Made by a program: the position numbers and the translations under genes
The notes under the pieces: generated by a model
What the model saw: the letters and a program-made list of their open reading frames with translations, nothing else
Told to the model about the DNA's origin: nothing
The model's database searches: none
In this document: positions 1 through 64,000 of the stretch, piece by piece
How positions within the stretch are numbered: position 1 is the first letter of the stretch
How the letters are laid out: every line of letters begins with the position of its first letter
DNA from: Streptomyces canus
GTDB lineage: Bacteria; Actinomycetota; Actinomycetes; Streptomycetales; Streptomycetaceae
Length of the DNA stretch: 64,000 nt
Direction: 5' to 3'
NCBI RefSeq assembly: GCF_030816965.1
Contig: NZ_JAUSYQ010000002.1
Coordinates: forward strand, 7,802,001-7,866,000

Positions 1-501
1 GTCACCGCGGCCGCCCAGGGCCAGCAGGCCGCGACCGTCAAGACCACCCGCACCCCGGTCACCAAGGAACTCGCGGGCGACGCCAAGAGCTACCGCTGGT
101 GGCGCATGGTCAGCGCGGTCGGCAAGAACAAGGACTGGCACCCGCGGTCGTACGAGATCGTCCCCGGTCCGAGCACGAAGTACCCGGGCCGCGGCTTCAC
201 CAAGCACGACGTCTACGTCACCGAGTACAACCAGTGCGAGCAGTTCGCCAGCAACAACACCGGCAACTGCGGCACCGGAGCGGGCAAGTCCGTCGACAAG
301 TGGGTCAACGACCAGACCCTCACCCACCCGGTGGTCTGGATGAACGTGGGCTTCCACCACATCGCCCGGGACGAGGACCAGCAGCCCATGCCGGTCCACT
401 GGCAGGGTTTCTCCATCGCCCCCAGGGACGTCACGGCTATGAATCCGCTCACTCCCGCCGAGCTCGCCGGACAGAACGGACACTGGGAGCCCGGTAGTTG
501 A
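1..501 (+). CDS. Copper amine oxidase, C-terminal part (5' end outside window)
   Basis: The open frame runs from base 1 to a TGA at 499-501, about 166 residues, so the start lies upstream of the window. The run FHHIARDEDQQPMPVHW near residue 118 matches the last conserved block of copper/topaquinone amine oxidases, where a His of the HH pair is the third copper ligand. It is followed by the usual C-terminal NPL stretch. The family oxidatively deaminates primary amines such as tyramine to aldehyde, ammonia and H2O2. The topaquinone tyrosine and the other two copper histidines must be in the missing part. The family is known; the substrate cannot be read from this piece. Confidence 0.88.
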   Translation, partial: VTAAAQGQQAATVKTTRTPVTKELAGDAKSYRWWRMVSAVGKNKDWHPRSYEIVPGPSTKYPGRGFTKHDVYVTEYNQCEQFASNNTGNCGTGAGKSVDKWVNDQTLTHPVVWMNVGFHHIARDEDQQPMPVHWQGFSIAPRDVTAMNPLTPAELAGQNGHWEPGS

Positions 502-615
502 GATTGACCCTGTCCATCCGGCTGCACCGCCGACCGCTCCCGGAGTACCCTTCCTTGATCGTTGGGTGGGGCCATGCCCCCGGGAGTGCTCGGGGGAGCG
601 GAAGGCGGTGCGCGG

Positions 616-1860
616 GTGGGCTCGGGAGGGCTGGAGTTGCCCCCTGGTGACGAGGGTCACGAGGGGAACTCCGCAGACGCCCCGCCCGGCACGGTGTCCC
701 TGGCGCGGCCGATGGACGCGGGAGCGACCATCGGGCCGGAACTGGACTGGGACGCCGACGCCTGGCGCGAGGTACGTACCCGCGCACAGCGGGCCGGCCG
801 GGCCTACATCTGGCTGAACCTCGTCGAGCAGCGGCTGCGGGCCGTGGTGGCCGCTGTTCTGCGCCCCATCTACGAACCCGTCCACGGCCACGACGACTGG
901 GTGGTCGCCGCTGCCGGGCCCGCCGGGCAGGAGTGGGTGCAGCGCGCGGTCGCCGTCCGCGAAGTCAGCCGCCGCAAGGGCTACTTGCTCGACCCGGCTG
1001 ACGACAACGTCCTCAGCTTCCTCACCCTGCCGCAGCTGCGCGAGCTGATGGTGCAGCACTGGCCCTGCTTCGAGCCCTACTTCGACGACCGACGCGATGT
1101 CGAACTGGCCCTGGACGAGCTGGAGGTGACGCGCAACGTCGTCTCCCGCAACCGGGCCCTGTCCGAGGCGGTCCTCGGCCAGGCCGAACGCGCCTCCGCC
1201 AAGCTCCTTGAGATACTCGGCGCCGGCGGCGACGTGCCGTCCGCCCGACGGCTGCCCGTCGACGCGGTCGAGGACCTGGTCGGCGACCGGTACGCCGACG
1301 TGGTCGCCGTGCACACCGACCGGGTGCGGCTGCTGAGGCAGTTCCCCGCCGAGGACATCTTCGGCGGCGCCCGCCGACTGGATGCCGTCGGCATCGGCCT
1401 CAACCTCCTCGTGCAGAACTTCTCCGGTCGCCGTCTGGTCCGTCTGGCCGAGGGCGGCTGCCGGGTGCGGCTGCTGTTCCTGAACCCGGCCTCCAGCGCG
1501 GTCAAGCGGCGCGAGCGGGAACTCGGCATGAAACGCGGTGAGTTGAGCCGCGCGGTCGAGATGAACATCCTGCACATGCGCCGGGTGCGGTCGAGGTTGC
1601 GCGACCCGGGCGCCTTCGAGATCCAGGTCTACGACGAGACCCCGCGCTTCACGGCCTACCTCGTGGACGGCGACGGTTCGGACGGCATCGCGGTCGTGCA
1701 GTCCTATCTGCGCCGGGCGAGAGGCATGGAGGCACCGGTCCTCGTGCTGCGCAACGGCCATCGGGTGGTCAAGCCGGGCGATGTGGACGACAGCGGCCTC
1801 TTCCCCACCTACCGCGAGGAGTTCGAGATGAACTGGGCGGATTCGCGGCCGGTGTCCTGA
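616..1860 (+). CDS. SAV2148-family HEPN-domain protein
   Basis: This 414-residue soluble protein matches, from memory, the Streptomyces SAV2148-type HEPN family. The hallmark is the N-terminal part with WREVRTRAQRAGRAYIWLN, and the C-terminal half carries FSGRRLVRLAEGG and a long basic segment. HEPN domains often act as RNases or toxin-like modules, but no biochemical role is known to me for this family. I chose GTG 616, which gives an N-terminus starting MGSGGLELPPGDEG. The frame is open back to 562, and GTG 694 is a later alternative. No partner antitoxin is adjacent: the next gene is a separate exonuclease. Confidence 0.8.
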   Translation: MGSGGLELPPGDEGHEGNSADAPPGTVSLARPMDAGATIGPELDWDADAWREVRTRAQRAGRAYIWLNLVEQRLRAVVAAVLRPIYEPVHGHDDWVVAAAGPAGQEWVQRAVAVREVSRRKGYLLDPADDNVLSFLTLPQLRELMVQHWPCFEPYFDDRRDVELALDELEVTRNVVSRNRALSEAVLGQAERASAKLLEILGAGGDVPSARRLPVDAVEDLVGDRYADVVAVHTDRVRLLRQFPAEDIFGGARRLDAVGIGLNLLVQNFSGRRLVRLAEGGCRVRLLFLNPASSAVKRRERELGMKRGELSRAVEMNILHMRRVRSRLRDPGAFEIQVYDETPRFTAYLVDGDGSDGIAVVQSYLRRARGMEAPVLVLRNGHRVVKPGDVDDSGLFPTYREEFEMNWADSRPVS

Positions 1861-1899
1861 AGTGTTCCGGTGTCCTGAAGTGTCCAGGCCTCCCGAAGT
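1849..1899. repeat. Short tandem duplication across a stop codon
   Basis: The 17-bp unit CCGGTGTCCTGAAGTGT occurs at 1849-1865 and again at 1867-1883, an 18-bp period, with a decayed third copy (CCCGAAGTGTCC) to about 1899. The first copy contains the TGA that ends the HEPN gene, so this looks like local slippage at the 3' end. Confidence 0.8.
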
Positions 1900-1998
1900 G
1901 TCCGGAACGGTAAGCGGAATGCGGCCCTCTGATTGTCAGTGGCGCATGGGAAGGTGGAGACCACTGGGGGAAAGCACCACCAAGAAGGGGGACGGCCC

Positions 1999-2721
1999 AT
2001 GGGCTGGCACCGAGAGCTGCTGATCGGCTTCGACCTGGAAACCACCGGCACCGATCCGCGCGAGGCGCGCATCGTCACGGGAGCCGTGATCGAGGTCAGG
2101 GACGGGCAGCCCATAGGGCGCCGGGAGTGGCTGGCGGACCCGGGCGTACAGATCCCGGCGGACGCCGTGGCGGTGCACGGCATCAGCAACGAACGGGCGG
2201 CCGCCGAGGGCCGCCCCGCCGACCAGGTCGCCGACGCCATCGCGGACGTCCTCGCGGCCTACTGGAAGACGGGCACCCCGGTCGTCGCTTACAACGCCGC
2301 CTTCGACCTGAGCCTGCTCGCCGCCGAACTGCGCCGGTACGGCCTGCCGTCCCTGCGTGAGCGCCTGGGCGGCCTCGATCCCGCCCCGGTCATCGACCCG
2401 TACACCATCGACCGCTCGGTGGACCGCTACCGGCGCGGCAAGCGCAACCTCGAAGCGGTCTGCACGGAGTACGGCGTCGCACTCGACGCCGCCCACGACG
2501 CCTGCGCCGACGCCCTCGCCGCGGCCCGGCTCGCCTGTGCGATAGCCGCGCGTCACCCCAAGGTCGCCGCCCTCGGCCCGGCGGAGCTGCACCGGCGCCA
2601 GATCGAGTGGTACGCGGAGTGGGCGGCGGACTTCCAGAGCTTCCTGCGCCGCAAGGGCGACGCCACGGCGGTGATCGACAGCACCTGGCCGCTGCGCGAA
2701 CCTGCCGACGAGACGGTGTGA
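1999..2721 (+). CDS. DnaQ-like 3'-5' exonuclease
   Basis: This 240-residue protein has the three DEDDh exonuclease motifs: FDLETTG near residue 11 (Exo I), VAYNAAFDLSLL near 95 (Exo II) and HDACADALAA near 164 (Exo III, with the H and D of DEDDh). The family removes nucleotides from DNA or RNA 3' ends with two metal ions. As a stand-alone domain without polymerase it is more likely a repair or RNA-trimming enzyme than the replicative proofreader. ATG 1999 follows a purine-rich AAGAAGGGGG. The frame is open to 1933 but lacks a ribosome site there. Confidence 0.88.
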   Translation: MGWHRELLIGFDLETTGTDPREARIVTGAVIEVRDGQPIGRREWLADPGVQIPADAVAVHGISNERAAAEGRPADQVADAIADVLAAYWKTGTPVVAYNAAFDLSLLAAELRRYGLPSLRERLGGLDPAPVIDPYTIDRSVDRYRRGKRNLEAVCTEYGVALDAAHDACADALAAARLACAIAARHPKVAALGPAELHRRQIEWYAEWAADFQSFLRRKGDATAVIDSTWPLREPADETV

Positions 2722-2728
2722 GAGAGCG

Positions 2729-3235
2729 TCACTCCGGCAGGGGACCCGCGATGGGCTCCACCCGCGGCTTCGCCAGCCGCTCGTAGTCGGCCCCCGGCAG
2801 ACACAGCGACCGGTCGAGCCGGGCGGCGTTGAAGTACAGCCGGGGTTGGGCCACGACGTCCGGATCGGCGACGACCTCCAGGTCGGGGTCGAAGCTGAAC
2901 GGCAGCACCGTGCCGGGGATCGCGCGGGCCAGCCGCTCGGCGGTCTCCGCATCGCTGAACCCGACATAGCGCGCGGCGTACAGCGCCCGGATCGCGTCAA
3001 GGTCCACGCGCCGGTCCCCGGGGACGACCGCCAGGACGTTCCGGGTGGTCCGGCGGTCCACCTTGACCCGCAGGACGATGCACTTCGCGGCCTCGGAGGC
3101 GGGGTGTCCACGCAGCGCGCACACGGCGTCGGTGGTGCCCTCGGGCGCGTGGTCGATCAGCTTGTAGTCGACGGAGGAGGCGTCGAGCAGGGAGATCAGA
3201 CGGTCGTAGGTGTCGTAGGCGTCGTCGCCGGGCAT
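2729..3235 (-). CDS. YbaK/EbsC-type aminoacyl-tRNA deacylase-like protein
   Basis: This is a 168-residue single-domain protein of the YbaK/ProX fold. It has the KCIVLRV strand carrying the usual lysine, a VVPGDRRVD segment, and a C-terminal YFNAARLDRSL block. The family hydrolyses mischarged tRNAs such as Cys- or Ala-tRNAPro. The exact substrate cannot be told from sequence. The start lies inside the 3' end of the upstream EamA gene (40-bp overlap), so the two are probably co-transcribed. The 3' end is convergent with the exonuclease, 7 bp away. Confidence 0.82.
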   Translation of the reverse strand: MPGDDAYDTYDRLISLLDASSVDYKLIDHAPEGTTDAVCALRGHPASEAAKCIVLRVKVDRRTTRNVLAVVPGDRRVDLDAIRALYAARYVGFSDAETAERLARAIPGTVLPFSFDPDLEVVADPDVVAQPRLYFNAARLDRSLCLPGADYERLAKPRVEPIAGPLPE

Positions 3236-4161
3236 CGGGTGTCCTCTTCGATGGGGTGAACTGCGGTGCGGGGCGGAGTCGTTGCGCGGTGGGCGCGTTC
3301 CACGGACTGCCCCCAGTAGGTGCCGGTGACCATCATGACCGCCCCGAACCCGGTCAGCACGGTGAAGTGCTCACCGCCCAGGGCGACCCCCACCGCGGCG
3401 GCCCAGATCGGCTCGGTGCCGAGCAGCAGGCTCGCCCGGCTGGCCGAGGTGCGCTGCACCGCCCAGGTCTGGGCGAGGAAGGCGAACACACTGCAGAACA
3501 GGGCGAGATACAGCAGCTGTGCCCAGACGGCCGGGCCGGCGTGGGCCAGTGTCGGAAGCTCGCGTGCGGCCGGGGCGAGGAACAGGGCCGTGCCGACGAG
3601 GGTCTGCACGGTCGTGAGGTGCAGCGGCCGTATCGCCCGCCCCGCGGTGAGCCGGCCGACCAGCGCCACATGGCCGGCCCGTACGACCGCGGCGGCGAGC
3701 ATCAGCAGGTCACCGAGGCGGGGCGTGTGGAAGCCGTTGCCCGCCATCAGGAGCCCGACGGCCAGGACGCACACACCGGCGGCGGCGTAGAAGACGGGCG
3801 GCAGACCGCCCCGCTGACCGGTGCGGTCCAGGAGGGGGGTGAGGACGATGGTCAGGCTGATGATGAGCCCGGCGTTGGCGGCACTGGTGTGGGCGACGCC
3901 GTAGGTCTCGACGACGAGGACGGCGGCCTGGGTGAGGCCCAGGGGCACACCCGCCCGCAGCTCCTCGCGGGTCCACCGGCGCGGCCCTCGCCCGGGGGCG
4001 GCGACGACTCCCAGGCAGGCGAGCGCGGACAGGGCGTACCGGGCGAAGAGCACCAGCAGGACAGGGAGAGCGGACGTCGCTGTCTGGGCGGAGAGATAAC
4101 TCGAACCCCAGACGATCGCGACCAGCAGGAGTACCGCGTCGGTACGGCGGGCGTCGGACAC
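3196..4161 (-). CDS. EamA/DMT-family exporter
   Basis: The protein has about 321 residues and two repeats of roughly five hydrophobic helices. The first begins AVLLLVAIVWGSSYLSA, a typical EamA opening; the second repeat ends in VMMVTGTYWGQS. The family exports amino acids and other small metabolites. GTG 4161 gives the family-like N-terminus MSDARRTD. A GTG at 4203 would add 14 residues and abut the divergent regulator. Divergence from a LysR gene only about 80 bp away suggests that the LysR protein controls it. The substrate is unknown. Confidence 0.85.
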   Translation of the reverse strand: MSDARRTDAVLLLVAIVWGSSYLSAQTATSALPVLLVLFARYALSALACLGVVAAPGRGPRRWTREELRAGVPLGLTQAAVLVVETYGVAHTSAANAGLIISLTIVLTPLLDRTGQRGGLPPVFYAAAGVCVLAVGLLMAGNGFHTPRLGDLLMLAAAVVRAGHVALVGRLTAGRAIRPLHLTTVQTLVGTALFLAPAARELPTLAHAGPAVWAQLLYLALFCSVFAFLAQTWAVQRTSASRASLLLGTEPIWAAAVGVALGGEHFTVLTGFGAVMMVTGTYWGQSVERAHRATTPPRTAVHPIEEDTRCPATTPTTPTTV

Positions 4162-4206
4162 CGCCCCACCGTCCACCAAAAGCCCGCTGAAGCCCAGATC
4201 CACTTT

Positions 4207-4223
4207 CTTAAAGGATCTTTTAG
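4207..4223. promoter_or_regulatory. Imperfect palindrome between divergent LysR and EamA genes
   Basis: CTTAAAGGATCTTTTAG matches its own reverse complement at 13 of 17 positions. It is A/T-rich in a G/C-rich context, between the two divergent genes. This is where a LysR-type regulator would bind to control both. TACACT at 4230-4235 lies 12 bases before ATG 4242 and looks like the -10 of a leaderless LysR transcript. The operator role is inference. Confidence 0.5.
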
Positions 4224-4241
4224 TACTCCTACACTGTCGTG

Positions 4242-5147
4242 ATGGACGAACGACAGCTGCGGATCCTGCGGGAACTCGGCGAACTGGGCAGCGTCACCGC
4301 GGTCGCCGAGGCCATGCTGGTGACCCCCTCGGCGATCTCACAGCAACTGCGACTGCTGCAGCGTTCGGTCAAGGTCCCGCTGACCGAGCGCGACGGCAGG
4401 CGGTTGGTGCTCACGGACGCCGGGCAGGCCCTGGCGGGCGCGGCCATCGAGGTGGAGACGGCGCTGGCACGCGCACGGCACACGGTCGAGGAGTTCGTGG
4501 ACCGGCCCGAGGGCGATGTCTCGGTGGCGGCCTTCCACAGCGCCGGCGCGGCCTTCTTCCCCCTGTTGCTGCGCGCCCTCGCCGACCCCGGCGCCCCCGT
4601 ACCCAGGCTGGCCGACGAGGACGTTCCGCAGGAGGACTTCCCCCGCCTCACCCGGGAGTACGACATCGTCCTGGCCCACCGCCTCGACCATGCCCCCGCC
4701 TGGCCGTCCACGGTGACGGCCACCACGCTCCTGCGTGAACCACTGGACGTGGCCATGCCCGCCGATCACCCACTGGCGGCCAGAGACCGGGTGACCCCGA
4801 AAGACGTGGCCGACGAGCCGTGGATCACCGTCCACGACGGTTTCCCGGTCATGGCCACCATCGAGGCGATCGGGGCGGCAGCGGGCCGGCGCCTCCACCT
4901 GGCCCACCGCATCAACGAGTTCGCGGTGGCCGCGGAGGCGGTGGCAGCGGGCGGCGGCCTGGCGCTGATGCCCCGCTGGACGATGCGCCGCCATCCGGCG
5001 TTGGTGCTCAGACCCCTGACCGGCGTCCGGGCGAGACGGCACATCGACGCGCTGTACCGCCCCGAGAGGACGGCGAGGCGGGCGGTCCGCACGGTTCTGA
5101 CGGAGCTGAGGAGCGCGGCACGAACGGTCCAAGGGGGAGATGACTGA
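4242..5147 (+). CDS. LysR-family transcriptional regulator
   Basis: About 301 residues. The N-terminal winged HTH includes SVTAVAEAMLVTPSAISQQL, followed by a linker helix and a substrate-binding domain with the usual PLDVAMPADHPLA strand. ATG 4242 is preferred because a TACACT -10 box sits 12 bases upstream, fitting a leaderless mRNA; GTG 4239 is one codon earlier. It is divergent from the EamA exporter, so the exporter is the likely target and the exported metabolite the likely inducer. Neither is shown by the sequence. Confidence 0.9.
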   Translation: MDERQLRILRELGELGSVTAVAEAMLVTPSAISQQLRLLQRSVKVPLTERDGRRLVLTDAGQALAGAAIEVETALARARHTVEEFVDRPEGDVSVAAFHSAGAAFFPLLLRALADPGAPVPRLADEDVPQEDFPRLTREYDIVLAHRLDHAPAWPSTVTATTLLREPLDVAMPADHPLAARDRVTPKDVADEPWITVHDGFPVMATIEAIGAAAGRRLHLAHRINEFAVAAEAVAAGGGLALMPRWTMRRHPALVLRPLTGVRARRHIDALYRPERTARRAVRTVLTELRSAARTVQGGDD

Positions 5148-5160
5148 CCGCACCGGTCAG
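5144..5160. terminator. Hairpin spanning two convergent stop codons
   Basis: CTGACCG-CAC-CGGTCAG is a perfect 7-bp inverted repeat with a 3-base loop. It overlaps the TGA of the LysR gene (5145-5147) and the TGA of the convergent kinase (5157-5159). It is short but well placed to stop both transcripts. There is no U-tract, as is common in Streptomyces. Confidence 0.5.
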
Positions 5161-6041
5161 AACGGATACCACCGCACCGTCTCATCACCGTCCCGCAGCG
5201 AAGCCACCCTGCGCTCGAACTCGGCCAACGCCTTGGGGTTCGACGGCGCATGCTGCGCGACCCACGCACAGCTGGCCGTCTCCCGCGCCCCGCGCAGCAC
5301 CGAGCACCCCTCCCACTCCCGGACGTCCCACCCGTACGCGGCGGTGAACGCGTCATAGGCCTCCGCAGGCACCCCGTACCGATCCCGGGACAGCGCCATG
5401 ACCACCAGATCGTGCTCACGCAGATCCGAGGAGAAGGTTTCCAGATCGACGAGAACCGGCCCGTCAGGCCCCACGTGCACATTGCGGGGCAGCGCGTCCC
5501 CATGAATCGGCCCCGGCTCGAGATGAGGCGTCACCGCGGCCGCGGCCGCCGCGAAACCGTCCCGCCGCTCCCGGAGGTACGCCGCGTCAGCGAGGTCGAT
5601 CGCGTCCCCCGCGAGCCTCAGCCACCGCTCCACACCACCCAGCAGCTCACGCGGCGGCACGTCGAAGGACGGCTTCGGCAGCGCGTGCACGACCCGTAGC
5701 AGTTCGGCCAAATCCCGTGGCTCGGCGGGCCGTACGGCGTCGGGAAGCCGGTGCCACAAGGTCACCGGATGCCCCTCCACCAACCGCGCCTTCGGCTCGG
5801 CCGCCCGCACCGCGGGCACCCCCGCCTCCGCGAGCCACACGGCGATGTCCAGTTCACGGCGTGCCCGGTCGAGGAGCTCGGCGTCGCGGCCCACCTTGAC
5901 GACCAGGTCACCGGCGGCGAACACGGCGTTCTCGCCCAGGGCGAGCAGCCGAGCCCCGGGCAGTACCCCCGCCGCGGCCAGTACGTCCCGCGCCCCTGCC
6001 TCGTCCATCGTCCGGCCTCCCGGTCCTGACATGTCTCGCAT
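5157..6041 (-). CDS. Aminoglycoside phosphotransferase-fold kinase
   Basis: 294 residues of the APH/choline-kinase fold. VVKVGRDAELLDRARRE holds the ATP-binding lysine. HGDALPRNV is the catalytic loop (HGDxxxxN) with the base Asp and the Asn. VDLETFSSDLREHDLV corresponds to the metal-binding block, normally D-x-E/D. The family phosphorylates aminoglycosides, homoserine, choline-like molecules and others. Nothing nearby points to an antibiotic, so the substrate is open. Starts at 6041, 6032 and 6008 are all possible; none has a clear ribosome site. Confidence 0.8.
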   Translation of the reverse strand: MRDMSGPGGRTMDEAGARDVLAAAGVLPGARLLALGENAVFAAGDLVVKVGRDAELLDRARRELDIAVWLAEAGVPAVRAAEPKARLVEGHPVTLWHRLPDAVRPAEPRDLAELLRVVHALPKPSFDVPPRELLGGVERWLRLAGDAIDLADAAYLRERRDGFAAAAAAVTPHLEPGPIHGDALPRNVHVGPDGPVLVDLETFSSDLREHDLVVMALSRDRYGVPAEAYDAFTAAYGWDVREWEGCSVLRGARETASCAWVAQHAPSNPKALAEFERRVASLRDGDETVRWYPF

Positions 6042-6220
6042 GCCCGTGTATTGCCACCGCGAACGGCGTCGAGTTCACGCCATCGTCCGGCCAGTCTCGC
6101 ATTCCCACAGGTGGGCCCGTGTGCGCGCTGCCTTGACGGCGCTTACCCCCTTCACGACCATGACGGAGGCCCAGGCCAGGAGGGCCGGAACGTCACGAAC
6201 CGTGCGAAGGAGCCGATGAC

Positions 6221-7165
6221 GTGACCTTGGTGACCGCGACGGAGCGGTCGGCGCAGGGCGTACCGCGCGCCGAGGGGGACCGCCGGCCTCCCGACCGCGG
6301 GGCCTGGTTCCTGGTGCTGCCCGCGCTGATCCCGATCCTGGTGCTGAGCGTGGGACCCCTGCTGTACGGGATCCTGCTGGCCTTCACCGACGCCCAGTCG
6401 GGCCGGACCCGGGCCACCCAGTGGATCGGCGGCCTCAACTTCCAGGACCTGCTGCACGACACCCTGTTCTGGGAGTCGTTCCGGATCGGTCTGGTGTGGG
6501 CGGTCGGCGTGACCGTGCCGCAGTTCCTGCTGGCGCTCGGCCTCGCCCTGCTGCTCGACCAGGACCTCAGACTGCGCTGGCTCGCCCGCGCCCTCGCGAT
6601 CATCCCCTGGGCCATGCCCGAGGTGGTCGTCGGTGTCATATGGCGGCTGGTCTACAACCCGGACGCCGGTGTCCTCAACGAGACCCTCCGCAACCTCGGC
6701 CTCGGCGACGGCCGCGACTGGCTCAGCGGCCTGTCCACCGCTCTGCCCGCCGTGATCGTCGTCGGCGTCTGGGCCGGGATGCCCCAGACGACGGTCACCC
6801 TGCTCGCCGGCCTCCAGAACACCCCGCGCGAACTCCACGAGGCGGCCGCGATGGACGGCGCGGGCGCCTGGCGCCGATTCCGTACCGTCACCTGGCCGGC
6901 CCTCAGACCGGTCGCCCTCGCGATCACCGCTCTCAACTTCATCTGGAACTTCAACTCCTTCGCCCTGGTGTACGTACTGACCAGCGGCGGACCCGGCGGC
7001 CGCACCCGGCTCCCCATGCTCTTCGCCTACGAAGAGGCCTTCCGCTACGGCCAGTTCGGCTACGCAGCCGCGATGGGCCTCGTGATGGTCGCGGTGATCT
7101 CCCTCCTCCTCGCCCTCTTCCTGGTGGGCCGGCTCAAGGACCGAACGGGAGGTGACCAGGCATGA
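6221..7165 (+). CDS. Sugar ABC transporter permease (MalF type)
   Basis: 314 residues with six predicted membrane helices. The cytoplasmic EAA loop reads ELHEAAAMDGAGAWRRFRTV, the contact with the ATPase in carbohydrate importers. GTG 6221 follows AAGGAG at 6207-6212 with 8-base spacing. It is first in a three-gene operon: its end overlaps the next permease by 4 bases (ATGA). No ATPase is encoded here. In Streptomyces such importers usually borrow the shared ATPase MsiK (established knowledge). The sugar is unknown. Confidence 0.93.
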   Translation: MTLVTATERSAQGVPRAEGDRRPPDRGAWFLVLPALIPILVLSVGPLLYGILLAFTDAQSGRTRATQWIGGLNFQDLLHDTLFWESFRIGLVWAVGVTVPQFLLALGLALLLDQDLRLRWLARALAIIPWAMPEVVVGVIWRLVYNPDAGVLNETLRNLGLGDGRDWLSGLSTALPAVIVVGVWAGMPQTTVTLLAGLQNTPRELHEAAAMDGAGAWRRFRTVTWPALRPVALAITALNFIWNFNSFALVYVLTSGGPGGRTRLPMLFAYEEAFRYGQFGYAAAMGLVMVAVISLLLALFLVGRLKDRTGGDQA

Positions 7166-7995
7166 GGACCAGCACCACCGGCCGCACAGGCCAGTACGCC
7201 GCTCTCCTCGCCTATCTCGCCTTCCTCGCCTTCCCCTTCCTCTGGCTGGTCTCCACCGCCTTCAAGTCCCCGCGGGAACTGGGCAGTCTGCACCCCACCT
7301 GGATCCCGCGGGACCCCACCCTCGACAACTTCCGCCAGGCCTTCGACGAACAGCCCCTGCTGCGCGCCGCCGGGAACTCCCTGCTCGCCGCGTCCGCCGC
7401 CGCAGTGATCGCCGTACTGATCGCGACCCCTCTGGCGTACGTCATGGCACGCCACCGCACCAGGCTCGCGAAGGCCGCCACGGGCTGGGTGGTGGTCAGC
7501 CAGGCCTTCCCGCTCGTGCTGGTGATCATCCCGCTGTTCCTGGTGCTGAAGAACCTCCGGCTGATCAACTCCCTTGCGGGCCTCGTGCTGGTGTACGTCG
7601 TGTGGGCGCTGCCGTTCGCCCTGTGGATGCTCGTCGGATACGTCCGTGCCGTGCCGACCGAACTGGAGGAGGCGGCGGCGGTCGACGGGGCCGGGCGCCT
7701 GCGGACCCTGGTGTCGGTGACGGCGCCGCTGCTCGCGCCGGGGATCGTGGCGACGGCACTGTTCGCGTTCATCACCGCGTGGAACGAGTTCTTCTTCGCG
7801 CTGGTGCTGCTGAAGACCTCCGACAAACAGACCCTGCCGGTCGTCCTCACCCACTTCATCGGCGCGGAGGGCGTCGCCGACCTCGGCCCCCTGGCGGCGG
7901 CCGCCTTCCTCGCCACCCTTCCCTCACTGATCATCTTCGCGATCATCCAACGCCGTGTCACGGGAGGCATGTTGGCCGGGGCGGTGAAGAGCTGA
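7162..7995 (+). CDS. Sugar ABC transporter permease (MalG type)
   Basis: 277 residues and six helices, with the EAA loop ELEEAAAVDGAGRLRTLVSV. It pairs with the preceding permease to form the channel of a carbohydrate uptake 1 importer. Its start overlaps the upstream stop by 4 bases, and its own TGA overlaps the next ATG by one base (TGATG). Translational coupling of the three genes is therefore likely. Confidence 0.93.
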   Translation: MRTSTTGRTGQYAALLAYLAFLAFPFLWLVSTAFKSPRELGSLHPTWIPRDPTLDNFRQAFDEQPLLRAAGNSLLAASAAAVIAVLIATPLAYVMARHRTRLAKAATGWVVVSQAFPLVLVIIPLFLVLKNLRLINSLAGLVLVYVVWALPFALWMLVGYVRAVPTELEEAAAVDGAGRLRTLVSVTAPLLAPGIVATALFAFITAWNEFFFALVLLKTSDKQTLPVVLTHFIGAEGVADLGPLAAAAFLATLPSLIIFAIIQRRVTGGMLAGAVKS

Positions 7996-9269
7996 TGCGC
8001 GTCCGATGGTTCGTGGGAGTCCTCCTTCTGCTCCTGGCCGGGTGCACCGGCGGTAGCACGCCCGAGGACGGTCGTATCACCCTCCGCTTCCAGTCCCTCG
8101 CCTGGCAGGAGGAGTCCGTCGAGGCCAACAAGGAACTCGTGAAGGAGTGGAACGCGACTCATCCCGGCGTGAAGGTCGAGTACGTGCAGGGGAGTTGGGA
8201 CAGCGTCCACGACCAGCTGCTCACCTCCTTCGAGGGCGGTGAGGCGCCGGACATCATCCATGACGCCTCCGACGACCTCGCGGACTTCGCCTACGGCGGC
8301 TACCTGGCGGATCTCGAGGACCTGCTGCCACAGCGGCTGAAGTCGGACATCCCGCAACGGAGTTGGGAGACCGCCACCTTCGGCGACGGGGTCTACGGAG
8401 TGCCCTTCCTCCAGGAGCCCCGCGTCCTCATCGCCAACGCCGCGTGGCTGAAGGAGTCCGGCGTCCGGATCCCCACCCCCGAACACCCGTGGAGCTGGGC
8501 GGAGTTCCGGCGGATCACCGAGCACCTCAGCGGCGACGGCAAGTACGGCGTGGCCTGGCCGCTCAAGGAACCCGTCTCCGCGACCCTCAACCTGTCGCTG
8601 TCGGCAGGCGGACAGCTCTTCCACCGGGGCGCCGACGGAAAGGTCACCATCCGCTTCGAGAAGGCCGACGAGACCGTGCCCCGCACGATCCACGACCAGG
8701 CGAACACCGACCACAGCGCCTCGCCCACCACACTCGGCAGCGGCGGCTCCGACACCCTGCCCGGCTTCTTCGGCGGCAAGTACGCGATGGTCCCGCTCGG
8801 GTTCTCCTACCGTCAGCAGATCGCCCAGCAGGCCCCGAAGGGCTTTCAGTGGCAGGTGCTGCCGGCCCCGGCCGGCGCCGACGGGCTCACCCAGGGCGTC
8901 AGTCCGCAGACCCTGTCCGTCGCCGAGGACAGCCCCCACAAGAAGCAGGCCGCCGAGTTCATCGACTTCCTGCTCCGGCCCGCGAACATGGTCCGGCTGG
9001 CGCTGGGGGACTGGATGCTGCCCACCGGAACCGAGGCCCTGACGGACCCCGCCCTGCGCACCGCCAAGGACGGCTGGGCCACCGGTACCGCCCTCGCCTC
9101 CCGGTTGAGCCCGGCACCCGCGCAGTCCGTCCGGGGCTACCCGGAGTGGAAGGACAAGGTCGCCACCCCCGCCTTCCAGGAGTACTACAGCGGGGCGATC
9201 GGCCTCGGTGAGCTGCGCACACGTCTGGAGGATGACGGGAACCTGGTGCTGGCCCGCTACCAGCGCTGA
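7995..9269 (+). CDS. Sugar-binding lipoprotein of ABC transporter
   Basis: 424 residues. The short lipoprotein signal MRVRWFVGVLLLLLAGC ends in the lipobox LAGC, so the protein is anchored outside the membrane. The mature part is a family-1 extracellular solute-binding fold with ITLRFQSLAWQEES at its start and an EAPDIIHDASDDLADF segment near residue 82. It delivers an unknown sugar to the two upstream permeases. The frame continues upstream through the permease gene, but ATG 7995 with its TGATG overlap and the signal peptide fix the start. Confidence 0.92.
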   Translation: MRVRWFVGVLLLLLAGCTGGSTPEDGRITLRFQSLAWQEESVEANKELVKEWNATHPGVKVEYVQGSWDSVHDQLLTSFEGGEAPDIIHDASDDLADFAYGGYLADLEDLLPQRLKSDIPQRSWETATFGDGVYGVPFLQEPRVLIANAAWLKESGVRIPTPEHPWSWAEFRRITEHLSGDGKYGVAWPLKEPVSATLNLSLSAGGQLFHRGADGKVTIRFEKADETVPRTIHDQANTDHSASPTTLGSGGSDTLPGFFGGKYAMVPLGFSYRQQIAQQAPKGFQWQVLPAPAGADGLTQGVSPQTLSVAEDSPHKKQAAEFIDFLLRPANMVRLALGDWMLPTGTEALTDPALRTAKDGWATGTALASRLSPAPAQSVRGYPEWKDKVATPAFQEYYSGAIGLGELRTRLEDDGNLVLARYQR

Positions 9270-9271
9270 GG

Positions 9272-9316
9272 AAATTCGGTTGTCGGCGTCGAGGGCCCGC
9301 GCCTAGCGTGCCCTCC
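9272..9316 (+). promoter_or_regulatory. Promoter of erm leader with WhiB7-like AT element
   Basis: TTGTCG (9280-9285), an 18-base spacer and TAGCGT (9304-9309) form a good Streptomyces promoter. AAATT at 9272-9276 sits 3 bases before the -35 box, the position of the AT-rich element that the antibiotic-responsive activator WhiB7 uses. The predicted transcription start falls at about 9316-9317, on the GTG of the leader peptide. The WhiB7 link is inference from position and composition. Confidence 0.6.
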
Positions 9317-9430
9317 GTGGGAGCCTTCAACGCGATCTACATCTCCGGTCTCGGCCGGGGCTGCACGCACTCCATCCGGATGCGCCGCGGCCCCGGAGCC
9401 CTGACCGGCCCGGGGCGCGACACCCTCTGA
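9317..9430 (+). CDS. Putative erm leader peptide (37 aa)
   Basis: GTG 9317 to TGA 9428-9430 encodes 37 residues beginning MGAFNAIYISGLGRGC. It is missed by size-limited gene calling. It begins at the predicted transcription start, so it would be translated from a leaderless mRNA. Inducible erm genes carry such short leaders, in which a macrolide stalls the ribosome and frees the erm start. The IYIS segment at residues 7-10 loosely resembles the IFVI stall motif of the ErmC leader. The reading frame and hairpins are seen; the stalling role is inference. Confidence 0.55.
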   Translation: MGAFNAIYISGLGRGCTHSIRMRRGPGALTGPGRDTL

Positions 9431-9507
9431 CGTCTGCGCGTCTCCGCTTCTGTTTCCCCAGTCTTCCGGTCGGGGCCTTCGTCTGCCCGTTTCCCGTCAC
9501 GGAAGAC
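9390..9507 (+). promoter_or_regulatory. Attenuator-like hairpins before erm
   Basis: Two inverted repeats lie between leader and erm. GCCCCGG (9390-9396) pairs with CCGGGGC (9410-9416) inside the leader frame. GTCTTCCG (9461-9468) pairs perfectly with CGGAAGAC (9500-9507). The second stem ends one base before AAGGA (9508-9512), the ribosome site of erm, so it could limit access to it. This is the arrangement expected of translational attenuation. Folding has not been computed. Confidence 0.5.
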
Positions 9508-9521
9508 AAGGACCACTGGCC

Positions 9522-10295
9522 ATGGGCCGTCCCACCCGCGCTTCCCGCGCGCTCTCGCAGAACTTCCTCACCGACCGCGGCGCCGCCGCACGCCTCGCCG
9601 GACTCGCCGTACCGCGACCGACCCCGCTGCTGCTCGAAGTCGGCGCGGGAAAGGGCGCGTTGACCGAGTTGCTCGCCCCGCGCTGCCGCCGGCTGCGCGC
9701 GTACGAGATCGACTCGCGGCTCGTCCCCGCGCTCCGGGAGCGCTTCTCGGACGCCCCGCAAGTGCAGGTGATCGAGGGGGACTTCCTCGTCGCTCGACCG
9801 CCCCGCGCTCGGTTCGCCGTCGCCGGTAACGTGCCCTTCTCGCGGACCGCGGACATCGTCGACTGGTGTCTGCGGGCTCCCGCCCTCGCCGACGCGACAC
9901 TCCTCACCCAGCTCGAGTACGCCCGTAAGCGCACCGGGGACTACGGGAGGTGGACGCAGGTGACGGTCCTGAGCTGGCCCCGTCATGAATGGCGGCTGGT
10001 CGGCCGTGTCGGCCGGCACAGTTTCCGGCCCGCACCACGGGTGGACGCGGGCATCCTCCGGATCGAGCGCCGGCGTACACCGTTGCTCGGGCCCGCGGCG
10101 CTGCACGGCTGGCGGCACCTGGTCGAGCTCGGCTTCTCGGGAGTCGGCGGGTCGCTGCATGCGTCCCTGTGCCGGGCCCATCCCCGGCGGCGGGTGGACG
10201 CGGCGTTTCGCGCCGCGGGGCTCGACCGGAGGCTGTTGGTGGGCGAGGTGGCACCGGACAACTGGCTGCGGCTGTACAAGGCGCTGATGCCGTGA
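9522..10295 (+). CDS. erm: Erm-type 23S rRNA adenine N6-methyltransferase
   Basis: 257 residues of the KsgA/Erm family. LSQNFLTD at 11-18, the SAM-binding loop [11 protein letters not shown] near 39-49, YEID near 61, and the catalytic NVPFS at 103-107 (N-x-P-F/Y) are all present. It methylates A2058 of 23S rRNA and blocks macrolide, lincosamide and streptogramin B binding. The pairing with a downstream macrolide glycosyltransferase matches the erm(O)/lrm-mgt locus that I recall from S. lividans. ATG 9522 follows AAGGA with 9-base spacing. Whether it mono- or dimethylates cannot be read from sequence. Confidence 0.93.
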
Positions 10296-10306
10296 GCGGG
10301 CCCAGT

Positions 10307-10336
10307 GGCGCGGGGAACTTCGCGAACAGCCACGAC
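10307..10336. repeat. Streptomyces intergenic repeat, copy 1
   Basis: The core GGCGCGGGGAACT followed by CGCGAA and CCACGACG recurs in modified form at 62127-62156. I recall this kind of sequence as a frequent intergenic repeat in Streptomyces genomes. It lies between erm and the glycosyltransferase promoter. Confidence 0.65.
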
Positions 10337-10383
10337 GGCGCCGCGGACAACGGACGCCGCGCAGCTCCGAACGCCCCAGCAGG

Positions 10384-10420
10384 TTGCACGAGACGTATCG
10401 TCTCGCCTAGCCTCCCTGTC
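10384..10420 (+). promoter_or_regulatory. Leaderless promoter of mgt with embedded operator
   Basis: TTGCAC (10384-10389), an 18-base spacer and TAGCCT (10408-10413) put the transcription start on or next to ATG 10421. The spacer contains the perfect palindrome CGAGACG-TAT-CGTCTCG (10389-10405), which has the size and symmetry of a TetR-family operator. A repressor bound there would block polymerase. No TetR gene is present in the window. Confidence 0.65.
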
Positions 10421-11614
10421 ATGACCACCCGCTCGCACATCGCCATGTTCTCCATCGCCGCTCACGGCCACGTGAACCCCAGCCTCGAGGTGATCCGCGA
10501 GCTCGTGGCACGCGGGCACCGGGTCACGTACGCCGTCCCGCCCCTGTTCGCCGAGAAGGTCGCCGAGACCGGCGCCGAGGTGAAGCCCTGGAACTCGACC
10601 CTCCCCCGTCCCGACGACGACCCGGCGGCCTGGGGCACCGAGCTGCTCGACCACGTGGAGCTCTTCCTCGCCGACGCGATCCAGGCCCTGCCGCAGCAGG
10701 TCGAGGCGTACGACGGTGACCGACCGGATCTCGTCCTGCATGACATCACCGCCTACCCGGCCCGCATCCTCGCCCACCGCTGGGGCGTGCCGGCGATCTC
10801 CCTCTCGCCGAACCTCGTCGCCTGGCAGGGCTACGAGGAGGAGGTCGCCGAACCGATGTGGGCCGAGCCCAAGAAGACCGAGCGCGGGCAGGCCTATTAC
10901 GCCCGCTTCCAGAGCTGGCTGGCGGAGAACGGGGTCGCCATGCACCCGGACACCTTCGTCGGCCGTCCCGACCGCTCTCTCGTGCTGATCCCGAAGGCTC
11001 TGCAGCCGAACGCCGACCGGGTCGACGAGAGCGTGTACACCTTCGTCGGCGCCTGTCAGGGCGACCGCGGAGCTGAGGGGGAGTGGCAGCGGCCGGCCGC
11101 TGCGGAGAGGGTGGCGCTGGTCTCGCTCGGTTCCTCGTTCACCCGGCGGCCCGATTTCTACCGGGAATGCGTCAGGGCCTTCGGTGACCTCCCCGGCTGG
11201 CACCTCGTGCTCCAGATCGGCCGGCACGTGGACCCGGCCGAACTCGGCACCGTGCCGGACAACGTCGAAGTACGCGCCTGGGTACCGCAGTTGGCGATCC
11301 TCAAGCAGGCCGACCTGTTCGTCACGCACGCCGGCGCGGGCGGGAGCCAGGAGGGACTGGCGACCGCCACGCCGATGATCGCCGTACCGCAGGCCGTGGA
11401 CCAGTTCGGCAACGCGGACATGCTCCAGGGCCTCGGTGTCGCCCGCCGGATCGACACCGAGGAGGCGACCGCCGAGGCCCTGAAAGCGGCCGCCCTCGCG
11501 CTGGTCGACGACCCCGAAGTCGCCCGGAAACTGAAGGAGATCCAGGCGGAGACGGCGCAGGAGGGCGGCACCCGCAGGGCGGCCGACCTCATCGAGGCGG
11601 CACTGCCCGCATGA
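10421..11614 (+). CDS. mgt: Macrolide glycosyltransferase (GT1)
   Basis: 397 residues of the MGT/OleD-like GT-B family. The N-terminal acceptor domain has the AAHGHVNPS loop with the catalytic His near residue 15. The C-terminal nucleotide-sugar domain has [19 protein letters not shown] near 287-305. Such enzymes inactivate macrolides by attaching glucose from UDP-glucose to a desosamine hydroxyl. The gene follows erm but has its own promoter, so target protection and drug inactivation can be controlled separately. ATG 10421 coincides with the predicted transcription start; no ribosome site is present. Confidence 0.92.
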
Positions 11615-11616
11615 GC

Positions 11617-11653
11617 GAGGGCCCGTTGGTACCCCGGTGACCAACGGGCCCTC
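11617..11653. terminator. Strong bidirectional terminator
   Basis: GAGGGCCCGTTGGT (11617-11630) and ACCAACGGGCCCTC (11640-11653) form a perfect 14-bp stem with a 9-base loop. It lies two bases after the mgt stop and also faces the 3' end of the convergent MMPL gene at 11688. Confidence 0.92.
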
Positions 11654-11687
11654 AGTACAAGGGGGTTCAGCCTTCGCCGAGGAAGGC

Positions 11688-13952
11688 TCAGACCCTCAGG
11701 GGCTCACCCTCGTCGTCCCGCGCCGCGGGCGCCGCCACGGCGTCCGCGGCCTCGTCGTGGGTGAGGTCGGGCAGCCGGTTCAGCCACTTGGGCAGATACC
11801 AGTTGCGCTCACCGAGCAGCGCCATCACCGCCGGGAGCAGCACGCCCCGGATGATCGTCGCGTCGATGAGCACCGCGGCCGCGAGGCCCACGCCCATCTG
11901 CTTCATGGACTGCATGGACAGCGTCCCGAAGATCGCGAAGACGGCGACCATGATGACGGCGGCGCTGGTGACGACACCGGCCGTGGTGACCACGCCGTGC
12001 TGGATCGCGTCCTTCGTCGTACGGCCCCGCAGGCGTGCCTCGCGGATCCGGGAGACCACGAACACGTGGTAGTCCATCGACAGGCCGAACAGGATCACGA
12101 AGAGGAACAGCGGCAACCAGGTGATGATGGCGCCGACGCCCTCCGCGCCCACCAGCGAGGCACCCCAGCCGTGCTGGAAGACGGCGACGAGGATGCCGTA
12201 AGCGGCGCCCACCGACAGCAGGTTGAGCACGATCGAGGTGATCGCGACCGTCAGCGAGCGGAACGACAGCAGCATCAGGACGAAGGCGAAGACCACCACG
12301 AACGCGAAGACCGGGACGACCGCTCCGGTCAGCTGGTCGTTGAAGTCCTCGGAACCCGCCACCTGTCCGGTGATCGGCGCCTCGACACCGTCGACCTTGC
12401 CGAGCGTGGCCGGACGTACCTCGTCGCGCAGCGTGTCCAGGCTCCGACCGGCCTTGTCGAAGTCGGATCCGCCCACCAGCGGGACGTACACGAAGGCGAG
12501 GTTCTGCGCGTCGTGCAGCTTGATCTCGACCGGGCCCCGCGAGGCACCCGAGGAGATCGCCCGCTCCTTGAACTCGGCCAGCGCGCCGGTGACTTCGGGT
12601 GCGTTGATGTCGGCCGCCTTGACGACCACCTCGGCCGGGTCGGAACCGCCGGGGAAGGCGTCGTTGACCCGGTTGTACGTCTGCACGATCGGCAGCGAGT
12701 CGCCGAACTCCTGGTCCAGGGTGAGGTTCTGGGTCTTCATGCCGAGCGCGGGTGCCGCGATGGCGAGCAGGGCGCCGGCCGCGACCACGACCGAGACGAC
12801 GGGCTTGGCGAGGACACCCTTCAGCACGGCCGTCCAGAACCGGCTCTCCCGGTTGCCGCTCCGCTTGCGGCGCAGCCGGCTCTCCGGGTGCAGGAAGGGG
12901 ATCTTGCCCTTCTCGACCCGCTCGCCCAGCAGCGAGAGCAGGGCGGGCAGCACGGTCACGGAACCGACCATGGCGACCGCCACGACCATCAGCGAGGCCA
13001 GGCCCATCGCCTCGAACTCGGCGAGCCCGGTGAACAGCATGCCCGCCATCGCCACGCACACCGTGACACCCGAGACGATGATCGCGCGGCCGCTGGTGGC
13101 GGCGGCGATCCGCAGAGCGGTCTGCGGGTCCCGTCCGGCCTGCCGCTCCTCGCGCTCACGGCGCAGGTAGAACAGGCAGTAGTCGACGCCCACGGCCAGA
13201 CCGACCAGCAGCATCACGGAGTTGGCGGTGTCGCTCATCGGCATCACATGGCTGACGACGCCCATCAGACCCATGGTCGCCATGATGGCGCTGACGGCCA
13301 GAAGCACCGGCAGCAAGGCCGCGACCAGGGCCCCGAACGCGATGAGCAGGATGCCGAGGGCCACCGGTACCGCGGAGAGCTCGGCCTTCTCGAAGTCGTC
13401 GCCGAACGCGTCGGAGAACGTCTTCATCATGCTGGCACCGCCGATCTCCTCGATCCGCAGCGACGCGTGCTCCTTCTGCACCCCCTCGACGGCCTTCAGC
13501 ACCGGCTCGACCCGGTCACCGGCGGAGTCCGCCTCGCCGCGCATGTCGAACTGCACGAGTGCGCTGCGACCGTCCTTGGAGATCGTGTTCGTGTCGTACG
13601 GCGACGTCACGTCCGTGGCCTTACCGGTGCCCTCGACCGCCTTCACGACCGCGGCGACGGCGGCCCTGAAGTCGGCGTCGGTCGCCTTGACGCCGGCGTC
13701 CCTGGACTGGATCAGCACCGTCTCACTGGCCGGCTCGTCGATCCCGGCGTCATCGATGATCTTCGCGGCGGTGTGGGTCTCTCCCTTCAGCTGGTCGCTG
13801 TCCTTGACGTCGACCCGGCCCGCCGCCGAGCCGAGCCCCATCGCCAGAACGACGAACAGCACCCAGACACCTACGGCAGCCCATCGGTGCCGTGCGCTCC
13901 AGCCGCCGGCCCGGGCGGCCAGGCCCCGCACCCTTGTGTCTCCGTTCCCCAT
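11688..13952 (-). CDS. MMPL/RND-family membrane transporter
   Basis: 754 residues with two similar halves. Each half has a large extracytoplasmic domain and a bundle of about six helices. The first helix is WAAVGVWVLFVVLAMGLGSA. GLAVGVDYCLFYLRREREER and FGLSMDYHVFVVSRIREAR are the paired helix-4 motifs with the Asp-Tyr thought to carry proton coupling in MMPL proteins. The family exports lipids, siderophores or drugs. ATG 13952 follows AAGGGGG. The frame is open far upstream without a plausible start. A terminator separates it from mgt, so a role in macrolide resistance is not implied. Confidence 0.92.
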   Translation of the reverse strand: MGNGDTRVRGLAARAGGWSARHRWAAVGVWVLFVVLAMGLGSAAGRVDVKDSDQLKGETHTAAKIIDDAGIDEPASETVLIQSRDAGVKATDADFRAAVAAVVKAVEGTGKATDVTSPYDTNTISKDGRSALVQFDMRGEADSAGDRVEPVLKAVEGVQKEHASLRIEEIGGASMMKTFSDAFGDDFEKAELSAVPVALGILLIAFGALVAALLPVLLAVSAIMATMGLMGVVSHVMPMSDTANSVMLLVGLAVGVDYCLFYLRREREERQAGRDPQTALRIAAATSGRAIIVSGVTVCVAMAGMLFTGLAEFEAMGLASLMVVAVAMVGSVTVLPALLSLLGERVEKGKIPFLHPESRLRRKRSGNRESRFWTAVLKGVLAKPVVSVVVAAGALLAIAAPALGMKTQNLTLDQEFGDSLPIVQTYNRVNDAFPGGSDPAEVVVKAADINAPEVTGALAEFKERAISSGASRGPVEIKLHDAQNLAFVYVPLVGGSDFDKAGRSLDTLRDEVRPATLGKVDGVEAPITGQVAGSEDFNDQLTGAVVPVFAFVVVFAFVLMLLSFRSLTVAITSIVLNLLSVGAAYGILVAVFQHGWGASLVGAEGVGAIITWLPLFLFVILFGLSMDYHVFVVSRIREARLRGRTTKDAIQHGVVTTAGVVTSAAVIMVAVFAIFGTLSMQSMKQMGVGLAAAVLIDATIIRGVLLPAVMALLGERNWYLPKWLNRLPDLTHDEAADAVAAPAARDDEGEPLRV

Positions 13953-13974
13953 GACGGGCTTGCCCCCTTGTGAG

Positions 13975-13998
13975 CGGTGGCAGCCCCCTGCCGCCACC
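13975..13998. promoter_or_regulatory. Hairpin in the MMPL 5' region
   Basis: GGTGGCAG...CTGCCGCCACC forms a GC stem just upstream of the MMPL ribosome site, on the minus strand. The rest of the 234-bp gap to the divergent DUF1697 gene shows no further gene. Confidence 0.35.
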
Positions 13999-14186
13999 TT
14001 TCGTTTCGAAGGTATGGGCCGGATAAGGCCATCTCGTCGTGCTGTCCGGTGAGGTGCGCCGGGCACCAGCTCCTCCCAAGGGACCGCGCGCCCTCCGTAC
14101 TGGGGAGGACCGTGACCCTTACATCTAACGGCCCTTGTGCGGGGCGATGATCGGGGTCCACGCGCAGGCCGTCCTAGGGTGTGCGC

Positions 14187-14735
14187 ATGACTACCACGTA
14201 TGCGGCGCTGCTGCGCGGAATCAATGTCGGCGGCAGCAGGAAGGTCCCCATGGCCGACCTGCGCACCCTGATGGAAGACCTCGGACACGGTGGTGTACGC
14301 AGCTACCTCCAGAGCGGGCAGGCCGTGTTCACCGCAGACCACGGCGACGAGGAGACCCTGACCGCCGAGCTCGCGGGCGCGATCGAGAAGCGGTTCGGCT
14401 TCGCGGTCGACGTGATCGTCCGCGACCACGCCTACCTGAAGGCCGTCGCCGAGGCCTGTCCCTTCCCGGCCGCCGAGCTGGAGGCCAAACAGCTCCACGT
14501 CACCTACTTCTCCGCGCCCGTCGACGCGGACCGCTTCGCGGAGATCGACCAGGCCGCCTACCTCCCGGAGGAGTTCCGCCTCGGCGACCGCGCCCTGTAC
14601 CTGTACGCCCCGAACGGCCTCGGCCGCTCCAAGCTCGCCGAGCATCTGTCCAAACCGAGGCTGAACAAGGGCGTGATCGCCACCAGCCGCAACTGGAACA
14701 CCGTCGTCAAGATGGTGGAGATGACGGGTGCCTGA
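14187..14735 (+). CDS. DUF1697 protein
   Basis: 182 residues with the opening TYAALLRGINVGGSRKVPM that defines DUF1697, and the closing RNWNTVVKM block. The family is widespread in bacteria; no reaction is established. ATG 14187 is chosen over GTG 14181 because a TAGGGT -10 box at 14175-14180 places the transcription start on that ATG. The downstream NTF2-like gene overlaps by 8 bases, so the two form an operon. Confidence 0.88.
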   Translation: MTTTYAALLRGINVGGSRKVPMADLRTLMEDLGHGGVRSYLQSGQAVFTADHGDEETLTAELAGAIEKRFGFAVDVIVRDHAYLKAVAEACPFPAAELEAKQLHVTYFSAPVDADRFAEIDQAAYLPEEFRLGDRALYLYAPNGLGRSKLAEHLSKPRLNKGVIATSRNWNTVVKMVEMTGA

Positions 14736-15093
14736 CCGCGATCCCGCCGTGGAGGCCGCCGTTCAGGGCGAGTTGCGGCTCCTGGACCCCGAGGTACGCG
14801 CCTCGCCCGAGCTGGTGGGCGCGCTGCTGCACCCCGAGTTCCACGAATTCGGCGCGTCCGGGCGGCACTGGAACCGCGCGTCGATCATCGCCGCCCTCGC
14901 CGGGGCCTCGGACCAGGAGGCCGAGCCGATCGCCGCGTCCGGGATGAAGGGGGTTCGACTCGCGCCGGACGTCGTTCATCTCACCTTCGACACGGAGCAC
15001 AACGGCGGCCGGGCACACCGCAGTTCACTGTGGCGGCGCACCCCGAGCGGGTGGCTGCTGTACTTTCACCAGGCGACGCCGTTCGCAGGATGA
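14728..15093 (+). CDS. NTF2-like / DUF4440 protein
   Basis: 121 residues of the SnoaL/NTF2-like cone fold. It shows an N-terminal helix, the LLHPEFHEFGASGRHWNR strand-loop and a C-terminal SLWRRTPSGWLLYFHQATP, as in DUF4440 proteins. The fold binds small ligands or acts as a cyclase or isomerase; no substrate can be named. The GTG start lies inside the 3' end of the DUF1697 gene, suggesting translational coupling. Confidence 0.75.
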   Translation: MPDRDPAVEAAVQGELRLLDPEVRASPELVGALLHPEFHEFGASGRHWNRASIIAALAGASDQEAEPIAASGMKGVRLAPDVVHLTFDTEHNGGRAHRSSLWRRTPSGWLLYFHQATPFAG

Positions 15094-15139
15094 CCCACCG
15101 GACGCACAGCGGTCGACACCGCTGTGCCAGGCTCCTCCC

Positions 15140-16189
15140 ATGCGCTACATCATCATCGGGGCAGGGGCGGTCGGCGGGGCCGTCGGTGGGCGGCTCGCGG
15201 GGGCCGGGCACGAGGTCGTTCTGGTCGCGCGGGGCGCGCAGTACGCGGCGCTCAGGGACGGCGGGCTGCGGCTGAGAGTGCCGGAGGGCGAGTTCACCCA
15301 CCGGCTCCCGGTCGTGGAGGGGCCGGCCGGACTCGGCGTACTGCGCGCCGACGACGTGCTCGTCCTCGCCGTGAAGACCCAGGACACGGAAGGCGCCCTG
15401 GACGCGTGGGGCCCGGCCCCGGTCGAGGGCGGCGGCACTGCGGCCGAGCGGCTGCCGCTGCTGTGCGCGCAGAACGGCGTGGAGGGGCAGCGCGTGGCCC
15501 TGCGGCGATTCCGGCAGGTGTACGGCGTCTGCGTCTGGCTGCCGGCGACCTTCGTGGAACCCGGGTTCGTCTCCGCCGCGGGCAGCCCGCTCACCGGCAT
15601 CCTGCACCTGGGCGTGTACCCGCACGGCACGGACGAGACCGCCCGGCGGATCGCCGCCGACCTGGAGAAGTCGAGGTTCGAGGCACCGGTCGTGCCGGAC
15701 CTCGCCCGCTGGCAGTACGCCAAGCTGCTGTCCAACCTCGCCAACGCCGTCGAGGCGGTCGCCGGACCCCTCGAGGACGGACAGGCCGTGGCGCTCGTCG
15801 AGCGGGTACAGGCCGAGGGCGTGGCCGTGCTGGAGGCCGCCGGAATCGCGTACACGAGTCCCGAGGAACAGCGAGAGGTCCGGGGCGACAAGATCACCCT
15901 GCTGCCCCTCGACGACGCCCCGCGCGGCGGCGGCTCCTCCTGGCAGTCCCTCACCCGTGGCACCGGCACCATCGAGGCCGACTACCTCAACGGCGAGATC
16001 GCCCTCCTCGGCCGCCTGCACGGTGTCCCGACCCCGCTGAACGACCTCCTCCAGCGGCTCGCCAACACCTACGCCCGCGAACGCAGGGAGGCCGGGTCAA
16101 TGCCGGTGGGAGAGCTGGTACGGCTGGCCGACGAGGCGGTTGCAGCCGTAGAAAAGCAGCGCTCGGGAAATCAGCGCTCCGGAAAGTAG
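15140..16189 (+). CDS. Ketopantoate reductase-like (ApbA/PanE) oxidoreductase
   Basis: 349 residues. The N-terminal Rossmann motif IIGAGAVGGAVGGRLAGAG binds NADPH. The catalytic-region segment is KLLSNLANAVEAVAG, with a lysine where PanE has its catalytic Lys. PanE reduces ketopantoate to pantoate for CoA synthesis, but Streptomyces has several such paralogues and the true substrate is uncertain. ATG 15140 has CAGGCT at 15128-15133, a possible leaderless -10 box. The gene ends 7 bp from the convergent chelatase. Confidence 0.82.
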   Translation: MRYIIIGAGAVGGAVGGRLAGAGHEVVLVARGAQYAALRDGGLRLRVPEGEFTHRLPVVEGPAGLGVLRADDVLVLAVKTQDTEGALDAWGPAPVEGGGTAAERLPLLCAQNGVEGQRVALRRFRQVYGVCVWLPATFVEPGFVSAAGSPLTGILHLGVYPHGTDETARRIAADLEKSRFEAPVVPDLARWQYAKLLSNLANAVEAVAGPLEDGQAVALVERVQAEGVAVLEAAGIAYTSPEEQREVRGDKITLLPLDDAPRGGGSSWQSLTRGTGTIEADYLNGEIALLGRLHGVPTPLNDLLQRLANTYARERREAGSMPVGELVRLADEAVAAVEKQRSGNQRSGK

Positions 16190-16196
16190 CGCCGCC

Positions 16197-16931
16197 TCAC
16201 GCACTCACCGGCAGCAGTACCCGCGCCGACGCGGTGTCGTACCGCCGCAGCAGCACCCGCGCCACCTCCGGCGCGGGACCCAGCACCTCGGCCAGGACGT
16301 CCGCCTCGGCCGCGCCCCGCGCGATGCGGTCGGGCAGGAACCCCGGGGCGAGCACGTACGGCGCTACGGCCACCTTCGCGCAGCCGAGAGCCCGCAGCTC
16401 CCGCACCGCGTCCTCGGTGCAGGGCAGGGCCGCGGAGGCGAACGCAGGCCGCACGGCGCACCAACCGGTGTGCCGCCACTCCCGCGCGATGTCAGCGATC
16501 ACTGCGATCGCCTCCGGGTCGGTGGACCCCGCCGAGGCCAGCACGACCCCGGTCGAGGACTTGTCGGCGGGCGTCAACCCCGCCTGGTACAGCCGCCGTT
16601 CGAGCGCCGACAGCAGCAGCGGCGACGGGCCGAGCACCTCCGCCTGCCGGATCCGCAGCTGCGGCGGCGCGTCCCGCAGCACCGCGGGGATGTCCGCCTT
16701 CGCATGGAACGCTCGCGTCAACAGCAGTGGCAGCGCCACGACGTCACGGACGCCCTGTGCCGCCAGGGACTCCAACACCCCCTGCACGGAGGGGATGTTG
16801 AAGTCCAGGAAGCCCGTCTCCACCCGTACGTCCGGGCGCAGCGAGCGCACCTGGCGTACGAGAGCGTGCACCGTCGCGGCATGCCGCGGGTCGCGGCTGC
16901 CGTGGGCGATGACCAGGAGTACGGGCTTCAT
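16197..16931 (-). CDS. Sirohydrochlorin chelatase (CbiX/SirB-like)
   Basis: 244 residues in two similar halves. The first opens LLVIAHGSRDPRHAATVHAL with the active-site His of class II chelatases. VVALPLLLTRAFHAKADIP holds the second conserved His. The family inserts Fe2+ (or Co2+) into sirohydrochlorin. Its place at the end of the sulfur operon, 5 bp after the permease gene, fits a role in making siroheme for the sulfite reductase at the operon's head. ATG 16931 is used: the frame is open upstream only because it shadows the permease. Confidence 0.87.
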   Translation of the reverse strand: MKPVLLVIAHGSRDPRHAATVHALVRQVRSLRPDVRVETGFLDFNIPSVQGVLESLAAQGVRDVVALPLLLTRAFHAKADIPAVLRDAPPQLRIRQAEVLGPSPLLLSALERRLYQAGLTPADKSSTGVVLASAGSTDPEAIAVIADIAREWRHTGWCAVRPAFASAALPCTEDAVRELRALGCAKVAVAPYVLAPGFLPDRIARGAAEADVLAEVLGPAPEVARVLLRRYDTASARVLLPVSA

Positions 16932-16936
16932 GGGAC

Positions 16937-17815
16937 TCAGCTCTTCACCAGCAGACCGCGGCTGCGCAGCACCCACCGCTCCAGCGGGCTGAAGATCAGC
17001 AGGTCGATCGCGATGCCGACGAACAGGATGAGCAGGATCGCCTCGAACACCATGGCCATGTCGCTGTTGGTGCGGCCGTTCTCCAGCAGCTGGCCCAGGC
17101 CCACGCCCAGGTCGGGGAACTGGGCGATGATCTCCGCGGCCATCAGCGAGCGCCAGGAGAACGCCCAGCCCTGCTTGAGGCCCGCCACATAGCCGGGCAG
17201 CGCGGCAGGCAGCGTGATGTGCCAGATGCCCTTGATGCCCGTCGCACCCATCGTGCGGCCGGCCCGCAGGAACAGCGGCGGCACCTGATCGACGCCGGAC
17301 ACCAGGCCGTTGGCGATGGAGGGGACCGCGCCGAGCAGGATCACGGCGTACATCATGGAGTTGTTCAGGCCCAGCCAGATCACGGCCGGCGGCACCCATG
17401 CCACCGACGGCAGCGACTGGAGGCCGGACAGGATCGGGCCGATGGCCGCGCGGATGAACCTCACCCGGGCCACGATCAGGCCCAGCGGGGTGCCGATGAG
17501 CAGCGCGAAGAAGAAGCCCAGCAGACCGCGCGAGACACTGGTCCAGATGTAGCCGAGCAGATCGCCCTGGAGCCAGGCCTCCTTGAACGTGGATCCCACA
17601 GCCGCCGGCGACGGCAGCTTGGACGGGTTGTCGACGATCGGGTAGAGGAGCGCCCAGACCGCGAGGACCACCGCGAGCGCGATGACCGGCGGAAGGATCT
17701 TGTTGACGAGGGTCTGCCGGAGGGTCGGGCGGCCGGTGGCCTGGGTCTCCAGCGCGTCGAGGCCCGCCTCTACGCTCCCGGCGTCCTGGGCCGGTGTCGT
17801 GTCAGTGCTGGCCAT
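16937..17815 (-). CDS. ssuC: Sulfonate/nitrate-type ABC permease
   Basis: 292 residues with about six helices and the BPD loop of the SsuC/TauC/NrtB family (AGRTMGATGIKGIWHITLPA). It forms the channel for a sulfur-containing organic anion. ATG 17815 lies within the 3' end of ssuB (14-base overlap), so synthesis is coupled. Its place among cys genes supports sulfonate over nitrate or taurine, though the exact ligand is inferred. Confidence 0.9.
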   Translation of the reverse strand: MASTDTTPAQDAGSVEAGLDALETQATGRPTLRQTLVNKILPPVIALAVVLAVWALLYPIVDNPSKLPSPAAVGSTFKEAWLQGDLLGYIWTSVSRGLLGFFFALLIGTPLGLIVARVRFIRAAIGPILSGLQSLPSVAWVPPAVIWLGLNNSMMYAVILLGAVPSIANGLVSGVDQVPPLFLRAGRTMGATGIKGIWHITLPAALPGYVAGLKQGWAFSWRSLMAAEIIAQFPDLGVGLGQLLENGRTNSDMAMVFEAILLILFVGIAIDLLIFSPLERWVLRSRGLLVKS

Positions 17816-18587
17816 GACGGCGGATCTCCCCACGCAGTTCTTCGGTGATCTCACGGGCCAGTTCGGCCACGGGCGCGTCCTCGATGCGACGCGGCTGCGG
17901 GATGTCGACCGTCCACTCGCGCGCGATCCGGCCGGGACGGGAGGACAGCAGGATCACGCGCTGCGCGAGCCGTACCGCCTCGCGCACGTTGTGCGTGACG
18001 AACAGGACGGAGATCCCGGTCTCCGTCCAGATCCGGGTGATCTCGTCGTGCAGCACATCCCGCGTGATGGCGTCGAGGGCCGCGAACGGCTCGTCCATCA
18101 GCAGTAGGTTGCTCTCCTGCCCCAGCGCGCGGGCCAGTGCCACACGCTGGCGCATACCGCCCGACAGCTCGTGGACGCGCTTGCCGTACGCGCCCTTCAA
18201 CCGGACCAGTTCGAGCAGCTCCTCGGCCTTGCCGCGCCGCTCGGGCTTGGGAACTCCCCTGAGCTTCAGGGCGAGTTCGATGTTCTTGCCCGCGGTCAGC
18301 CACGGGAAGAGGGCGTGCTCCTGGAACATCAGGGCCGGGCGGCCGTCGGTCGTGATGGCGCCCGTGCTGGGCTGGTCCAGCCCCGCCACCAGGTTCAGCA
18401 GCGTGGACTTACCGCAGCCCGAGGCCCCCAGGAGGGTGACGAACTCGCCCGGCGCGACATCGATGCTGATGTCGTCCAGGACGAGCTGCTGTCCACCCGG
18501 TCCCGCGAAGGACTTCGAGACGTGGTCGAGGCGTGCGGCGTACTCGACGGACTCGTCGGCCTTGGCGAGCGTCGTGGTCGTGGCCAT
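17802..18587 (-). CDS. ssuB: Sulfonate-type ABC transporter ATPase
   Basis: 261 residues. Walker A GASGCGKST near 55-63, Q-loop MFQEHALFPWL, signature LSGGMRQRVALARAL, Walker B LLLMDEP and the H-loop THN are all intact. It powers the SsuC-like permease. ATG 18587 follows GGAGGTG with 7-base spacing; the GTG three codons earlier lies within the ribosome site. It lies 35 bp after the binding-protein gene in the same operon. Confidence 0.93.
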   Translation of the reverse strand: MATTTTLAKADESVEYAARLDHVSKSFAGPGGQQLVLDDISIDVAPGEFVTLLGASGCGKSTLLNLVAGLDQPSTGAITTDGRPALMFQEHALFPWLTAGKNIELALKLRGVPKPERRGKAEELLELVRLKGAYGKRVHELSGGMRQRVALARALGQESNLLLMDEPFAALDAITRDVLHDEITRIWTETGISVLFVTHNVREAVRLAQRVILLSSRPGRIAREWTVDIPQPRRIEDAPVAELAREITEELRGEIRRHGQH

Positions 18588-18622
18588 GGTCGTCACCTCC
18601 TGGGAACTCTTCGGGGACCGGG

Positions 18623-19726
18623 TCAGCTGGTGCCGAGACCGGCGGCGTCGACCGGGGACTCGCCGTCGGCCTTGAGGACCTTGTTGAGGATCGTGAGGTC
18701 GTAGATCCCGTTCAGGTCGGGCTTCTTCAGCAGACCGGCCGTGACCGCGTGCTCGGCCTCAGTGTTGAGCGTGGCGGCCAGCGGGTCGTTGGTGAACTGG
18801 ATCGACTTCCAGGCCGGGTCCAGGACCTCGGGCTTGAGCGCCTTGCCGGAGTCCGCCTCCAGCTGCTTGTTCGCCGCCGCCTTCGCCGCGTCCGGATTGG
18901 CGTTGATCCACTTGTTGGCTTCCACCGACGCCTTCAGGACGGCCTCGACCGCCTTCGGGTGCTCCTTGAGGAAGTCCTGCCGCACGATGATGTTCGTGAT
19001 CACGAACTTCTTGTCCGGCCACAGCGACGCCTCGTCGAGCAGCACCTTGCCGCCCTCGGCGACCAGCTTCGACGCGGTCGGCTCCGGCACCCAGGCGCCG
19101 TCGATGGAACCGGCCTTGTAGGCGTCCGGCGTGATCTTGTTGTCCGTGCGGACGACGGTGACGTCACCCTTGCCGCTCTGCGCGTCGACCTTCCAGCCCT
19201 GGTCGGCGATCCAGTTGAGGAACGCCACGTCCTGCGTGTTGCCGAGCTGCGGGGTGGCGATCTTCTTGCCCTTGACGTCCTTGAGGGACTTGATCTTGTC
19301 CGGGTTGACGACCAGCTTCACACCGCCGGAGGCCGAACCACCGATGATCTTCAGGCTCTTGCCGCCCGACTTGACGTAGCCGTTGATCGACGGGGAGGGG
19401 CCGATCCAGCCGATGTCGATCGACTTGGAGTTGAGCGCCTCGATCTCGGACGGCCCGGCGTTGAAGGTCGCGTACGAGGCCTTGGTGGCCCCGAGCTCCT
19501 TCTGGAAGAAGCCCTTGTTCACCCCGACGAGCGCGGTGCCATGGGTCAGGTTGCCGAAGTAGCCGATCTTGACGGAGTCGAGCCCGTCGATCTTCTTGGC
19601 CCCGGCGGCGACCTTGGCGGTGCCGTCGTCCTTCGCCTCGGAGCCGTAACCGCAGGCGGCGAGCGTGAGAAGGGGCAGTGCGGCCATGACCGCGAAGGTG
19701 CGGCGAAGAGCGGATGTAGCAGGCAC
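18623..19726 (-). CDS. ssuA: Sulfonate-type ABC substrate-binding lipoprotein
   Basis: 367 residues. GTG 19726 gives MPATSALRRTFAVMAALPLL with the lipobox LTLAAC, so the protein is lipid-anchored outside. The mature part (VKIGYFGNLTHGTALVGVN, then IDIGWIGPSPSING) is the SsuA/NrtA periplasmic-binding fold. It probably captures alkanesulfonates for SsuBC. The 222 bp before it separates it from cysN; see the entry for that gap. Confidence 0.88.
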   Translation of the reverse strand: MPATSALRRTFAVMAALPLLTLAACGYGSEAKDDGTAKVAAGAKKIDGLDSVKIGYFGNLTHGTALVGVNKGFFQKELGATKASYATFNAGPSEIEALNSKSIDIGWIGPSPSINGYVKSGGKSLKIIGGSASGGVKLVVNPDKIKSLKDVKGKKIATPQLGNTQDVAFLNWIADQGWKVDAQSGKGDVTVVRTDNKITPDAYKAGSIDGAWVPEPTASKLVAEGGKVLLDEASLWPDKKFVITNIIVRQDFLKEHPKAVEAVLKASVEANKWINANPDAAKAAANKQLEADSGKALKPEVLDPAWKSIQFTNDPLAATLNTEAEHAVTAGLLKKPDLNGIYDLTILNKVLKADGESPVDAAGLGTS

Positions 19727-19948
19727 GGGAGGTGTTCCTCTCGGAGGCCCGGCGGTCACGGTCTTTCAGGTCGTGGCCGGGAGGTCGGCAGGTCTGCGTC
19801 TACGGCTGTGGGGGGACGGGGCGCGCAAGCGGTGCGCGTACGTCAGCGCACACATCGCGCCACTCCGCCCTGCCCGCTGCCGAGCGCGCCGCTGCCTACG
19901 CGGCCGCCCTCCTTCGCGAACGTGGAGTAGTAGTCGGTGGAGTTCATG
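19727..19948 (-). other. cysN-ssuA intergenic gap
   Basis: No convincing gene is present. Two short minus-strand frames exist: 34 codons from ATG 19947, overlapping the cysN stop, and 29 codons starting MCALTYAHRLRAP. Neither has a good ribosome site. A secondary promoter for ssuABC may lie here, but none stands out. Confidence 0.4.
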
Positions 19949-21277
19949 TCAGAAGTCCCACCCGTCGTCCTCGGACTCGACCTTGACGGGCTCCGGGGAC
20001 GCGAACGACTCGCCGACCATGCCCGCGGTGAGCGTGGTGCCGTCGTTCGGGTCGATGAGGATGAACGACCCGGTGCGCCGCGAGTCGGAGTAGGAGTCGA
20101 CGGGCAACGGCTCGGCGGTACGGATCTTCACCCGGCCGATGTCGTTGGCGACGAGCTGTCCCGGGTGCGGGTGCAGGGACAGGTCGTCGAGCGTGAGGCG
20201 GGACGGGATGTCCTTGACGATCGCCTTGACCGTGCGGGTGCCGTGCTTGAGCAGTACCCGGTGGCCGACGGTCAGCGGGGCGTCGGCGACGTGGCACACG
20301 GTCGCCTCGATGTCCTGGGTGGTCGGCGGGGCGTCCTTGCTGGGCACCAGCAGGTCACCGCGCGAGATGTCGATGTCGTCCTCCAGGAGGATCGTCACCG
20401 ACTGGGTCGTCCAGGCGACGTCGACCGGCTCACCGAGCAGGTCGATGCCGGCGATCTTCGTGGAACGGCCCGACGGCAGCACGGTGATCTGCTCGCCGAC
20501 GTGGAAGGAGCCGGCGGCGATCTGACCGGCGTAGCCCCGGTAGTCGGGGTGCTCGGCGGTCTGCGGCCGGATCACGTACTGCACGGGAAGGCGGGCGTGG
20601 CAGTGGCTCAGGTCGTGGGTGACCGGGACCGTCTCCAGGTGCTCCAGGACGGTCGGGCCGCCGTACCAGTCCATGTTCGCGGACGGCTCCACCACGTTGT
20701 CACCGGCGAGCGCCGAGATCGGGATCGCGGTGACCTCCGGGACGCCCAGTTCGAGCGCGTACGCCGTGAACTCCTCGGCGATCGCCGCGAAGACGGACTC
20801 CTTGTAGTCGACCAGGTCCATCTTGTTGACGGCGAGCACCACATGCGGCACCCGCAGCAGCGCCGCGAGGGCGGCGTGCCGGCGGGTCTGCTCGACGACG
20901 CCGTTGCGGGCGTCGATGAGGATCACCGTCAGCTCGGCGGTGGAGGCACCCGTCACCATGTTGCGGGTGTACTGCACGTGGCCGGGCGTGTCGGCGAGGA
21001 TGAACCGGCGCTTCGGCGTCGCGAAGTAGCGGTACGCGACGTCGATGGTGATGCCCTGCTCGCGCTCGGCGCGCAGGCCGTCCGTCAGCAGCGCGAGGTC
21101 CGGGCCCTCGGCGCCCCGGCTCGCCGACGCGCGCTCCACGGCCTCCAGCTGATCCGTGAGGATCGACTTGGAGTCGTGCAGCAGCCGGCCGACGAGCGTC
21201 GACTTGCCGTCGTCGACCGAACCGGCGGTCGCGAACCGCAGAAGGGTCGTCTCGGTGAGTTCCGTGGTGGTGCTCAT
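19949..21277 (-). CDS. cysN: Sulfate adenylyltransferase large subunit (GTPase)
   Basis: 442 residues of the EF-Tu-like family. G1 GSVDDGKST at 19-27, G3 DTPGH, and G4 NKMD near residue 150 are intact. Beta-barrel domains follow. With CysD it couples GTP hydrolysis to making APS from ATP and sulfate. It starts 2 bp after the cysD stop. The protein ends without a fused CysC kinase domain, consistent with the separate cysC gene. Confidence 0.96.
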   Translation of the reverse strand: MSTTTELTETTLLRFATAGSVDDGKSTLVGRLLHDSKSILTDQLEAVERASASRGAEGPDLALLTDGLRAEREQGITIDVAYRYFATPKRRFILADTPGHVQYTRNMVTGASTAELTVILIDARNGVVEQTRRHAALAALLRVPHVVLAVNKMDLVDYKESVFAAIAEEFTAYALELGVPEVTAIPISALAGDNVVEPSANMDWYGGPTVLEHLETVPVTHDLSHCHARLPVQYVIRPQTAEHPDYRGYAGQIAAGSFHVGEQITVLPSGRSTKIAGIDLLGEPVDVAWTTQSVTILLEDDIDISRGDLLVPSKDAPPTTQDIEATVCHVADAPLTVGHRVLLKHGTRTVKAIVKDIPSRLTLDDLSLHPHPGQLVANDIGRVKIRTAEPLPVDSYSDSRRTGSFILIDPNDGTTLTAGMVGESFASPEPVKVESEDDGWDF

Positions 21278-21279
21278 GC

Positions 21280-22218
21280 TTAGAAGTACCCCTCGCGCTT
21301 ACGGTCTTCCATCGCGGCCTCGGACATCTTGTCGTCGGCGCGGGTGGCGCCGCGCTCGGTGAGCCGGGAGGCGGCGATCTCCGTGATGACCTGCTCCAGC
21401 GTCACGGCGTCGGAGTCCACGGCACCCGTGCAGGACATGTCACCGACGGTCCGGTAGCGCACGAGGCGCTTCTCGACGGTCTCGCCGTCCTTGGGGCCGC
21501 CCCACTCGCCCGCCGTCAGCCACATGCCGCCGCGCGAGAACACCTCACGCTCGTGGGCGAAGTAGATCTCCGGGAGCTCGATGCCCTCGCGGGCGATGTA
21601 CTGCCACACGTCCAGCTCGGTCCAGTTGGACAGCGGGAAGACGCGGACGTGTTCGCCGGGGGCGTGGCGGCCGTTGTACAGGTTCCACAGTTCGGGGCGC
21701 TGGCGGCGCGGGTCCCACTGGGAGAACTCGTCCCGCAGCGAGAACACCCGCTCCTTGGCCCGGGCCTTCTCCTCGTCCCTGCGCCCACCGCCGAAGACGG
21801 CGTCGAACTTCTCCGCCTGGATCTTCTCGGTCAGCGGCAGCGTCTGCAGCGGGTTGCGCGTGCCGTCCGGACGCTCCTTGAGGACACCCCGGTCGATGTA
21901 GTCCTGCACGGAGGCGACATGCAGCCGCAGACCGTGCTGGGCGACCGTACGGTCCCGGTACTCCAGCACCTCGGGGAAGTTGTGCCCGGTGTCCACGTGC
22001 AGCAGCGAGAAGGGGACCGCCGCGGGGGCGAACGCCTTCAGCGCCAGATGCAGCATGACGATGGAGTCCTTGCCGCCGGAGAACAGAACCACCGGCCGCT
22101 CGAACTCACCCGCCACCTCACGGAAGATGTGCACCGCCTCGGACTCCAGCGCGTCCAGGTGGGACAGGGCGTACGGAGCCTCCGTGCCCTCATCCATCTT
22201 GGCAACGGTCGTCGTCAT
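21280..22218 (-). CDS. cysD: Sulfate adenylyltransferase small subunit
   Basis: 312 residues of the ATP pyrophosphatase family. The PP-loop VLFSGGKDSIVMLHLAL near 43-59 binds ATP, and the C-terminal RTVGDMSCTGAVDSD is characteristic of CysD. It forms APS with CysN. ATG 22218 overlaps the cysC stop by 4 bases (ATGA), so it is translationally coupled. Confidence 0.96.
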   Translation of the reverse strand: MTTTVAKMDEGTEAPYALSHLDALESEAVHIFREVAGEFERPVVLFSGGKDSIVMLHLALKAFAPAAVPFSLLHVDTGHNFPEVLEYRDRTVAQHGLRLHVASVQDYIDRGVLKERPDGTRNPLQTLPLTEKIQAEKFDAVFGGGRRDEEKARAKERVFSLRDEFSQWDPRRQRPELWNLYNGRHAPGEHVRVFPLSNWTELDVWQYIAREGIELPEIYFAHEREVFSRGGMWLTAGEWGGPKDGETVEKRLVRYRTVGDMSCTGAVDSDAVTLEQVITEIAASRLTERGATRADDKMSEAAMEDRKREGYF

Positions 22219-22778
22219 GCCAGTCCCCTCTCGGTGAGCAGCGCGTGGACGGCCGCCGCGGACTCCTGGACGGTCTGGTTCTGCGACTCGATCCGCAGAT
22301 CGGGCGACTCGGGCTCCTCGTAGGGGTCGTCGACCCCGGTCAGCCCGGACAGTTCACCCGCGGCCTGCTTGGCGTACAGGCCCTTCACATCGCGCACGGA
22401 GCACACCTCGACCGGAGTCGCCACGTGGATCTCGAGGTAGGCCGCGCCGCTCTCCTGGTGGCGCTTGCGCACCGCGTCACGGCTGTCGGCGTAGGGCGCG
22501 ATGACCGGGACCAGCGCCTTCACGCCGTTGCGGGCGAGCAGTTCGGCGAGGAAGCCGATGCGCTGCACGTTGGTGTGCCGGTCCTCGCGGCTGAAGCCGA
22601 GGCCCGCCGAGATGAACTCGCGGATCTCGTCGCCGTCGAGCACCTCGACGAGGTGGCCCTCCTCGCGCAGCCGGCCGGCCAGCTCGTACGCGATGGTGGT
22701 CTTGCCGGCACTCGGCAGACCCGTGAGCCAGACGGTGGCTCCGGTCGTCACGTGCAACTCCTTGGTAGATGTCGTCAT
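22215..22778 (-). CDS. cysC: Adenylylsulfate kinase
   Basis: 187 residues. The P-loop GLPSAGKTT near 20-28, DGDEIREF and the FSREDRHTNVQRIG segment are typical of APS kinases, which phosphorylate APS to PAPS. ATG 22778 overlaps the cysH stop (ATGA). A start five codons earlier is possible but would extend into cysH. Its presence beside an iron-sulfur-type CysH is notable: see findings. Confidence 0.95.
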   Translation of the reverse strand: MTTSTKELHVTTGATVWLTGLPSAGKTTIAYELAGRLREEGHLVEVLDGDEIREFISAGLGFSREDRHTNVQRIGFLAELLARNGVKALVPVIAPYADSRDAVRKRHQESGAAYLEIHVATPVEVCSVRDVKGLYAKQAAGELSGLTGVDDPYEEPESPDLRIESQNQTVQESAAAVHALLTERGLA

Positions 22779-23485
22779 CCGTGCAGCCCGCACTCGGTCT
22801 TGGCGCTGCCCGCCCAGCGGCCGGCGCGCGCGTCCTCGCCCTCCAGGACACGGCGGGTGCAGGGGGCGCAGCCGACGGAGGCGTAGCCGTCCATGAGCAG
22901 CGGGTTGGTGAGGACGCCGTGTTCCGCGACATACGCGTCCACGTCGTCCTGGGTCCAGCGGGCGATCGGGGAGATCTTGACCTTCTGCCGCTTCTCGTCC
23001 CAGCCGACCACCGGGGTGTTGGCCCGGGTCGGGGACTCGTCGCGGCGCAGACCGGTCGCCCAGGCCAGGTAGTCCTTCAGGCCCCGCTCCAGCGGCTCGA
23101 CCTTACGCATCTTGCAGCACAGGTCGGGGTCGCGGTCGTGCAGCTTCGGGCCGAACTCCGCGTCCTGCTCGGCGACCGTCCGCGTCGGCGACAGCGTGAT
23201 GACGTTCACGTCCATCACGGCCTCGACCGCGTCCCGGGTGCCGATGGTCTCCTCGAAGTGGTAGCCGGTGTCGAGGAAGACGACGTCGACGCCCTTGAGG
23301 ACCCGGGACGCCAGATGTGCCACCACCGCGTCCTCCATCGAGGAGGTCACGCAGAAGCGCTTGCCGAAGGTGTCGACCGCCCACTGGAGGATCTCCAGTG
23401 CCGAGGCGTCCTCCAGGTCGCGGCCCGCCTGCTCGGCGAGCGCCTTGAGATCCTCGGTCGCGCGCTCTTCCTGAATCGCCGTCAT
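22775..23485 (-). CDS. cysH: APS/PAPS reductase, 4Fe-4S type
   Basis: 236 residues. FLDTGYHFEET near 70-80 is the PAPS/APS-binding region and ECGLHG at the C-terminus carries the catalytic Cys232. C123-C124 and C206-x2-C209 form the CC...CxxC set that binds a 4Fe-4S cluster in APS reductases and in Bacillus-type enzymes that use both APS and PAPS. It reduces the activated sulfate to sulfite with thioredoxin. ATG 23485 overlaps the upstream stop by 4 bases. Confidence 0.93.
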   Translation of the reverse strand: MTAIQEERATEDLKALAEQAGRDLEDASALEILQWAVDTFGKRFCVTSSMEDAVVAHLASRVLKGVDVVFLDTGYHFEETIGTRDAVEAVMDVNVITLSPTRTVAEQDAEFGPKLHDRDPDLCCKMRKVEPLERGLKDYLAWATGLRRDESPTRANTPVVGWDEKRQKVKISPIARWTQDDVDAYVAEHGVLTNPLLMDGYASVGCAPCTRRVLEGEDARAGRWAGSAKTECGLHG

Positions 23486-23661
23486 ATCTGATCTCCCCCT
23501 GCGTCGGTCTGCCGAAGGCCCCGGGCGAGCAGCCCGAGGAACTTCAACTGGAATGCGCGGTTGCACGCCGCGCATTCCCACGCGCCGTGAGACTGCTCGC
23601 TCGGACGGAGGTCCTCGTCGCCGCAGTAGGGGCAGTAGAAGGGGGCGGCCCGCTCGCTCAT
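23482..23661 (-). CDS. Small zinc-ribbon protein in sulfur operon
   Basis: 59 residues. CPYCG and CAACNR form a two-pair zinc ribbon (CxxC near 10-13 and 30-33), followed by a short hydrophobic-basic tail FQLKFLGLLARGLRQ. ATG 23661 has AAAGGAGGGG as ribosome site, and the stop overlaps cysH, so it is a real operon member. A gene of this kind occupies the same position in S. coelicolor as I recall (SCO6101). No function is established; a redox or metal role for the Sir-CysH pair is a guess. Confidence 0.8.
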   Translation of the reverse strand: MSERAAPFYCPYCGDEDLRPSEQSHGAWECAACNRAFQLKFLGLLARGLRQTDAGGDQI

Positions 23662-23692
23662 GGCCCCTCCTTTCGCTGTCGTTCGCTGACGC

Positions 23693-25390
23693 TCACGACA
23701 GTGCCTCCTCGCTGGCACGCGAGGCCCAGGCGGCGAAGCGCTCGCCCTCCTCGCGCTCGGCCTGGAACCGCTTCAGGACGCGCTCGACGTAGTCGGGCAG
23801 CTCCTCGGCGGTGACCTTCAGGCCACGCACCTTGCGGCCGAACGCGGCCTCCAGGCCGAGTGCGCCGCCCAGGTGCACCTGGTAGCCCTCGACCTGCTCG
23901 CCCCGGTCGTTGAGGACCAGCTGGCCTTTGAGACCGATGTCCGCCACCTGGATACGGGCGCAGGCGTTCGGGCAGCCGTTGAGGTTGATGGTGAGCGGCT
24001 CGTCGAAGTCCGGGATCCGGCGCTCCAGTTCGTCGATCAGGGAGGAGCCGCGCTGCTTGGTCTCGACGATGGCGAGCTTGCAGTACTCGATGCCGGTGCA
24101 GGCCATGGTGCCGCGTCGGAACGGGGAGGGCTTGGCGGTGAGGTCGAGTGCCTCCAGGGCCTCGACGAGCGGCTGGACCTGCGCCTCCTCGACATCGAGG
24201 ATGATCATCTTCTGCTCGACGGTGGTCCGGACCCGGCCCGAGCCGTGCGCCTCCGCGACCTCGGCGATCTTCGTCAGCGTGGTGCCGTCGACGCGGCCGA
24301 CGCGCGGGGCGAAGCCGACGTAGAACAGGCCGTCCTTCTGGCGGTGCACGCCGACGTGGTCGCGCCAGCGGCCCGAGGGCTCGGCGGGCGCGGGGCCGTC
24401 GACCAGCTTGCGCTTCAGGTAGTCGTCCTCCAGGACCTGGCGGAACTTCTCCGGGCCCCAGTCGGCGACGAGGAACTTCAGACGGGCCCGGGTGCGCAGG
24501 CGGCGGTAGCCCCAGTCGCGGAAGATGCCGACCACGCCGGCCCACACCTCGGGCACCTCGTCCAGCGGAACCCAGGCGCCGAGCCGGACGCCGAGCTTGG
24601 GGTTGGTGGACAGACCGCCACCGACCCACAGGTCGAAACCGGGGCCGTGCTCGGGGTGCTCGACGCCGACGAAGGCGATGTCGTTGATCTCGTGGACCAC
24701 GTCGAGGAGCGGGGAGCCGGAGATCGCCGTCTTGAACTTGCGGGGCAGGTTGGAGAACTCCTTGCTGCCGATGTACCGCTCGTGGATCTCGTCGATCGCC
24801 CAGGAGCCGTCGATGATCTCGTCCTCGGCGATGCCGGCGACCGGCGAGCCGATGACGACACGCGGGCAGTCGCCGCAGGCCTCGGTGGTGGAAAGACCGA
24901 CCGCCTCCAGGCGGTTCCAGATCTCCGGGACGTCCTCGATGCGGATCCAGTGGAGCTGGATGTTCTGCCGGTCGGTGACGTCCGCGCTGCCGCGCGCGAA
25001 CTCCTCGGAGATCTCGCCGATCACGCGCAGTTGCTGGGTGGTGAGGCGTCCGCCGTCGATCCGCACCCGCAGCATGAAGTACTTGTCGTCCAGCTCCTCC
25101 GGCTCCAGGATCGCGGTCTTGCCGCCGTCGATCCCGGGCTTGCGCTGGGTGTACAGGCCCCACCAGCGCATCCGGCCACGCAGGTCGTTGGGGTCGATCG
25201 AGTCGAAGCCGCGCTTCGAGTAGATCGTCTCAATGCGTGTCCGCACATTGAGACCGTCGTCGTCCTTCTTGAACTGCTCGTTGCCGTTCAGCGGGGTGTG
25301 GTGCCCCGCGGCCCACTGACCCTCACCGCGGTGACGGCTCACCTTGCGGCGGGGCGCTGCGGCGGCAGGGTTCTGCGGGGTGGCGGCCAT
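23693..25390 (-). CDS. sir: Siroheme sulfite (nitrite) reductase
   Basis: 565 residues with the doubled ferredoxin-dependent reductase fold. CTGIEYCK and NGCPNACAR supply the four cysteines that bind the 4Fe-4S cluster bridged to siroheme, and the family arginines around RQNIQLHW are present. In this operon the enzyme most likely reduces sulfite to sulfide by six electrons. ATG 25390 (MAATPQNP) is used: the frame is open to 25468. It is the first large gene behind a leader peptide. Confidence 0.94.
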   Translation of the reverse strand: MAATPQNPAAAAPRRKVSRHRGEGQWAAGHHTPLNGNEQFKKDDDGLNVRTRIETIYSKRGFDSIDPNDLRGRMRWWGLYTQRKPGIDGGKTAILEPEELDDKYFMLRVRIDGGRLTTQQLRVIGEISEEFARGSADVTDRQNIQLHWIRIEDVPEIWNRLEAVGLSTTEACGDCPRVVIGSPVAGIAEDEIIDGSWAIDEIHERYIGSKEFSNLPRKFKTAISGSPLLDVVHEINDIAFVGVEHPEHGPGFDLWVGGGLSTNPKLGVRLGAWVPLDEVPEVWAGVVGIFRDWGYRRLRTRARLKFLVADWGPEKFRQVLEDDYLKRKLVDGPAPAEPSGRWRDHVGVHRQKDGLFYVGFAPRVGRVDGTTLTKIAEVAEAHGSGRVRTTVEQKMIILDVEEAQVQPLVEALEALDLTAKPSPFRRGTMACTGIEYCKLAIVETKQRGSSLIDELERRIPDFDEPLTINLNGCPNACARIQVADIGLKGQLVLNDRGEQVEGYQVHLGGALGLEAAFGRKVRGLKVTAEELPDYVERVLKRFQAEREEGERFAAWASRASEEALS

Positions 25391-25516
25391 GTGTTCTACG
25401 TCCTTCGGGACAGGCGGAAAGCGGCTCTTACCTGCGCGTACGGGCGCATGGGTGTACCTGCGCGTCATTGCGCGGGGAGGAGAACGAGAGGATGTGCCGG
25501 GTGACGCTGCGGCTCG

Positions 25517-25600
25517 TCAGCGCACCGGACAGATGGCGCTGGACATGCGGCCGAGGTCGACGTGCCGCCGACTCACCAAGGCAATTCCAGTTCCAGACAT
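25517..25600 (-). CDS. Cysteine-type leader peptide of the sulfur operon (27 aa)
   Basis: ATG 25600 to TGA 25517 encodes 27 residues with the block SRRHVDLGRMSSAICP. This closely fits the small leader family that precedes sulfur-assimilation operons in Streptomyces (R-x-HVDL-x-R...SA-x-C). It is too short for the usual size cut-off. The Cys codon near the end suggests that ribosome progress senses cysteinyl-tRNA. No ribosome site precedes the ATG; a CACGCT box 12 bases upstream suggests a leaderless start. The attenuation mechanism is inferred. Confidence 0.8.
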   Translation of the reverse strand: MSGTGIALVSRRHVDLGRMSSAICPVR

Positions 25601-25606
25601 GACGGA

Positions 25607-25679
25607 AGCGTGGCACGGCGATCTGGACACAGTCCAGCTTTATCCGCCATGTGGACACCCTTGTCTCGATAGGCGAGAC
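25607..25679 (-). promoter_or_regulatory. Sulfur-operon promoter with two palindromes
   Basis: On the minus strand, TGGACT (25636-25631), an 18-base spacer and CACGCT (25612-25607) could be the -35 and -10 boxes. The perfect inverted repeat CTGGAC-ACA-GTCCAG (25623-25637) overlaps the -35 box. A second perfect repeat, GTCTCG-ATAGG-CGAGAC (25663-25679), lies further upstream. Both look like regulator sites; the regulator is unknown. The rest of the gap to 25728 holds no gene. Confidence 0.5.
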
Positions 25680-25727
25680 TCGGGTGTCGTTGGTCACAAA
25701 GATCGCGAGGACTCTTGTTCCCGCAGG

Positions 25728-26300
25728 TCAGGCCGGGTAGGCCCCAGGCCAGGGGCCCGGCGCGGGTGCCTCGGCCTCCTCCTCGACCTGGGTGTCGAAG
25801 AGCTTGAAGCCACGGCGCTGGTAGTTGGCCATCGCGTGCTCGCCGTCCTTGGAGCAGGTGTGCAGCCAGACCCGCTTGGTGTCGGTCAGCCCCGGCCAGC
25901 GGTCCGCGAGGTCCCAGGCGCGAGCGGCGCCGTAGGAGAGGAGGTGGCCGCCGATCCGCTTGCCGCGGAACGCCGGGATCAGGCCGAAGTACTCGATCTC
26001 CACGACGCCGTCGTCCTGCGGGGCGAGTTCGACGTAGCCGGCGGGGGTGCCGCGGTCGTAGGCCACCCACGTCTCCACGCCGGGGCGCTCCAGGTGCTCC
26101 TGCCACTGTGCGTACGTCCACGAGAGCCGGTCGATCCAGCGGATGTCGCCGCCCACGGAGGCGTAGAGGTAGCGGCTGAACTCGGGGGAGGGGACTTCCG
26201 CGCGGCGGATCCGGACGTCGCCCTCCGGGGGTTCGGCCGGGAGAAGATCGGTCGGAGCGGTCTGTTCCAGGGACCACGTGGTCACGGGGATGTTCGGCAT
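25728..26300 (-). CDS. GNAT-family N-acetyltransferase
   Basis: 190 residues. EIEYFGLIPAFRGKRIGGHLL carries the acetyl-CoA pyrophosphate loop (R-G-K-R-I-G-G), and MANYQRRGFKLFDTQ is the usual C-terminal motif. The substrate is unknown. ATG 26300 is chosen because the frame upstream only shadows the neighbouring gene. It lies 17 bp after the secreted-protein gene and may be co-transcribed with it. Confidence 0.85.
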   Translation of the reverse strand: MPNIPVTTWSLEQTAPTDLLPAEPPEGDVRIRRAEVPSPEFSRYLYASVGGDIRWIDRLSWTYAQWQEHLERPGVETWVAYDRGTPAGYVELAPQDDGVVEIEYFGLIPAFRGKRIGGHLLSYGAARAWDLADRWPGLTDTKRVWLHTCSKDGEHAMANYQRRGFKLFDTQVEEEAEAPAPGPWPGAYPA

Positions 26301-26317
26301 GCCGGTCAGGGAATCAT

Positions 26318-27613
26318 CTATCCCAGAGATCTGTCGATCGAGGCCAGCGGCAGTGCGAACAGGACCCGGCCCGACTGGGACCACACGTCGCCCGTCTGTT
26401 CCCAGTACGACAGGGACTCCGACTCTCCGCTCCAGCAGTTGCGGGTCTCGTCCGTGCCGCAGCGGGCGGCCTTCGCGGGGTCCTTCGGGTTCTGGCGCCA
26501 CAGGGTGCCGTGGTCGCCCTCGGTGTGGGCCGCGCGGCCCAGGTACCACTGGGAGTCGTGCGACAGGACGGGGCCGGAGCCGGACGCCTTGGTGACGTAC
26601 GCCTCGGCCACGCGCGCGTAGCCGCCGGAGTCCGTGGCCAGGAGGCCGGAGCGGGCGGGGGAGGTGCTGAAGTCGTAGCGCCACACCCGGGTCCCGGCGT
26701 CGCCGTCCCCGGAGACCCACTCGCTCGCGACCAGGCTGTCCGGGGCGGTGCTGCGGTCCAGGGAGAGGTAGTCGGGGCGGGCGGCGCCCGTGTCGGAGGC
26801 CAGGCGGTAGGAGGCGACCGCGGGCAGGACCCACTGGGCGCCGTGCGCCGACCAGCCGCCGCGTACCTTGCCGACCGCGTCGCTGTCGACGGTGGCCCGC
26901 TGGACGCGGTTCATGTCGTAGACGTACAGCGCGTCGCCGTCGTCGCCGCTCGCGGTGACCAGCAGCTTGTTCTGGTACCAGACCATGCCGGACACCTGGG
27001 AGACGAGGCCGCGGTAGTCGCGCCCGCCGTCGACCGGGACGGCGAGGAGGACCCAGGAGTAGGTGGGTCGGTTCAGGTCGTCCGCGTCGACGAACGCGAC
27101 CCGGGCCAGGCCCCCGTCGTGCGCCGCGGTACCGGTGCGGTTCCACGCGGAGAGGATCACGCGGTGGGCGCCCCACAGGCCGTCGTCGTCGGCGTCTCCG
27201 GAGGTGGTGACCGCCCCGGCCCGCCAGGAGCGGGTGTCGGCGGTGTCCCAGCAGTACGCGGCGGTGGCCTCCGGGGCCACGGGCAGCGCCCTGCGCTCGC
27301 CGGCTGTGCAGTCGATCGCGTCGCGCAGGCTCCGGTCGGCGGAGTCGAGGACGGCGGAGACGCCGGCCGGACGCCCCATCGCGGAAGAGAGCCGGTCGAG
27401 GTCGCTCTGCGGTATCCGGGATTCCTTCAGGCGCAGCGGGTCGGTCTCGGCGGCCGAGGTGAGCGGCTTCAGTGGGCCGGGATTGGCGGCGACCGTGGCC
27501 TGGGAGGCACTGATCATGGTGGCGGCGGCGGTCAGTGCGAGGGCGGTCCCGGCCAGGAAGGCGCGCAGCGCTTGGCCGCGCTTGCGCCTGCGGTGTCTGC
27601 CACGTTGCTTCAT
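26318..27613 (-). CDS. Secreted protein of unknown function
   Basis: 431 residues. A basic start (MKQRGRHRRRKRGQ) and the hydrophobic FLAGTALALTAAATMISA make a Sec signal, cleaved near residue 42. The mature part has regularly spaced WD/YWDT-like strands and several aromatic-rich turns (SYSWVLLAVPV-like), suggesting a beta-propeller. I do not recognise the family. Four cysteines (DCTAGE, AYCWD, RCGTDE, NCWSG) could form two disulfides outside the cell. Confidence 0.72.
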   Translation of the reverse strand: MKQRGRHRRRKRGQALRAFLAGTALALTAAATMISASQATVAANPGPLKPLTSAAETDPLRLKESRIPQSDLDRLSSAMGRPAGVSAVLDSADRSLRDAIDCTAGERRALPVAPEATAAYCWDTADTRSWRAGAVTTSGDADDDGLWGAHRVILSAWNRTGTAAHDGGLARVAFVDADDLNRPTYSWVLLAVPVDGGRDYRGLVSQVSGMVWYQNKLLVTASGDDGDALYVYDMNRVQRATVDSDAVGKVRGGWSAHGAQWVLPAVASYRLASDTGAARPDYLSLDRSTAPDSLVASEWVSGDGDAGTRVWRYDFSTSPARSGLLATDSGGYARVAEAYVTKASGSGPVLSHDSQWYLGRAAHTEGDHGTLWRQNPKDPAKAARCGTDETRNCWSGESESLSYWEQTGDVWSQSGRVLFALPLASIDRSLG

Positions 27614-27784
27614 ACCGTCCTCCCGAGGCGGGCCAACTGCGCCTGATGATCCGTACGTTGACCGAGGAGCAGGTGGGGTGGCCCGTAGGGGATGCTACGG
27701 CAGTAAAGCGCCGCTGGGGACGAAGACCCTGCAATTATGCGGAAGACGCACACTAGGGATGCGCGGTTCATCCCCTGGGGACAC

Positions 27785-29098
27785 TCATTCGGCCGCCCGG
27801 GAGGCACGTGCCCCTTGCACGGCGGGGGCGGTCGAGTGCGGCAGCAGATCGCCCGGACGGCCCGGCAGCAGCACCTCGACCTCGGCGTCCTCGGAGAAAC
27901 GATACGGCCGGTGTTCCAGAAACGCCCCGAGATAGCGCCGTACCCGGGACATCTCCGCGCGCACGGTCACCGTACGGCCCGGATCGCCGAACATGTCCTC
28001 GGCCAGGCCCGCCGCACTGCGGCCCGAGCGGTGCAGCGCCAGCAGGTAGAGCAACTCGGCGTGCCGGGGGCTCAGTTCGTGGCTCCAGGTGCCCGCGCCG
28101 CCCGACACCGTCACCGTCCAGCGGCGCGGCTGCGCGAGGTCCAGCACGATCCGGGTGACGCCCTGCGGCTCCGGTTCGTCGGCGGCGCGGATCAACCAGC
28201 CGCCCGCCAGCGGCTCCAGCGCGCACAGACCGAGCGCCGGCAGCCACCTTCGGCCCGGTGAGAGGGACTTGGGCAGCGCTATCCGGTTCGGATACGGCAT
28301 TCCGGTCACGGCCGCCGTCCAGCCGTCCCGGTCCACCACCAGGGCCCGGCCGCTGAGCCGGGCGAGCACCGGCGCCGCCACGGCCCGCAGTTGCTCCAGA
28401 GTGCTCAGATGCAGCTCGCGCAGCCGTGACTCGGCGAGCTTGGCCACCGAGTCGACCCAGGCGAGCGTCGCCGGATGCATGGTGTCCAGCGGCCCGCTCA
28501 CGTCGACCACGCCGATCAGCCGGCCGTCCCGCGGGTCCTTGATCGGGGCGCCGGTGCAGGTCCAGGAGGTCTGGGAGCGGACGAAGTGCTCGGAGGCGAA
28601 GACCTGGACGGGGCGGCGGACCACCACCGGGGTGCCGATGCCGTTCGTGCCGACGACGTCCTCCCGCCAGTCCGCGCCGAGTTCGAAGCCGGTGCCGTCC
28701 GCCTTGCGCAGCACGGGGGAGCTGCCCTCCCGCCACAGCACCCGGCCGTCCTCGTCGGCCACCACCATGATGTGGTGGGCGACGTCCGCGACCGACAGCA
28801 GCCCCTCCCGCAGGACCGGCAGGACGTGCCGGAGCGGGGTGTTCTCCCGGCGCCGCTGCACCTCCTCGGGCGCCAGCAGCCCCGACCGGAAGTCGTGGTC
28901 CGGGTCGACGCCGCCGCGCAGCATACGGGTCCAGGACTCCTCGATCACGGGTCGCGGAGCGACGGGCGCCGGCCGCCCGGACAGGGTGGCCGATCGGATG
29001 TCGTTCAGTACCCGGGCCGCACGTGCCGTGTCCAGGGTGGCTAGGTGGGTCACATGCGTCGGCGAGAGCGGCACTGGTCCTCCCGGTCCCGGGTCCAT
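27785..29098 (-). CDS. GAF-domain regulator with C-terminal winged-helix segment
   Basis: 437 residues. A GAF domain with GTNGIGTPVVVRRPVQVFASEHF near 150 is like the sensor of AcoR-type regulators. The C-terminal SPRHAELLYLLALHRSGRS...VRAEMSRVRRYLG reads as a winged helix. There is no sigma-54 AAA domain, as is usual in Streptomyces relatives of AcoR. GTG 29074 with GGGAGG just before it is an alternative start. Its target may be the acyl-CoA dehydrogenase transcribed in the same direction upstream, but this is not shown. Confidence 0.75.
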   Translation of the reverse strand: MDPGPGGPVPLSPTHVTHLATLDTARAARVLNDIRSATLSGRPAPVAPRPVIEESWTRMLRGGVDPDHDFRSGLLAPEEVQRRRENTPLRHVLPVLREGLLSVADVAHHIMVVADEDGRVLWREGSSPVLRKADGTGFELGADWREDVVGTNGIGTPVVVRRPVQVFASEHFVRSQTSWTCTGAPIKDPRDGRLIGVVDVSGPLDTMHPATLAWVDSVAKLAESRLRELHLSTLEQLRAVAAPVLARLSGRALVVDRDGWTAAVTGMPYPNRIALPKSLSPGRRWLPALGLCALEPLAGGWLIRAADEPEPQGVTRIVLDLAQPRRWTVTVSGGAGTWSHELSPRHAELLYLLALHRSGRSAAGLAEDMFGDPGRTVTVRAEMSRVRRYLGAFLEHRPYRFSEDAEVEVLLPGRPGDLLPHSTAPAVQGARASRAAE

Positions 29099-29262
29099 TG
29101 ACTGTCCGTCTCATAGTGCCGGTCGTGTCTCGGGCAGGCACACAGTCCGCCCACAGACGCCAGGAAGTTGCAACCCCCTGCAACCCTGGTGGTGGGCTCC
29201 GGCTTGTTTGAAACTTGGGCGAACGCCGTCTCGCAGCGGCGTCTCCGGCCTCCGAGGGCCGC

Positions 29263-29302
29263 AACGGGGGTGGTGCCGTGTCGGCGCAGCACCACCCCCG
29301 TT
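29263..29302. terminator. Terminator after the acyl-CoA dehydrogenase gene
   Basis: AACGGGGGTGGTGC (29263-29276) and GCACCACCCCCGTT (29289-29302) form a perfect 14-bp stem with a 12-base loop, 14 bp after the stop of the AidB-like gene. The rest of 29099-29316 is the promoter side of the GAF gene; no gene is seen. Confidence 0.9.
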
Positions 29303-29316
29303 CAACCGGTGAACGG

Positions 29317-30951
29317 TCAGTGCACCGGACGGGCGCGATCCACCACCGACGCCAGGTCCAGGGTCGAGGGCAACGTGCCGAAGGCCGATCCCGCGTCACC
29401 GCCCAGGCGGGACGCGCAGAACGCGTCGGCCACCTCCGCGGGGGCGTGGCGGACGAGCAGGGAGCCCTGCAGGACGAGCGCGAGTCGTTCCGTCAGGTGG
29501 CGGGCCCGGCCCTCGATGCCCTCCAGATCGGCCAGTTCGGTGAAGAGGCTCTTTGTCGCCGCGTCCAGGCGGTGGTCGGCGCCCCGGGTCTCGCCGATCT
29601 CCAGGAGGTAGGCGTTCAGGGCCTGGGGTTCTCGCCGCAGGACCCTCAGGACGTCCAGGGCCTGGACGTTGCCCGCACCCTCCCAGATGGAGTTCAGCGG
29701 TGATTCGCGGACCAGGCGGGGCAGGCCCGACTCCTCCACGTAGCCGTTGCCGCCCAGGCATTCGGCCGCCTCCACCGTCAGCGGGGTGCAGCGCTTGGTG
29801 ATCCAGTACTTGGCCGCCGGTACGGCGATCCTGAGGAAGGCCCGTTCCTGCTCGTCGCCCTTGTCGTAGGCGGCCGCCAGACGCAGGGCGAGGGTGGTCG
29901 CCGCCTCGGACTCCAGGGCCAGGTCGGCCAGGACGTTGCGCATCAGCGGCTTGTCGACGAGCTTGCCGCCGAAGGCCTCGCGGTGCGTGCAGTGGTGGAT
30001 CGCCTGGGCGACGGCCTGGCGCATCAGGCCCGCCGACCCCAGCACGCAGTCGAGGCGGGTCGCCGCGACCATCTCGATGATGGTGCGGATCCCGCGTCCC
30101 TCGTCGCCCACCCGGCGGGCCCAGGTCCGGTCGAACTCGACCTCGCCGGAGGCGTTGGAACGGTTGCCGAGCTTGTCCTTGAGGCGCTGGAGGAGAAACG
30201 TGTTGCGGGTGCCGTCCTCCAGGACGCGCGGGACGAGGAAGCAGGTGAGCCCGCCCGGGGCCTGGGCGAGGACCAGGAAGCCGTCCGACATGGGCGCGGA
30301 GCAGAACCACTTGTGGCCGGTGAGCTCGTAGGTCTCGCCGTCGGGCAGGGGCCGTGCGGACGTGGTGTTCGCCCGGACGTCGCTGCCGCCCTGCTTCTCC
30401 GTCATGCCCATCCCGAACAGCGCCCCCGCCTTGAGGTGGGCGGGCCGCAGCTCGCGGTCGTAGACGATGGACGTGAGACGGGGCTCCCACTCGGCGGCCA
30501 GGTCCGGGTCCGTGCGCAGGGCGGGGACCGCCGCGTGGGTCATCGACAGCGGACAGCAGTTGCCCGCGTCGACCTGCGTCCACAGGAGGAAGGCCGCTGC
30601 CCGCCGTACATGGCCTCCAGGGCGGACCCAGGCGGCCGTCAGACCCGCCGAGACACCCTTGCCGAGCACGCGGTGCCAGGCCGGATGGAACTCCACTTCG
30701 TCGATGCGGTGGCCGTGACGGTCGTGCGTGCGCAGCCGGGGCGGGTTCTCGTTGGCCTGCAGGCCCCACTCCTGCACCTGCGCCGAGCCGCAGGCCCGGC
30801 CGAGCGCCGCCAGCTCACCGTGGACCTCGTCGAGCAGGGCCGGGTCGACATGCCGTTCCACGGCCGCTCGCAGGGCGAGGTCGGCGCTGTAGACGTCGTA
30901 GCCGATCAGCGGTGGGGGCTGGTTTGTCACGGTGTGCGTACTGCCTGCCAT
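29317..30951 (-). CDS. AidB-like acyl-CoA dehydrogenase
   Basis: 544 residues, longer than ordinary acyl-CoA dehydrogenases (about 380) and matching the AidB/DszC-type branch. GMGMTEKQGGSDVRANTT near residue 180 is the FAD-contact motif of AidB. ECLGGNGYVEESGLPRL near 405 is the C-terminal FAD/substrate block. AidB in E. coli belongs to the response to alkylating agents; the Streptomyces enzyme's substrate is unknown. The start is leaderless: TACGTT lies 12 bases before ATG. Confidence 0.9.
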   Translation of the reverse strand: MAGSTHTVTNQPPPLIGYDVYSADLALRAAVERHVDPALLDEVHGELAALGRACGSAQVQEWGLQANENPPRLRTHDRHGHRIDEVEFHPAWHRVLGKGVSAGLTAAWVRPGGHVRRAAAFLLWTQVDAGNCCPLSMTHAAVPALRTDPDLAAEWEPRLTSIVYDRELRPAHLKAGALFGMGMTEKQGGSDVRANTTSARPLPDGETYELTGHKWFCSAPMSDGFLVLAQAPGGLTCFLVPRVLEDGTRNTFLLQRLKDKLGNRSNASGEVEFDRTWARRVGDEGRGIRTIIEMVAATRLDCVLGSAGLMRQAVAQAIHHCTHREAFGGKLVDKPLMRNVLADLALESEAATTLALRLAAAYDKGDEQERAFLRIAVPAAKYWITKRCTPLTVEAAECLGGNGYVEESGLPRLVRESPLNSIWEGAGNVQALDVLRVLRREPQALNAYLLEIGETRGADHRLDAATKSLFTELADLEGIEGRARHLTERLALVLQGSLLVRHAPAEVADAFCASRLGGDAGSAFGTLPSTLDLASVVDRARPVH

Positions 30952-30957
30952 GGTGCG

Positions 30958-30974
30958 AACGTACCCCGGGGTAC
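30958..30974 (-). promoter_or_regulatory. AidB-like gene promoter with perfect palindrome
   Basis: On the minus strand the -10 box TACGTT occupies 30963-30958, leaving 6 bases to ATG 30951, as in leaderless transcripts. The 14-bp perfect palindrome GTACCCCGGGGTAC (30961-30974) overlaps the box and runs into the spacer, where a repressor would act. The regulator is unknown. Confidence 0.6.
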
Positions 30975-30987
30975 CGCACGGCTCACC

Positions 30988-31155
30988 TCACGGCGGCGGC
31001 CCCCCGGTCGCCGGCCGTCGCCCGCCGGTCGTGAAGGCCACGCCGATCCCGGCCGTCACGGCGAACGTCGCCGAGGAACGGCCGCCCGCCAACATCCAGG
31101 CGGTTGTGACCGAGCCGGCCGCGTCGAACGCGCCGAACACCTGAACGGGGAGCAT
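30988..31155 (-). CDS. Possible small or remnant gene (55 aa)
   Basis: ATG 31155 to TGA 30988 gives MLPVQVFGAFDAAG followed by a hydrophobic, Ala/Thr/Gly-rich segment and a Pro-rich end. The composition is protein-like, but there is no clear ribosome site and I do not recognise it. It may be the tail of a decayed membrane-protein gene. Confidence 0.3.
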   Translation of the reverse strand: MLPVQVFGAFDAAGSVTTAWMLAGGRSSATFAVTAGIGVAFTTGGRRPATGGPPP

Positions 31156-31238
31156 GCCGAGCAGGGCGGGGCATGGAAATTCTCCAGAGAGGGATACGGG
31201 CGGAATAGCGCCCGCTGTTCGGCGCGCAGCGGAAAATC

Positions 31239-31340
31239 ATGAAGAAGGACCCCGTGATTCCGGTGTGCCGGAAGGAAGAGAAGTGCCTGAGGTGCGGAAC
31301 GAATCAAGGGAAGGAGTGGTTCGGTATGTGCCTGAAGTGA
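31239..31340 (+). CDS. Possible Cys-rich mini-protein (33 aa)
   Basis: ATG 31239 to TGA 31338-31340 encodes 33 residues containing VCRKEEKCLRCGTNQ and a final MCLK, with four cysteines and many lysines. Lysine AAG codons and lower G+C set it apart from its surroundings. The ribosome site is weak. It lies in a 550-bp stretch (31156-31700) that is visibly less G+C-rich and otherwise shows no gene. Confidence 0.3.
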   Translation: MKKDPVIPVCRKEEKCLRCGTNQGKEWFGMCLK

Positions 31341-31700
31341 CCACAGGGCGGGGATGGGGTGGCCCGCTCGAGCCTTCGTCAGGGCCCTGGGAAGGCAATC
31401 CGAATTGTTGCTTGCCGGTTGGTCGTTCGTCGGCGGAAATGGCCTAGTCATGCCGTTCGGTGGCGCCATCGGTGAACTCACCCGATGGGCGGTGCATATG
31501 CCGTCCGGAATTCCGCTTTTCCCGGCCTGGAAATCCGGCCACCGAGTTCATGGCAGAAAAGGAGTTCGATTTCCTTGACGGTTTCCTCGGGTTTTCCCGG
31601 CGTTTTCCGCGACATGACGGAACCGAACACGAGCGGGCGTTCCCCGCACGGGCGTGCCCCGGACCCGGACCGGGGGATGAGTGCACGCTGCCGTGGCGGA

Positions 31701-31712
31701 TACCTTTAGGTC
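31701..31712 (+). promoter_or_regulatory. -10 box of leaderless BrkB-like gene
   Basis: TACCTT at 31701-31706 lies 12 bases before GTG 31713. The spacing is the same as at other leaderless genes in this window. No ribosome site precedes the GTG. Confidence 0.5.
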
Positions 31713-32855
31713 GTGCAGGCAGCAAGCGAATCCCCTCAGCGGCCCTCCGGCCGGCTCCACCGGGCCCGTGCCCTCTACCGGAACGTCTCGAAGCGCAGGA
31801 CCGCCTGGCTGCTGCTCAAGGACACCTTCAACTCGTGCGTCGAGTACCGCATCCTGGGGCTCGCCGCCGAGGCCGCGTTCTTCTCGCTGCTGTCCGTGCC
31901 GCCGCTGCTGCTCAGCCTCATCGGACTGCTCGGCTACGTCGACGACTGGACCGGCACCGACAGCATCAGCAGCCTGGAGTCCAACATCCTGGACGCCGCG
32001 CGCACGGTCCTGTCCGACAAGGGCGTACGGCAGATCGCGCAGCCGATCCTCGACGACGTGATGAAGGGCGGCAGGCCCGACGTCATCTCCGTCGGCTTCC
32101 TGTTCGCCCTGTGGTCCGGGTCCCGCGCGGTGAACGTCTTCATCGACACCATCACCGTCATGTACGGCCTCGACGGCGTCCGCGGCATCGTCAAGACCCG
32201 GCTCGTGGCGTTCGCGCTGTTCATCGCGGCCCTGCTGATCGGCTCGGTGGCACTGCCGCTGATGGTGGCGGGGCCGGACGCGGTGGTACGGATCGTGCCC
32301 TGGTCGGCGACGGTGGTGCAGGTCCTGTACTGGCCCGTGGTCATCATCCTGTCCATCGCCTTCCTGACCACGCTGTACCACCTGTCGGTACCGGTGCGCT
32401 CACCGTGGATCGAGGACGTCCCCGGCGCGCTGGTGGCGCTCGCCATGTGGGTGCTGGGGAGCTTCCTGCTCCGCATCTACCTCCAGAGCACGATCGAGGG
32501 CGCGACGATCTACGGCTCGCTGGCCGCGGCGGTGGCGGTGCTGCTGTGGATCGGCGTCTCGGCCTTCGCCGTCCTGGTGGGCGCCGCCATGAACGCCGCG
32601 ATCGACCGCGTGTGGCCCGCGGCGGCCACGGCAGCCGCGCGCGCGGCGAACGAGCGGGTGCGGGAGGCGCAGGTCGCGGAGTACGTCGCCCGGGCGGCCG
32701 CACTCCACGACACCGACACCGACCCCGAGGACCCCGACATGCCCTCGGAGTTCCCGGAGAGGTGGTCGCGCTTCCTGCCGCCGGAGGACGTGACCTCGCG
32801 GCTGCGGACGCACGCGAAGACGACGCACCCCCCGCAGAAGCCGGAGGACTCCTGA
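31713..32855 (+). CDS. YihY/BrkB-family membrane protein
   Basis: 380 residues with six predicted helices. The family block FNSCVEYRILGLAAEAAFFSL near 35-55 and the GSFLLRIYLQS...TIYGSLAAAVAVLLWI region are typical of YihY/BrkB proteins, formerly called RNase BN. Their function is unsettled; no nuclease activity is supported. The C-terminal 80 residues are charged and cytoplasmic. GTG 31713 is leaderless. The gene converges on the NmrA-like gene. Confidence 0.9.
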   Translation: MQAASESPQRPSGRLHRARALYRNVSKRRTAWLLLKDTFNSCVEYRILGLAAEAAFFSLLSVPPLLLSLIGLLGYVDDWTGTDSISSLESNILDAARTVLSDKGVRQIAQPILDDVMKGGRPDVISVGFLFALWSGSRAVNVFIDTITVMYGLDGVRGIVKTRLVAFALFIAALLIGSVALPLMVAGPDAVVRIVPWSATVVQVLYWPVVIILSIAFLTTLYHLSVPVRSPWIEDVPGALVALAMWVLGSFLLRIYLQSTIEGATIYGSLAAAVAVLLWIGVSAFAVLVGAAMNAAIDRVWPAAATAAARAANERVREAQVAEYVARAAALHDTDTDPEDPDMPSEFPERWSRFLPPEDVTSRLRTHAKTTHPPQKPEDS

Positions 32856-32879
32856 GGGAGAGCGTCGTCGATACGGCCC

Positions 32880-32895
32880 CGCGCCCCTGGGCGCG
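32880..32895. terminator. Hairpin between convergent genes
   Basis: CGCGCCC-CT-GGGCGCG is a perfect 7-bp GC stem in the 54-bp gap between the BrkB-like and NmrA-like stop codons. It is placed to end both transcripts. Confidence 0.65.
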
Positions 32896-32909
32896 TCCAC
32901 TGACGGGGT

Positions 32910-33746
32910 TCAGACCTTCCAGGTCCCCGCAGCCGCCGCCTCCCTCGCGAAGTCGGCGAAGTCCCGCGGCTCACGGCCGAGAATCTGCCGCACCCCGTCC
33001 GACAGATAGGCGTTGCGCCCGTCAAGCAGCTGCGCGAAGGCCTCCACCAGCGCCTCCGCCTCCTGCGGCGGCACCCCGAACCCGACCAGGTTCTCCCCGT
33101 ACTGCTGAGGCGACACCGCCCGGTACGTCAGTTCCCGCCCCGTCGCCTTCGCGATCTCCGCGACCGCCTCGCCGAAGGTCAGCAGCCGAGGTCCCGAGAC
33201 CGTGACCGTCTCTCCGGCATATCGGACCGGCGACACCAGCACGGCCGCCACCACGTCCCCGATGTCCCGCACATCCACGAACGGCTCCCGCACCTCACCC
33301 GCCGGAAACACCAACTCCCCGCTCAGCCGGAGCCCTTCCACCAACGGCCCCTCGCTGAAGTTCTGCGCGAACCACGCGGCCCGTACGACCGTCCAGTCGG
33401 CCCCCGACGCATGCAGCGCCTCCTCCGCGTCCCGCGCCCGGTCCTGCCCCCGCGACGACAGCAGCACCAGCCGCCGTACGCCGGTCCCCACCGCCTCCCG
33501 CGCGACCGCCCCGATCGCCTCGGCGGCCCCCGGAGCGCCGATGTCCGAGGGGTACACCAGGTACGCCGCGTCCGCGCCCCGCAACACCCGCGCCCACGTC
33601 GACCGGTCCTGCCAGTCGAACCCCTGCGCCCGCGAGGCCGCCCGGACCGTCAGCCCCGCCGCCTCCGCGGACTGCGCCACCCGGCTGCCCGTACGACCCG
33701 AGGCACCGGTCACCACCACCGTCATGTTCCGCGAGTTCCGTGTCAT
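32910..33746 (-). CDS. NmrA-like NAD(P)-binding protein
   Basis: 278 residues. VVVTGASGRTGSRVAQSAEA near 11-29 is the NmrA-type dinucleotide motif (GxxGxxG), and VRAAWFAQNFSEGPLVEG corresponds to the family's substrate-side helix. Members act as quinone or redox sensors or as short-chain reductases. It is divergent from an AraC-type regulator 82 bp away, which may control it. No substrate can be named. Confidence 0.85.
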   Translation of the reverse strand: MTRNSRNMTVVVTGASGRTGSRVAQSAEAAGLTVRAASRAQGFDWQDRSTWARVLRGADAAYLVYPSDIGAPGAAEAIGAVAREAVGTGVRRLVLLSSRGQDRARDAEEALHASGADWTVVRAAWFAQNFSEGPLVEGLRLSGELVFPAGEVREPFVDVRDIGDVVAAVLVSPVRYAGETVTVSGPRLLTFGEAVAEIAKATGRELTYRAVSPQQYGENLVGFGVPPQEAEALVEAFAQLLDGRNAYLSDGVRQILGREPRDFADFAREAAAAGTWKV

Positions 33747-33827
33747 GCCGTCGAGTCAACTGCCGCCCGCCGCAAGGCACCATCGCTGAACGGCTCATTC
33801 CCATGCGCACGCGTCTACGCTGGCCGT

Positions 33828-34769
33828 ATGGACGCTCTGGCAGGCCTGCTGGAAGGACCGCGGGCGCGTGGCGCCTTCATGATCCGTGCGTGTTTCGACC
33901 CGCCGTGGGCGGTGCGGGTGGAGGACCGGGCGCCGCTGACGGTCATGCTGATGGTCCGTGGCGACGCCTGGATCGTGCCCGACTCGGGCGAGCGGATCCG
34001 GCTGCGCCCCGGCGACCTCGCCATCGCCCGCGGCCCCGACCCCTACACCTGCGCCGACGACCCCGATACGGCCCCGCAGGCACTGATCCTGCCCGGCGCG
34101 GAGTGCCGCTACCCCGACGGACGGGCCCTGAACGGCTCCATGGACCTCGGGGTGCGCACCTGGGGCGACCGGCTCGACGGCGAGACGGTGATCCTCATCG
34201 GGACGTATCTGATGGAGGGCGAGATCAGCAACCGGCTCCTGGACGCACTGCCGCCGCTGCTGTCGCTCACCACCGACGTGTGGGAGTGCCCGCTGACCCC
34301 GCTCCTCATGGAGGAGATCGTGCGCGGCGGGCCGGGGCAGGAGGTCGTCCTGGACCGGATGCTGGACCTGCTGGTCATCGCGGCGCTCCGGGCCTGGTTC
34401 TCCCGGCCCGAGGCGGAGGCGCCCGCCTGGTACGCGGCGCTGGCTGATCCCGTCGTGGGGCGGGTGCTGCGGCTGGTGCAGGACGACCCCGCGCATCCTT
34501 GGACGGTGGCGTCCCTGGCGGCCAAGGCCGGCGTCTCGCGTGCCGCGCTCGCCCGGCGGTTCAGTGAGCTGGTGGGGGAGCCGGTGATGACGTATCTGAC
34601 CGGATGGCGGCTGGCGTTGGCGGCGGATCTGCTGCGGGGGAGCCCTTCGACGCTCGAGGCGATCGCCCGACAGGTGGGGTACGGAAGTGCCTTCGCGCTG
34701 TCCAGTGCGTTCAAGAGGGGATACGGGGTCAGCCCGCAGGAGTTTCGGGTGCGGGCCGGCGGGGGCTGA
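33828..34769 (+). CDS. AraC-family regulator with cupin sensor
   Basis: 313 residues. The N-terminal cupin-type domain (WIVPDSGERIRLRPGDLAIARG) probably binds a small ligand. The C-terminal pair of HTH motifs (TVASLAAKAGVSRAALARRF and LEAIARQVGYGSAFALSSAF) binds DNA. TACGCT at 33816-33821 places a leaderless start on ATG 33828. It is divergent from the NmrA-like gene, its likely target. The frame is open far upstream but only as a shadow. Confidence 0.9.
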   Translation: MDALAGLLEGPRARGAFMIRACFDPPWAVRVEDRAPLTVMLMVRGDAWIVPDSGERIRLRPGDLAIARGPDPYTCADDPDTAPQALILPGAECRYPDGRALNGSMDLGVRTWGDRLDGETVILIGTYLMEGEISNRLLDALPPLLSLTTDVWECPLTPLLMEEIVRGGPGQEVVLDRMLDLLVIAALRAWFSRPEAEAPAWYAALADPVVGRVLRLVQDDPAHPWTVASLAAKAGVSRAALARRFSELVGEPVMTYLTGWRLALAADLLRGSPSTLEAIARQVGYGSAFALSSAFKRGYGVSPQEFRVRAGGG

Positions 34770-34789
34770 TCGTAGCGTCTCTAATGAGC

Positions 34790-36913
34790 CTAGGTTTTCC
34801 TGGGTGGGGCTGGGTTTTCGGCCCTGTTGGAAAATGCTCTCGGTGGCCCGTGCCGTGACCCTGCCGCCCGTGGTCGGGTGGTGGGGGTGGCATGGGCGTG
34901 CAGGTGGAAGCCTGCGCCGAGGTGGGCCCCGCGTGGCCGGCGCGGCCCGCGGGGTGGGCTCATCGTGTGCGGTGCCTGCCGCCCTGGACGCCGCCGGCTG
35001 CGGCGCGGGGGTGACGAGGGCAGTCGCCCCGCCGGACGCTTTCCACCCGGCCCGCCCGCCGCAGACACGGCAGGCGGGGGTGTGGGTGGGGCGGGGGCCC
35101 CGCGTCGCCTGTTGGGCGCGGGGCGTCTTGTCGTGGGCCCGCTCTTCGTGCGGTCCGCAGCGCTGGGCCGCGGACCGGGCGGAGTGGGGGCCGGGTGGGG
35201 GTGATGCCGGACCGGTTGGTCCAGCTCCGCAACCGTGCGCCGTAGCCGGTAGCTGCCGTCGTCCCGGTTGAGGACAGTGAGGTGTTGGTGTTGCAGGCCT
35301 CGGGCGCCGATGCGTTGCCAGGCGGCCACGTCGCGGTCCGCGCTGTAGGCGCAGGACGTGTTCGGGCAGGTGGCCCATTTCCAGCCCGGCGCCGGGTTGT
35401 CCGGGGCGGCGTGGTGGCGCAACGGGGTCAGGCAGCGCGGGCAGTACTTCGAGGTCCCCCGTGCCGGGACGATGACCACCGCGATGCCGTAACGGGCCGC
35501 ATGGTGGACGGTATCGGCCACGATCTGCCCGCGCACGCTGCTGGACAGGCGGGTGTTGAGGGTGCGCCCCTTGCCACGGGCCTCCATGTCGCGGAGGTCT
35601 TCCAGGTAGATCACCGTGGCCTCGGCGGCGCGGGCGTGCTCGACCATGAACCGGGCCGCCGCTTTGGCGATGGCCCCGTTCAGGCGCTCGCGGCGCCGGC
35701 TGACGCGCCGGTGCTCCTCGCGCAACACCGTCAGCTTGGCCACCATCAGCGGGTCGGGGTGCACTCCACGGGCCAAACTCCCCTGGAGCAGGCGCTCGAG
35801 GTGGGCGGCCTTGGTCCACAGCTGTTCGGCCTGGACGCGCAGTCGGTCGGCCTTGGCCAGGATCCCGTCGATGCGCAGGAAGACCGGACGGGCATCGGTG
35901 ATCACGCCGGGCTGCTCACCGTCGCCAAGGGTGAGGGTGCCGCCGGTGAGCAGGGTGTTCAGCCCGTAGTCGAAGGCGACGGCCCGGGTATGGCCCGCCC
36001 GCCGGGTCTTGACTACCGCCGTGCTGTGGGCGACATCCAGCCGCACCCGGCCGTTCCGGACGCGCAGGGTCGGGGCGTGCAGGGCCGCGGTGGCGGCGAT
36101 GGTCGGCGGCAGCCGGAAACGCATCACCACCTCATGCCAGTCCGCCCGCGAGCGCGGGTCGGGACGCACCGGCAGGCGCACCGTGAGCACCGCGAAGTGC
36201 GCCGGATCCTCCCCGCAGCGCTGAAGAGTGCACAGCTGCTTGTCGGCGGCGGCCAAGACCATCTGACGGCCCGCACCCGGAGGTGCTTCCAGCTCACACA
36301 CATCGGCCGGCATCCGCCGGTGGGCGGCCGCGAAGTCCATGACCTGGCGGGTGCGGGCGCGCAGGACCGAGGAGGCGATGCCCGCCCCGTCCGGGCACGC
36401 CGCGCGCAGCGCATCCCACTGCTCGGGGGTGCGGCGCATCGGGTCCGGACTCGCCGCCGGCCAGGAGGTGAGGACCCCCTGGACCACCTCGGCGCGCCAG
36501 TGCGCCGCGCGCAGCACCCGTCCGGCCTGCTCCTCGGCGATCCTGCGCACCCGGTCCGATACGTACACGCCCTCAGGAGGCGTGGCGGCCCAGCACAGGG
36601 TACGCAACGCCATCCACGCGTTCGAGGGCAGCTTCTCCCCCGACAGTGCCCTGCGCGAGGCCAGCAGGTCCAGATCGGACCGGTTCCAGTGCTCGGCGAT
36701 CACCGAGGCCGCCATGCCCTCGACCAGGGAGGTCAGCCAGCTCACCCGCTCGGCCAGCTCCCCGGCGCCCAGGACTTCACCACTGGCGGTGTCCAGGCCA
36801 CGGAACGCGAAGGCGGAAGCGCACGCCACCCGTACCGTCTCCCCGTCCCCCACCGCGACCTTCCGCCGCACCCCGCACCCACCCCCACTCCCGTGCCTCA
36901 GACCCACGACCAA
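34790..36913 (-). CDS. Large TnpB/Cas12-like RuvC nuclease
   Basis: 707 residues if started at TTG 36913; GTG 36907, 36871 or 36853 are alternatives. Residues 1-310 resemble no domain I know. The RuvC core is split: VAFDYGLNTLL (D315), VIYLEDLRDMEARGKG (E438) and SADRDVAAWQRIG (D526/D528). A zinc ribbon (C491, C494, C516, C521) sits between the last two. This order and the YLEDL, CPRC and DRDVAA motifs match the C-terminal half of TnpB and Cas12 nucleases, and all acidic residues are kept. The last 140 residues are Pro/Arg-rich and low complexity. An RNA-guided DNA nuclease is the likely activity, by inference. It is much longer than TnpB (about 400). Confidence 0.75.
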   Translation of the reverse strand: MVVGLRHGSGGGCGVRRKVAVGDGETVRVACASAFAFRGLDTASGEVLGAGELAERVSWLTSLVEGMAASVIAEHWNRSDLDLLASRRALSGEKLPSNAWMALRTLCWAATPPEGVYVSDRVRRIAEEQAGRVLRAAHWRAEVVQGVLTSWPAASPDPMRRTPEQWDALRAACPDGAGIASSVLRARTRQVMDFAAAHRRMPADVCELEAPPGAGRQMVLAAADKQLCTLQRCGEDPAHFAVLTVRLPVRPDPRSRADWHEVVMRFRLPPTIAATAALHAPTLRVRNGRVRLDVAHSTAVVKTRRAGHTRAVAFDYGLNTLLTGGTLTLGDGEQPGVITDARPVFLRIDGILAKADRLRVQAEQLWTKAAHLERLLQGSLARGVHPDPLMVAKLTVLREEHRRVSRRRERLNGAIAKAAARFMVEHARAAEATVIYLEDLRDMEARGKGRTLNTRLSSSVRGQIVADTVHHAARYGIAVVIVPARGTSKYCPRCLTPLRHHAAPDNPAPGWKWATCPNTSCAYSADRDVAAWQRIGARGLQHQHLTVLNRDDGSYRLRRTVAELDQPVRHHPHPAPTPPGPRPSAADRTKSGPTTRRPAPNRRRGAPAPPTPPPAVSAAGGPGGKRPAGRLPSSPPRRSRRRPGRQAPHTMSPPRGPRRPRGAHLGAGFHLHAHATPTTRPRAAGSRHGPPRAFSNRAENPAPPRKT
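34793..34806 (+). repeat. Left terminal inverted repeat
   Basis: GGTTTTCCTGGGTG begins three bases beyond the start of the nuclease gene's TAG stop (34790-34792). It is a perfect 14-bp match to the right repeat in inverse orientation. The nuclease frame therefore ends exactly at the repeat. Confidence 0.75.
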
Positions 36914-36915
36914 CC

Positions 36916-36930
36916 GTCCGACAATCGGAC
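36916..36930. promoter_or_regulatory. Palindrome upstream of the nuclease gene
   Basis: GTCCGA-CAA-TCGGAC is a perfect 6-bp inverted repeat just before the start codon of the RuvC nuclease gene. It could be an operator or a 5' hairpin. On the minus strand TTGTCC and TATGTC about 16 bases apart lie just upstream and may be the promoter. Confidence 0.4.
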
Positions 36931-37010
36931 TGACATACCCAACGACGCCATCCGGACAACGTCACGCCCACCGCCCAACCCCACGCAACGAAACAGAACG
37001 ATCACAGGAA

Positions 37011-37024
37011 CACCCAGGAAAACC
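37011..37024 (-). repeat. Right terminal inverted repeat
   Basis: CACCCAGGAAAACC is the inverse of the left repeat. It lies 98 bp upstream of the nuclease start and 35 bp before the next plus-strand gene. Confidence 0.75.
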
Positions 37025-37059
37025 AGACCAATTGACGCACTGTACGAGACCCTGGGGAT

Positions 37060-37725
37060 GTGTACACGGAACGGGCGTCCCGGCTTGCCGGTGCCGTCAT
37101 CTGGACCGGTGACGGGGCCGGACGTGTGCTGCCCGACGGGTGCATGGATCTGCTCTGGAACGAAGGGCGACTGCTCGTCGCCGGGCCCGACACGCGAGCG
37201 TACGTCACCGGCGGCGCCCCGAGCACCTGGGCGGGCGTGCGCTTCTACCCGGGGACCGCGCCCGCCTTCCTGGGCGTGCCCGCCCATGAACTGCGGGACC
37301 GCCGCGTCGAGTTGGCCGATCTCTGGCCGGCTCCAGAGGTACGGAGGCTGCGGGGCCGTATCGAGAAGGCCCCCGACCCCGCCACGGCACTCGAAGAGAT
37401 CGCCCTGGAGCGTGCCGCCCCTCCCGACCCCGTCCTGCACGCCCTCGTGACCGCCCTCGACGCGGGCCGCCCCGTCGCCGCGACGGCCGACGAACTCGGC
37501 TTGGGCGCACGGCAGTTGCACCGGAGGTCGCTCGCGGCCTTCGGATACGGGCCCAAGACGCTGGCCCGGATTCTGCGGCTGCGGCGGGCTCTCGTGCTGG
37601 CCGGGGCCGGGGTGCCGTTCGCGGAGACGGCGGTGCGGAGCGGGTTCGCGGACCAGGCCCATCTCGCGCGGGACGTGAAGGAGTTGGCGGGCGTGCCGCT
37701 CGGGCGGCTACTGGCCGTCGGCTAG
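37060..37725 (+). CDS. AraC-like HTH regulator (DUF6597-type N-terminus)
   Basis: 221 residues. The N-terminal half has [25 protein letters not shown], typical of the DUF6597/HTH_18 regulators. The C-terminal half has [21 protein letters not shown] and [21 protein letters not shown], an AraC DNA-binding pair. The GTG start lies 35 bp from the right end of the nuclease element, so its original promoter may have been displaced. It ends overlapping the convergent VOC gene by 18 bp. Confidence 0.82.
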
Positions 37726-38109
37726 CGGGGCGTACAGGTCCACGGCGTTGCCGTCGGGGTCGTGCAGCGAGGCGTACCGCTGCCCCCACTCGGCGTTCCA
37801 CGGCTTGAGCTCACCGTGGAAGCCCTCGCCCACCAGCTCCTCGTACACCGCGTCGACCTCGGCCGGGCTGTCGCACCGCAGCGCGAGCCCCGTGCGACTG
37901 CCGCCGGCCGGTGGCCGCCATGCGGGGTGGAAGGAGCGGATCGTCTCCTCGGTGTCGAGCATCAGCCGCACACCGCCCGGCAGTTCGGCCTCCGCGTGCG
38001 GCTGCGTCTGCGACCCTTCGGGGAACGGAAACCCGAGCCTCCGGTAGAAGGTGACGGAGGCGGCCATGTCGGAGGCCACCAGACCGATGGCATCGAATCG
38101 TGGAGTCAT
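37708..38109 (-). CDS. VOC/glyoxalase-fold protein
   Basis: 133 residues. It shows the repeated beta-alpha-beta-beta-beta pattern: [25 protein letters not shown] in the first half and [18 protein letters not shown] in the second, the latter the common C-terminal motif of the family. The fold serves glyoxalases, dioxygenases and drug-binding proteins; no metal ligand set is clear enough to name a reaction. ATG 38109 is chosen over an upstream start. Confidence 0.82.
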
Positions 38110-38161
38110 GCCGCCACCGTAGGCAGCGCCCGGACTCCCGGTCTTGAAGGAATCGGACACG

Positions 38162-38794
38162 TCAGCTGAAGACCACCGGCCCCCGCGGAGTGTCCAGCGT
38201 GAAGGAGAGACCCACCTGGCCCTCGGTGAGGAGGAGATCGGCGTCGAGGGCGGCGAGGAGGGGCCGGATCTCGTCCGGTACCGGGGCGGTCGCGGTCAGG
38301 GAGAGCAGGGGAGTGGCGGGAAGGCCCGAGGCCGTCGGGTGCGGGGAGGCGCCCCAGTCGATGAGGAAGGGGACCAGGCCGGAGGGGTGCTGGGTGTCGC
38401 CGTCCGTGAGGCGCCATCGCAGCAGGGTCCCGTCGGGTGTGCGGCGGCTCATCGGGCGGATCTCGCCGGGGTCGTAACCGCGGGCCCGAGCGGTCGTGAC
38501 CGCCGCGTCCAGGTCGGGCGGACTGATCGCCCAGGTCACCGTGCGGGCGGTGGCGAGGGTGTCGACGTCGAAGGGGCGCGGCCCCATCGGCTCCGGCTGC
38601 TCCGGGTCCGGGCCGATGATCTCCAGATAGGCGGTGCCGCCCAGGGACACGAGGTGGTTGCGGGTGCCGAGACCGACGTGCACACCGCCGGGCGCGGGGG
38701 TCACGCCGGTGCGCCGGGTGAAGTCGGCGACCGTCGCCGTCAGGTCCGGGGTCGCGAGGACGAGATGGTCCAGCCGTGCGGGAATCGCGTTCAC
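38162..38794 (-). CDS. Glyoxalase-like domain protein (VOC family)
   Basis: About 210 residues beginning MNAIPARLDHLVLATPDL. It has GVHVGLGTRNHLVSLGG and YLEIIGPDPEQP in the first half, the pattern of the Glyoxalase_3/VOC proteins of actinobacteria. The minus-strand -10 box TAGCCT (38807-38802) lies 13 bases before GTG 38794, favouring that start over the GTG one codon earlier. The reaction is unknown. Confidence 0.78.
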   Translation of the reverse strand: MNAIPARLDHLVLATPDLTATVADFTRRTGVTPAPGGVHVGLGTRNHLVSLGGTAYLEIIGPDPEQPEPMGPRPFDVDTLATARTVTWAISPPDLDAAVTTARARGYDPGEIRPMSRRTPDGTLLRWRLTDGDTQHPSGLVPFLIDWGASPHPTASGLPATPLLSLTATAPVPDEIRPLLAALDADLLLTEGQVGLSFTLDTPRGPVVFS

Positions 38795-39083
38795 CACGCC
38801 GAGGCTACGCACAGCGACCCGCCCGATGGAACACCTGTACGGCGACACACCGCTCAGTCCCGGCCGTGGCCCGTCCCGTTCCGTCCCAGCAGGTCCCCGT
38901 ACGGCCCGCGCTCCCGGACCACACCGCCGTACACGGGACGGACCGTCCCGCGCCGGTCCGGGGACCGCGGCAGGTCTCGCCGTGCGCACCTCAGGCCTGT
39001 GAGGCTGTGCCGTGCCAAATGAAACGAGCCGCCCTAGGGGGAACCACGGGGGGAACCACGGCGGTTCGGAAAGGGAGACTTCC

Positions 39084-39623
39084 ATGAGCATGCGCAAGCG
39101 GGCCGTCGCGATGGTGACGGCCGCGTTGCTGGGCGCCGGCACCCTCGGCCTCGCCGTGGCTCCGACGGCCAGTGCGGCCTCGTACCACGGCATCGACGGC
39201 AACGGTGTGGTCAGCGACGACTGGCAGGACGAGGAGAACCTGGGCGTCGACGACTACGCCGACAGCAACGCCACGGCCCTGTGGCAGTCCGTTCTGTACG
39301 CGGACGGCGCCAAGTGGCAGGACGAGGACGGGGACTGGCACAACTACTCCAAGAGCCAGATCGACGGCTCGTTCGGCCCGGAGACCGAGTCGGCCACGCA
39401 GTGGTGGCAGGAGAACTACGGCCTCACCGACAACGACGGCGTGGTCACCGACCAGAGCTGGGAGTTCGCCCAGCAGTGGCTCCACGGCCCCGTCTCGGGC
39501 GGCGGTGTCCGCTACGACGGCGACAAGCGGGACGTCGACTTCAAGCGGGTCAGCGGCAAGTACCGGGTGAAGCTCAAGGGCACCGGCCCCTGGCGGATCG
39601 CGTACTACGACCAGGTCGGCTGA
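39084..39623 (+). CDS. Secreted peptidoglycan-binding-domain protein
   Basis: 179 residues. A Sec signal (MSMRKRAVAMVTAALLGAG...APTASA) is cleaved near residue 32. The mature part carries a PG_binding_1-like repeat (IDGSFGPETESATQWWQENYGL) and a beta-rich tail ending KLKGTGPWRIAYYDQVG. It would bind cell wall outside the cell without an enzyme domain. GGGAG lies 8 bases before ATG 39084. It is convergent with an XRE/membrane protein gene. Confidence 0.8.
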   Translation: MSMRKRAVAMVTAALLGAGTLGLAVAPTASAASYHGIDGNGVVSDDWQDEENLGVDDYADSNATALWQSVLYADGAKWQDEDGDWHNYSKSQIDGSFGPETESATQWWQENYGLTDNDGVVTDQSWEFAQQWLHGPVSGGGVRYDGDKRDVDFKRVSGKYRVKLKGTGPWRIAYYDQVG

Positions 39624-39638
39624 CGTCCGCCGACGGGG

Positions 39639-39669
39639 GAGCGGGCGGCTGTACGGTCACCCGCCCCTC
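39639..39669. terminator. Hairpin between convergent genes
   Basis: GAGCGGGCGG (39639-39648) pairs with CCGCCCCTC (39661-39669) with one bulged base and a 12-base loop. It lies between the secreted-protein stop and the XRE-protein stop and fits a two-way terminator. Confidence 0.6.
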
Positions 39670-40091
39670 GACGGCCACGCCCACAGCACCCCCGCCACCA
39701 GCAGCACGATGACGGCGAACGCGGCCAGCGCCGCCGTACGCCATCGCCGGTACTCGAGGCCGGGCGCCGCCGGCGCCGGACCCTCGGGCACCACCTCCGG
39801 CGCCGCGGCGGCCACCACCGTGCCGTACGGCCAGACCGGGGAGGCCAGGTCCCACAGCGCCAGCAGCCGCGCCTGATCCGCGCCCGCCACCCGGCACAGC
39901 GCCTCCACCGCCCCGCGCGGCGGCTGCTTGGCCCCGCTGAGATACCGCTGCCAGGACGACTTGCTGTACGCGGTGCGCCGGGCCAGCTCGGCGAGGCTCA
40001 GATCCGTACGGTCCTTGAGCCGGCGCAGCTGCTCGACGAGATGCCGTGCCTCCCGCGGAAGTGAGTCCGGCAGCGGCCGCCAGCGCGTCAT
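39657..40091 (-). CDS. XRE-type HTH protein with C-terminal membrane helix
   Basis: 144 residues. The N-terminal HTH (SLAELARRTAYSKSSWQRYLSG near 32-53) is of the Xre type common in Streptomyces. One helix near the C-terminus (ALAAFAVIVLLVAGVLWAW) would tether it to the membrane. The architecture suggests sensing at the membrane with a DNA- or protein-binding cytoplasmic part. ATG 40091 is chosen; the frame is open to 40301. Confidence 0.78.
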   Translation of the reverse strand: MTRWRPLPDSLPREARHLVEQLRRLKDRTDLSLAELARRTAYSKSSWQRYLSGAKQPPRGAVEALCRVAGADQARLLALWDLASPVWPYGTVVAAAAPEVVPEGPAPAAPGLEYRRWRTAALAAFAVIVLLVAGVLWAWPSRGG

Positions 40092-40326
40092 GGTCGTCCC
40101 CCAACTGCTCGCCGCCGCCCTCGTCGGGGCGGCGGCCCCCTCCCCGCCGCATCGTTCGACGCCCGCCCGCCCCGGCCAGTTCCCGCCGCCCACAGATGAC
40201 CGAAGGTGAACGAAACCGGTGGTCAGTGGCTCATGCACCCGATACGAGGGGGGGACGGGTCGACCGGGGAGGCGTACGCCGGGGCACGGGGCACGGGGCA
40301 CAGGGCACAGGGCGCGGCGACGCGAT
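40092..40326. other. Gap with heptamer tandem repeat
   Basis: No gene is seen. At 40281-40315 five copies of a heptamer stand in a row: GGGGCAC three times, then AGGGCAC and AGGGCGC. The repeat lies just downstream of the LacI-type gene's stop. Confidence 0.6.
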
Positions 40327-41370
40327 TCAGCCGGCCGGCGGGGCCGTGCTCGCCCGCTCCACCAACCGCGTCGACAGCTCGGTCCGGGTGCTCTCCGGGC
40401 GGTCGCCCTCCATCATGCGGACCAGCAGGCGCAGGGCCGTCGCCGCCATCTCCGACAGGGGCTGGCGGACCGTGGTGAGGGCCGGGGTGGTCCAGCGGGC
40501 CTCGGGCAGGTCGTCGAAGCCCACGACGCTGATGTCGTCCGGGACGCGCAGGCCCCGTTCGGCCAGGGCCTCGTACACGCCGAGGGCCATGCGGTCGGAG
40601 CAGGCGAAGACAGCGGTGGGCGGTTCGGGCAGGTCCAGGAGTTCCAGCGTGCGGCGGTGGGCCGCGCTCTCGTCGAAGCCGGCGTGGCGGACGTACTCCG
40701 GCCGCTGCCGTGTCCCCGCCGCCGCGAGCGCGGAACGGTAGCCCGCCACGCGCGCGCTGCTGCACATCTTGCGCTGGTGGCCGGCGACGACCGCGATGCG
40801 TTCATGCCCCAGCGCCAGCAGGTGCTCGGTCGCCGTCACCCCGCCCTGCCAGTTCGCCGCGCCCACCGAGACGACGCCCGGCGGCGGCTCCAGGACCGGG
40901 TCGATCAGGACGTACGGGATGCGGTGCTGGTCCAGCCAGCCGTACTGCGACGACGTCAGCTCGGCCAGGTTGAACAGCACCCCGGAGGAGCCGCGCGCGG
41001 TGAGCTTGTCCAGCCAGCCGCGCTCCGGGCGCCCGACCCGGGTGCGGTTCGGCCCGGCCGAGACGACCACCTCGAGACCCGCGTCGTGGGCGGCCGCCTC
41101 CACGCCGTGCAGCACCGCCCCCGACCAGGAGGTCTCCAGCGAGTGCACGACCAGGTCGACCAGTCCCGACGCCTTCGCCGCGTCGAACCTCGGTCTGCGG
41201 ACGTAGCCGAGCCGGTCCAGCGCCTCGGTGACCCGGCGGCGGGTCTCGGGGGCCACGTCCTCCCGCCCGTTGACCACCTTGGAGGCGGTCGGCACCGACA
41301 CGCCCGCCTCCCGGGCCACGACCGCCAGCGTCGGACCGGCCGCCACGCTCGCACTCCCCGTGCGGACCAT
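40327..41370 (-). CDS. LacI-family regulator
   Basis: 347 residues. The HTH TLAVVAREAGVSVPTASKVV with hinge helix is followed by a periplasmic-binding-like sensor (ISVVGFDDLPEARWTTPALTTV). It lies downstream of, and in the same direction as, the GH43/ABC operon. That operon is the most likely target, with a xylo-oligosaccharide as inducer; this is inference. Candidate operators lie in its own promoter region (41405-41517). Confidence 0.92.
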   Translation of the reverse strand: MVRTGSASVAAGPTLAVVAREAGVSVPTASKVVNGREDVAPETRRRVTEALDRLGYVRRPRFDAAKASGLVDLVVHSLETSWSGAVLHGVEAAAHDAGLEVVVSAGPNRTRVGRPERGWLDKLTARGSSGVLFNLAELTSSQYGWLDQHRIPYVLIDPVLEPPPGVVSVGAANWQGGVTATEHLLALGHERIAVVAGHQRKMCSSARVAGYRSALAAAGTRQRPEYVRHAGFDESAAHRRTLELLDLPEPPTAVFACSDRMALGVYEALAERGLRVPDDISVVGFDDLPEARWTTPALTTVRQPLSEMAATALRLLVRMMEGDRPESTRTELSTRLVERASTAPPAG

Positions 41371-41404
41371 CGGGAACCACCTCTCCGGCCCGCCCGAGGG
41401 CCAT

Positions 41405-41517
41405 GAAAGTTTTCGACCAGCGCGGAAACAGTAAGCGCTTCCTACCCTAGGTTCGCCCGATGAAGTCGGGAAGAGGTAGGGCTTCGCGGGTCTTCGATGT
41501 CCCCCTGACTTTCGAAA
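41405..41517. promoter_or_regulatory. LacI-type operator candidates before the regulator gene
   Basis: GTAAGCGCTTCC (41431-41442) contains the palindrome AAGCGCTT with the CG centre usual for LacI sites. ACTTTCGAAA (41508-41517) and GAAAGTTTTCGA (41405-41416) resemble TTTCGAAA elements reported near xylan-utilisation genes of Streptomyces. The segment holds no gene. Confidence 0.5.
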
Positions 41518-41526
41518 CGCCGAACG

Positions 41527-43581
41527 CTACCCGCAGCTCAGGCGGAACCCGGTGAAGTCGGCCGTGAAGACCGCGCCGACCAGGTCCACGGCATGGATTC
41601 CGGCCATCGCGCCCGTGAACCGGAGCTTGGATCCGTGGTCGTCGGAGAGGCGGGTGAAGTCCAGTTCCGGGCCGACGGGTATTCGTGCGCCGTCACCGTC
41701 CACGCGCCAGAATCGGGCCACCCCGTCCTCCACGGTGACGCCGAGCGTGAAGGCGCTTTCCGTCTGGACGTCGACCACGGCCACCTGCCGGGTGCTGCCC
41801 TCGTCCCGCTCGACCAGGCTGAGCACGGTCCGTCCGCCGCCCCGCCACTGCTGGCCGCGCTGCTCCTCGCCCTCGGGCTCCGCCCAGGTCAGGTCGAGGG
41901 CCAGATAGGACTCGGTGTTGTACCAGAGCACCAGACCGGCGGCCTGGGTGAACGTGGTCGGCCGGGCCGCCACGGTGACCTCGGCCTCCGCCCGGTGCTC
42001 GGTGATCCGCTGGGCCAGCAGACTGTGCGCCCACCACGACTCCGGCCCGTGCCGCCCACGCAGCCGGATCCAGCCAGGACGGGCGCCGGCGTCCACCCAC
42101 GAGGGATCGGGCGCGGCCCGCAGCGTGCTCCAGGGCCAGCCCAACGGGTCGCCCGAGAGCGCGAGTTGCTTGGACGACCGCGGGTGCGTGGGTACGGCGG
42201 TCCGGACCGCCGGGTGCGGTTGTGCGGGGGTGTCCGGGTGGGCCTGGGACCCGGGGTGTGCTGGCACGCCGGGCTGGGTCTGCGGCCCTGGGTGTGTCTG
42301 TGAGCCGGGCCGGGCCTGCGGCTCAGGATGGGCTGGGGTAACGGTCTGGGGCTGTGGTCGCGGGTGTAGTGGTGCGGTGGTGTCGATTGCCGGGTGTGGT
42401 TGTGCGGGTGCGGGGGTCTTGTCCTCTGGTCGTGGGTGGTTCTGTGTGCCGGGCTGGGCCTGTGGCCGCGGGTGCGTTGGTGCGGCGGGCTGGACTGCCG
42501 GGTGCCGTTGTGCTGGTGCTGGTGCTGGTGCTGGTGCTGGTGCTGGTGCGCCGAGCTGAGCCTGTGGCCCGGGGTGGGTCGGTGGTGTGCCGGGCTGGGC
42601 CTCTGGTCCTGGATGTGCCGGGGCGGCGGCCCCGCCCTCCAGTCGCGGGTGCGTCGATACGTCGACCTCGGTCGAAGGATGCGGACCCCCGTGCCGCAGC
42701 CTCGGCCAGCCGTCTGCGTCCCAGGTCACCGCTTGGATGGCCGTCTCACGGCCGAGTGGGCAGCGCGGGCCGTCCGGTGTGTTCAGCGGGCGGGCCGTGA
42801 GGTGGCTCAATACCCAGCTTCCGTCGGGGAGTTGGACCAGTTCGCCATGGCCGGCCTTCTGCAGGGGCAGCGAAGGGTCGTCGCGGGACGTCAGCAGGGG
42901 CCGCTCGTCCAGCTCGTACGGGCCGGTGATCTCCCGGCTGCGGGCAACCAGTACCCCGTGCTCGAAACCGGTGCCGCCCTCGGCGAGGACGAGGTGATAC
43001 CAGCCGTCCTTGCGGACCAGCTTCGGTCCCTCGACGAGCCGTTCGTGCTGGAGCAGCAGGTGCGTGTCACCGACCGGCGTCAGCGTCTCCCGGTCCAGCT
43101 CGGTCAGCACGATCCCCGCGAAACGCCGGCCGCCGGGGCGGTGGTCGTTCTGGAGGTTGAGCAGCCACAGCCGGCCCTCGTCGTGGAAGAGCGCGGGGTC
43201 GAAGCCATGGCTCGCGATCCGCCGCGGTGCCGTCCACTCGCCGACGGCCTCCGTCGCCGTACAGACATAGGTGTCCGTGTCGAAGTACGGCGTTCCGACC
43301 GAGCGGACGATCGAGTAGACCACCCAGAACCGCTCGCCGTCCCAGCTCAGGGAGGGGGCCCAGATGCCGCCCGAATCCGGGACGCCCGCAAGCGAGTTGC
43401 CCGGGACGGCGCCCTCGACATGGCCCGCGTACTCCCAGTGTGCGAGGTCGCGCGAGCGGTGCAGCGGGATCGTCGGGAACCACTCGAAAGAACTGGTCGC
43501 CACGTAGTACCAGTCGCCGACCCGCACCATCGACGGGTCGGGGGCGAAGCCGCGGATCACCGGGTTGTGCAGCAGGGTCAC
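41527..43581 (-). CDS. GH43 beta-xylosidase with repetitive insert
   Basis: 684 residues. The five-bladed GH43 catalytic domain has its base D15 in FAPDPSM, D128 in GFDPALF, and acid E184 in VEGPKLV. The C-terminal concanavalin-like domain (GWPWSTLRAAPDPSWVDA onward) is that of XynB-type beta-xylosidases, usually about 500 residues in all. Residues 311-470 are an insert of degenerate HPxPQAQPG-like repeats between the two domains, not expected for the family. No signal peptide: it would act on imported xylo-oligosaccharides in the cytoplasm. The GTG start overlaps the permease stop by 4 bases. Confidence 0.9.
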   Translation of the reverse strand: MTLLHNPVIRGFAPDPSMVRVGDWYYVATSSFEWFPTIPLHRSRDLAHWEYAGHVEGAVPGNSLAGVPDSGGIWAPSLSWDGERFWVVYSIVRSVGTPYFDTDTYVCTATEAVGEWTAPRRIASHGFDPALFHDEGRLWLLNLQNDHRPGGRRFAGIVLTELDRETLTPVGDTHLLLQHERLVEGPKLVRKDGWYHLVLAEGGTGFEHGVLVARSREITGPYELDERPLLTSRDDPSLPLQKAGHGELVQLPDGSWVLSHLTARPLNTPDGPRCPLGRETAIQAVTWDADGWPRLRHGGPHPSTEVDVSTHPRLEGGAAAPAHPGPEAQPGTPPTHPGPQAQLGAPAPAPAPAPAPAQRHPAVQPAAPTHPRPQAQPGTQNHPRPEDKTPAPAQPHPAIDTTAPLHPRPQPQTVTPAHPEPQARPGSQTHPGPQTQPGVPAHPGSQAHPDTPAQPHPAVRTAVPTHPRSSKQLALSGDPLGWPWSTLRAAPDPSWVDAGARPGWIRLRGRHGPESWWAHSLLAQRITEHRAEAEVTVAARPTTFTQAAGLVLWYNTESYLALDLTWAEPEGEEQRGQQWRGGGRTVLSLVERDEGSTRQVAVVDVQTESAFTLGVTVEDGVARFWRVDGDGARIPVGPELDFTRLSDDHGSKLRFTGAMAGIHAVDLVGAVFTADFTGFRLSCG
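42172..42651 (-). repeat. Coding repeats in the GH43 gene
   Basis: A 480-bp stretch encodes Pro/His/Gln/Ala repeats, including the hexamer TGCTGG in about six tandem copies at 42511-42548 (plus-strand sense). It keeps the frame open. Confidence 0.85.
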
Positions 43582-44483
43582 TTGAGGGCTCCGAGGGTGA
43601 CTCCGGAACGCCAGTAGCGGCGCATCGCGACCATCATGATCGCCATCGGGACGATGGACAGCAGGGCGCCGGTGAGGACCAGACTGGTGAGGTCGACGCC
43701 GGACTCCAGCCGTTTGCCGGACCAGTTGTAGAGACCGATGTTGAGCGTCCAGTTGTTCTCGCCGCGCAGCACCGTCAGCGGCAGGAAGAACGCGTTCCAG
43801 GTGTTCACGAAGGCCAGCAGGAACACCGTCGCGCCACCCGTGGTCATCATCCGCAGCACGATGCTGAAGAAGATCCTGAGCTCCCCGGCACCGTCGATAC
43901 GAGCCGCCTCCAGGAGCTCGAAGGGGATCGTGGCCTCGGTGTACACCTTGGCGAGGTACACGCTGAACGGGTTGATCAGACAGGGGATCAGCATCGCCCA
44001 GGGAGTGTCCACCAGGCCGATCTCCGAGAACAGCAGGTACAGCGGCAGCGTGAGCAGCGCGATCGGGATCAGGAAGGAACCGACCACGCACGCGAAGACG
44101 AGGTTGCGGCCCGGGAAGTCGAAGCGCGCGAGGCCGTAACCGGTTGCCAGCGCCAGCAACGTGCCACCCAGCGAGCCGACACCGGCGTAGAGAAAGGAAT
44201 TCGCCGTCCAGCGCAGGAAGATGCCGTGCTCGTAGGTGAACAGCTGATGCAGGTTGTCCCACAGATGCCAGCCGGAGAACCACAGGCCGTTGGACTGGTA
44301 GAGCCCGGTGCGGTCCTTGGTGGAGGCGACGATCAGCCACCACACCGGAAAGAGGCTGTAGACGCTCGCGAGGGACAGCCCGACGAGCAGAAACCGCTGC
44401 CCGCCCCGCGAACGGGCCGCCGGATCGGGCTCGGTGAGACGACGGACGGGCCGGGTCTTCGTAGGTTCCTCGATGAGGGTCAT
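43578..44483 (-). CDS. Sugar ABC permease (MalG type), xylo-oligosaccharide operon
   Basis: 301 residues, six helices, EAA loop ELLEAARIDGAGELRIFFSI. It pairs with the upstream permease. ATG 44483 overlaps the preceding stop by one base (TGATG), and its stop overlaps the GH43 start. The linkage to a beta-xylosidase suggests xylo-oligosaccharides as cargo. No ATPase is encoded. Confidence 0.93.
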   Translation of the reverse strand: MTLIEEPTKTRPVRRLTEPDPAARSRGGQRFLLVGLSLASVYSLFPVWWLIVASTKDRTGLYQSNGLWFSGWHLWDNLHQLFTYEHGIFLRWTANSFLYAGVGSLGGTLLALATGYGLARFDFPGRNLVFACVVGSFLIPIALLTLPLYLLFSEIGLVDTPWAMLIPCLINPFSVYLAKVYTEATIPFELLEAARIDGAGELRIFFSIVLRMMTTGGATVFLLAFVNTWNAFFLPLTVLRGENNWTLNIGLYNWSGKRLESGVDLTSLVLTGALLSIVPMAIMMVAMRRYWRSGVTLGALK

Positions 44484-45367
44484 CAGTCGGTCTCCTTCGA
44501 GGTGAACCGGTAGAACAGGAAGGAGGCGACGCCGAGGATCAGGGCGAGCAGCACCGAAAGGGCCGCCGCGTAGTGGTAGTTGCCGGCGTTGAACGCCTGG
44601 TTGTAGATGATCATGATCGGAGTGAAGGAGTCGCTGACCGTCTGCGGAGTGACGTTCCGGAAGAGCGCGGGCTCGTTGAAGATCTGGAGCATCTGGATGA
44701 TGGAGAGCATCCCCGTCAGCACCAACGCCCCCCGCACGAACGGGATCTTGATGCTGCGGGCGATCCGCAGCTCGGAGGCCCCGTCGAGCCGCGCCGCCTC
44801 GAACAGGTCGCGGGGCACGCCCTGGAGCGCCGAGTAGATGATGACCATGTTGTAGCCGATGCCGTGCCAGGTCAGCAGGTTGCCGATGGACGGCCACACC
44901 ATCGAGGGCGCGAAGAAGTTCCAGGAGAACCCGAAGATCTCGCCGAGCGGGGTGAGCGGGCCCACGTCCGGGCTGTAGAGGTTCAGCCACACGATCGCGG
45001 CGACCACACCGGGGATCATGTACGGCACCAGCAGCAGAATCCGGAACCGCCCGGCCATCCGGGAGCTGAGCGCGTCCAGGAACAGGGCGAGGACGAGACT
45101 GACCAGCAGCATGATCGGGATCTGCACGCAGGCGAACAGCACCACCCGCAGCACGGAGCCCATGAACGCCGAGTCGGTCAGCCCCTGTTGGTAGTTGTCC
45201 AGACCGGAGAACTCATCGGTCGTGCCACCGAGCCCCAGCCCGGAGGACTGCGACCGGTACAGCGACTGGTAGACGGCGTACCCGATCGGCAGCAGGTACA
45301 GGAAGACGAAGCCGAGCTGGAAGGGCACCGTGAAGGCGGCACCCTTCCAGCGCAGAGAGCGAATCAT
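44483..45367 (-). CDS. Sugar ABC permease (MalF type), xylo-oligosaccharide operon
   Basis: 294 residues with six helices and the EAA loop DLFEAARLDGASELRIARSI. It is the channel partner of the next permease and lies 19 bp after the binding-protein gene. The ATG start begins MIRSLRWKGAAF without a long N-terminal extension, typical of the family. Confidence 0.93.
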   Translation of the reverse strand: MIRSLRWKGAAFTVPFQLGFVFLYLLPIGYAVYQSLYRSQSSGLGLGGTTDEFSGLDNYQQGLTDSAFMGSVLRVVLFACVQIPIMLLVSLVLALFLDALSSRMAGRFRILLLVPYMIPGVVAAIVWLNLYSPDVGPLTPLGEIFGFSWNFFAPSMVWPSIGNLLTWHGIGYNMVIIYSALQGVPRDLFEAARLDGASELRIARSIKIPFVRGALVLTGMLSIIQMLQIFNEPALFRNVTPQTVSDSFTPIMIIYNQAFNAGNYHYAAALSVLLALILGVASFLFYRFTSKETD

Positions 45368-45386
45368 CAGCAGCAGCCCTCAGCCT

Positions 45387-46721
45387 CTAGCCCTTGACGC
45401 TGATGCCGCGGGACTTCAGGTCGTTGACCGTCCACTCCTGCATGTGGGCGAGGAGCTGGGTCACCGTCTGCTCCTTGCTGACCACCTTGGCCCAGCCGGC
45501 CTGCATCTCGGTGAACATCGCGGTCCAGTTCGGCCCGAAGGTCCAGTCGGTGGTGACGGTCTTCAGGCTGTCCTTCACGATCTGCTGCGCCGGCTGGTAG
45601 TTGTCGCCGAGCAGCTTCTGGGAGATCGCCTCGGGCACGTACGCGTCACTGTCGGCCAGCGCCGGCATCACGCCGTTGCCCGTCTCCGGGTTCGCCATCG
45701 TCTTGACCGCGCCGGTGTTCGTGGACATCCACAGGGCGGCCTCGGCGGCCTGCTCCTGGTTCTTGCACCCCTTGGTCACCAGCGTCACACTGCCGGTCAG
45801 GTTGGTGCCCGCCGGGGTCTTGGCGGCCTCACCGGTGAACGTCGGCCAGGGCGACAGCCCCCAGTCCCCGAAGGACTTGGTGAAGTTCTGCACCATGCCG
45901 GCCATCTGCCACGTCGAGATCTGCCGGGTGGCGGTCCCGCCGTTGTCGTAGTTGCGCTGCACGGCGGCGTAGTCGGCGAACGACAACTTGCTGTTGAGGT
46001 CGTTGTCGATGATCTCCTGGATCACCTTGGCGGCCTTCAGCGTGTCCGCGTCCTGGAAGTCCACCTTCCAGGAGTTGCCGTCGATGGAGTACCAGTGCGC
46101 CCCGGCCTGCATGGCCAGCACTTCGAGTGTGCTCGGGTCCTCACCGGCGTAGTTGGTGATCTTGATGCCGTGCTTCTTCAGCTCCTTGCCCGCGGCGATG
46201 AACTCGTCCCAGGTCGTCGGGGCCTTGATGCCGTACTTCTTGAAGATGTCGGTGCGGTAGATGGTGAAGTTCGGCGACGAACTGGTCGGCACGCCGTACG
46301 ACTTACCCTGCACCTGCGCGCTCGCCCACGACCCGGTGTTGAACTTGCTCTTCTCGCCCTCGACGTACTGGGTGATGTCGGCGAGCGCGCCCTGCGCGAC
46401 CCAACTGGTGACGTATTCGGCGGTGTTCTGGACCAGGCAGGGCGCGTTGCCCGCCTTGACCGCGTTGGTCAGCTGCTTCTGCATCGTCAGCTGGTCGGTG
46501 ACCTTCGTGTACTTCAGCTGGATGTTCTTGTGCGAGGCGTTGAACGCCTTGACGACGGCGTCCTGGCCGTTGGCCCAGCCCCAGAAGGGGAGGGTGACAG
46601 GCCCCGACGACTGCGAGTCGCCGGAATCGTCCGACCCGCCGCACGCGGTGAGCAGACCTGACAACGCGAGTCCCGCAACGGCGATGCGGGCGAACCTTCT
46701 CCGGGGGCTGCTGAAGTTCAT
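45387..46721 (-). CDS. Sugar-binding lipoprotein, xylo-oligosaccharide operon
   Basis: 444 residues. The signal RRRFARIAVAGLALSGLLTAC ends in the lipobox LLTAC. The mature domain (LPFWGWANGQDAVVKAFNAS) is a family-1 solute-binding protein. It is first in the operon with two permeases and the GH43 enzyme. The 384 bp upstream hold LacI-type palindromes (46855-46868 and 47070-47082), so it is probably repressed until its sugar is present. Confidence 0.92.
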   Translation of the reverse strand: MNFSSPRRRFARIAVAGLALSGLLTACGGSDDSGDSQSSGPVTLPFWGWANGQDAVVKAFNASHKNIQLKYTKVTDQLTMQKQLTNAVKAGNAPCLVQNTAEYVTSWVAQGALADITQYVEGEKSKFNTGSWASAQVQGKSYGVPTSSSPNFTIYRTDIFKKYGIKAPTTWDEFIAAGKELKKHGIKITNYAGEDPSTLEVLAMQAGAHWYSIDGNSWKVDFQDADTLKAAKVIQEIIDNDLNSKLSFADYAAVQRNYDNGGTATRQISTWQMAGMVQNFTKSFGDWGLSPWPTFTGEAAKTPAGTNLTGSVTLVTKGCKNQEQAAEAALWMSTNTGAVKTMANPETGNGVMPALADSDAYVPEAISQKLLGDNYQPAQQIVKDSLKTVTTDWTFGPNWTAMFTEMQAGWAKVVSKEQTVTQLLAHMQEWTVNDLKSRGISVKG

Positions 46722-46854
46722 CTGACCGTGTTCCTTCGGAAAGTAGGGCGTCTCGGAGAGGAGAGAGGGGATCGGCGGCTCGGTGTCGGCCGGAAACGGC
46801 GGCCGGAAGTTTCATCGGCTCGCGGTTGCGGGGGGTCGGCCCAGCAGAAGCTGT

Positions 46855-46868
46855 AGTAACCGGTTGCT
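46855..46868. promoter_or_regulatory. AACCGGTT operator candidate upstream of lipoprotein gene
   Basis: AGTAACCGGTTGCT differs from its reverse complement at one symmetric pair only. It lies 134 bp before the lipoprotein start. Similar palindromes occur at 49642, 49753 and 62031. LacI-family sites of this form carry the central CG. Confidence 0.6.
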
Positions 46869-47069
46869 GGGACGGTAGGCCGACGGCCCTGTGGTTAGCA
46901 AGAGGTAGACGGCAATTTGTTACGCCGGTTTGTCCGTGGGGTTAGCCCCGTGTGCGCGTTCCGCGACCGCACGAGACCGGACGTACTGCCAGTTCAGAGG
47001 TCTGTGGCTGCGACGAACGCAAGACCCGGCGGCCCGCCGGGGCCGCTCGGGCGAACCCTGATGAGCTGT

Positions 47070-47082
47070 GGAAACCGTTTAC
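47070..47082. promoter_or_regulatory. Second LacI-type site upstream of lipoprotein gene
   Basis: GGAAACCGTTTAC is a variant with central CG, in the same gap (46722-47105), just after the stop of the upstream LacI-type gene. No gene is seen elsewhere in the gap. Confidence 0.45.
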
Positions 47083-47105
47083 GAAACGATCTCTTTCCTC
47101 TGTTG

Positions 47106-48194
47106 CTAGCGGGGTTGTGCGGGCGGCCGTACGGAGTGCCGTACGACGACATGGGTGCCCAGCACCAGATGGTCCCCGTCGGCTCCCTTGCGTCGCGCCC
47201 CGCCGCCTTCACGCCGATCGGCGACGGCCCGCAGGGCGACCCGTCCCATCTCCTCGTAGGGCACGTGGACGGTGGTGAGCTGCGGGGTGAGCTGGGAGGC
47301 GAGCGGGATGTCGTCGTACCCGACGATCGACACGTCCTCGGGCACCCGCAGCCCGCCCGCGCGCAAGGCCTGCATGGCACCGGCGGCGACGACATCGGTC
47401 CCGGCGAGAACGGCGGTGAAGGCGAGTCCGTCGCGCAGGCATTCCTCGACGGCCGCGTACCCGTGCTCGTAGTCGTAGGGCCCGTGTCGCACCATGGTGG
47501 CCTCGAACGGCACGCCGTACGCCTCGAAGGCGCGCCGGGCCCCCTTCAGCCGCCCCTGGGCGGTGGTGAGTTCGGCATGTCCCGGCAGTACGAGCACCTT
47601 TCGGTGCCCGGCCGACAGCAGATGGCTGGCCATGGCGTAGGCGCCGCCCTCGTTGTCGTAGTCGACGGTCGTGGCCGGCACGGCACCTTCCAGCGGAGGC
47701 CGTCCCACCAGCACGAGATGCGACCCGGCGGCGTCCAGGGAACGGGCGAACCGGGCCATACGCAGCTGGTACTCGTCGTAGTCGTAGGCGCCGCCGAGCA
47801 GCACCACGGCGGCGACCCCCTGCTGGCGCATGAGGTTGACGAGGGCGAGCTCGCGCTCGGGATCGTCTCCGGTGGTCCCCACCAGGGAGAGCCAGCCGCG
47901 CAGTGTGGCGGCGCCCTCGACTCCCTTGGCCACGTGGGCGAACGCGGCGCCGGTGATGTTGTTGATGAGGATCGCGACGGTGGGTGTGCCGCCCCCGGCG
48001 AGCGACCGGGCATGCGCGTTGGTGACGTAGTCCAGGTCGCGCACGACCTTCATCACCTTGCGGCGCAGGTCCTCGGAGACCGGATAGTTCCCGGACAACA
48101 CGCGCGACACACTGGCCACGGACACCCCGGCCCGCTCGGCCACGTCCCGGATGGTGGCCCGTCCGACGTCCCCGGACGCCTTGCGCTGACTCAC
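47106..48194 (-). CDS. LacI-family regulator
   Basis: 362 residues. The HTH TIRDVAERAGVSVASVSRVL and sensor domain (VSIVGYDDIPLASQLTPQLTTV) are intact. It shares with the protein at 60938 the segments DNEGGAYA, HVPYEE and LGTHVVVR, so the two are close paralogues. It lies between the xylosidase operon and the polyuronide locus and could control either. The AACCGGTT sites around it are the likely targets. Confidence 0.92.
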   Translation of the reverse strand: MSQRKASGDVGRATIRDVAERAGVSVASVSRVLSGNYPVSEDLRRKVMKVVRDLDYVTNAHARSLAGGGTPTVAILINNITGAAFAHVAKGVEGAATLRGWLSLVGTTGDDPERELALVNLMRQQGVAAVVLLGGAYDYDEYQLRMARFARSLDAAGSHLVLVGRPPLEGAVPATTVDYDNEGGAYAMASHLLSAGHRKVLVLPGHAELTTAQGRLKGARRAFEAYGVPFEATMVRHGPYDYEHGYAAVEECLRDGLAFTAVLAGTDVVAAGAMQALRAGGLRVPEDVSIVGYDDIPLASQLTPQLTTVHVPYEEMGRVALRAVADRREGGGARRKGADGDHLVLGTHVVVRHSVRPPAQPR

Positions 48195-48360
48195 CCTTGC
48201 GGCTCCTTCACGGTCGTGACCGGGGGCTCCGCCCCATTCGGGTGCGGAAACCGTATCCCATTGTTACTACGGCACGATTCCGACGGCGCAAGCCACAGAC
48301 GGGCGGCAAGTGCCCACCAACTCGGCCTGCACCCCGGACACCGGCCGTGAGGGAGCCGGA

Positions 48361-48448
48361 GGGGGCGCGTCGGTGTCGAGAGGCTGAACGCGCGGAGGCG
48401 CGCAGCGCCGAGCACGATCGGTCGCTCGACACCGACTGAGGCGCCCCC
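48361..48448. repeat. Long inverted repeat, probable terminator
   Basis: GGGGGCGC plus GTCGGTGTCGAG (48361-48380) pairs with CTCGACACCGAC (48425-48436) and GCGCCCCC (48441-48448), giving a 20-bp stem with a 4-base bulge. The loop of 44 bases has its own GC repeats. It lies 70 bp after the dehydrogenase stop on the minus strand. The rest of 48195-48520 shows no gene. Confidence 0.75.
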
Positions 48449-48520
48449 GGAGGCGACCGAACCAATCTGGTGCGGGCACGTGAAGTACACCCCGCCCAGG
48501 TGAAGTGGACCCCGGCCACC

Positions 48521-49534
48521 TCAAGCCACTCGAGCCATATCCGCATACCGCACCTCATGTTCCAACCCCACCCCCGCCACCAGCCGTTCCAACTCCTCCA
48601 CCACGATCCGCCCGAGCCGCTCCAGCTCGTTCCCGAGCGACCCGGCGATGTGCGGTGTGAGGAACACGTTGGGCAGCCGGTACAGCGGCGACCCCGCGGG
48701 CAGCGGCTCGGGCTCGGTGACGTCGAGCACCGCACGCAGCCGTCCGGAGACCAGCTCGTCGGTCAGCGCGTCGGGATCGACCAGCGCTCCCCGGGAGGTG
48801 TTGATGAGCACACCCCCGTCCCGGATCAACCCGAGCCGGGCTCTGTCGAGCATCCGATAGGTGTCCGGAATATCGGGCGCATGCAGCGAAACGATGTCAC
48901 TGTGCCTCAACAGGTCGTCCAGCGACAGGAGTTCGGCTCCCAGCGCGGCGGCCTCCGCGGGACTCACGTACGGGTCGTGCAACAGGACCGTGAAGTCGAA
49001 CGGCCGCAGCAGTTCCAGCAACCGCCGCCCCACCCGGGACGCCCCGATGACCCCCACCCGCCGCCCCACGTTCCCCATGGCCGCGGTCTCGGCGGGCGGC
49101 GGATACGCATGGGTGGCCCGGAACCGCTCCCGGTGTTCGAAGGCTTCCTTCCCGCACAGGAGGATCATCGCGAGCGTGTACTCCGCGACCGGCAGCGCGT
49201 TGCCGGTGACGGCGCTGGAGACGGTGATCCCGCGTTCCCACACGGCGTCGCCGACGAGGGAGCGGACGGAGCCCGCGGCGTGCAGGACGGTCCGCAGCCG
49301 GGGCGCGGCGGTGAGGACGCCGGCGTCGAGGCGGGGGCAGCCCCAGCCGGTGATCAGCACGTCGGCGCGGGCCAGGGCGTCCGCCGCGACGGGGTCGGTG
49401 AAGTCCTGGACGACGAGCGCGGGGTCGAGGCCGGCGGCCTTGCTCAGCCGGGTCATCAGGGGCGGGGGGAAGAGCAGGGGGAGGTGCACGGGATCCATCG
49501 CGAACACGGCCCTGGGTGGCTGAGGGCTGGGCAT
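48521..49534 (-). CDS. D-isomer 2-hydroxyacid dehydrogenase
   Basis: 337 residues. The NAD motif VGVIGASRVGRRLLELL near 178-194, the catalytic Arg in INTSRGALVD, and the catalytic His in LTPHIAGS are intact. The family reduces 2-keto acids to D-2-hydroxy acids. It is divergent from an ABC importer and polysaccharide-lyase operon and shares LacI-type sites with it, so it may handle a keto acid from uronate breakdown. That role is inference. Confidence 0.87.
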   Translation of the reverse strand: MPSPQPPRAVFAMDPVHLPLLFPPPLMTRLSKAAGLDPALVVQDFTDPVAADALARADVLITGWGCPRLDAGVLTAAPRLRTVLHAAGSVRSLVGDAVWERGITVSSAVTGNALPVAEYTLAMILLCGKEAFEHRERFRATHAYPPPAETAAMGNVGRRVGVIGASRVGRRLLELLRPFDFTVLLHDPYVSPAEAAALGAELLSLDDLLRHSDIVSLHAPDIPDTYRMLDRARLGLIRDGGVLINTSRGALVDPDALTDELVSGRLRAVLDVTEPEPLPAGSPLYRLPNVFLTPHIAGSLGNELERLGRIVVEELERLVAGVGLEHEVRYADMARVA

Positions 49535-49556
49535 GTCACTCCTGACGCACTGGGTG

Positions 49557-49766
49557 GAAACAGTTTCTGAAAACGTCTTCTACAGCAGATCTACCGTAGG
49601 TCCGGGCTCCAGGGGTGGTCAATCGCTGAAGAGGCCAGAACGACAACCGGTTTCTCTCCCGGTGCCATATCGGCGAGGTTACAGAGTCTTTTCGAAAGTT
49701 CGTCAAGCCTCTTGACGCCGTTTCCGGCCAGGGCCGAAGCTCTGCCCAGCGCGGCAACCGGTTGTC
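49557..49766. promoter_or_regulatory. Divergent promoter region with three palindromic sites
   Basis: GAAACAGTTTC (49557-49567), GACAACCGGTTTCT (49642-49655) and GGCAACCGGTTGTC (49753-49766) lie between the dehydrogenase and the importer. TTTCGAAAGT (49690-49699) is a fourth element, the exact inverse of one at 41508. The cluster suggests tight LacI-family control of both directions. Confidence 0.6.
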
Positions 49767-49814
49767 TACCCGTCGCCGCGTCCCATGAACGGACCGATCA
49801 GGAGGTGGTGCGCC

Positions 49815-51161
49815 GTGCGCCCACATGCCGGTGCCGCGGTGAGCCGCCGCCGTTTTCTCTCCCTTTCCGCAGGCGGTGCGGTGGCGGGGGCGGCGGCGCT
49901 GAGCGGCTGTGCGATGCGGGTGTCGAGTGCGGTCGGCGGCTCCGGCGAGACCGTCACGGTCATGGCCAAGGCCGACGACATCTCGCCGGAGCTGATCAAG
50001 CAGGCCCAGAAGGACATCGGCGTCAAGATCAACACGGTGCTGTACAGCCCCAGCAAGCTGATCGCGATGATGACCAACGGCAACCCGCCCGACCTGGTGC
50101 GCGGTGTCGGTGCCGTGGACGCCCCGTACTACGCGGCCCGGGGCGTGATGGAGGACCTGGACCCGTACTTCGCCAAGAGCAGCGTCCTCAGGCCGGCCGA
50201 CCTGGACCCGGTCAACGACCTGTGGCGTTACGACGGCCGTACCCAGGGCAAGGGCCCGCGCTACGGCATGGCGAAGGACTTCTCCCAGGACTCGATGTTC
50301 TGGTACAACACCGCGCTGTTCGACCAGGCGGACGTCGACTATCCGCCCGAGCTGGACCCGGTCACCTACGAGGAGTGGCTGGACAAGGCCAAGCGGCTCA
50401 CCCGCCGCAGGAACGGCCAGACCACCGTGTTCGGCGGCAGCTACAACGGCGTGCTCACCCCCAACCTCCTGGCGAGCCTCACCGTGGCCGCCGGCGGGAA
50501 CCTCTTCACCGACGGGTACTCCCGGGTCGACTTCACCACCCCGGAGGCCCGCAAGGCACTGGGCTGGTACATCGACTACTGCCGGACCAAGGTCGGGCCC
50601 AGCATCATCCAGCCCGACCCCAACACCTGGGACGGGCCCACCTTCCAGGCGAACCGGCTCGCCATGTCGAACTCGGGCTACTGGCTCGGCGGCCTGATCA
50701 ACGCGGACAAGAAACTCGCGCCGCTCTCCCGGCTCGCTCCCGCGCCGTACTTCGAGGGCGGCCGACGGGTCAGTCCCTGCCAGGCCGGCACCGGCTTCTG
50801 GATCCCGAGCAAGTCGCACCACAAGGACGCCGCCTGGCGGGTCTTCGAGTGGTTCTTCGGCGAGGCACCGGCCAAGGCGCGCGCCTCCGGCGGCTGGGGC
50901 ATCCCGACCCTGAAGTCGCTGCGTCCGCTGATGCCCGCCCAGGAGGACTACCAGAAGCGGGTGTTGACGGTGCAGGAGGCCGAGCTGAAGCACTACTCGG
51001 TGATCGCCTTCACGCCGTACGCCACCGCGGACTCGCTCCTCGCCCTCTTCAACCAGATCGCCCCGGCCGCCATGAACGGCGCCATCTCCGTCGACACCCT
51101 CGCGGGGCGCCTGAACTCGGCCATGAACGATCAGCTCAAGCGCGGTAAGGAGCAGGTGTGA
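49815..51161 (+). CDS. Sugar-binding lipoprotein, polyuronide locus
   Basis: 448 residues. The Tat-type signal SRRRFLSLSAGGAVAGAAAL ends in the lipobox LSGC. The mature domain (VTVMAKADDISPELIKQAQK) is a family-1 solute-binding protein. GTG 49815 follows AGGAGG at 49800-49805; ATG 49785 is upstream of that site. It heads an operon with two permeases and secreted polysaccharide-active proteins, so an oligo-uronide is the likely ligand. Confidence 0.9.
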   Translation: MRPHAGAAVSRRRFLSLSAGGAVAGAAALSGCAMRVSSAVGGSGETVTVMAKADDISPELIKQAQKDIGVKINTVLYSPSKLIAMMTNGNPPDLVRGVGAVDAPYYAARGVMEDLDPYFAKSSVLRPADLDPVNDLWRYDGRTQGKGPRYGMAKDFSQDSMFWYNTALFDQADVDYPPELDPVTYEEWLDKAKRLTRRRNGQTTVFGGSYNGVLTPNLLASLTVAAGGNLFTDGYSRVDFTTPEARKALGWYIDYCRTKVGPSIIQPDPNTWDGPTFQANRLAMSNSGYWLGGLINADKKLAPLSRLAPAPYFEGGRRVSPCQAGTGFWIPSKSHHKDAAWRVFEWFFGEAPAKARASGGWGIPTLKSLRPLMPAQEDYQKRVLTVQEAELKHYSVIAFTPYATADSLLALFNQIAPAAMNGAISVDTLAGRLNSAMNDQLKRGKEQV

Positions 51162-52153
51162 TGACGGTCGATCACATACCGTCGGTCGCGGACCGGCGCG
51201 GTTCCGCACCGGCGCCGGGGCCGGTCACCTCCCGGCCGCACACCTCCATCGCCACCCGCAGGCACCGGGCGTTCTACATGTTCGCCTCGCCCTGGATCAT
51301 CGGCTTCGCGCTGCTGACCATCGCCCCGATGGCGTACGCGCTGTGGCTGAGCTTCACCACCTTCGACGGCATCTCGCCCCGCTGGCACTACGTCGGATTC
51401 GGCAACTACCGCGAGCTGTTCTCCGACTCGCAGACCTGGAAGTCGCTCGGCCGCACCGGCCTGTTCGCGATCACCTCGGTGCCCCTGTCGATCATCGCCG
51501 GACTCGGGCTCGCCGTTCTGGTGAACCGGCCGCTCAAGGCACGTGGGCTGTTCCGCACCCTGCTCTATCTGCCGGCGGTGGTGCCCCCGGTGGGCGCGGG
51601 GATCGCGTTCAAGCAGCTCTTCGACCAGAACTCCGGTGCGGCGAACGGTGTGTTGAACGTCTTCGGCATCGACGCCCTCGGCTGGCTCGCCGACCCCTAC
51701 GCCCGCTACGTACTGATCATGACGGTGCTCTGGACCGCCGGAAACATCATGATCATCTCGCTGGCCGGGCTCCAGGACATCCCCCGTGAGCTCCTCGAAG
51801 CGGCCCGTATCGACGGCGCGAGCGCCTGGCGGAGCTTCCGCAGCATCACGGTGCCGTTGCTGTCGCCGGTGCTGCTCTTCCAGACCGTGACCGGGGTCAT
51901 CGCCTCGGTGCAGACCATCATGCCGCTGCTGCTGGCCCCCGACCCGACCCCGGCCGGCATCACCGCACTCCCGCAGTCCAACTACCTCTACATGATGCAC
52001 GTGTTCGCGGAGTACTTCGCGTTCGGCCGCTACGGCTACGCCTCCGCGCTGCTGTGGGTGCTCTTCGTCCTGATCCTCGTCGCGACCGGACTGATCTTCA
52101 AGGCCACGTCCGGCGTGGTGTTCTACAACGTCGACCCGGAGGCGAAGAAGTGA
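51161..52153 (+). CDS. Sugar ABC permease (MalF type), polyuronide locus
   Basis: 330 residues with six helices and the EAA loop ELLEAARIDGASAWRSFRSI. ATG 51161 overlaps the previous stop by one base (TGATG) and has AAGGAG 8 bases upstream; GTG 51158 is one codon earlier. The next permease overlaps by 4 bases. Confidence 0.92.
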   Translation: MTVDHIPSVADRRGSAPAPGPVTSRPHTSIATRRHRAFYMFASPWIIGFALLTIAPMAYALWLSFTTFDGISPRWHYVGFGNYRELFSDSQTWKSLGRTGLFAITSVPLSIIAGLGLAVLVNRPLKARGLFRTLLYLPAVVPPVGAGIAFKQLFDQNSGAANGVLNVFGIDALGWLADPYARYVLIMTVLWTAGNIMIISLAGLQDIPRELLEAARIDGASAWRSFRSITVPLLSPVLLFQTVTGVIASVQTIMPLLLAPDPTPAGITALPQSNYLYMMHVFAEYFAFGRYGYASALLWVLFVLILVATGLIFKATSGVVFYNVDPEAKK

Positions 52154-53007
52154 CCGCCACCAGCCTCACCCCGAAGCGCGGCCCGCGCCTGCGCGTCAAC
52201 CGCCTCGTCCTGTACACGGTCCTCGTCGCGATCACCGGCCTGTTCCTCGGCCCCTTCGGCTGGCTGGTCATCTCCGGCCTCAAGACCCCGGCCGAGCTGG
52301 CGGCCTCGCCGGTGCACTGGCTGCCCGACCATGTGCAGTGGCACAACATCGCCGACGCCTTCAACCTCATCGACTTCCTCGGCTACGCCCGCAACTCCCT
52401 GATCATCGCGCTCATCTACGCCACCCTCGTGACGCTCAGCTCCGCCTGGGTCGGCTTCGGCTTCGCCCGCCTCGAAGCCCCCGGCAAGAAGACCCTGTTC
52501 GCCATCCTGCTCGGCTCGATGATGCTGCCCCAGATGATCACCCTGCTGCCGACCTACCTGATCTTCGCCAAGCTCGGCATGGTCGACACGTACTGGCCGT
52601 GGGTGCTGTGGGGCCTGTCCTCCGCCCCCTATCTGGTCTTCCTCTTCCGGCAGTTCTTCGCGGGGCTGCCCCGGGAACTGGAGGAGGCCGCGATCGTCGA
52701 CGGCTGCGGCTACTCGGCCATCTTCTGGCGGATCTTCCTCCCGCAGTCCTGGCCGGTCCTCTCCGCGAGCTTCGTGATCGCCTTCACCTGGACCTGGGGC
52801 GACTACATCGCCCCGCAGCTCCTGCTGTCCACGGACCGCACCACCCTCGCGGTCGCCGTCATGTCCACCTACGTCACCTCGGCCGGCACCCCCGTCACCA
52901 ACCTCCAGGCCGCGGCCTCGGTGATGTACGTCGTGCCGATCCTGCTGATCTTCCTCGTCGCCCAGCGCGGTTTCGTCGCCGGCATGTCGACGACCGGCCT
53001 CAAGTAG
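52150..53007 (+). CDS. Sugar ABC permease (MalG type), polyuronide locus
   Basis: 285 residues with six helices and the EAA loop ELEEAAIVDGCGYSAIFWRI. GTG 52150 overlaps the upstream TGA. The ATPase is missing, as in the two other importers of this window. It is followed after 34 bp by the secreted GH28-like gene. Confidence 0.92.
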   Translation: MTATSLTPKRGPRLRVNRLVLYTVLVAITGLFLGPFGWLVISGLKTPAELAASPVHWLPDHVQWHNIADAFNLIDFLGYARNSLIIALIYATLVTLSSAWVGFGFARLEAPGKKTLFAILLGSMMLPQMITLLPTYLIFAKLGMVDTYWPWVLWGLSSAPYLVFLFRQFFAGLPRELEEAAIVDGCGYSAIFWRIFLPQSWPVLSASFVIAFTWTWGDYIAPQLLLSTDRTTLAVAVMSTYVTSAGTPVTNLQAAASVMYVVPILLIFLVAQRGFVAGMSTTGLK

Positions 53008-53041
53008 CCGTCCCCGTACCCCTGTTCGCAAGGAGTTCCGA

Positions 53042-54571
53042 ATGAACACGCCGTTGTCCCGCCGTACGGCTCTCCAGGCGGCCGGCGCCACCGTGCTCGC
53101 CGCCGGCCTCACCAACCTGACGGCCACGGCGGCCCGGGCCGACGACACCGCCGCCGTCACGCCGCAGCTGGTCACCTACCCCCGCCCGGCCGCCATGCCG
53201 ACCAACACCAGCTTCAGGGTGCGGGTCCGTACCGCCCCCGACGGCGAGTGGCAGACCCTCGACATCTGGCGGCCCCAGCTGGGCGAGATCAACCCCACCA
53301 CCGGGTCGAGCAAGACCTACAACTCCTCGCTGGCGTACTTCGACTTCAAGGGCTCCGTCGAGGTCGAGGTGACCTACCTCAAGGGCGGCACCACCAAGGT
53401 CCGGGTGCGGCCGGACTCCTACGGCATCACGCCCGAGGTGCTCGGTGACACCCTGCGCTTCACGCTCGACCAGCCGCGCAACCTCGTCGTCCAGATCAAC
53501 GACGACATCTTCGACTGTCTCCACCTGTTCGCCCGGGCCATCGAGAAGAAGAAGCCCGCGCAGGACGATCCGGACGTCCTCTACTACGGCCCCGGCGTCC
53601 ACACCACCGCCGACGGCACCCTGCTCGTCCCGTCCGGCAAGACCGTGTACCTCGACGGCGGCGCCGTCCTCAAGGCGACCGTGATCTTCCGTGGCGTGGA
53701 GCACGCCGGGATCGCCGGCCGTGGCGTACTCGCCGGAACCGCGGGCGGCGGGGCCCTCGTGGAGAGTTCGCGGAACATCTCCATCGGCGCCGTCACCGTG
53801 CTCAACCCGAACGGCTACGCCGTCCAGCTGGGCGAGGCCACCGGCGTCACCATCAAGGGTCTCGGCTCCTTCAGCTCCAAGGGCTGGGGCGACGGCATCG
53901 ACGTCTTCTGCTCCAGCAACGTCGTCATCGACGACGTCTTCATGCGCAATTCCGACGACTGCATCGCCATCTACACCCACCGCTGGGACTACTACGGCGA
54001 CACCACCGACGTCACCGTCCGCAACTCCACGCTCTGGGCGGACGTCGCCCACCCCATCAACGTCGGCACCCACGGCAACACCGACAACCCCGAGGCACTG
54101 AAGAACCTGCGCTTCAAGAACCTCGACATCCTCGACCACCGCGAACCGCAGATGAACTACCAGGGCTGCATCGCCCTCAACCCCGGCGACTCCAACCTGA
54201 TCAAGAACGTCCGCATCGAGGACGTACGGATCGAGGACTTCCGCTGGGGCCAGGTCATCTACATGAAGGTCATGTACAACACCAAGTACAACACCTCGGT
54301 CGGCCGCGGCATCGAGAACGTCTACGTCAAGAACCTCAGCTACACGGGCACGAACGCCAAGCCGTCGCTCTTCCTCGGCTACGACGCCCACCACGCCATC
54401 AAGGACGTCACCTTCGAGAACCTGGTGATCAACGGGCTCGTCGTCGCCGACTCGATGAAGAAGCCGAGCTGGTACTACACCACGGACACGATCCAGTGGT
54501 TCTCCAACGAGCACGTGACGAACCTCAAGTTCATCACCACCGCCGAGGCCGAGGCGGCCGCCGCGTCATGA
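53042..54571 (+). CDS. Secreted GH28-like beta-helix enzyme
   Basis: 509 residues. The Tat signal MNTPLSRRTALQAAG precedes a right-handed beta-helix. GWGDGIDVF near 281, MRNSDDCIAIY near 301 and NVGTHGNTD near 340 parallel the NTD, DD and GHG active-site motifs of GH28 polygalacturonases, with changes. An N-terminal beta domain (residues 40-130) is present, as in dextranase- or isopullulanase-like relatives (GH49). It would cut a polysaccharide outside the cell; the surrounding lyases point to a uronide polymer. It is exported folded and overlaps the next start by 4 bases. Confidence 0.8.
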   Translation: MNTPLSRRTALQAAGATVLAAGLTNLTATAARADDTAAVTPQLVTYPRPAAMPTNTSFRVRVRTAPDGEWQTLDIWRPQLGEINPTTGSSKTYNSSLAYFDFKGSVEVEVTYLKGGTTKVRVRPDSYGITPEVLGDTLRFTLDQPRNLVVQINDDIFDCLHLFARAIEKKKPAQDDPDVLYYGPGVHTTADGTLLVPSGKTVYLDGGAVLKATVIFRGVEHAGIAGRGVLAGTAGGGALVESSRNISIGAVTVLNPNGYAVQLGEATGVTIKGLGSFSSKGWGDGIDVFCSSNVVIDDVFMRNSDDCIAIYTHRWDYYGDTTDVTVRNSTLWADVAHPINVGTHGNTDNPEALKNLRFKNLDILDHREPQMNYQGCIALNPGDSNLIKNVRIEDVRIEDFRWGQVIYMKVMYNTKYNTSVGRGIENVYVKNLSYTGTNAKPSLFLGYDAHHAIKDVTFENLVINGLVVADSMKKPSWYYTTDTIQWFSNEHVTNLKFITTAEAEAAAAS

Positions 54572-57500
54572 GCACCGTCCCCTTGAGAACCATCGCTCTG
54601 AGCCGCCGGGGCTTCCTCGGCGGCACGGGCGCCCTGCTGCTGGTGGCGGGCGCGAGCGGACTGCTCGCGCCCGGCGCCGCCCGGGCCGCCGACCAGACGT
54701 CCGGCAGCCGCGCGTTCACGCACCCGGGCCTGCTGCACAGCGCCGACGACCTCGCGCGTATGAAGGCCGCGGTCGCCGCCAGGCAGTCCCCGGTCTACGA
54801 CGGCTACCTGGCGTTCGCCGCCCACGCCCGCTCCCAGTCGACGTACCCGATCCAGAACACCGGCCAGATCACCTCCTGGGGCCGCGGTCCCACCAACTTC
54901 CAGAACCAGGCCGTCGCCGACTCGGCCGCCGCCTACCAGAACGCTCTCATGTGGGCGGTCACGGGCAACCGCGCCAACGCCGACAAGGCCCGCGACCTCC
55001 TCAACGCCTGGTCGGCCTCCCTCACGATGATCACGGGCGCGGACGGCCCGCTCGGGGCCGGGCTCCAGGCCTTCAAGTTCGTCAACGCGGCCGAACTGCT
55101 CCGCCACACCGGCTACGACGGCTGGGCGCAGACGGACATCGCCCGCTGCGAGCGGTCCTTCCTGGACGTCTGGTATCCGGCCGTCTCCGGCTACATGCTC
55201 TACGCCAACGGCAACTGGGACCTGACGGCTCTTCAGACCATCCTGGCCATAGGCGTGTTCTGCGAGGAGCCCACTCTCTTCGAGGACGCCCTGCGCTTCG
55301 CCGCGGCCGGCGCCGGCAACGGCTCCATCGCCCACCGCATCGTCACCGACGCGGGCCAGGGCCAGGAAGCCGGCCGCGACCAGGGCCACGAACAGCTCGC
55401 GGTCGGCCTGACCGGGGACATCGCCCAGGTCGCCTGGAACCAGGGCGTCGACCTGTGGGGCTACGACGACAACCGGATCCTCGCCAACTTCGAGTACGCG
55501 GCCCGCTACAACCTCGGGGGCGACGTCCCCTTCACCCCCGACCTCGACCGCACCGGCAAGTACATCAAGACGACCGTCTCCGCGATCAGCCGCGGCAACC
55601 TCCCGCCGGTCTACGAGATGGCCTACGCCCACTACGCCGGTGTCCGCGGCCTCGACACCCCGTACACCAAGGCGGCCGTCTTCCGCGGCACCGGCGGCGC
55701 CCGGGTCGTCGAGGGCAGCAACGACGACCTGCCGAGCTGGGGGACCTTCGCCTACGCGGGAACCACGGCACCCTCGCAGACCGCACCGGCCGCACCCGCG
55801 GGGGTCACGGCGGCGGGCGACCGCACCCACGTCACCGTGAACTGGCTGCCGTCCACCTGGGCGACCGGATACACCGTCCTTCGCGCCACACGCCCCGAAG
55901 GGCCGTACGAGAAGCTCGCCACCGGCATCGGCAAGCCCACGTACACCGACGACCGGGTGCGCGCGGGACGGACGTACCACTACACCGTCAGTGCCATCAA
56001 CTCCCAGGGCCACAGCGCTGATTCGGCGCCCGTCTCCGCCACCGCCGGTCTCCCCGAGCCCTGGTCGACCCAGGACATCGGGGACGTCAGGATTCCCGGT
56101 TCGGCCGTCTTCGACGGTGAGCGGTTCGTGCTCGAGGCGAGCGGCACCGCCGACACCCACCGGCTCGTCCATCTGCCGCTGCGCGGCGACGGTTCGGTCA
56201 CCGCGCGGATCGTGTGGCCGCTGAGCTCGCAGTACTCCAAGATCGGCGTCAGTCTCCGGGACTCCCTCGACGCGGACGCGGCCCACGCGGCCATGGTGAT
56301 CCATGGGCTGCCGCTGCACACCTGGAGCGGGGTGTGGACCGTACGGCCCGCCCGGGGGGCGGATGTCTCCGCCACCGGCAGCACACCGGTCCCGCCCTCG
56401 CAGCAGACGGCGATCACCACGAGCGCCTCCTTCCCGATCTCCAGCCTCGGTGCCCTGCCCGAGTCGGCGACCCCGCTGGAGGCCCCGTACGTCGAGGGCG
56501 CGGGCGACGGCTACCGGCTGCGCACGCCCTACTGGGTGCGGGTGACCCGCAAGGGCCGCCGCTGCACCGGGGCGATCTCCCCGGACGGCATCCACTGGAC
56601 CGAAGTCGGTTCCACCGAGGTCGAGTTGGGCCGCACCACGTACGCCGGCCTGCTCCTCACCTCCTGCCTCGGCGTCGACGCGGACTACGCCGAGACCGGC
56701 ACCGGTGCCTTCGACAACGTCACCGTGGTCTCCTCCTCCGCAGGCGAGGTCTGGTCCGTTCCCAAGCCGGCCCGCACGGCAGGGGACCTGAGGGCGACGA
56801 CCGGCGCCGACGCCGTCGAACTGGCCTGGACGGACCCGGACCTCTCCGCCCGCTACAAGGTCCTGCGCGCCACGGACTCCGACGGCCCGTACGTCACCCT
56901 CGCGACCGGCGTCGGCCCGGTCGGGTCCGGCACCCGCATCCAGTACGCGGACGCCACCGGTACGCCGGGGACGGCGTACCACTACGCCGTCGCGAAGACG
57001 AACACGGCCGGACGCGGCCCGCTCTCGGATCCCTCCTCCGCGGTGATGCCGACCCCCTCCCTGTCCGAACTCACCTCCGCGACCAAGGCGTTCGCCAACA
57101 AGGGAGTTCCCTTCCGGCACGTTCTGCGGGCCTCCCACGAGCCCGTACGGTTCACCGCCACCGGTCTCCCCGACGGCCTTCGGGTCGACAGGCGCACCGG
57201 CCTGATCCACGGAATCCCGCGCGAGACCGGCGAGTTCACCGTCACCACCACCGCCGGAAACGCGGCCGGCGACGGCACCGGAACCCTCACCCTCAAAATC
57301 GGCACACCCCCGCCCGCCCCCTGGACGTACGGAGACCTCGGCGACGTGGTCCTCGACGACCGCGCCTTCGGGACGCTGGGCGTGGCCGCGATCCTCACCC
57401 CCGGCAGCACCGCCCACGAGGACGGGACCTTCGTGGTGCGGGGCGCGGGGGTGGATCTGACCGTCAACAACCAGGGAATGACAGGGCAGTTCGTACGGCG

Positions 57501-57918
57501 GCCGATCACCGGTGACTGCGAGGTCACCGCCCGGCTGGTCTCCCGCACCGGAGCCACCGCCGACCGCGTCGGGCTGCTGATGGCGAAGTCGCTGTCACCG
57601 TTCGACCAGGCCGCCGGAGTGATCGTCACCGGCGGCACCACCGCTCAGCTGATGCTGCGCAAAACCGTCGCCGGCGCCTCCGCCTTCTCCGGCAGCGGCG
57701 CCGTCCGACTCCCCGCACTGCTGCGGCTGAAGCGCACCGGGACCGTCTTCACCTCATCCCTCTCCGGCGACGACGGCGCCACCTGGACCGACCTCGCCTC
57801 CGGTGAGATCCCCGGCTTCGGCGACGCCCCCTTCCACGTCGGCCTGGTGGCCTGCTCCCGCAGTCCGCTGGCCCTCGTCACCTCCGAGTTCGACGAGGTG
57901 AGCATCACTCCCATCTGA
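54568..57918 (+). CDS. Multidomain alginate-lyase-family protein
   Basis: 1,116 residues. The Tat signal has RR at 13-14. A helical alginate-lyase-family domain (about 45-400) has GNWDLTALQTILAIG and AAGAGNGSIAHRI. It is followed by an FN3 module (410-495), a beta-sandwich (500-720), a second FN3 (735-825), a putative Ig segment (835-905) and a second beta-sandwich (910-1116). The accessory modules probably bind polysaccharide. The catalytic half resembles the smaller protein encoded next, and eliminative cleavage of a glucuronic or mannuronic polymer is the likely activity. The exact substrate is not readable. Confidence 0.85.
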   Translation: MSTVPLRTIALSRRGFLGGTGALLLVAGASGLLAPGAARAADQTSGSRAFTHPGLLHSADDLARMKAAVAARQSPVYDGYLAFAAHARSQSTYPIQNTGQITSWGRGPTNFQNQAVADSAAAYQNALMWAVTGNRANADKARDLLNAWSASLTMITGADGPLGAGLQAFKFVNAAELLRHTGYDGWAQTDIARCERSFLDVWYPAVSGYMLYANGNWDLTALQTILAIGVFCEEPTLFEDALRFAAAGAGNGSIAHRIVTDAGQGQEAGRDQGHEQLAVGLTGDIAQVAWNQGVDLWGYDDNRILANFEYAARYNLGGDVPFTPDLDRTGKYIKTTVSAISRGNLPPVYEMAYAHYAGVRGLDTPYTKAAVFRGTGGARVVEGSNDDLPSWGTFAYAGTTAPSQTAPAAPAGVTAAGDRTHVTVNWLPSTWATGYTVLRATRPEGPYEKLATGIGKPTYTDDRVRAGRTYHYTVSAINSQGHSADSAPVSATAGLPEPWSTQDIGDVRIPGSAVFDGERFVLEASGTADTHRLVHLPLRGDGSVTARIVWPLSSQYSKIGVSLRDSLDADAAHAAMVIHGLPLHTWSGVWTVRPARGADVSATGSTPVPPSQQTAITTSASFPISSLGALPESATPLEAPYVEGAGDGYRLRTPYWVRVTRKGRRCTGAISPDGIHWTEVGSTEVELGRTTYAGLLLTSCLGVDADYAETGTGAFDNVTVVSSSAGEVWSVPKPARTAGDLRATTGADAVELAWTDPDLSARYKVLRATDSDGPYVTLATGVGPVGSGTRIQYADATGTPGTAYHYAVAKTNTAGRGPLSDPSSAVMPTPSLSELTSATKAFANKGVPFRHVLRASHEPVRFTATGLPDGLRVDRRTGLIHGIPRETGEFTVTTTAGNAAGDGTGTLTLKIGTPPPAPWTYGDLGDVVLDDRAFGTLGVAAILTPGSTAHEDGTFVVRGAGVDLTVNNQGMTGQFVRRPITGDCEVTARLVSRTGATADRVGLLMAKSLSPFDQAAGVIVTGGTTAQLMLRKTVAGASAFSGSGAVRLPALLRLKRTGTVFTSSLSGDDGATWTDLASGEIPGFGDAPFHVGLVACSRSPLALVTSEFDEVSITPI

Positions 57919-57946
57919 TTCCCCCCACGGAACGGAGATGCACCGA

Positions 57947-59209
57947 ATGAGCCGCACTTCCCCCCACCAGCACCTCCCGCACACCGAGTTGAGCCGCCGC
58001 GGTCTGTTGAGGACCGCGGGCGGTCTCGGCGCCGCCCTCGCCCTGGGTGGCAGCGCCCTCGCCACGAGCATGGCCACCACGGCCGACGCGGCGCCCTCGA
58101 CCTGGACCCACCCCGGCATGCTGCACAACGCCGGAGACATCAACCGGGCCAAGGTCAGGGTCGCCGCGGGCACCGATCCCTGGCTGTCCGGCTGGAACAG
58201 GCTGGTCGCCAACTCCCACTCCCAGTCCACCTGGACCAACCGGGCCACGGCGACCATCATCCGCGGCGGCACCGGCGAGAACTACTCCCTGCTCTTCAAC
58301 GACATCGCGGCCGCCTACCAGAACGCGCTGCGCTGGCAGGTCGGCGGCACCGAGGCCAACGCCGTCTGCGCCGCGAACATCCTCAACGCCTGGTCGCGGA
58401 CGCTCACTTCGGTCACCGGAAACGCGGACCGGTTCCTCGCGGCCGGCATCTACGGCTGGCAGTTCGCCAACGCCTGCGAACTCATGCGCGGCTACAGCGG
58501 CTTCGACCTCGCCGCCGCCCAGGACATGCTCGCCAAGGTCTTCTACCCGCTCAACAACAGCTTCCTGACCAACCACAACGACGCCTGCATCACCAACTAC
58601 TGGGCCAACTGGGACCTGTGCAACATGGCCTCCGTCCTGGCCATCGGGATCCTCAACGAGGACAGCGCCAAGTACGACCAGGCCGTCACCTACTTCAAGT
58701 CGGGCGCGGGCAACGGCTCGATCGCCCACGCGGTGCCGTACCTGTACACCGACTCCGCCGGTTACGCGCTGGGCCAGTGGCAGGAGTCCGGCCGCGACCA
58801 GGGGCACACCGTCATGGGCATGGGCCAGATGGGCGCCATCTGCGAGATGGCCTGGAACCAGGGCGACGACCTCTACTCGTACGACAGCCGCCGCTTCATG
58901 AAGGCCGCCCAGTACGTCGCGAAGTACAACCTCGGGCAGGACGTCCCCTTCACCACCTACAACTGGGGCACCGGGCAGAACTGCGCCGCCTCGTCCCAGA
59001 CCGTGATCTCCTCCGCCTCCCGGGGCCAGATCCGCCCGGTCTGGGCGATGCTCCACTTCCACTACAACCGGCGCCTGGGCCTCGACGACAAGTACGTCTC
59101 CCAGATGTACTACGACCTCGTCGCCCCCGAGGGGGGAGGCGGCGACTACGGCACCACCAGCGGCGGCTTCGACCAGCTGGGCTTCGGCACCCTGATGTAC
59201 GCCAAGTAG
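57947..59209 (+). CDS. Secreted alginate-lyase-family protein
   Basis: 420 residues. The Tat signal SRRGLLRTAGGLGAALALGG is cleaved near 50. A single alpha/alpha-barrel-type domain has NYWANWDLCNMASVLAIG and KSGAGNGSIAHAV. It matches the catalytic half of the preceding protein without its modules, so the pair arose by duplication. It may correspond to the PL38/PL5-like lyases that act on glucuronan or alginate. ATG 57947 has CGGAG 9 bases upstream; ATG 57938 overlaps that site. Confidence 0.87.
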   Translation: MSRTSPHQHLPHTELSRRGLLRTAGGLGAALALGGSALATSMATTADAAPSTWTHPGMLHNAGDINRAKVRVAAGTDPWLSGWNRLVANSHSQSTWTNRATATIIRGGTGENYSLLFNDIAAAYQNALRWQVGGTEANAVCAANILNAWSRTLTSVTGNADRFLAAGIYGWQFANACELMRGYSGFDLAAAQDMLAKVFYPLNNSFLTNHNDACITNYWANWDLCNMASVLAIGILNEDSAKYDQAVTYFKSGAGNGSIAHAVPYLYTDSAGYALGQWQESGRDQGHTVMGMGQMGAICEMAWNQGDDLYSYDSRRFMKAAQYVAKYNLGQDVPFTTYNWGTGQNCAASSQTVISSASRGQIRPVWAMLHFHYNRRLGLDDKYVSQMYYDLVAPEGGGGDYGTTSGGFDQLGFGTLMYAK

Positions 59210-59299
59210 CGGCCCGACCGCGCTCTGCACCGGAATACCGAGCCGAAATGTGGTGCTCTTGTTGTTCACGGTGCAGTAGCGCGGTGAGGAGGCTGGTGG

Positions 59300-60880
59300 A
59301 TGACAGCAGTCCGGACAGACCCCGTGGTCAGCACGCCGTACGGGGCCGTACGGGGCCGGTACGAGCACGGGACCGCGGTCTTTCGGGGCATCCCCTACGC
59401 GGCCCCGCCCTTCGGCCCCCGCCGCTTCCGGCCGCCGGTGCCGCCCGAGCCCTGGGCGGGTGTGCGCGAGGCGGCCGACTTCGGGCCGACGGCGCCGAAA
59501 CCGCCGTACTCCGACGCCTTCGCGCAGTACCTGTCCGACCCGTTCGTGCCCGGCGACGACTGCCTCAACCTCAACGTGTGGACGCCGGAGCCCGGCCCGG
59601 GGGCCCGGCTCCCGGTCCTGGTGTGGCTGCACGGCGGAGCCCTGACCAGGGGATCTTCCGCGGTGCCCGTGTACGACGGGCACGCCTTCGCCCGGGACGG
59701 CGTCGTGTTCGTCTCGGTCAACTACCGGCTCGGTGTGGAGGGCTACGGCCTCTTCCCGGACGCGCCCGCCAACCCCGGCCTGCGCGACCAGCTCGCCGCC
59801 CTGCGATGGGTGCACGAGTCGATCCGGGCCTTCGGCGGCGACCCCGGCCGTATCACCGTGGCGGGGCAGTCGGCCGGTGCGATCAGCACCGGCGCCCTGC
59901 TGGCCGCCCCGCAGGCCCAGGGCCTGTTCCGGCGCGCGGTGCTGCAGAGCGGACCGCCCGAGGCGAGCGACCGCGACAAGGTGCGGCGGATGGTGCGCCG
60001 GATGGCCACCCGGCTGAAGATCCCCGCCACCGCCGCGGCCTTCGCCGAGGTCGACCGCGATCTGCTGCTGCGCACCCAGGCCGAGGTGGGCCGCCTCAGC
60101 AGCCCGGTCCTGGGCGGGCCCGCCTTCGGGATCGTGGTCGACGGCGACCTCGTGCCGCGTGATCCGCTGGAGGCGCTGGTCGAGGGCTCGGTGGCCCGCG
60201 GGGTCGAGCTGATGCTGGGCTGGACCAGCGACGAGTACCGCCTCTGGCTCGTCCCCGGCGGCCTCCTGGAGCGCGTCGACCGGCTCGGCCCGGTGGCCCT
60301 GGCCGGTGCCATGGCCCGCTGCCACTGCGGCTCCGAGGTGGTCCGCGGCTACCGCGCGCTGCATCCCGACGCCGGTACCGCCGAGATCGTCGGCCAGATG
60401 GTCACCGACCACCTGCTGCGCATCCCCCTGCACCGCCTCGCCGAGGCCCGCCCGGGGTCGTCGTACGTCTACGAGTTCGCCTGGCCCTCCCACCGCCCGG
60501 ACCTCGGCGCCTGCCACGCCCTGGAACTGGGCTTCGTCTTCGACACCGGCGCCGCTCCCGAGTCCGCCAAGCTCGCCGGCGAGGGCGCCCCGACCGAGCT
60601 CGCCGACGCCATGCACAGTGCGTGGGTGCGCTTCGCCGCCGACGGGGACCCCGGCTGGCGGCCCTGGGACGCCACCCACCCCGTCCAGATCTTCGGCAAG
60701 GGCGATCCGTACGTGGCGTCCGGCCCTCGGGACCACGATTTCGCGGTGTGGACGACGGACACGACCACGCCGGAGACGGCCCCCGTGACGGAACCGGCAG
60801 AGGGCTGGCCGGCGCGGACCGCGGAGCTCAGGTCGGTCGTACGGCGGCTGCGACGCACCGGACTGGCGCGGCGGCACTGA
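59300..60880 (+). CDS. Type-B carboxylesterase
   Basis: 526 residues of the alpha/beta-hydrolase carboxylesterase family. VLVWLHGGALTRGSS is the oxyanion region, TVAGQSAGAIST holds the nucleophile Ser in GQSAG, and GACHALELGFVFDT holds the C-terminal His. The family hydrolyses esters. There is no signal peptide. At the end of a polyuronide locus it could remove acetyl or other ester groups from imported fragments, by inference. A 90-bp gap before it may hold a separate promoter. Confidence 0.88.
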   Translation: MTAVRTDPVVSTPYGAVRGRYEHGTAVFRGIPYAAPPFGPRRFRPPVPPEPWAGVREAADFGPTAPKPPYSDAFAQYLSDPFVPGDDCLNLNVWTPEPGPGARLPVLVWLHGGALTRGSSAVPVYDGHAFARDGVVFVSVNYRLGVEGYGLFPDAPANPGLRDQLAALRWVHESIRAFGGDPGRITVAGQSAGAISTGALLAAPQAQGLFRRAVLQSGPPEASDRDKVRRMVRRMATRLKIPATAAAFAEVDRDLLLRTQAEVGRLSSPVLGGPAFGIVVDGDLVPRDPLEALVEGSVARGVELMLGWTSDEYRLWLVPGGLLERVDRLGPVALAGAMARCHCGSEVVRGYRALHPDAGTAEIVGQMVTDHLLRIPLHRLAEARPGSSYVYEFAWPSHRPDLGACHALELGFVFDTGAAPESAKLAGEGAPTELADAMHSAWVRFAADGDPGWRPWDATHPVQIFGKGDPYVASGPRDHDFAVWTTDTTTPETAPVTEPAEGWPARTAELRSVVRRLRRTGLARRH

Positions 60881-60937
60881 GCGCGCGGGCCGCCGGCGCG
60901 GATGCCGGTCGCCGGTGACGCGGCCGGGCCGCCCGTC

Positions 60938-61993
60938 TCAGGTGCCGGTCGCCGTGACCGAGTCCCGGACCACCACGTGGGTGCCCAGCAGGAGGTGCTC
61001 GGCCGGATCCTCCGCCGTACGGCCGAGCGCGGTGCGTACGGCGAGGCGGCCCAGTTCCTCGTAGGGGACGTGGACGGTGGTGAGCGCCGGGTGGAGGTCG
61101 CGGGCGAAGGGGATGTCGTCGTAGCCGGCCAGGGAGACGTCACCGGGGACGTCGAGGCCGGCCTCGTGGAGGGCGGTCAGGGCGCCCGCGGCGACCATGT
61201 CCGTCGCGGCGACCACGGCCGTGAACTCCAGGCCCTCCTTCAGGGCCCGGCGCATCAGACGGTGACCGGAGTCGCGGGTGAAGTCGCCGTTCAGGACCAG
61301 CGCGGGGTCGGGATCCATGCCGCGCGCGCGGTGGGCGGCGAGATACCCGCGCTCACGGCCCTGCGCGGTGGTGTGGTCCGCCTTGCCGCCGAGGAACAGG
61401 ACCCTCCGGTGGCCCCGGGACAGGACGTGGGAGACGAGCGCGTAGGCGCCGCCCTCGTTGTCGTACTCGATGACCGTGACCGGCGCCCCGGGGCCCAGCG
61501 GCGGCCGACCGCACAGCACGAGCCGGGAGCCCGCCGACGCCAGGGAGTCGGCCATACGGCGGGTGCGCTCGCGGTACTCGACGGTGTCGGCGGCGCCGCC
61601 CACCAGGATCACGGCGGCGGCGCGCTGGGCCCGCATCATCTCCACGAACTCCAGTTCGTGCTCGACATCGCCCTCCGTGCTGCACACCAGACACAGATGG
61701 CCGAGCCGGTTCGCCTCGCGTTCCACGCCGTGTGCCATCAGGGCGAACGACGGGCCGGTGATGTCCTCGAGCACGAACGCCAGCGTGGGCGTGCCGACGC
61801 CCGCGATCGCCTTCGCTCGCGCGTCGGCGACGTAGTCCATCTCGCGCACCGCCCGCATCACGCGCGTGCGTGTCGCCGCGCTCACCGGATACACCCCGCC
61901 GAGCACCCGTGACACGGTCGACGCGGACACCCCGGCCCGCGCGGCGACATCCCGGATCGTGCTCCGGCTGGCGTCCTCGCTCTTCCTGGTCAT
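60938..61993 (-). CDS. LacI-family regulator of the polyuronide locus
   Basis: 351 residues. The HTH TIRDVAARAGVSASTVSRVL and sensor (VSLAGYDDIPFARDLHPALTTV) are intact. It is a close paralogue of the regulator at 47106. ATG 61993 has GGGGGAGAGG before it, favouring it over ATG 62026. GGAAACCGGTTCCC at 62031-62044 is an excellent operator in its own promoter. It converges on the esterase gene. Confidence 0.93.
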   Translation of the reverse strand: MTRKSEDASRSTIRDVAARAGVSASTVSRVLGGVYPVSAATRTRVMRAVREMDYVADARAKAIAGVGTPTLAFVLEDITGPSFALMAHGVEREANRLGHLCLVCSTEGDVEHELEFVEMMRAQRAAAVILVGGAADTVEYRERTRRMADSLASAGSRLVLCGRPPLGPGAPVTVIEYDNEGGAYALVSHVLSRGHRRVLFLGGKADHTTAQGRERGYLAAHRARGMDPDPALVLNGDFTRDSGHRLMRRALKEGLEFTAVVAATDMVAAGALTALHEAGLDVPGDVSLAGYDDIPFARDLHPALTTVHVPYEELGRLAVRTALGRTAEDPAEHLLLGTHVVVRDSVTATGT

Positions 61994-62030
61994 CCCTGCC
62001 TCTCCCCCTGGGAACAGCGGCAACACCGAC

Positions 62031-62044
62031 GGAAACCGGTTCCC
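62031..62044. promoter_or_regulatory. AACCGGTT operator upstream of LacI gene
   Basis: GGAAACCGGTTCCC is palindromic except for one symmetric pair. It lies 38 bp before ATG 61993 and shares its AACCGGTT core with sites at 46855, 49642 and 49753. Autoregulation is likely. Confidence 0.6.
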
Positions 62045-62102
62045 GAGCGGAGGCTAGCAGGGGGAGAGGGGCACTGGCCAAGGGGCAGGAGCAAGGAATC
62101 TA

Positions 62103-62156
62103 GGGGGCGCGCAGCGCACCCCCAGGGGCGCGGGGAACTGCGCGAGCAACCACAAC
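62103..62156. repeat. Streptomyces intergenic repeat, copy 2
   Basis: A GGGGG...CCCCC hairpin (62103-62123) is followed by the core GGCGCGGGGAACT and CGCGAGC, CCACAACG (62127-62156). The core is shared with 10307-10336. The gap 62045-62213 holds no gene. Confidence 0.65.
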
Positions 62157-62213
62157 GAAACCCGCAGTCGCAAGGCACCAGAAGCCATACGGAGAGAAGG
62201 CGCACCGCCCCCG

Positions 62214-63155
62214 CTAACGCACCGCCCCCGAGATCCCGGAGATCGCCTCAGGCCCTACCCGGCAGCACCCCCCGATCAGCCGCGCCCCCGACTTCCGCCA
62301 CCTCGTGACCTCCTCCGACGTGAACGAGGACCGTCCCTCCCAGCGGCGCGCCTCCGCGTTCCAGGACTCGCCGCTGTTGGGGTAGACCACGACCGGCTTG
62401 CCGGTGACCCGCGCGGCCGTCTCGATCGCGTGGTCCACGTCCTTGGGGACACAGCAGTTGACGCCGACCGCGATGACCTCGTCCACGTCGGCGGCCAGGG
62501 CGAACGCCTCCTCCAGGGGCTGGCCGGCCCGGGTGCGGTCGCCGGCGACGGAGTAGGAGAGCCAGGCCGGGACACCGAGACCACGGATGGCGCGCAGCAG
62601 CGCCTGCGCCTCGTCGCTGTCGGGGATCGTCTCCAGGGCCAGGACGTCGGGCCCGGCCGCCGCGAGCACCTCGAGCCGGGGCCGGTGGAAGGCCTCCAGC
62701 TCGGTCACGCTCAGGCCGTACCGGCCCCGGTACTCCGAACCGTCCGCGAGCATCGCGCCGTACGGCCCGACCGAGGCCGCCACGTACAGCGGCCGCCGGA
62801 CCCCCTTCGCCCACGCCTGCCGCGTCGCCTCGCGCGCCAGCCCGACGCTCAGGGCAAGCAGTTCCGCCGCCCGCTCGCGCGCGATCCCGCGCTTGGCGAA
62901 CCCCTCGAAGGTGGCCTGGTAGCTGGACGTGATCGCCACGTCCGCGCCCGCCTCGTAGTAGGCGAGATGCGCCTCGGTGATCGCCTCGGGCCGCTCCGCG
63001 AGCAGCCGCGCCGACCACAGCTCGTCGCTCAGATCGTGCCCGGCGGACTCCAGCTGGTTGGACATCCCGCCGTCGAGGACGACAGGGCCCGCCGCGAGGG
63101 TGTCGGCGAGGGGGCGGGAGAGGGCGTCGGGGACTTCCGGGGTGTCGCTGGTCAT
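62214..63155 (-). CDS. mmuM: Homocysteine S-methyltransferase
   Basis: 313 residues of the Zn-dependent homocysteine methyltransferase family. VLDGGMSNQLES is the N-terminal motif, and AVGVNCCVP and LIGGCCRVG provide the three zinc cysteines. It methylates homocysteine with S-methylmethionine (or SAM) to give methionine. On the minus strand the -10 box TAGCGT (63167-63162) lies 12 bases before ATG 63155, so the mRNA is probably leaderless. Confidence 0.92.
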   Translation of the reverse strand: MTSDTPEVPDALSRPLADTLAAGPVVLDGGMSNQLESAGHDLSDELWSARLLAERPEAITEAHLAYYEAGADVAITSSYQATFEGFAKRGIARERAAELLALSVGLAREATRQAWAKGVRRPLYVAASVGPYGAMLADGSEYRGRYGLSVTELEAFHRPRLEVLAAAGPDVLALETIPDSDEAQALLRAIRGLGVPAWLSYSVAGDRTRAGQPLEEAFALAADVDEVIAVGVNCCVPKDVDHAIETAARVTGKPVVVYPNSGESWNAEARRWEGRSSFTSEEVTRWRKSGARLIGGCCRVGPEAISGISGAVR

Positions 63156-63298
63156 GCCTCGACGCTAGCCGACGGGACGGGAGACGGCCGCAGCCGTCCG
63201 GTACGCGAACACCGGGACCAGCGTGTGGGCGGACAACTCAAGGCCCTCACCCGCACCAAGGACGTCACCGGACCGTGGGCGGCCTGCGCCGGCACCGA

Positions 63299-64000
63299 TC
63301 AGTGCGCCGCGTGCCGTCCGCCCTCATGTCGCTTGCCCCGCCTGCGCACGGTCGGCGGGACCACCAGCCCGCCCAGCAGACCCAGCGCCAGAATGTACGG
63401 CCACCAGCCCAGCCCCTCCGTCTCCGCTCCCGTCGTGTGGGGTGCCGCTGCCGGAGCCTTCGACGCGGTATCGGCACGGACGCCCGGCGAGGCGCTCGCC
63501 GTTGCCGCGGCCAGTACGACGTCGTTGCCGTCCCCGCCCCGATAGGTGATCCGGTACGTCGTGTCGGCGAGCTGGAGCCGCGTGCCCTCCTTCAGGCCCT
63601 TGAAGGCGCCCGTGGTCTTCGACGTGCCCTTGTTGTCCAGCACGGTGATCCGGCGGGCGGGGTCGGTGCCGACGGCCGAGAAGTCGAGCTCACCGGCAAG
63701 CCGAACCGGGCCCGTCACCTTCAACGGACCGTCTCGCAGGACCAGTTCACCCTTCGAGGTCTGCGTGTAGCGGCCGGAAACGGTGAGTCCTCCCGTGACC
63801 ACGCCCTCGTTGGTGACCGCGCCCTTCACCGAGCCCTTGCCGGACAGCGAGGAGACCACGCGAAGACCGGTCGTGCCCGCGTCCAGCCGTGCGGCCGTCG
63901 AGGTGAGCCGGATCCCCTTGCTGCGGGCGAGAGTTGCTCCGCCCCGCAGGGCGAGCGTCCCCTTGCGGACCGTCGTCGTCCCCGTGTACGTCACCGCGCT
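63299..64000 (-). CDS. Autotransporter-type beta-strand repeat protein, C-terminal part
   Basis: 234 codons to the window edge; the start lies beyond it. The sequence reads as autotransporter-associated beta-strand repeats (YTGTTTVRKGTLALRGGATL, then VVTGGLTVSGRYTQT), which build a parallel beta-helix. A Pro/Ala linker, one membrane helix (WWPYILALGLLGGLVV) and a basic tail RRRGKRHEGG follow. Such proteins are surface-anchored and may be polysaccharide-binding or degrading. The missing N-terminus prevents a functional call. Confidence 0.78.
   Translation of the reverse strand, partial: SAVTYTGTTTVRKGTLALRGGATLARSKGIRLTSTAARLDAGTTGLRVVSSLSGKGSVKGAVTNEGVVTGGLTVSGRYTQTSKGELVLRDGPLKVTGPVRLAGELDFSAVGTDPARRITVLDNKGTSKTTGAFKGLKEGTRLQLADTTYRITYRGGDGNDVVLAAATASASPGVRADTASKAPAAAPHTTGAETEGLGWWPYILALGLLGGLVVPPTVRRRGKRHEGGRHAAH

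Follow-up and report, generated by a model that had tools for sequence, protein, structure and literature searches.

We conclude, with a probability of about 0.85, that the element described here derives from an actinobacterial insertion sequence of the IS607 family, with tnpB as its only gene, and that it would be moved in trans and kept in its genome by TnpB together with a guide RNA formed at its right end. The element lies in a 64-kb stretch of DNA (the window), and its ends, its insertion at AGG|CT without target duplication and its loss of the tnpA gene that relatives carry are observed directly. RNA-guided cleavage by this copy and its movement in trans are proposed by analogy. The element is real and well defined, one more representative of an established type, set apart by a few unusual features. 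The puzzle that first drew attention to it (inverted ends, a long protein and a missing transposase) is largely resolved, the original prediction being partly confirmed in what it observed and partly supported in how it interpreted this. In a limited collection of literature on TnpB and IS607 elements in Streptomyces and on Cas12n in Actinobacteria, no title or abstract opening describes this group.

Ends and target site of the element

Because empty sites in relatives fix both joints, the element can be placed at about 34776 to 37050. It runs on the minus strand from its left end (37050) to its right end (34776), 2275 bp in all with ends accurate to one base on either side, a placement also drawn from the alignment of left and right ends among copies. 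Among 29 loci of related genomes that show a match to one flank, 11 hold the other flank too, without the element. Joints were read in nine of these relatives, where GTAGCCTGG is found in two, a sequence one base off in six and an ambiguous joint in L019; L026 and L027 also have both flanks and stand outside these nine readings. The window joints are GTAG|34776 and 37050|CCTGG, so that the comparison of empty and filled sites, which the original prediction had proposed, yields clear boundaries and no duplication. A second insertion, L012, was checked in the same way. Its joints are CGCCCAGG|GTCTCG and GAGACG|CTGTCG, and its empty target, read at the joint in 5 of 11 relatives, is CGCCCAG-GCTGTCG in three and one base off in two. 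Both targets are CAGG|CT, and comparison with the empty sites reveals no target duplication in either case.

To the left of the element lies AGG (37051..37053, minus strand), the likely TAM, and to the right lies CT (34774..34775, minus strand), which is present in empty targets and is likely to form part of the reRNA scaffold; both roles are taken from PMC10711439. The left joint is readable in 13 copies (window, L001-L007, L012 and L060-L063), with AGG in 11 and GGG in L001 and L003. The right end is recognisable in 13 of the 14 loci found by protein, L013 having none, and in all 13 (L001-L012 and L014) a conserved segment beyond the right-repeat position ends in GACG and is followed by CT. 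Since the patterns used in the other right-end searches already contain CT, the unbiased count of the fixed CT is limited to these 13 protein-found copies. The left joint and the target have GG where the right joint has CG or GC; a crossover dinucleotide matching cleanly between the two joints is not seen. The element is flanked by a gene for a Cupin_6/HTH_18 (AraC-type) regulator on one side and a DUF6597/HTH_18 gene on the other, and other copies of the family occupy varied sites.

Loss of the transposase and the tnpB-only copies

As first noted, there is no transposase gene inside the window element, where a leader of about 180 bp alone separates the left end from tnpB. Four relatives (L001, L002, L004 and L006) end in the same way, and the stretch of about 800 bp that separates their left end from tnpB codes for a serine recombinase. 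PF00239 matches the transposases of L001 and L004, and the NF033518 model (transpos_IS607), whose cut-off is 110 bits, scores L004 at 117.1 and L001 at 109.7. A tblastn search with the L004 transposase found close homologues at 4 of 27 loci, several of the 27 being too short to reach the left end. The hallmarks of the IS607 family are a TnpA combining a MerR-type HTH with a serine recombinase, recombination at matching GG dinucleotides and a double-stranded circular intermediate. Because such a TnpA is absent, we file the window element as an IS607 derivative and not as a full member.

The host genome contains one copy of the element's tnpB, that of the window, and its sole full IS607-type serine transposase gene (L064:3177-3776, own genome C2:5350712-5351239) encodes a protein 31% identical to the cognate one; a helper is thus not visible in this genome. 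Streptomyces AP-93 (G280) has six right ends, and a search at E <=0.001 did not find the cognate transposase there. In genome G571, close transposases and right ends occur together on contig 40; contig 38 has a close transposase as well, and on contig 10 a right end is present and no transposase was found.

Copies without tnpA share a leader. It contains a 15-bp palindrome (GTCCGATNNTCGGAC; GTCCGAT-NN-TCGGAC), which in the window is GTCCGATTGTCGGAC at 36916..36930 (minus strand), a candidate operator or promoter part. Leader and palindrome are common to eight close tnpA-less copies (window, L003, L005, L007, L012, L014, L061 and L062), the palindrome is missing from all four tnpA-bearing copies, and its pattern is matched once in the window, where 0.00 matches are expected. 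Despite this common leader, the tnpB-only copies do not form a single clade in a tree of 16 TnpBs, in which the label for tnpA presence changes three times (as low in 127 of 500 shuffles) and for which L002 was taken in one frame across a small deletion. L014 retains tnpB, leader and right end; its sequence upstream of about 2950 is unrelated and the left end is lost. L013, L059 and L067 are decayed or partial relatives that match tnpB only in pieces.

TnpB-only elements are a known kind and may derive from IS607 or IS200/IS605 elements, according to the parts of PMC3627910 and PMC9956272 consulted. The elements of IS1341 type in these sources likewise have tnpB as the sole gene between left and right ends; what differs here is that the parent family is recognisable as IS607 type and that the tnpB-only copies have the leader palindrome in common. 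A single copy in the host genome, a leader and palindrome peculiar to the tnpA-less copies and purifying selection in tnpA-less pairs are also what one would expect of a domesticated or regulatory RNA-guided protein, serving a host function or acting as a TldR-like repressor instead of as a transposon nuclease. Domestication had been one of two suggestions of the original prediction and is now disfavoured; we hold it to be unlikely. TldR proteins are nuclease-dead, in contrast to the catalytic triad here, which is invariant in the alignment (see below), and the site is empty in relatives while other copies lie at varied sites.

Subterminal repeats as candidate transposase-binding motifs

The perfect 14-bp inverted repeats are as first described, with GGTTTTCCTGGGTG at 37011..37024 on the minus strand and its inverted copy at 34793..34806 on the plus strand, the latter within both the tnpB ORF and the candidate reRNA. 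The motif has two matches in the whole window at <=2 mismatches, the two repeats themselves, and when 34701-37100 was dinucleotide-shuffled, 4 of 500 shuffles produced an inverted 14-mer pair with a spacing of over 1500 bp. They had been read as the ends of the element. They are in fact subterminal, 26 bp inside the left end and 17 bp inside the right end, and sequence conservation extends past them over these distances to the ends seen in empty sites. They do enclose one RuvC/zinc-ribbon ORF as stated, except that its stop codon falls just outside the right repeat, so that the gene reads through the repeat. At the ends of L008-L011 no inverted repeats were seen, and the perfect pair is present in the window and L005.

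In the portions of PMC6188088 available to us, IS607-family elements are described as lacking terminal repeats and target duplications, and the TnpA of IS1535 as binding subterminal repeats that lie some 18-67 bp in from the left end and 10-28 bp in from the right end. The position of the GGTTTTCCTGGGTG repeats fits these sites, and by this analogy both are candidate binding motifs for the serine transposase. One may ask instead whether the two arms simply base-pair in the element's transcript, with no protein bound: they are fully complementary in the window and in L005, and the right repeat falls within the candidate reRNA. L001, L004, L061 and L062, on the other hand, have changes in one arm unmatched on the other, and in view of this lack of co-variation we rejected RNA pairing, which we regard as quite improbable. 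The same perfect pair, rare in shuffles, and the missing tnpA would also suit an unrelated DDE-type transposase for which the repeats are true ends and tnpB a passenger. This is very unlikely, as conservation breaks at the empty-site ends and not at the repeats, insertion leaves no target duplication and relatives with the same ends encode a serine transposase; use of the repeats as element ends by such an enzyme is contradicted by the empty sites and was rejected. The passive mobilisation originally suggested survives in the form of a serine transposase probably acting in trans, and not as an unrelated enzyme acting on the repeats.

TnpB, the right-end RNA and the proposed mechanism

The tnpB ORF occupies 34790..36871 (minus strand) and has a GTG start and 693 codons plus stop. 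The long ORF of about 700 residues is borne out, with its start moved, since relatives align from the GTG at 36871 and not from the TTG at 36913. Codons 1-531 (35279..36871, minus strand) encode a predicted TnpB/Cas12f-like folded part with WED/REC, RuvC and zinc-ribbon regions, named by analogy to TnpB structures. The putative catalytic residues Asp301 (RuvC-I, 35969..35971), Glu424 (RuvC-II, 35600..35602) and Asp514 (RuvC-III, 35330..35332), all on the minus strand, together with Cys477, 480, 502 and 507, are invariant columns among 44 aligned sequences; the triad corresponds to D315, E438 and D528 of the original numbering, and these residues and the zinc ribbon are upheld. PF07282 matches at 34.6 bits (cut-off 26.3), and the NCBIfam guided_TnpB model gives 38.5 bits, below its curated cut-off of 100, which is a score threshold and not a biological feature. 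Against solved structures, phmmer with the single protein gave a weak Cas12f match (E 0.12), and a search with the family alignment was stronger (best E 4.9e-07). The predicted fold is of TnpB/Cas12f type over residues 12-531, which supports the RuvC/TnpB fold once assigned to the C-terminal half and replaces the N-terminal region of supposedly unknown fold. Residues 539-693 have pLDDT <50 and overlap the conserved RNA structure described below. Comparison of sequences and predicted structure thus shows a nuclease fold whose active site is intact, with purifying selection acting throughout the family, pairs of tnpA-less copies included.

The protein resembles ISDra2 TnpB in fold and catalytic triad, at 11-12% identity in structural alignments. 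ISDra2 is, however, an IS200/IS605 element with a Y1 transposase. That a CRISPR-type effector of Cas12f or Cas12n kind is encoded is hardly credible, even though Cas12f proteins are the nearest solved fold neighbours and the PADLOC Cas12f model scores 38.5 bits, given that the candidate guide RNA is located in the transposon end. A CRISPR link was rejected, since a search of the 64-kb window for exact 16-mer direct repeats spaced 45-95 bases apart found none.

Sequence comparison shows a conserved structured RNA that covers the right end together with the 3' end of tnpB. The candidate reRNA/omegaRNA scaffold spans 34776..35095 (minus strand, 5' limit provisional), including the last ~100 tnpB codons. 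An alignment of 24 right-end stretches, 21 of them distinct, was used, leaving out L013 (no right end), L065 (no tnpB) and L067 (internally deleted). It folds with covarying helices, RNAalifold predicting 30 pairs, of which eight short-range pairs were dropped before covariation was counted. In the remaining 22, 96.5% of cells are paired (87.4 in shuffles) and 30 cells are changed on both sides (7.0 in shuffles; as high in 0 of 500), counts to be read knowing that this alignment also supplied the structure and that much of the change comes from two deep clades. Seven pairs show change on both sides (4.9 in shuffles; 29 of 500 as high), slid structures reach <=5 changed cells, and the window strand taken by itself has a better fold than its shuffled versions (z -2.62; 2 of 200 as good). 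The most telling helix is the long-range one between GATGAGC inside tnpB (34958..34964) and GCTCATT at the tip of the right end, immediately past the stop codon (34783..34789), both on the minus strand, which in a distant clade appears as GATCAGC opposite GCTGATC. In pairwise comparisons dS drops at tnpB codons 600-665, except that in the L009/L010 pair it is not below both body parts. The tail dN/dS of L014 is inflated in its two pairs because the final codons of this copy are in a different reading frame.

This RNA resembles a TnpB guide-RNA scaffold and probably is the guide RNA. In ISDra2 the reRNA overlaps the tnpB 3' end (PMC8612924, in the part consulted), as does the candidate here. 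For ISXfa1, an IS607 element, the consulted part of PMC10711439 gives a fixed right-flanking base as part of the reRNA scaffold and a TAM of GGG; by analogy, CT would belong to the scaffold, the TAM would be AGG-like, and the guide, read from the flanking DNA (ACGATCAGCC..., 34754..34773, minus strand), would start at 34773. Rfam yields no match, RAGATH-18 included, at E <=1 in window 34300-37600, and none at gathering in L004, L006, L008 and L060, which sets the element apart from IS607 TnpBs with a RAGATH-18 reRNA such as that of ISFba1. TnpBs of the latter type have 330-433 aa in the consulted part of PMC11061315, against 531 folded residues here.

Likenesses to the IS607 family (IS1535, ISXfa1) are several. 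First of all, target duplications and terminal repeats are lacking and subterminal repeats are present in both. Second, both have GG at their left joint, bases that are fixed on the right flank and a structured right-end RNA. Finally, some relatives carry the serine transposase. The window element, on the other hand, has no tnpA, its repeats are a perfect 14-bp inverted pair, its TnpB ORF is longer and its right-end RNA is without an Rfam match.

In the mechanism that we propose for the IS607 derivative, a cognate serine transposase supplied in trans would excise the element as a circle and insert it at AGG|CT. The right-end RNA would carry flanking chromosome as its 3' guide, so that TnpB with this reRNA would recognise AGG plus the former right flank, a combination found only at the emptied site, and cut there after excision. 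Repair from a sister copy or chromosome would then restore the element, which is unable to move by itself but would be retained in the genome by this cutting and repair. The model of retention by cutting and repair is based on ISDra2 (PMC8612924, in part).

The pool of compact RNA-guided nucleases thereby gains a group of actinobacterial IS607-type TnpBs, with a predicted AGG-type TAM that suits GC-rich DNA and a right-end RNA outside Rfam matches. Its transposase-bearing, tnpB-only and guide-RNA-only forms are natural material for testing whether TnpB retains a non-autonomous element, and the shared leader and the guide-RNA-only satellites deserve a second look. Tentatively, and with considerable doubt, TnpB may be the keeper of a layered parasite system, in which tnpB-only elements, as a long-lived lineage under a controlled leader of their own, are accompanied by satellites of ~427 bp in AP-93 that borrow transposase and TnpB in trans, TnpB cutting their empty sites and so retaining elements without any protein. 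Palindrome-associated elements are small non-autonomous elements of IS200/IS605, and the AP-93 mini-elements recall them. These are L060 (rc about 3055-3481, 427 bp) and L063 (rc about 3185-3610, 426 bp), which have the family's left end, right end and RNA region and no tnpB or tnpA matches. The two are 93% alike and both lie at CAGG|CT targets.
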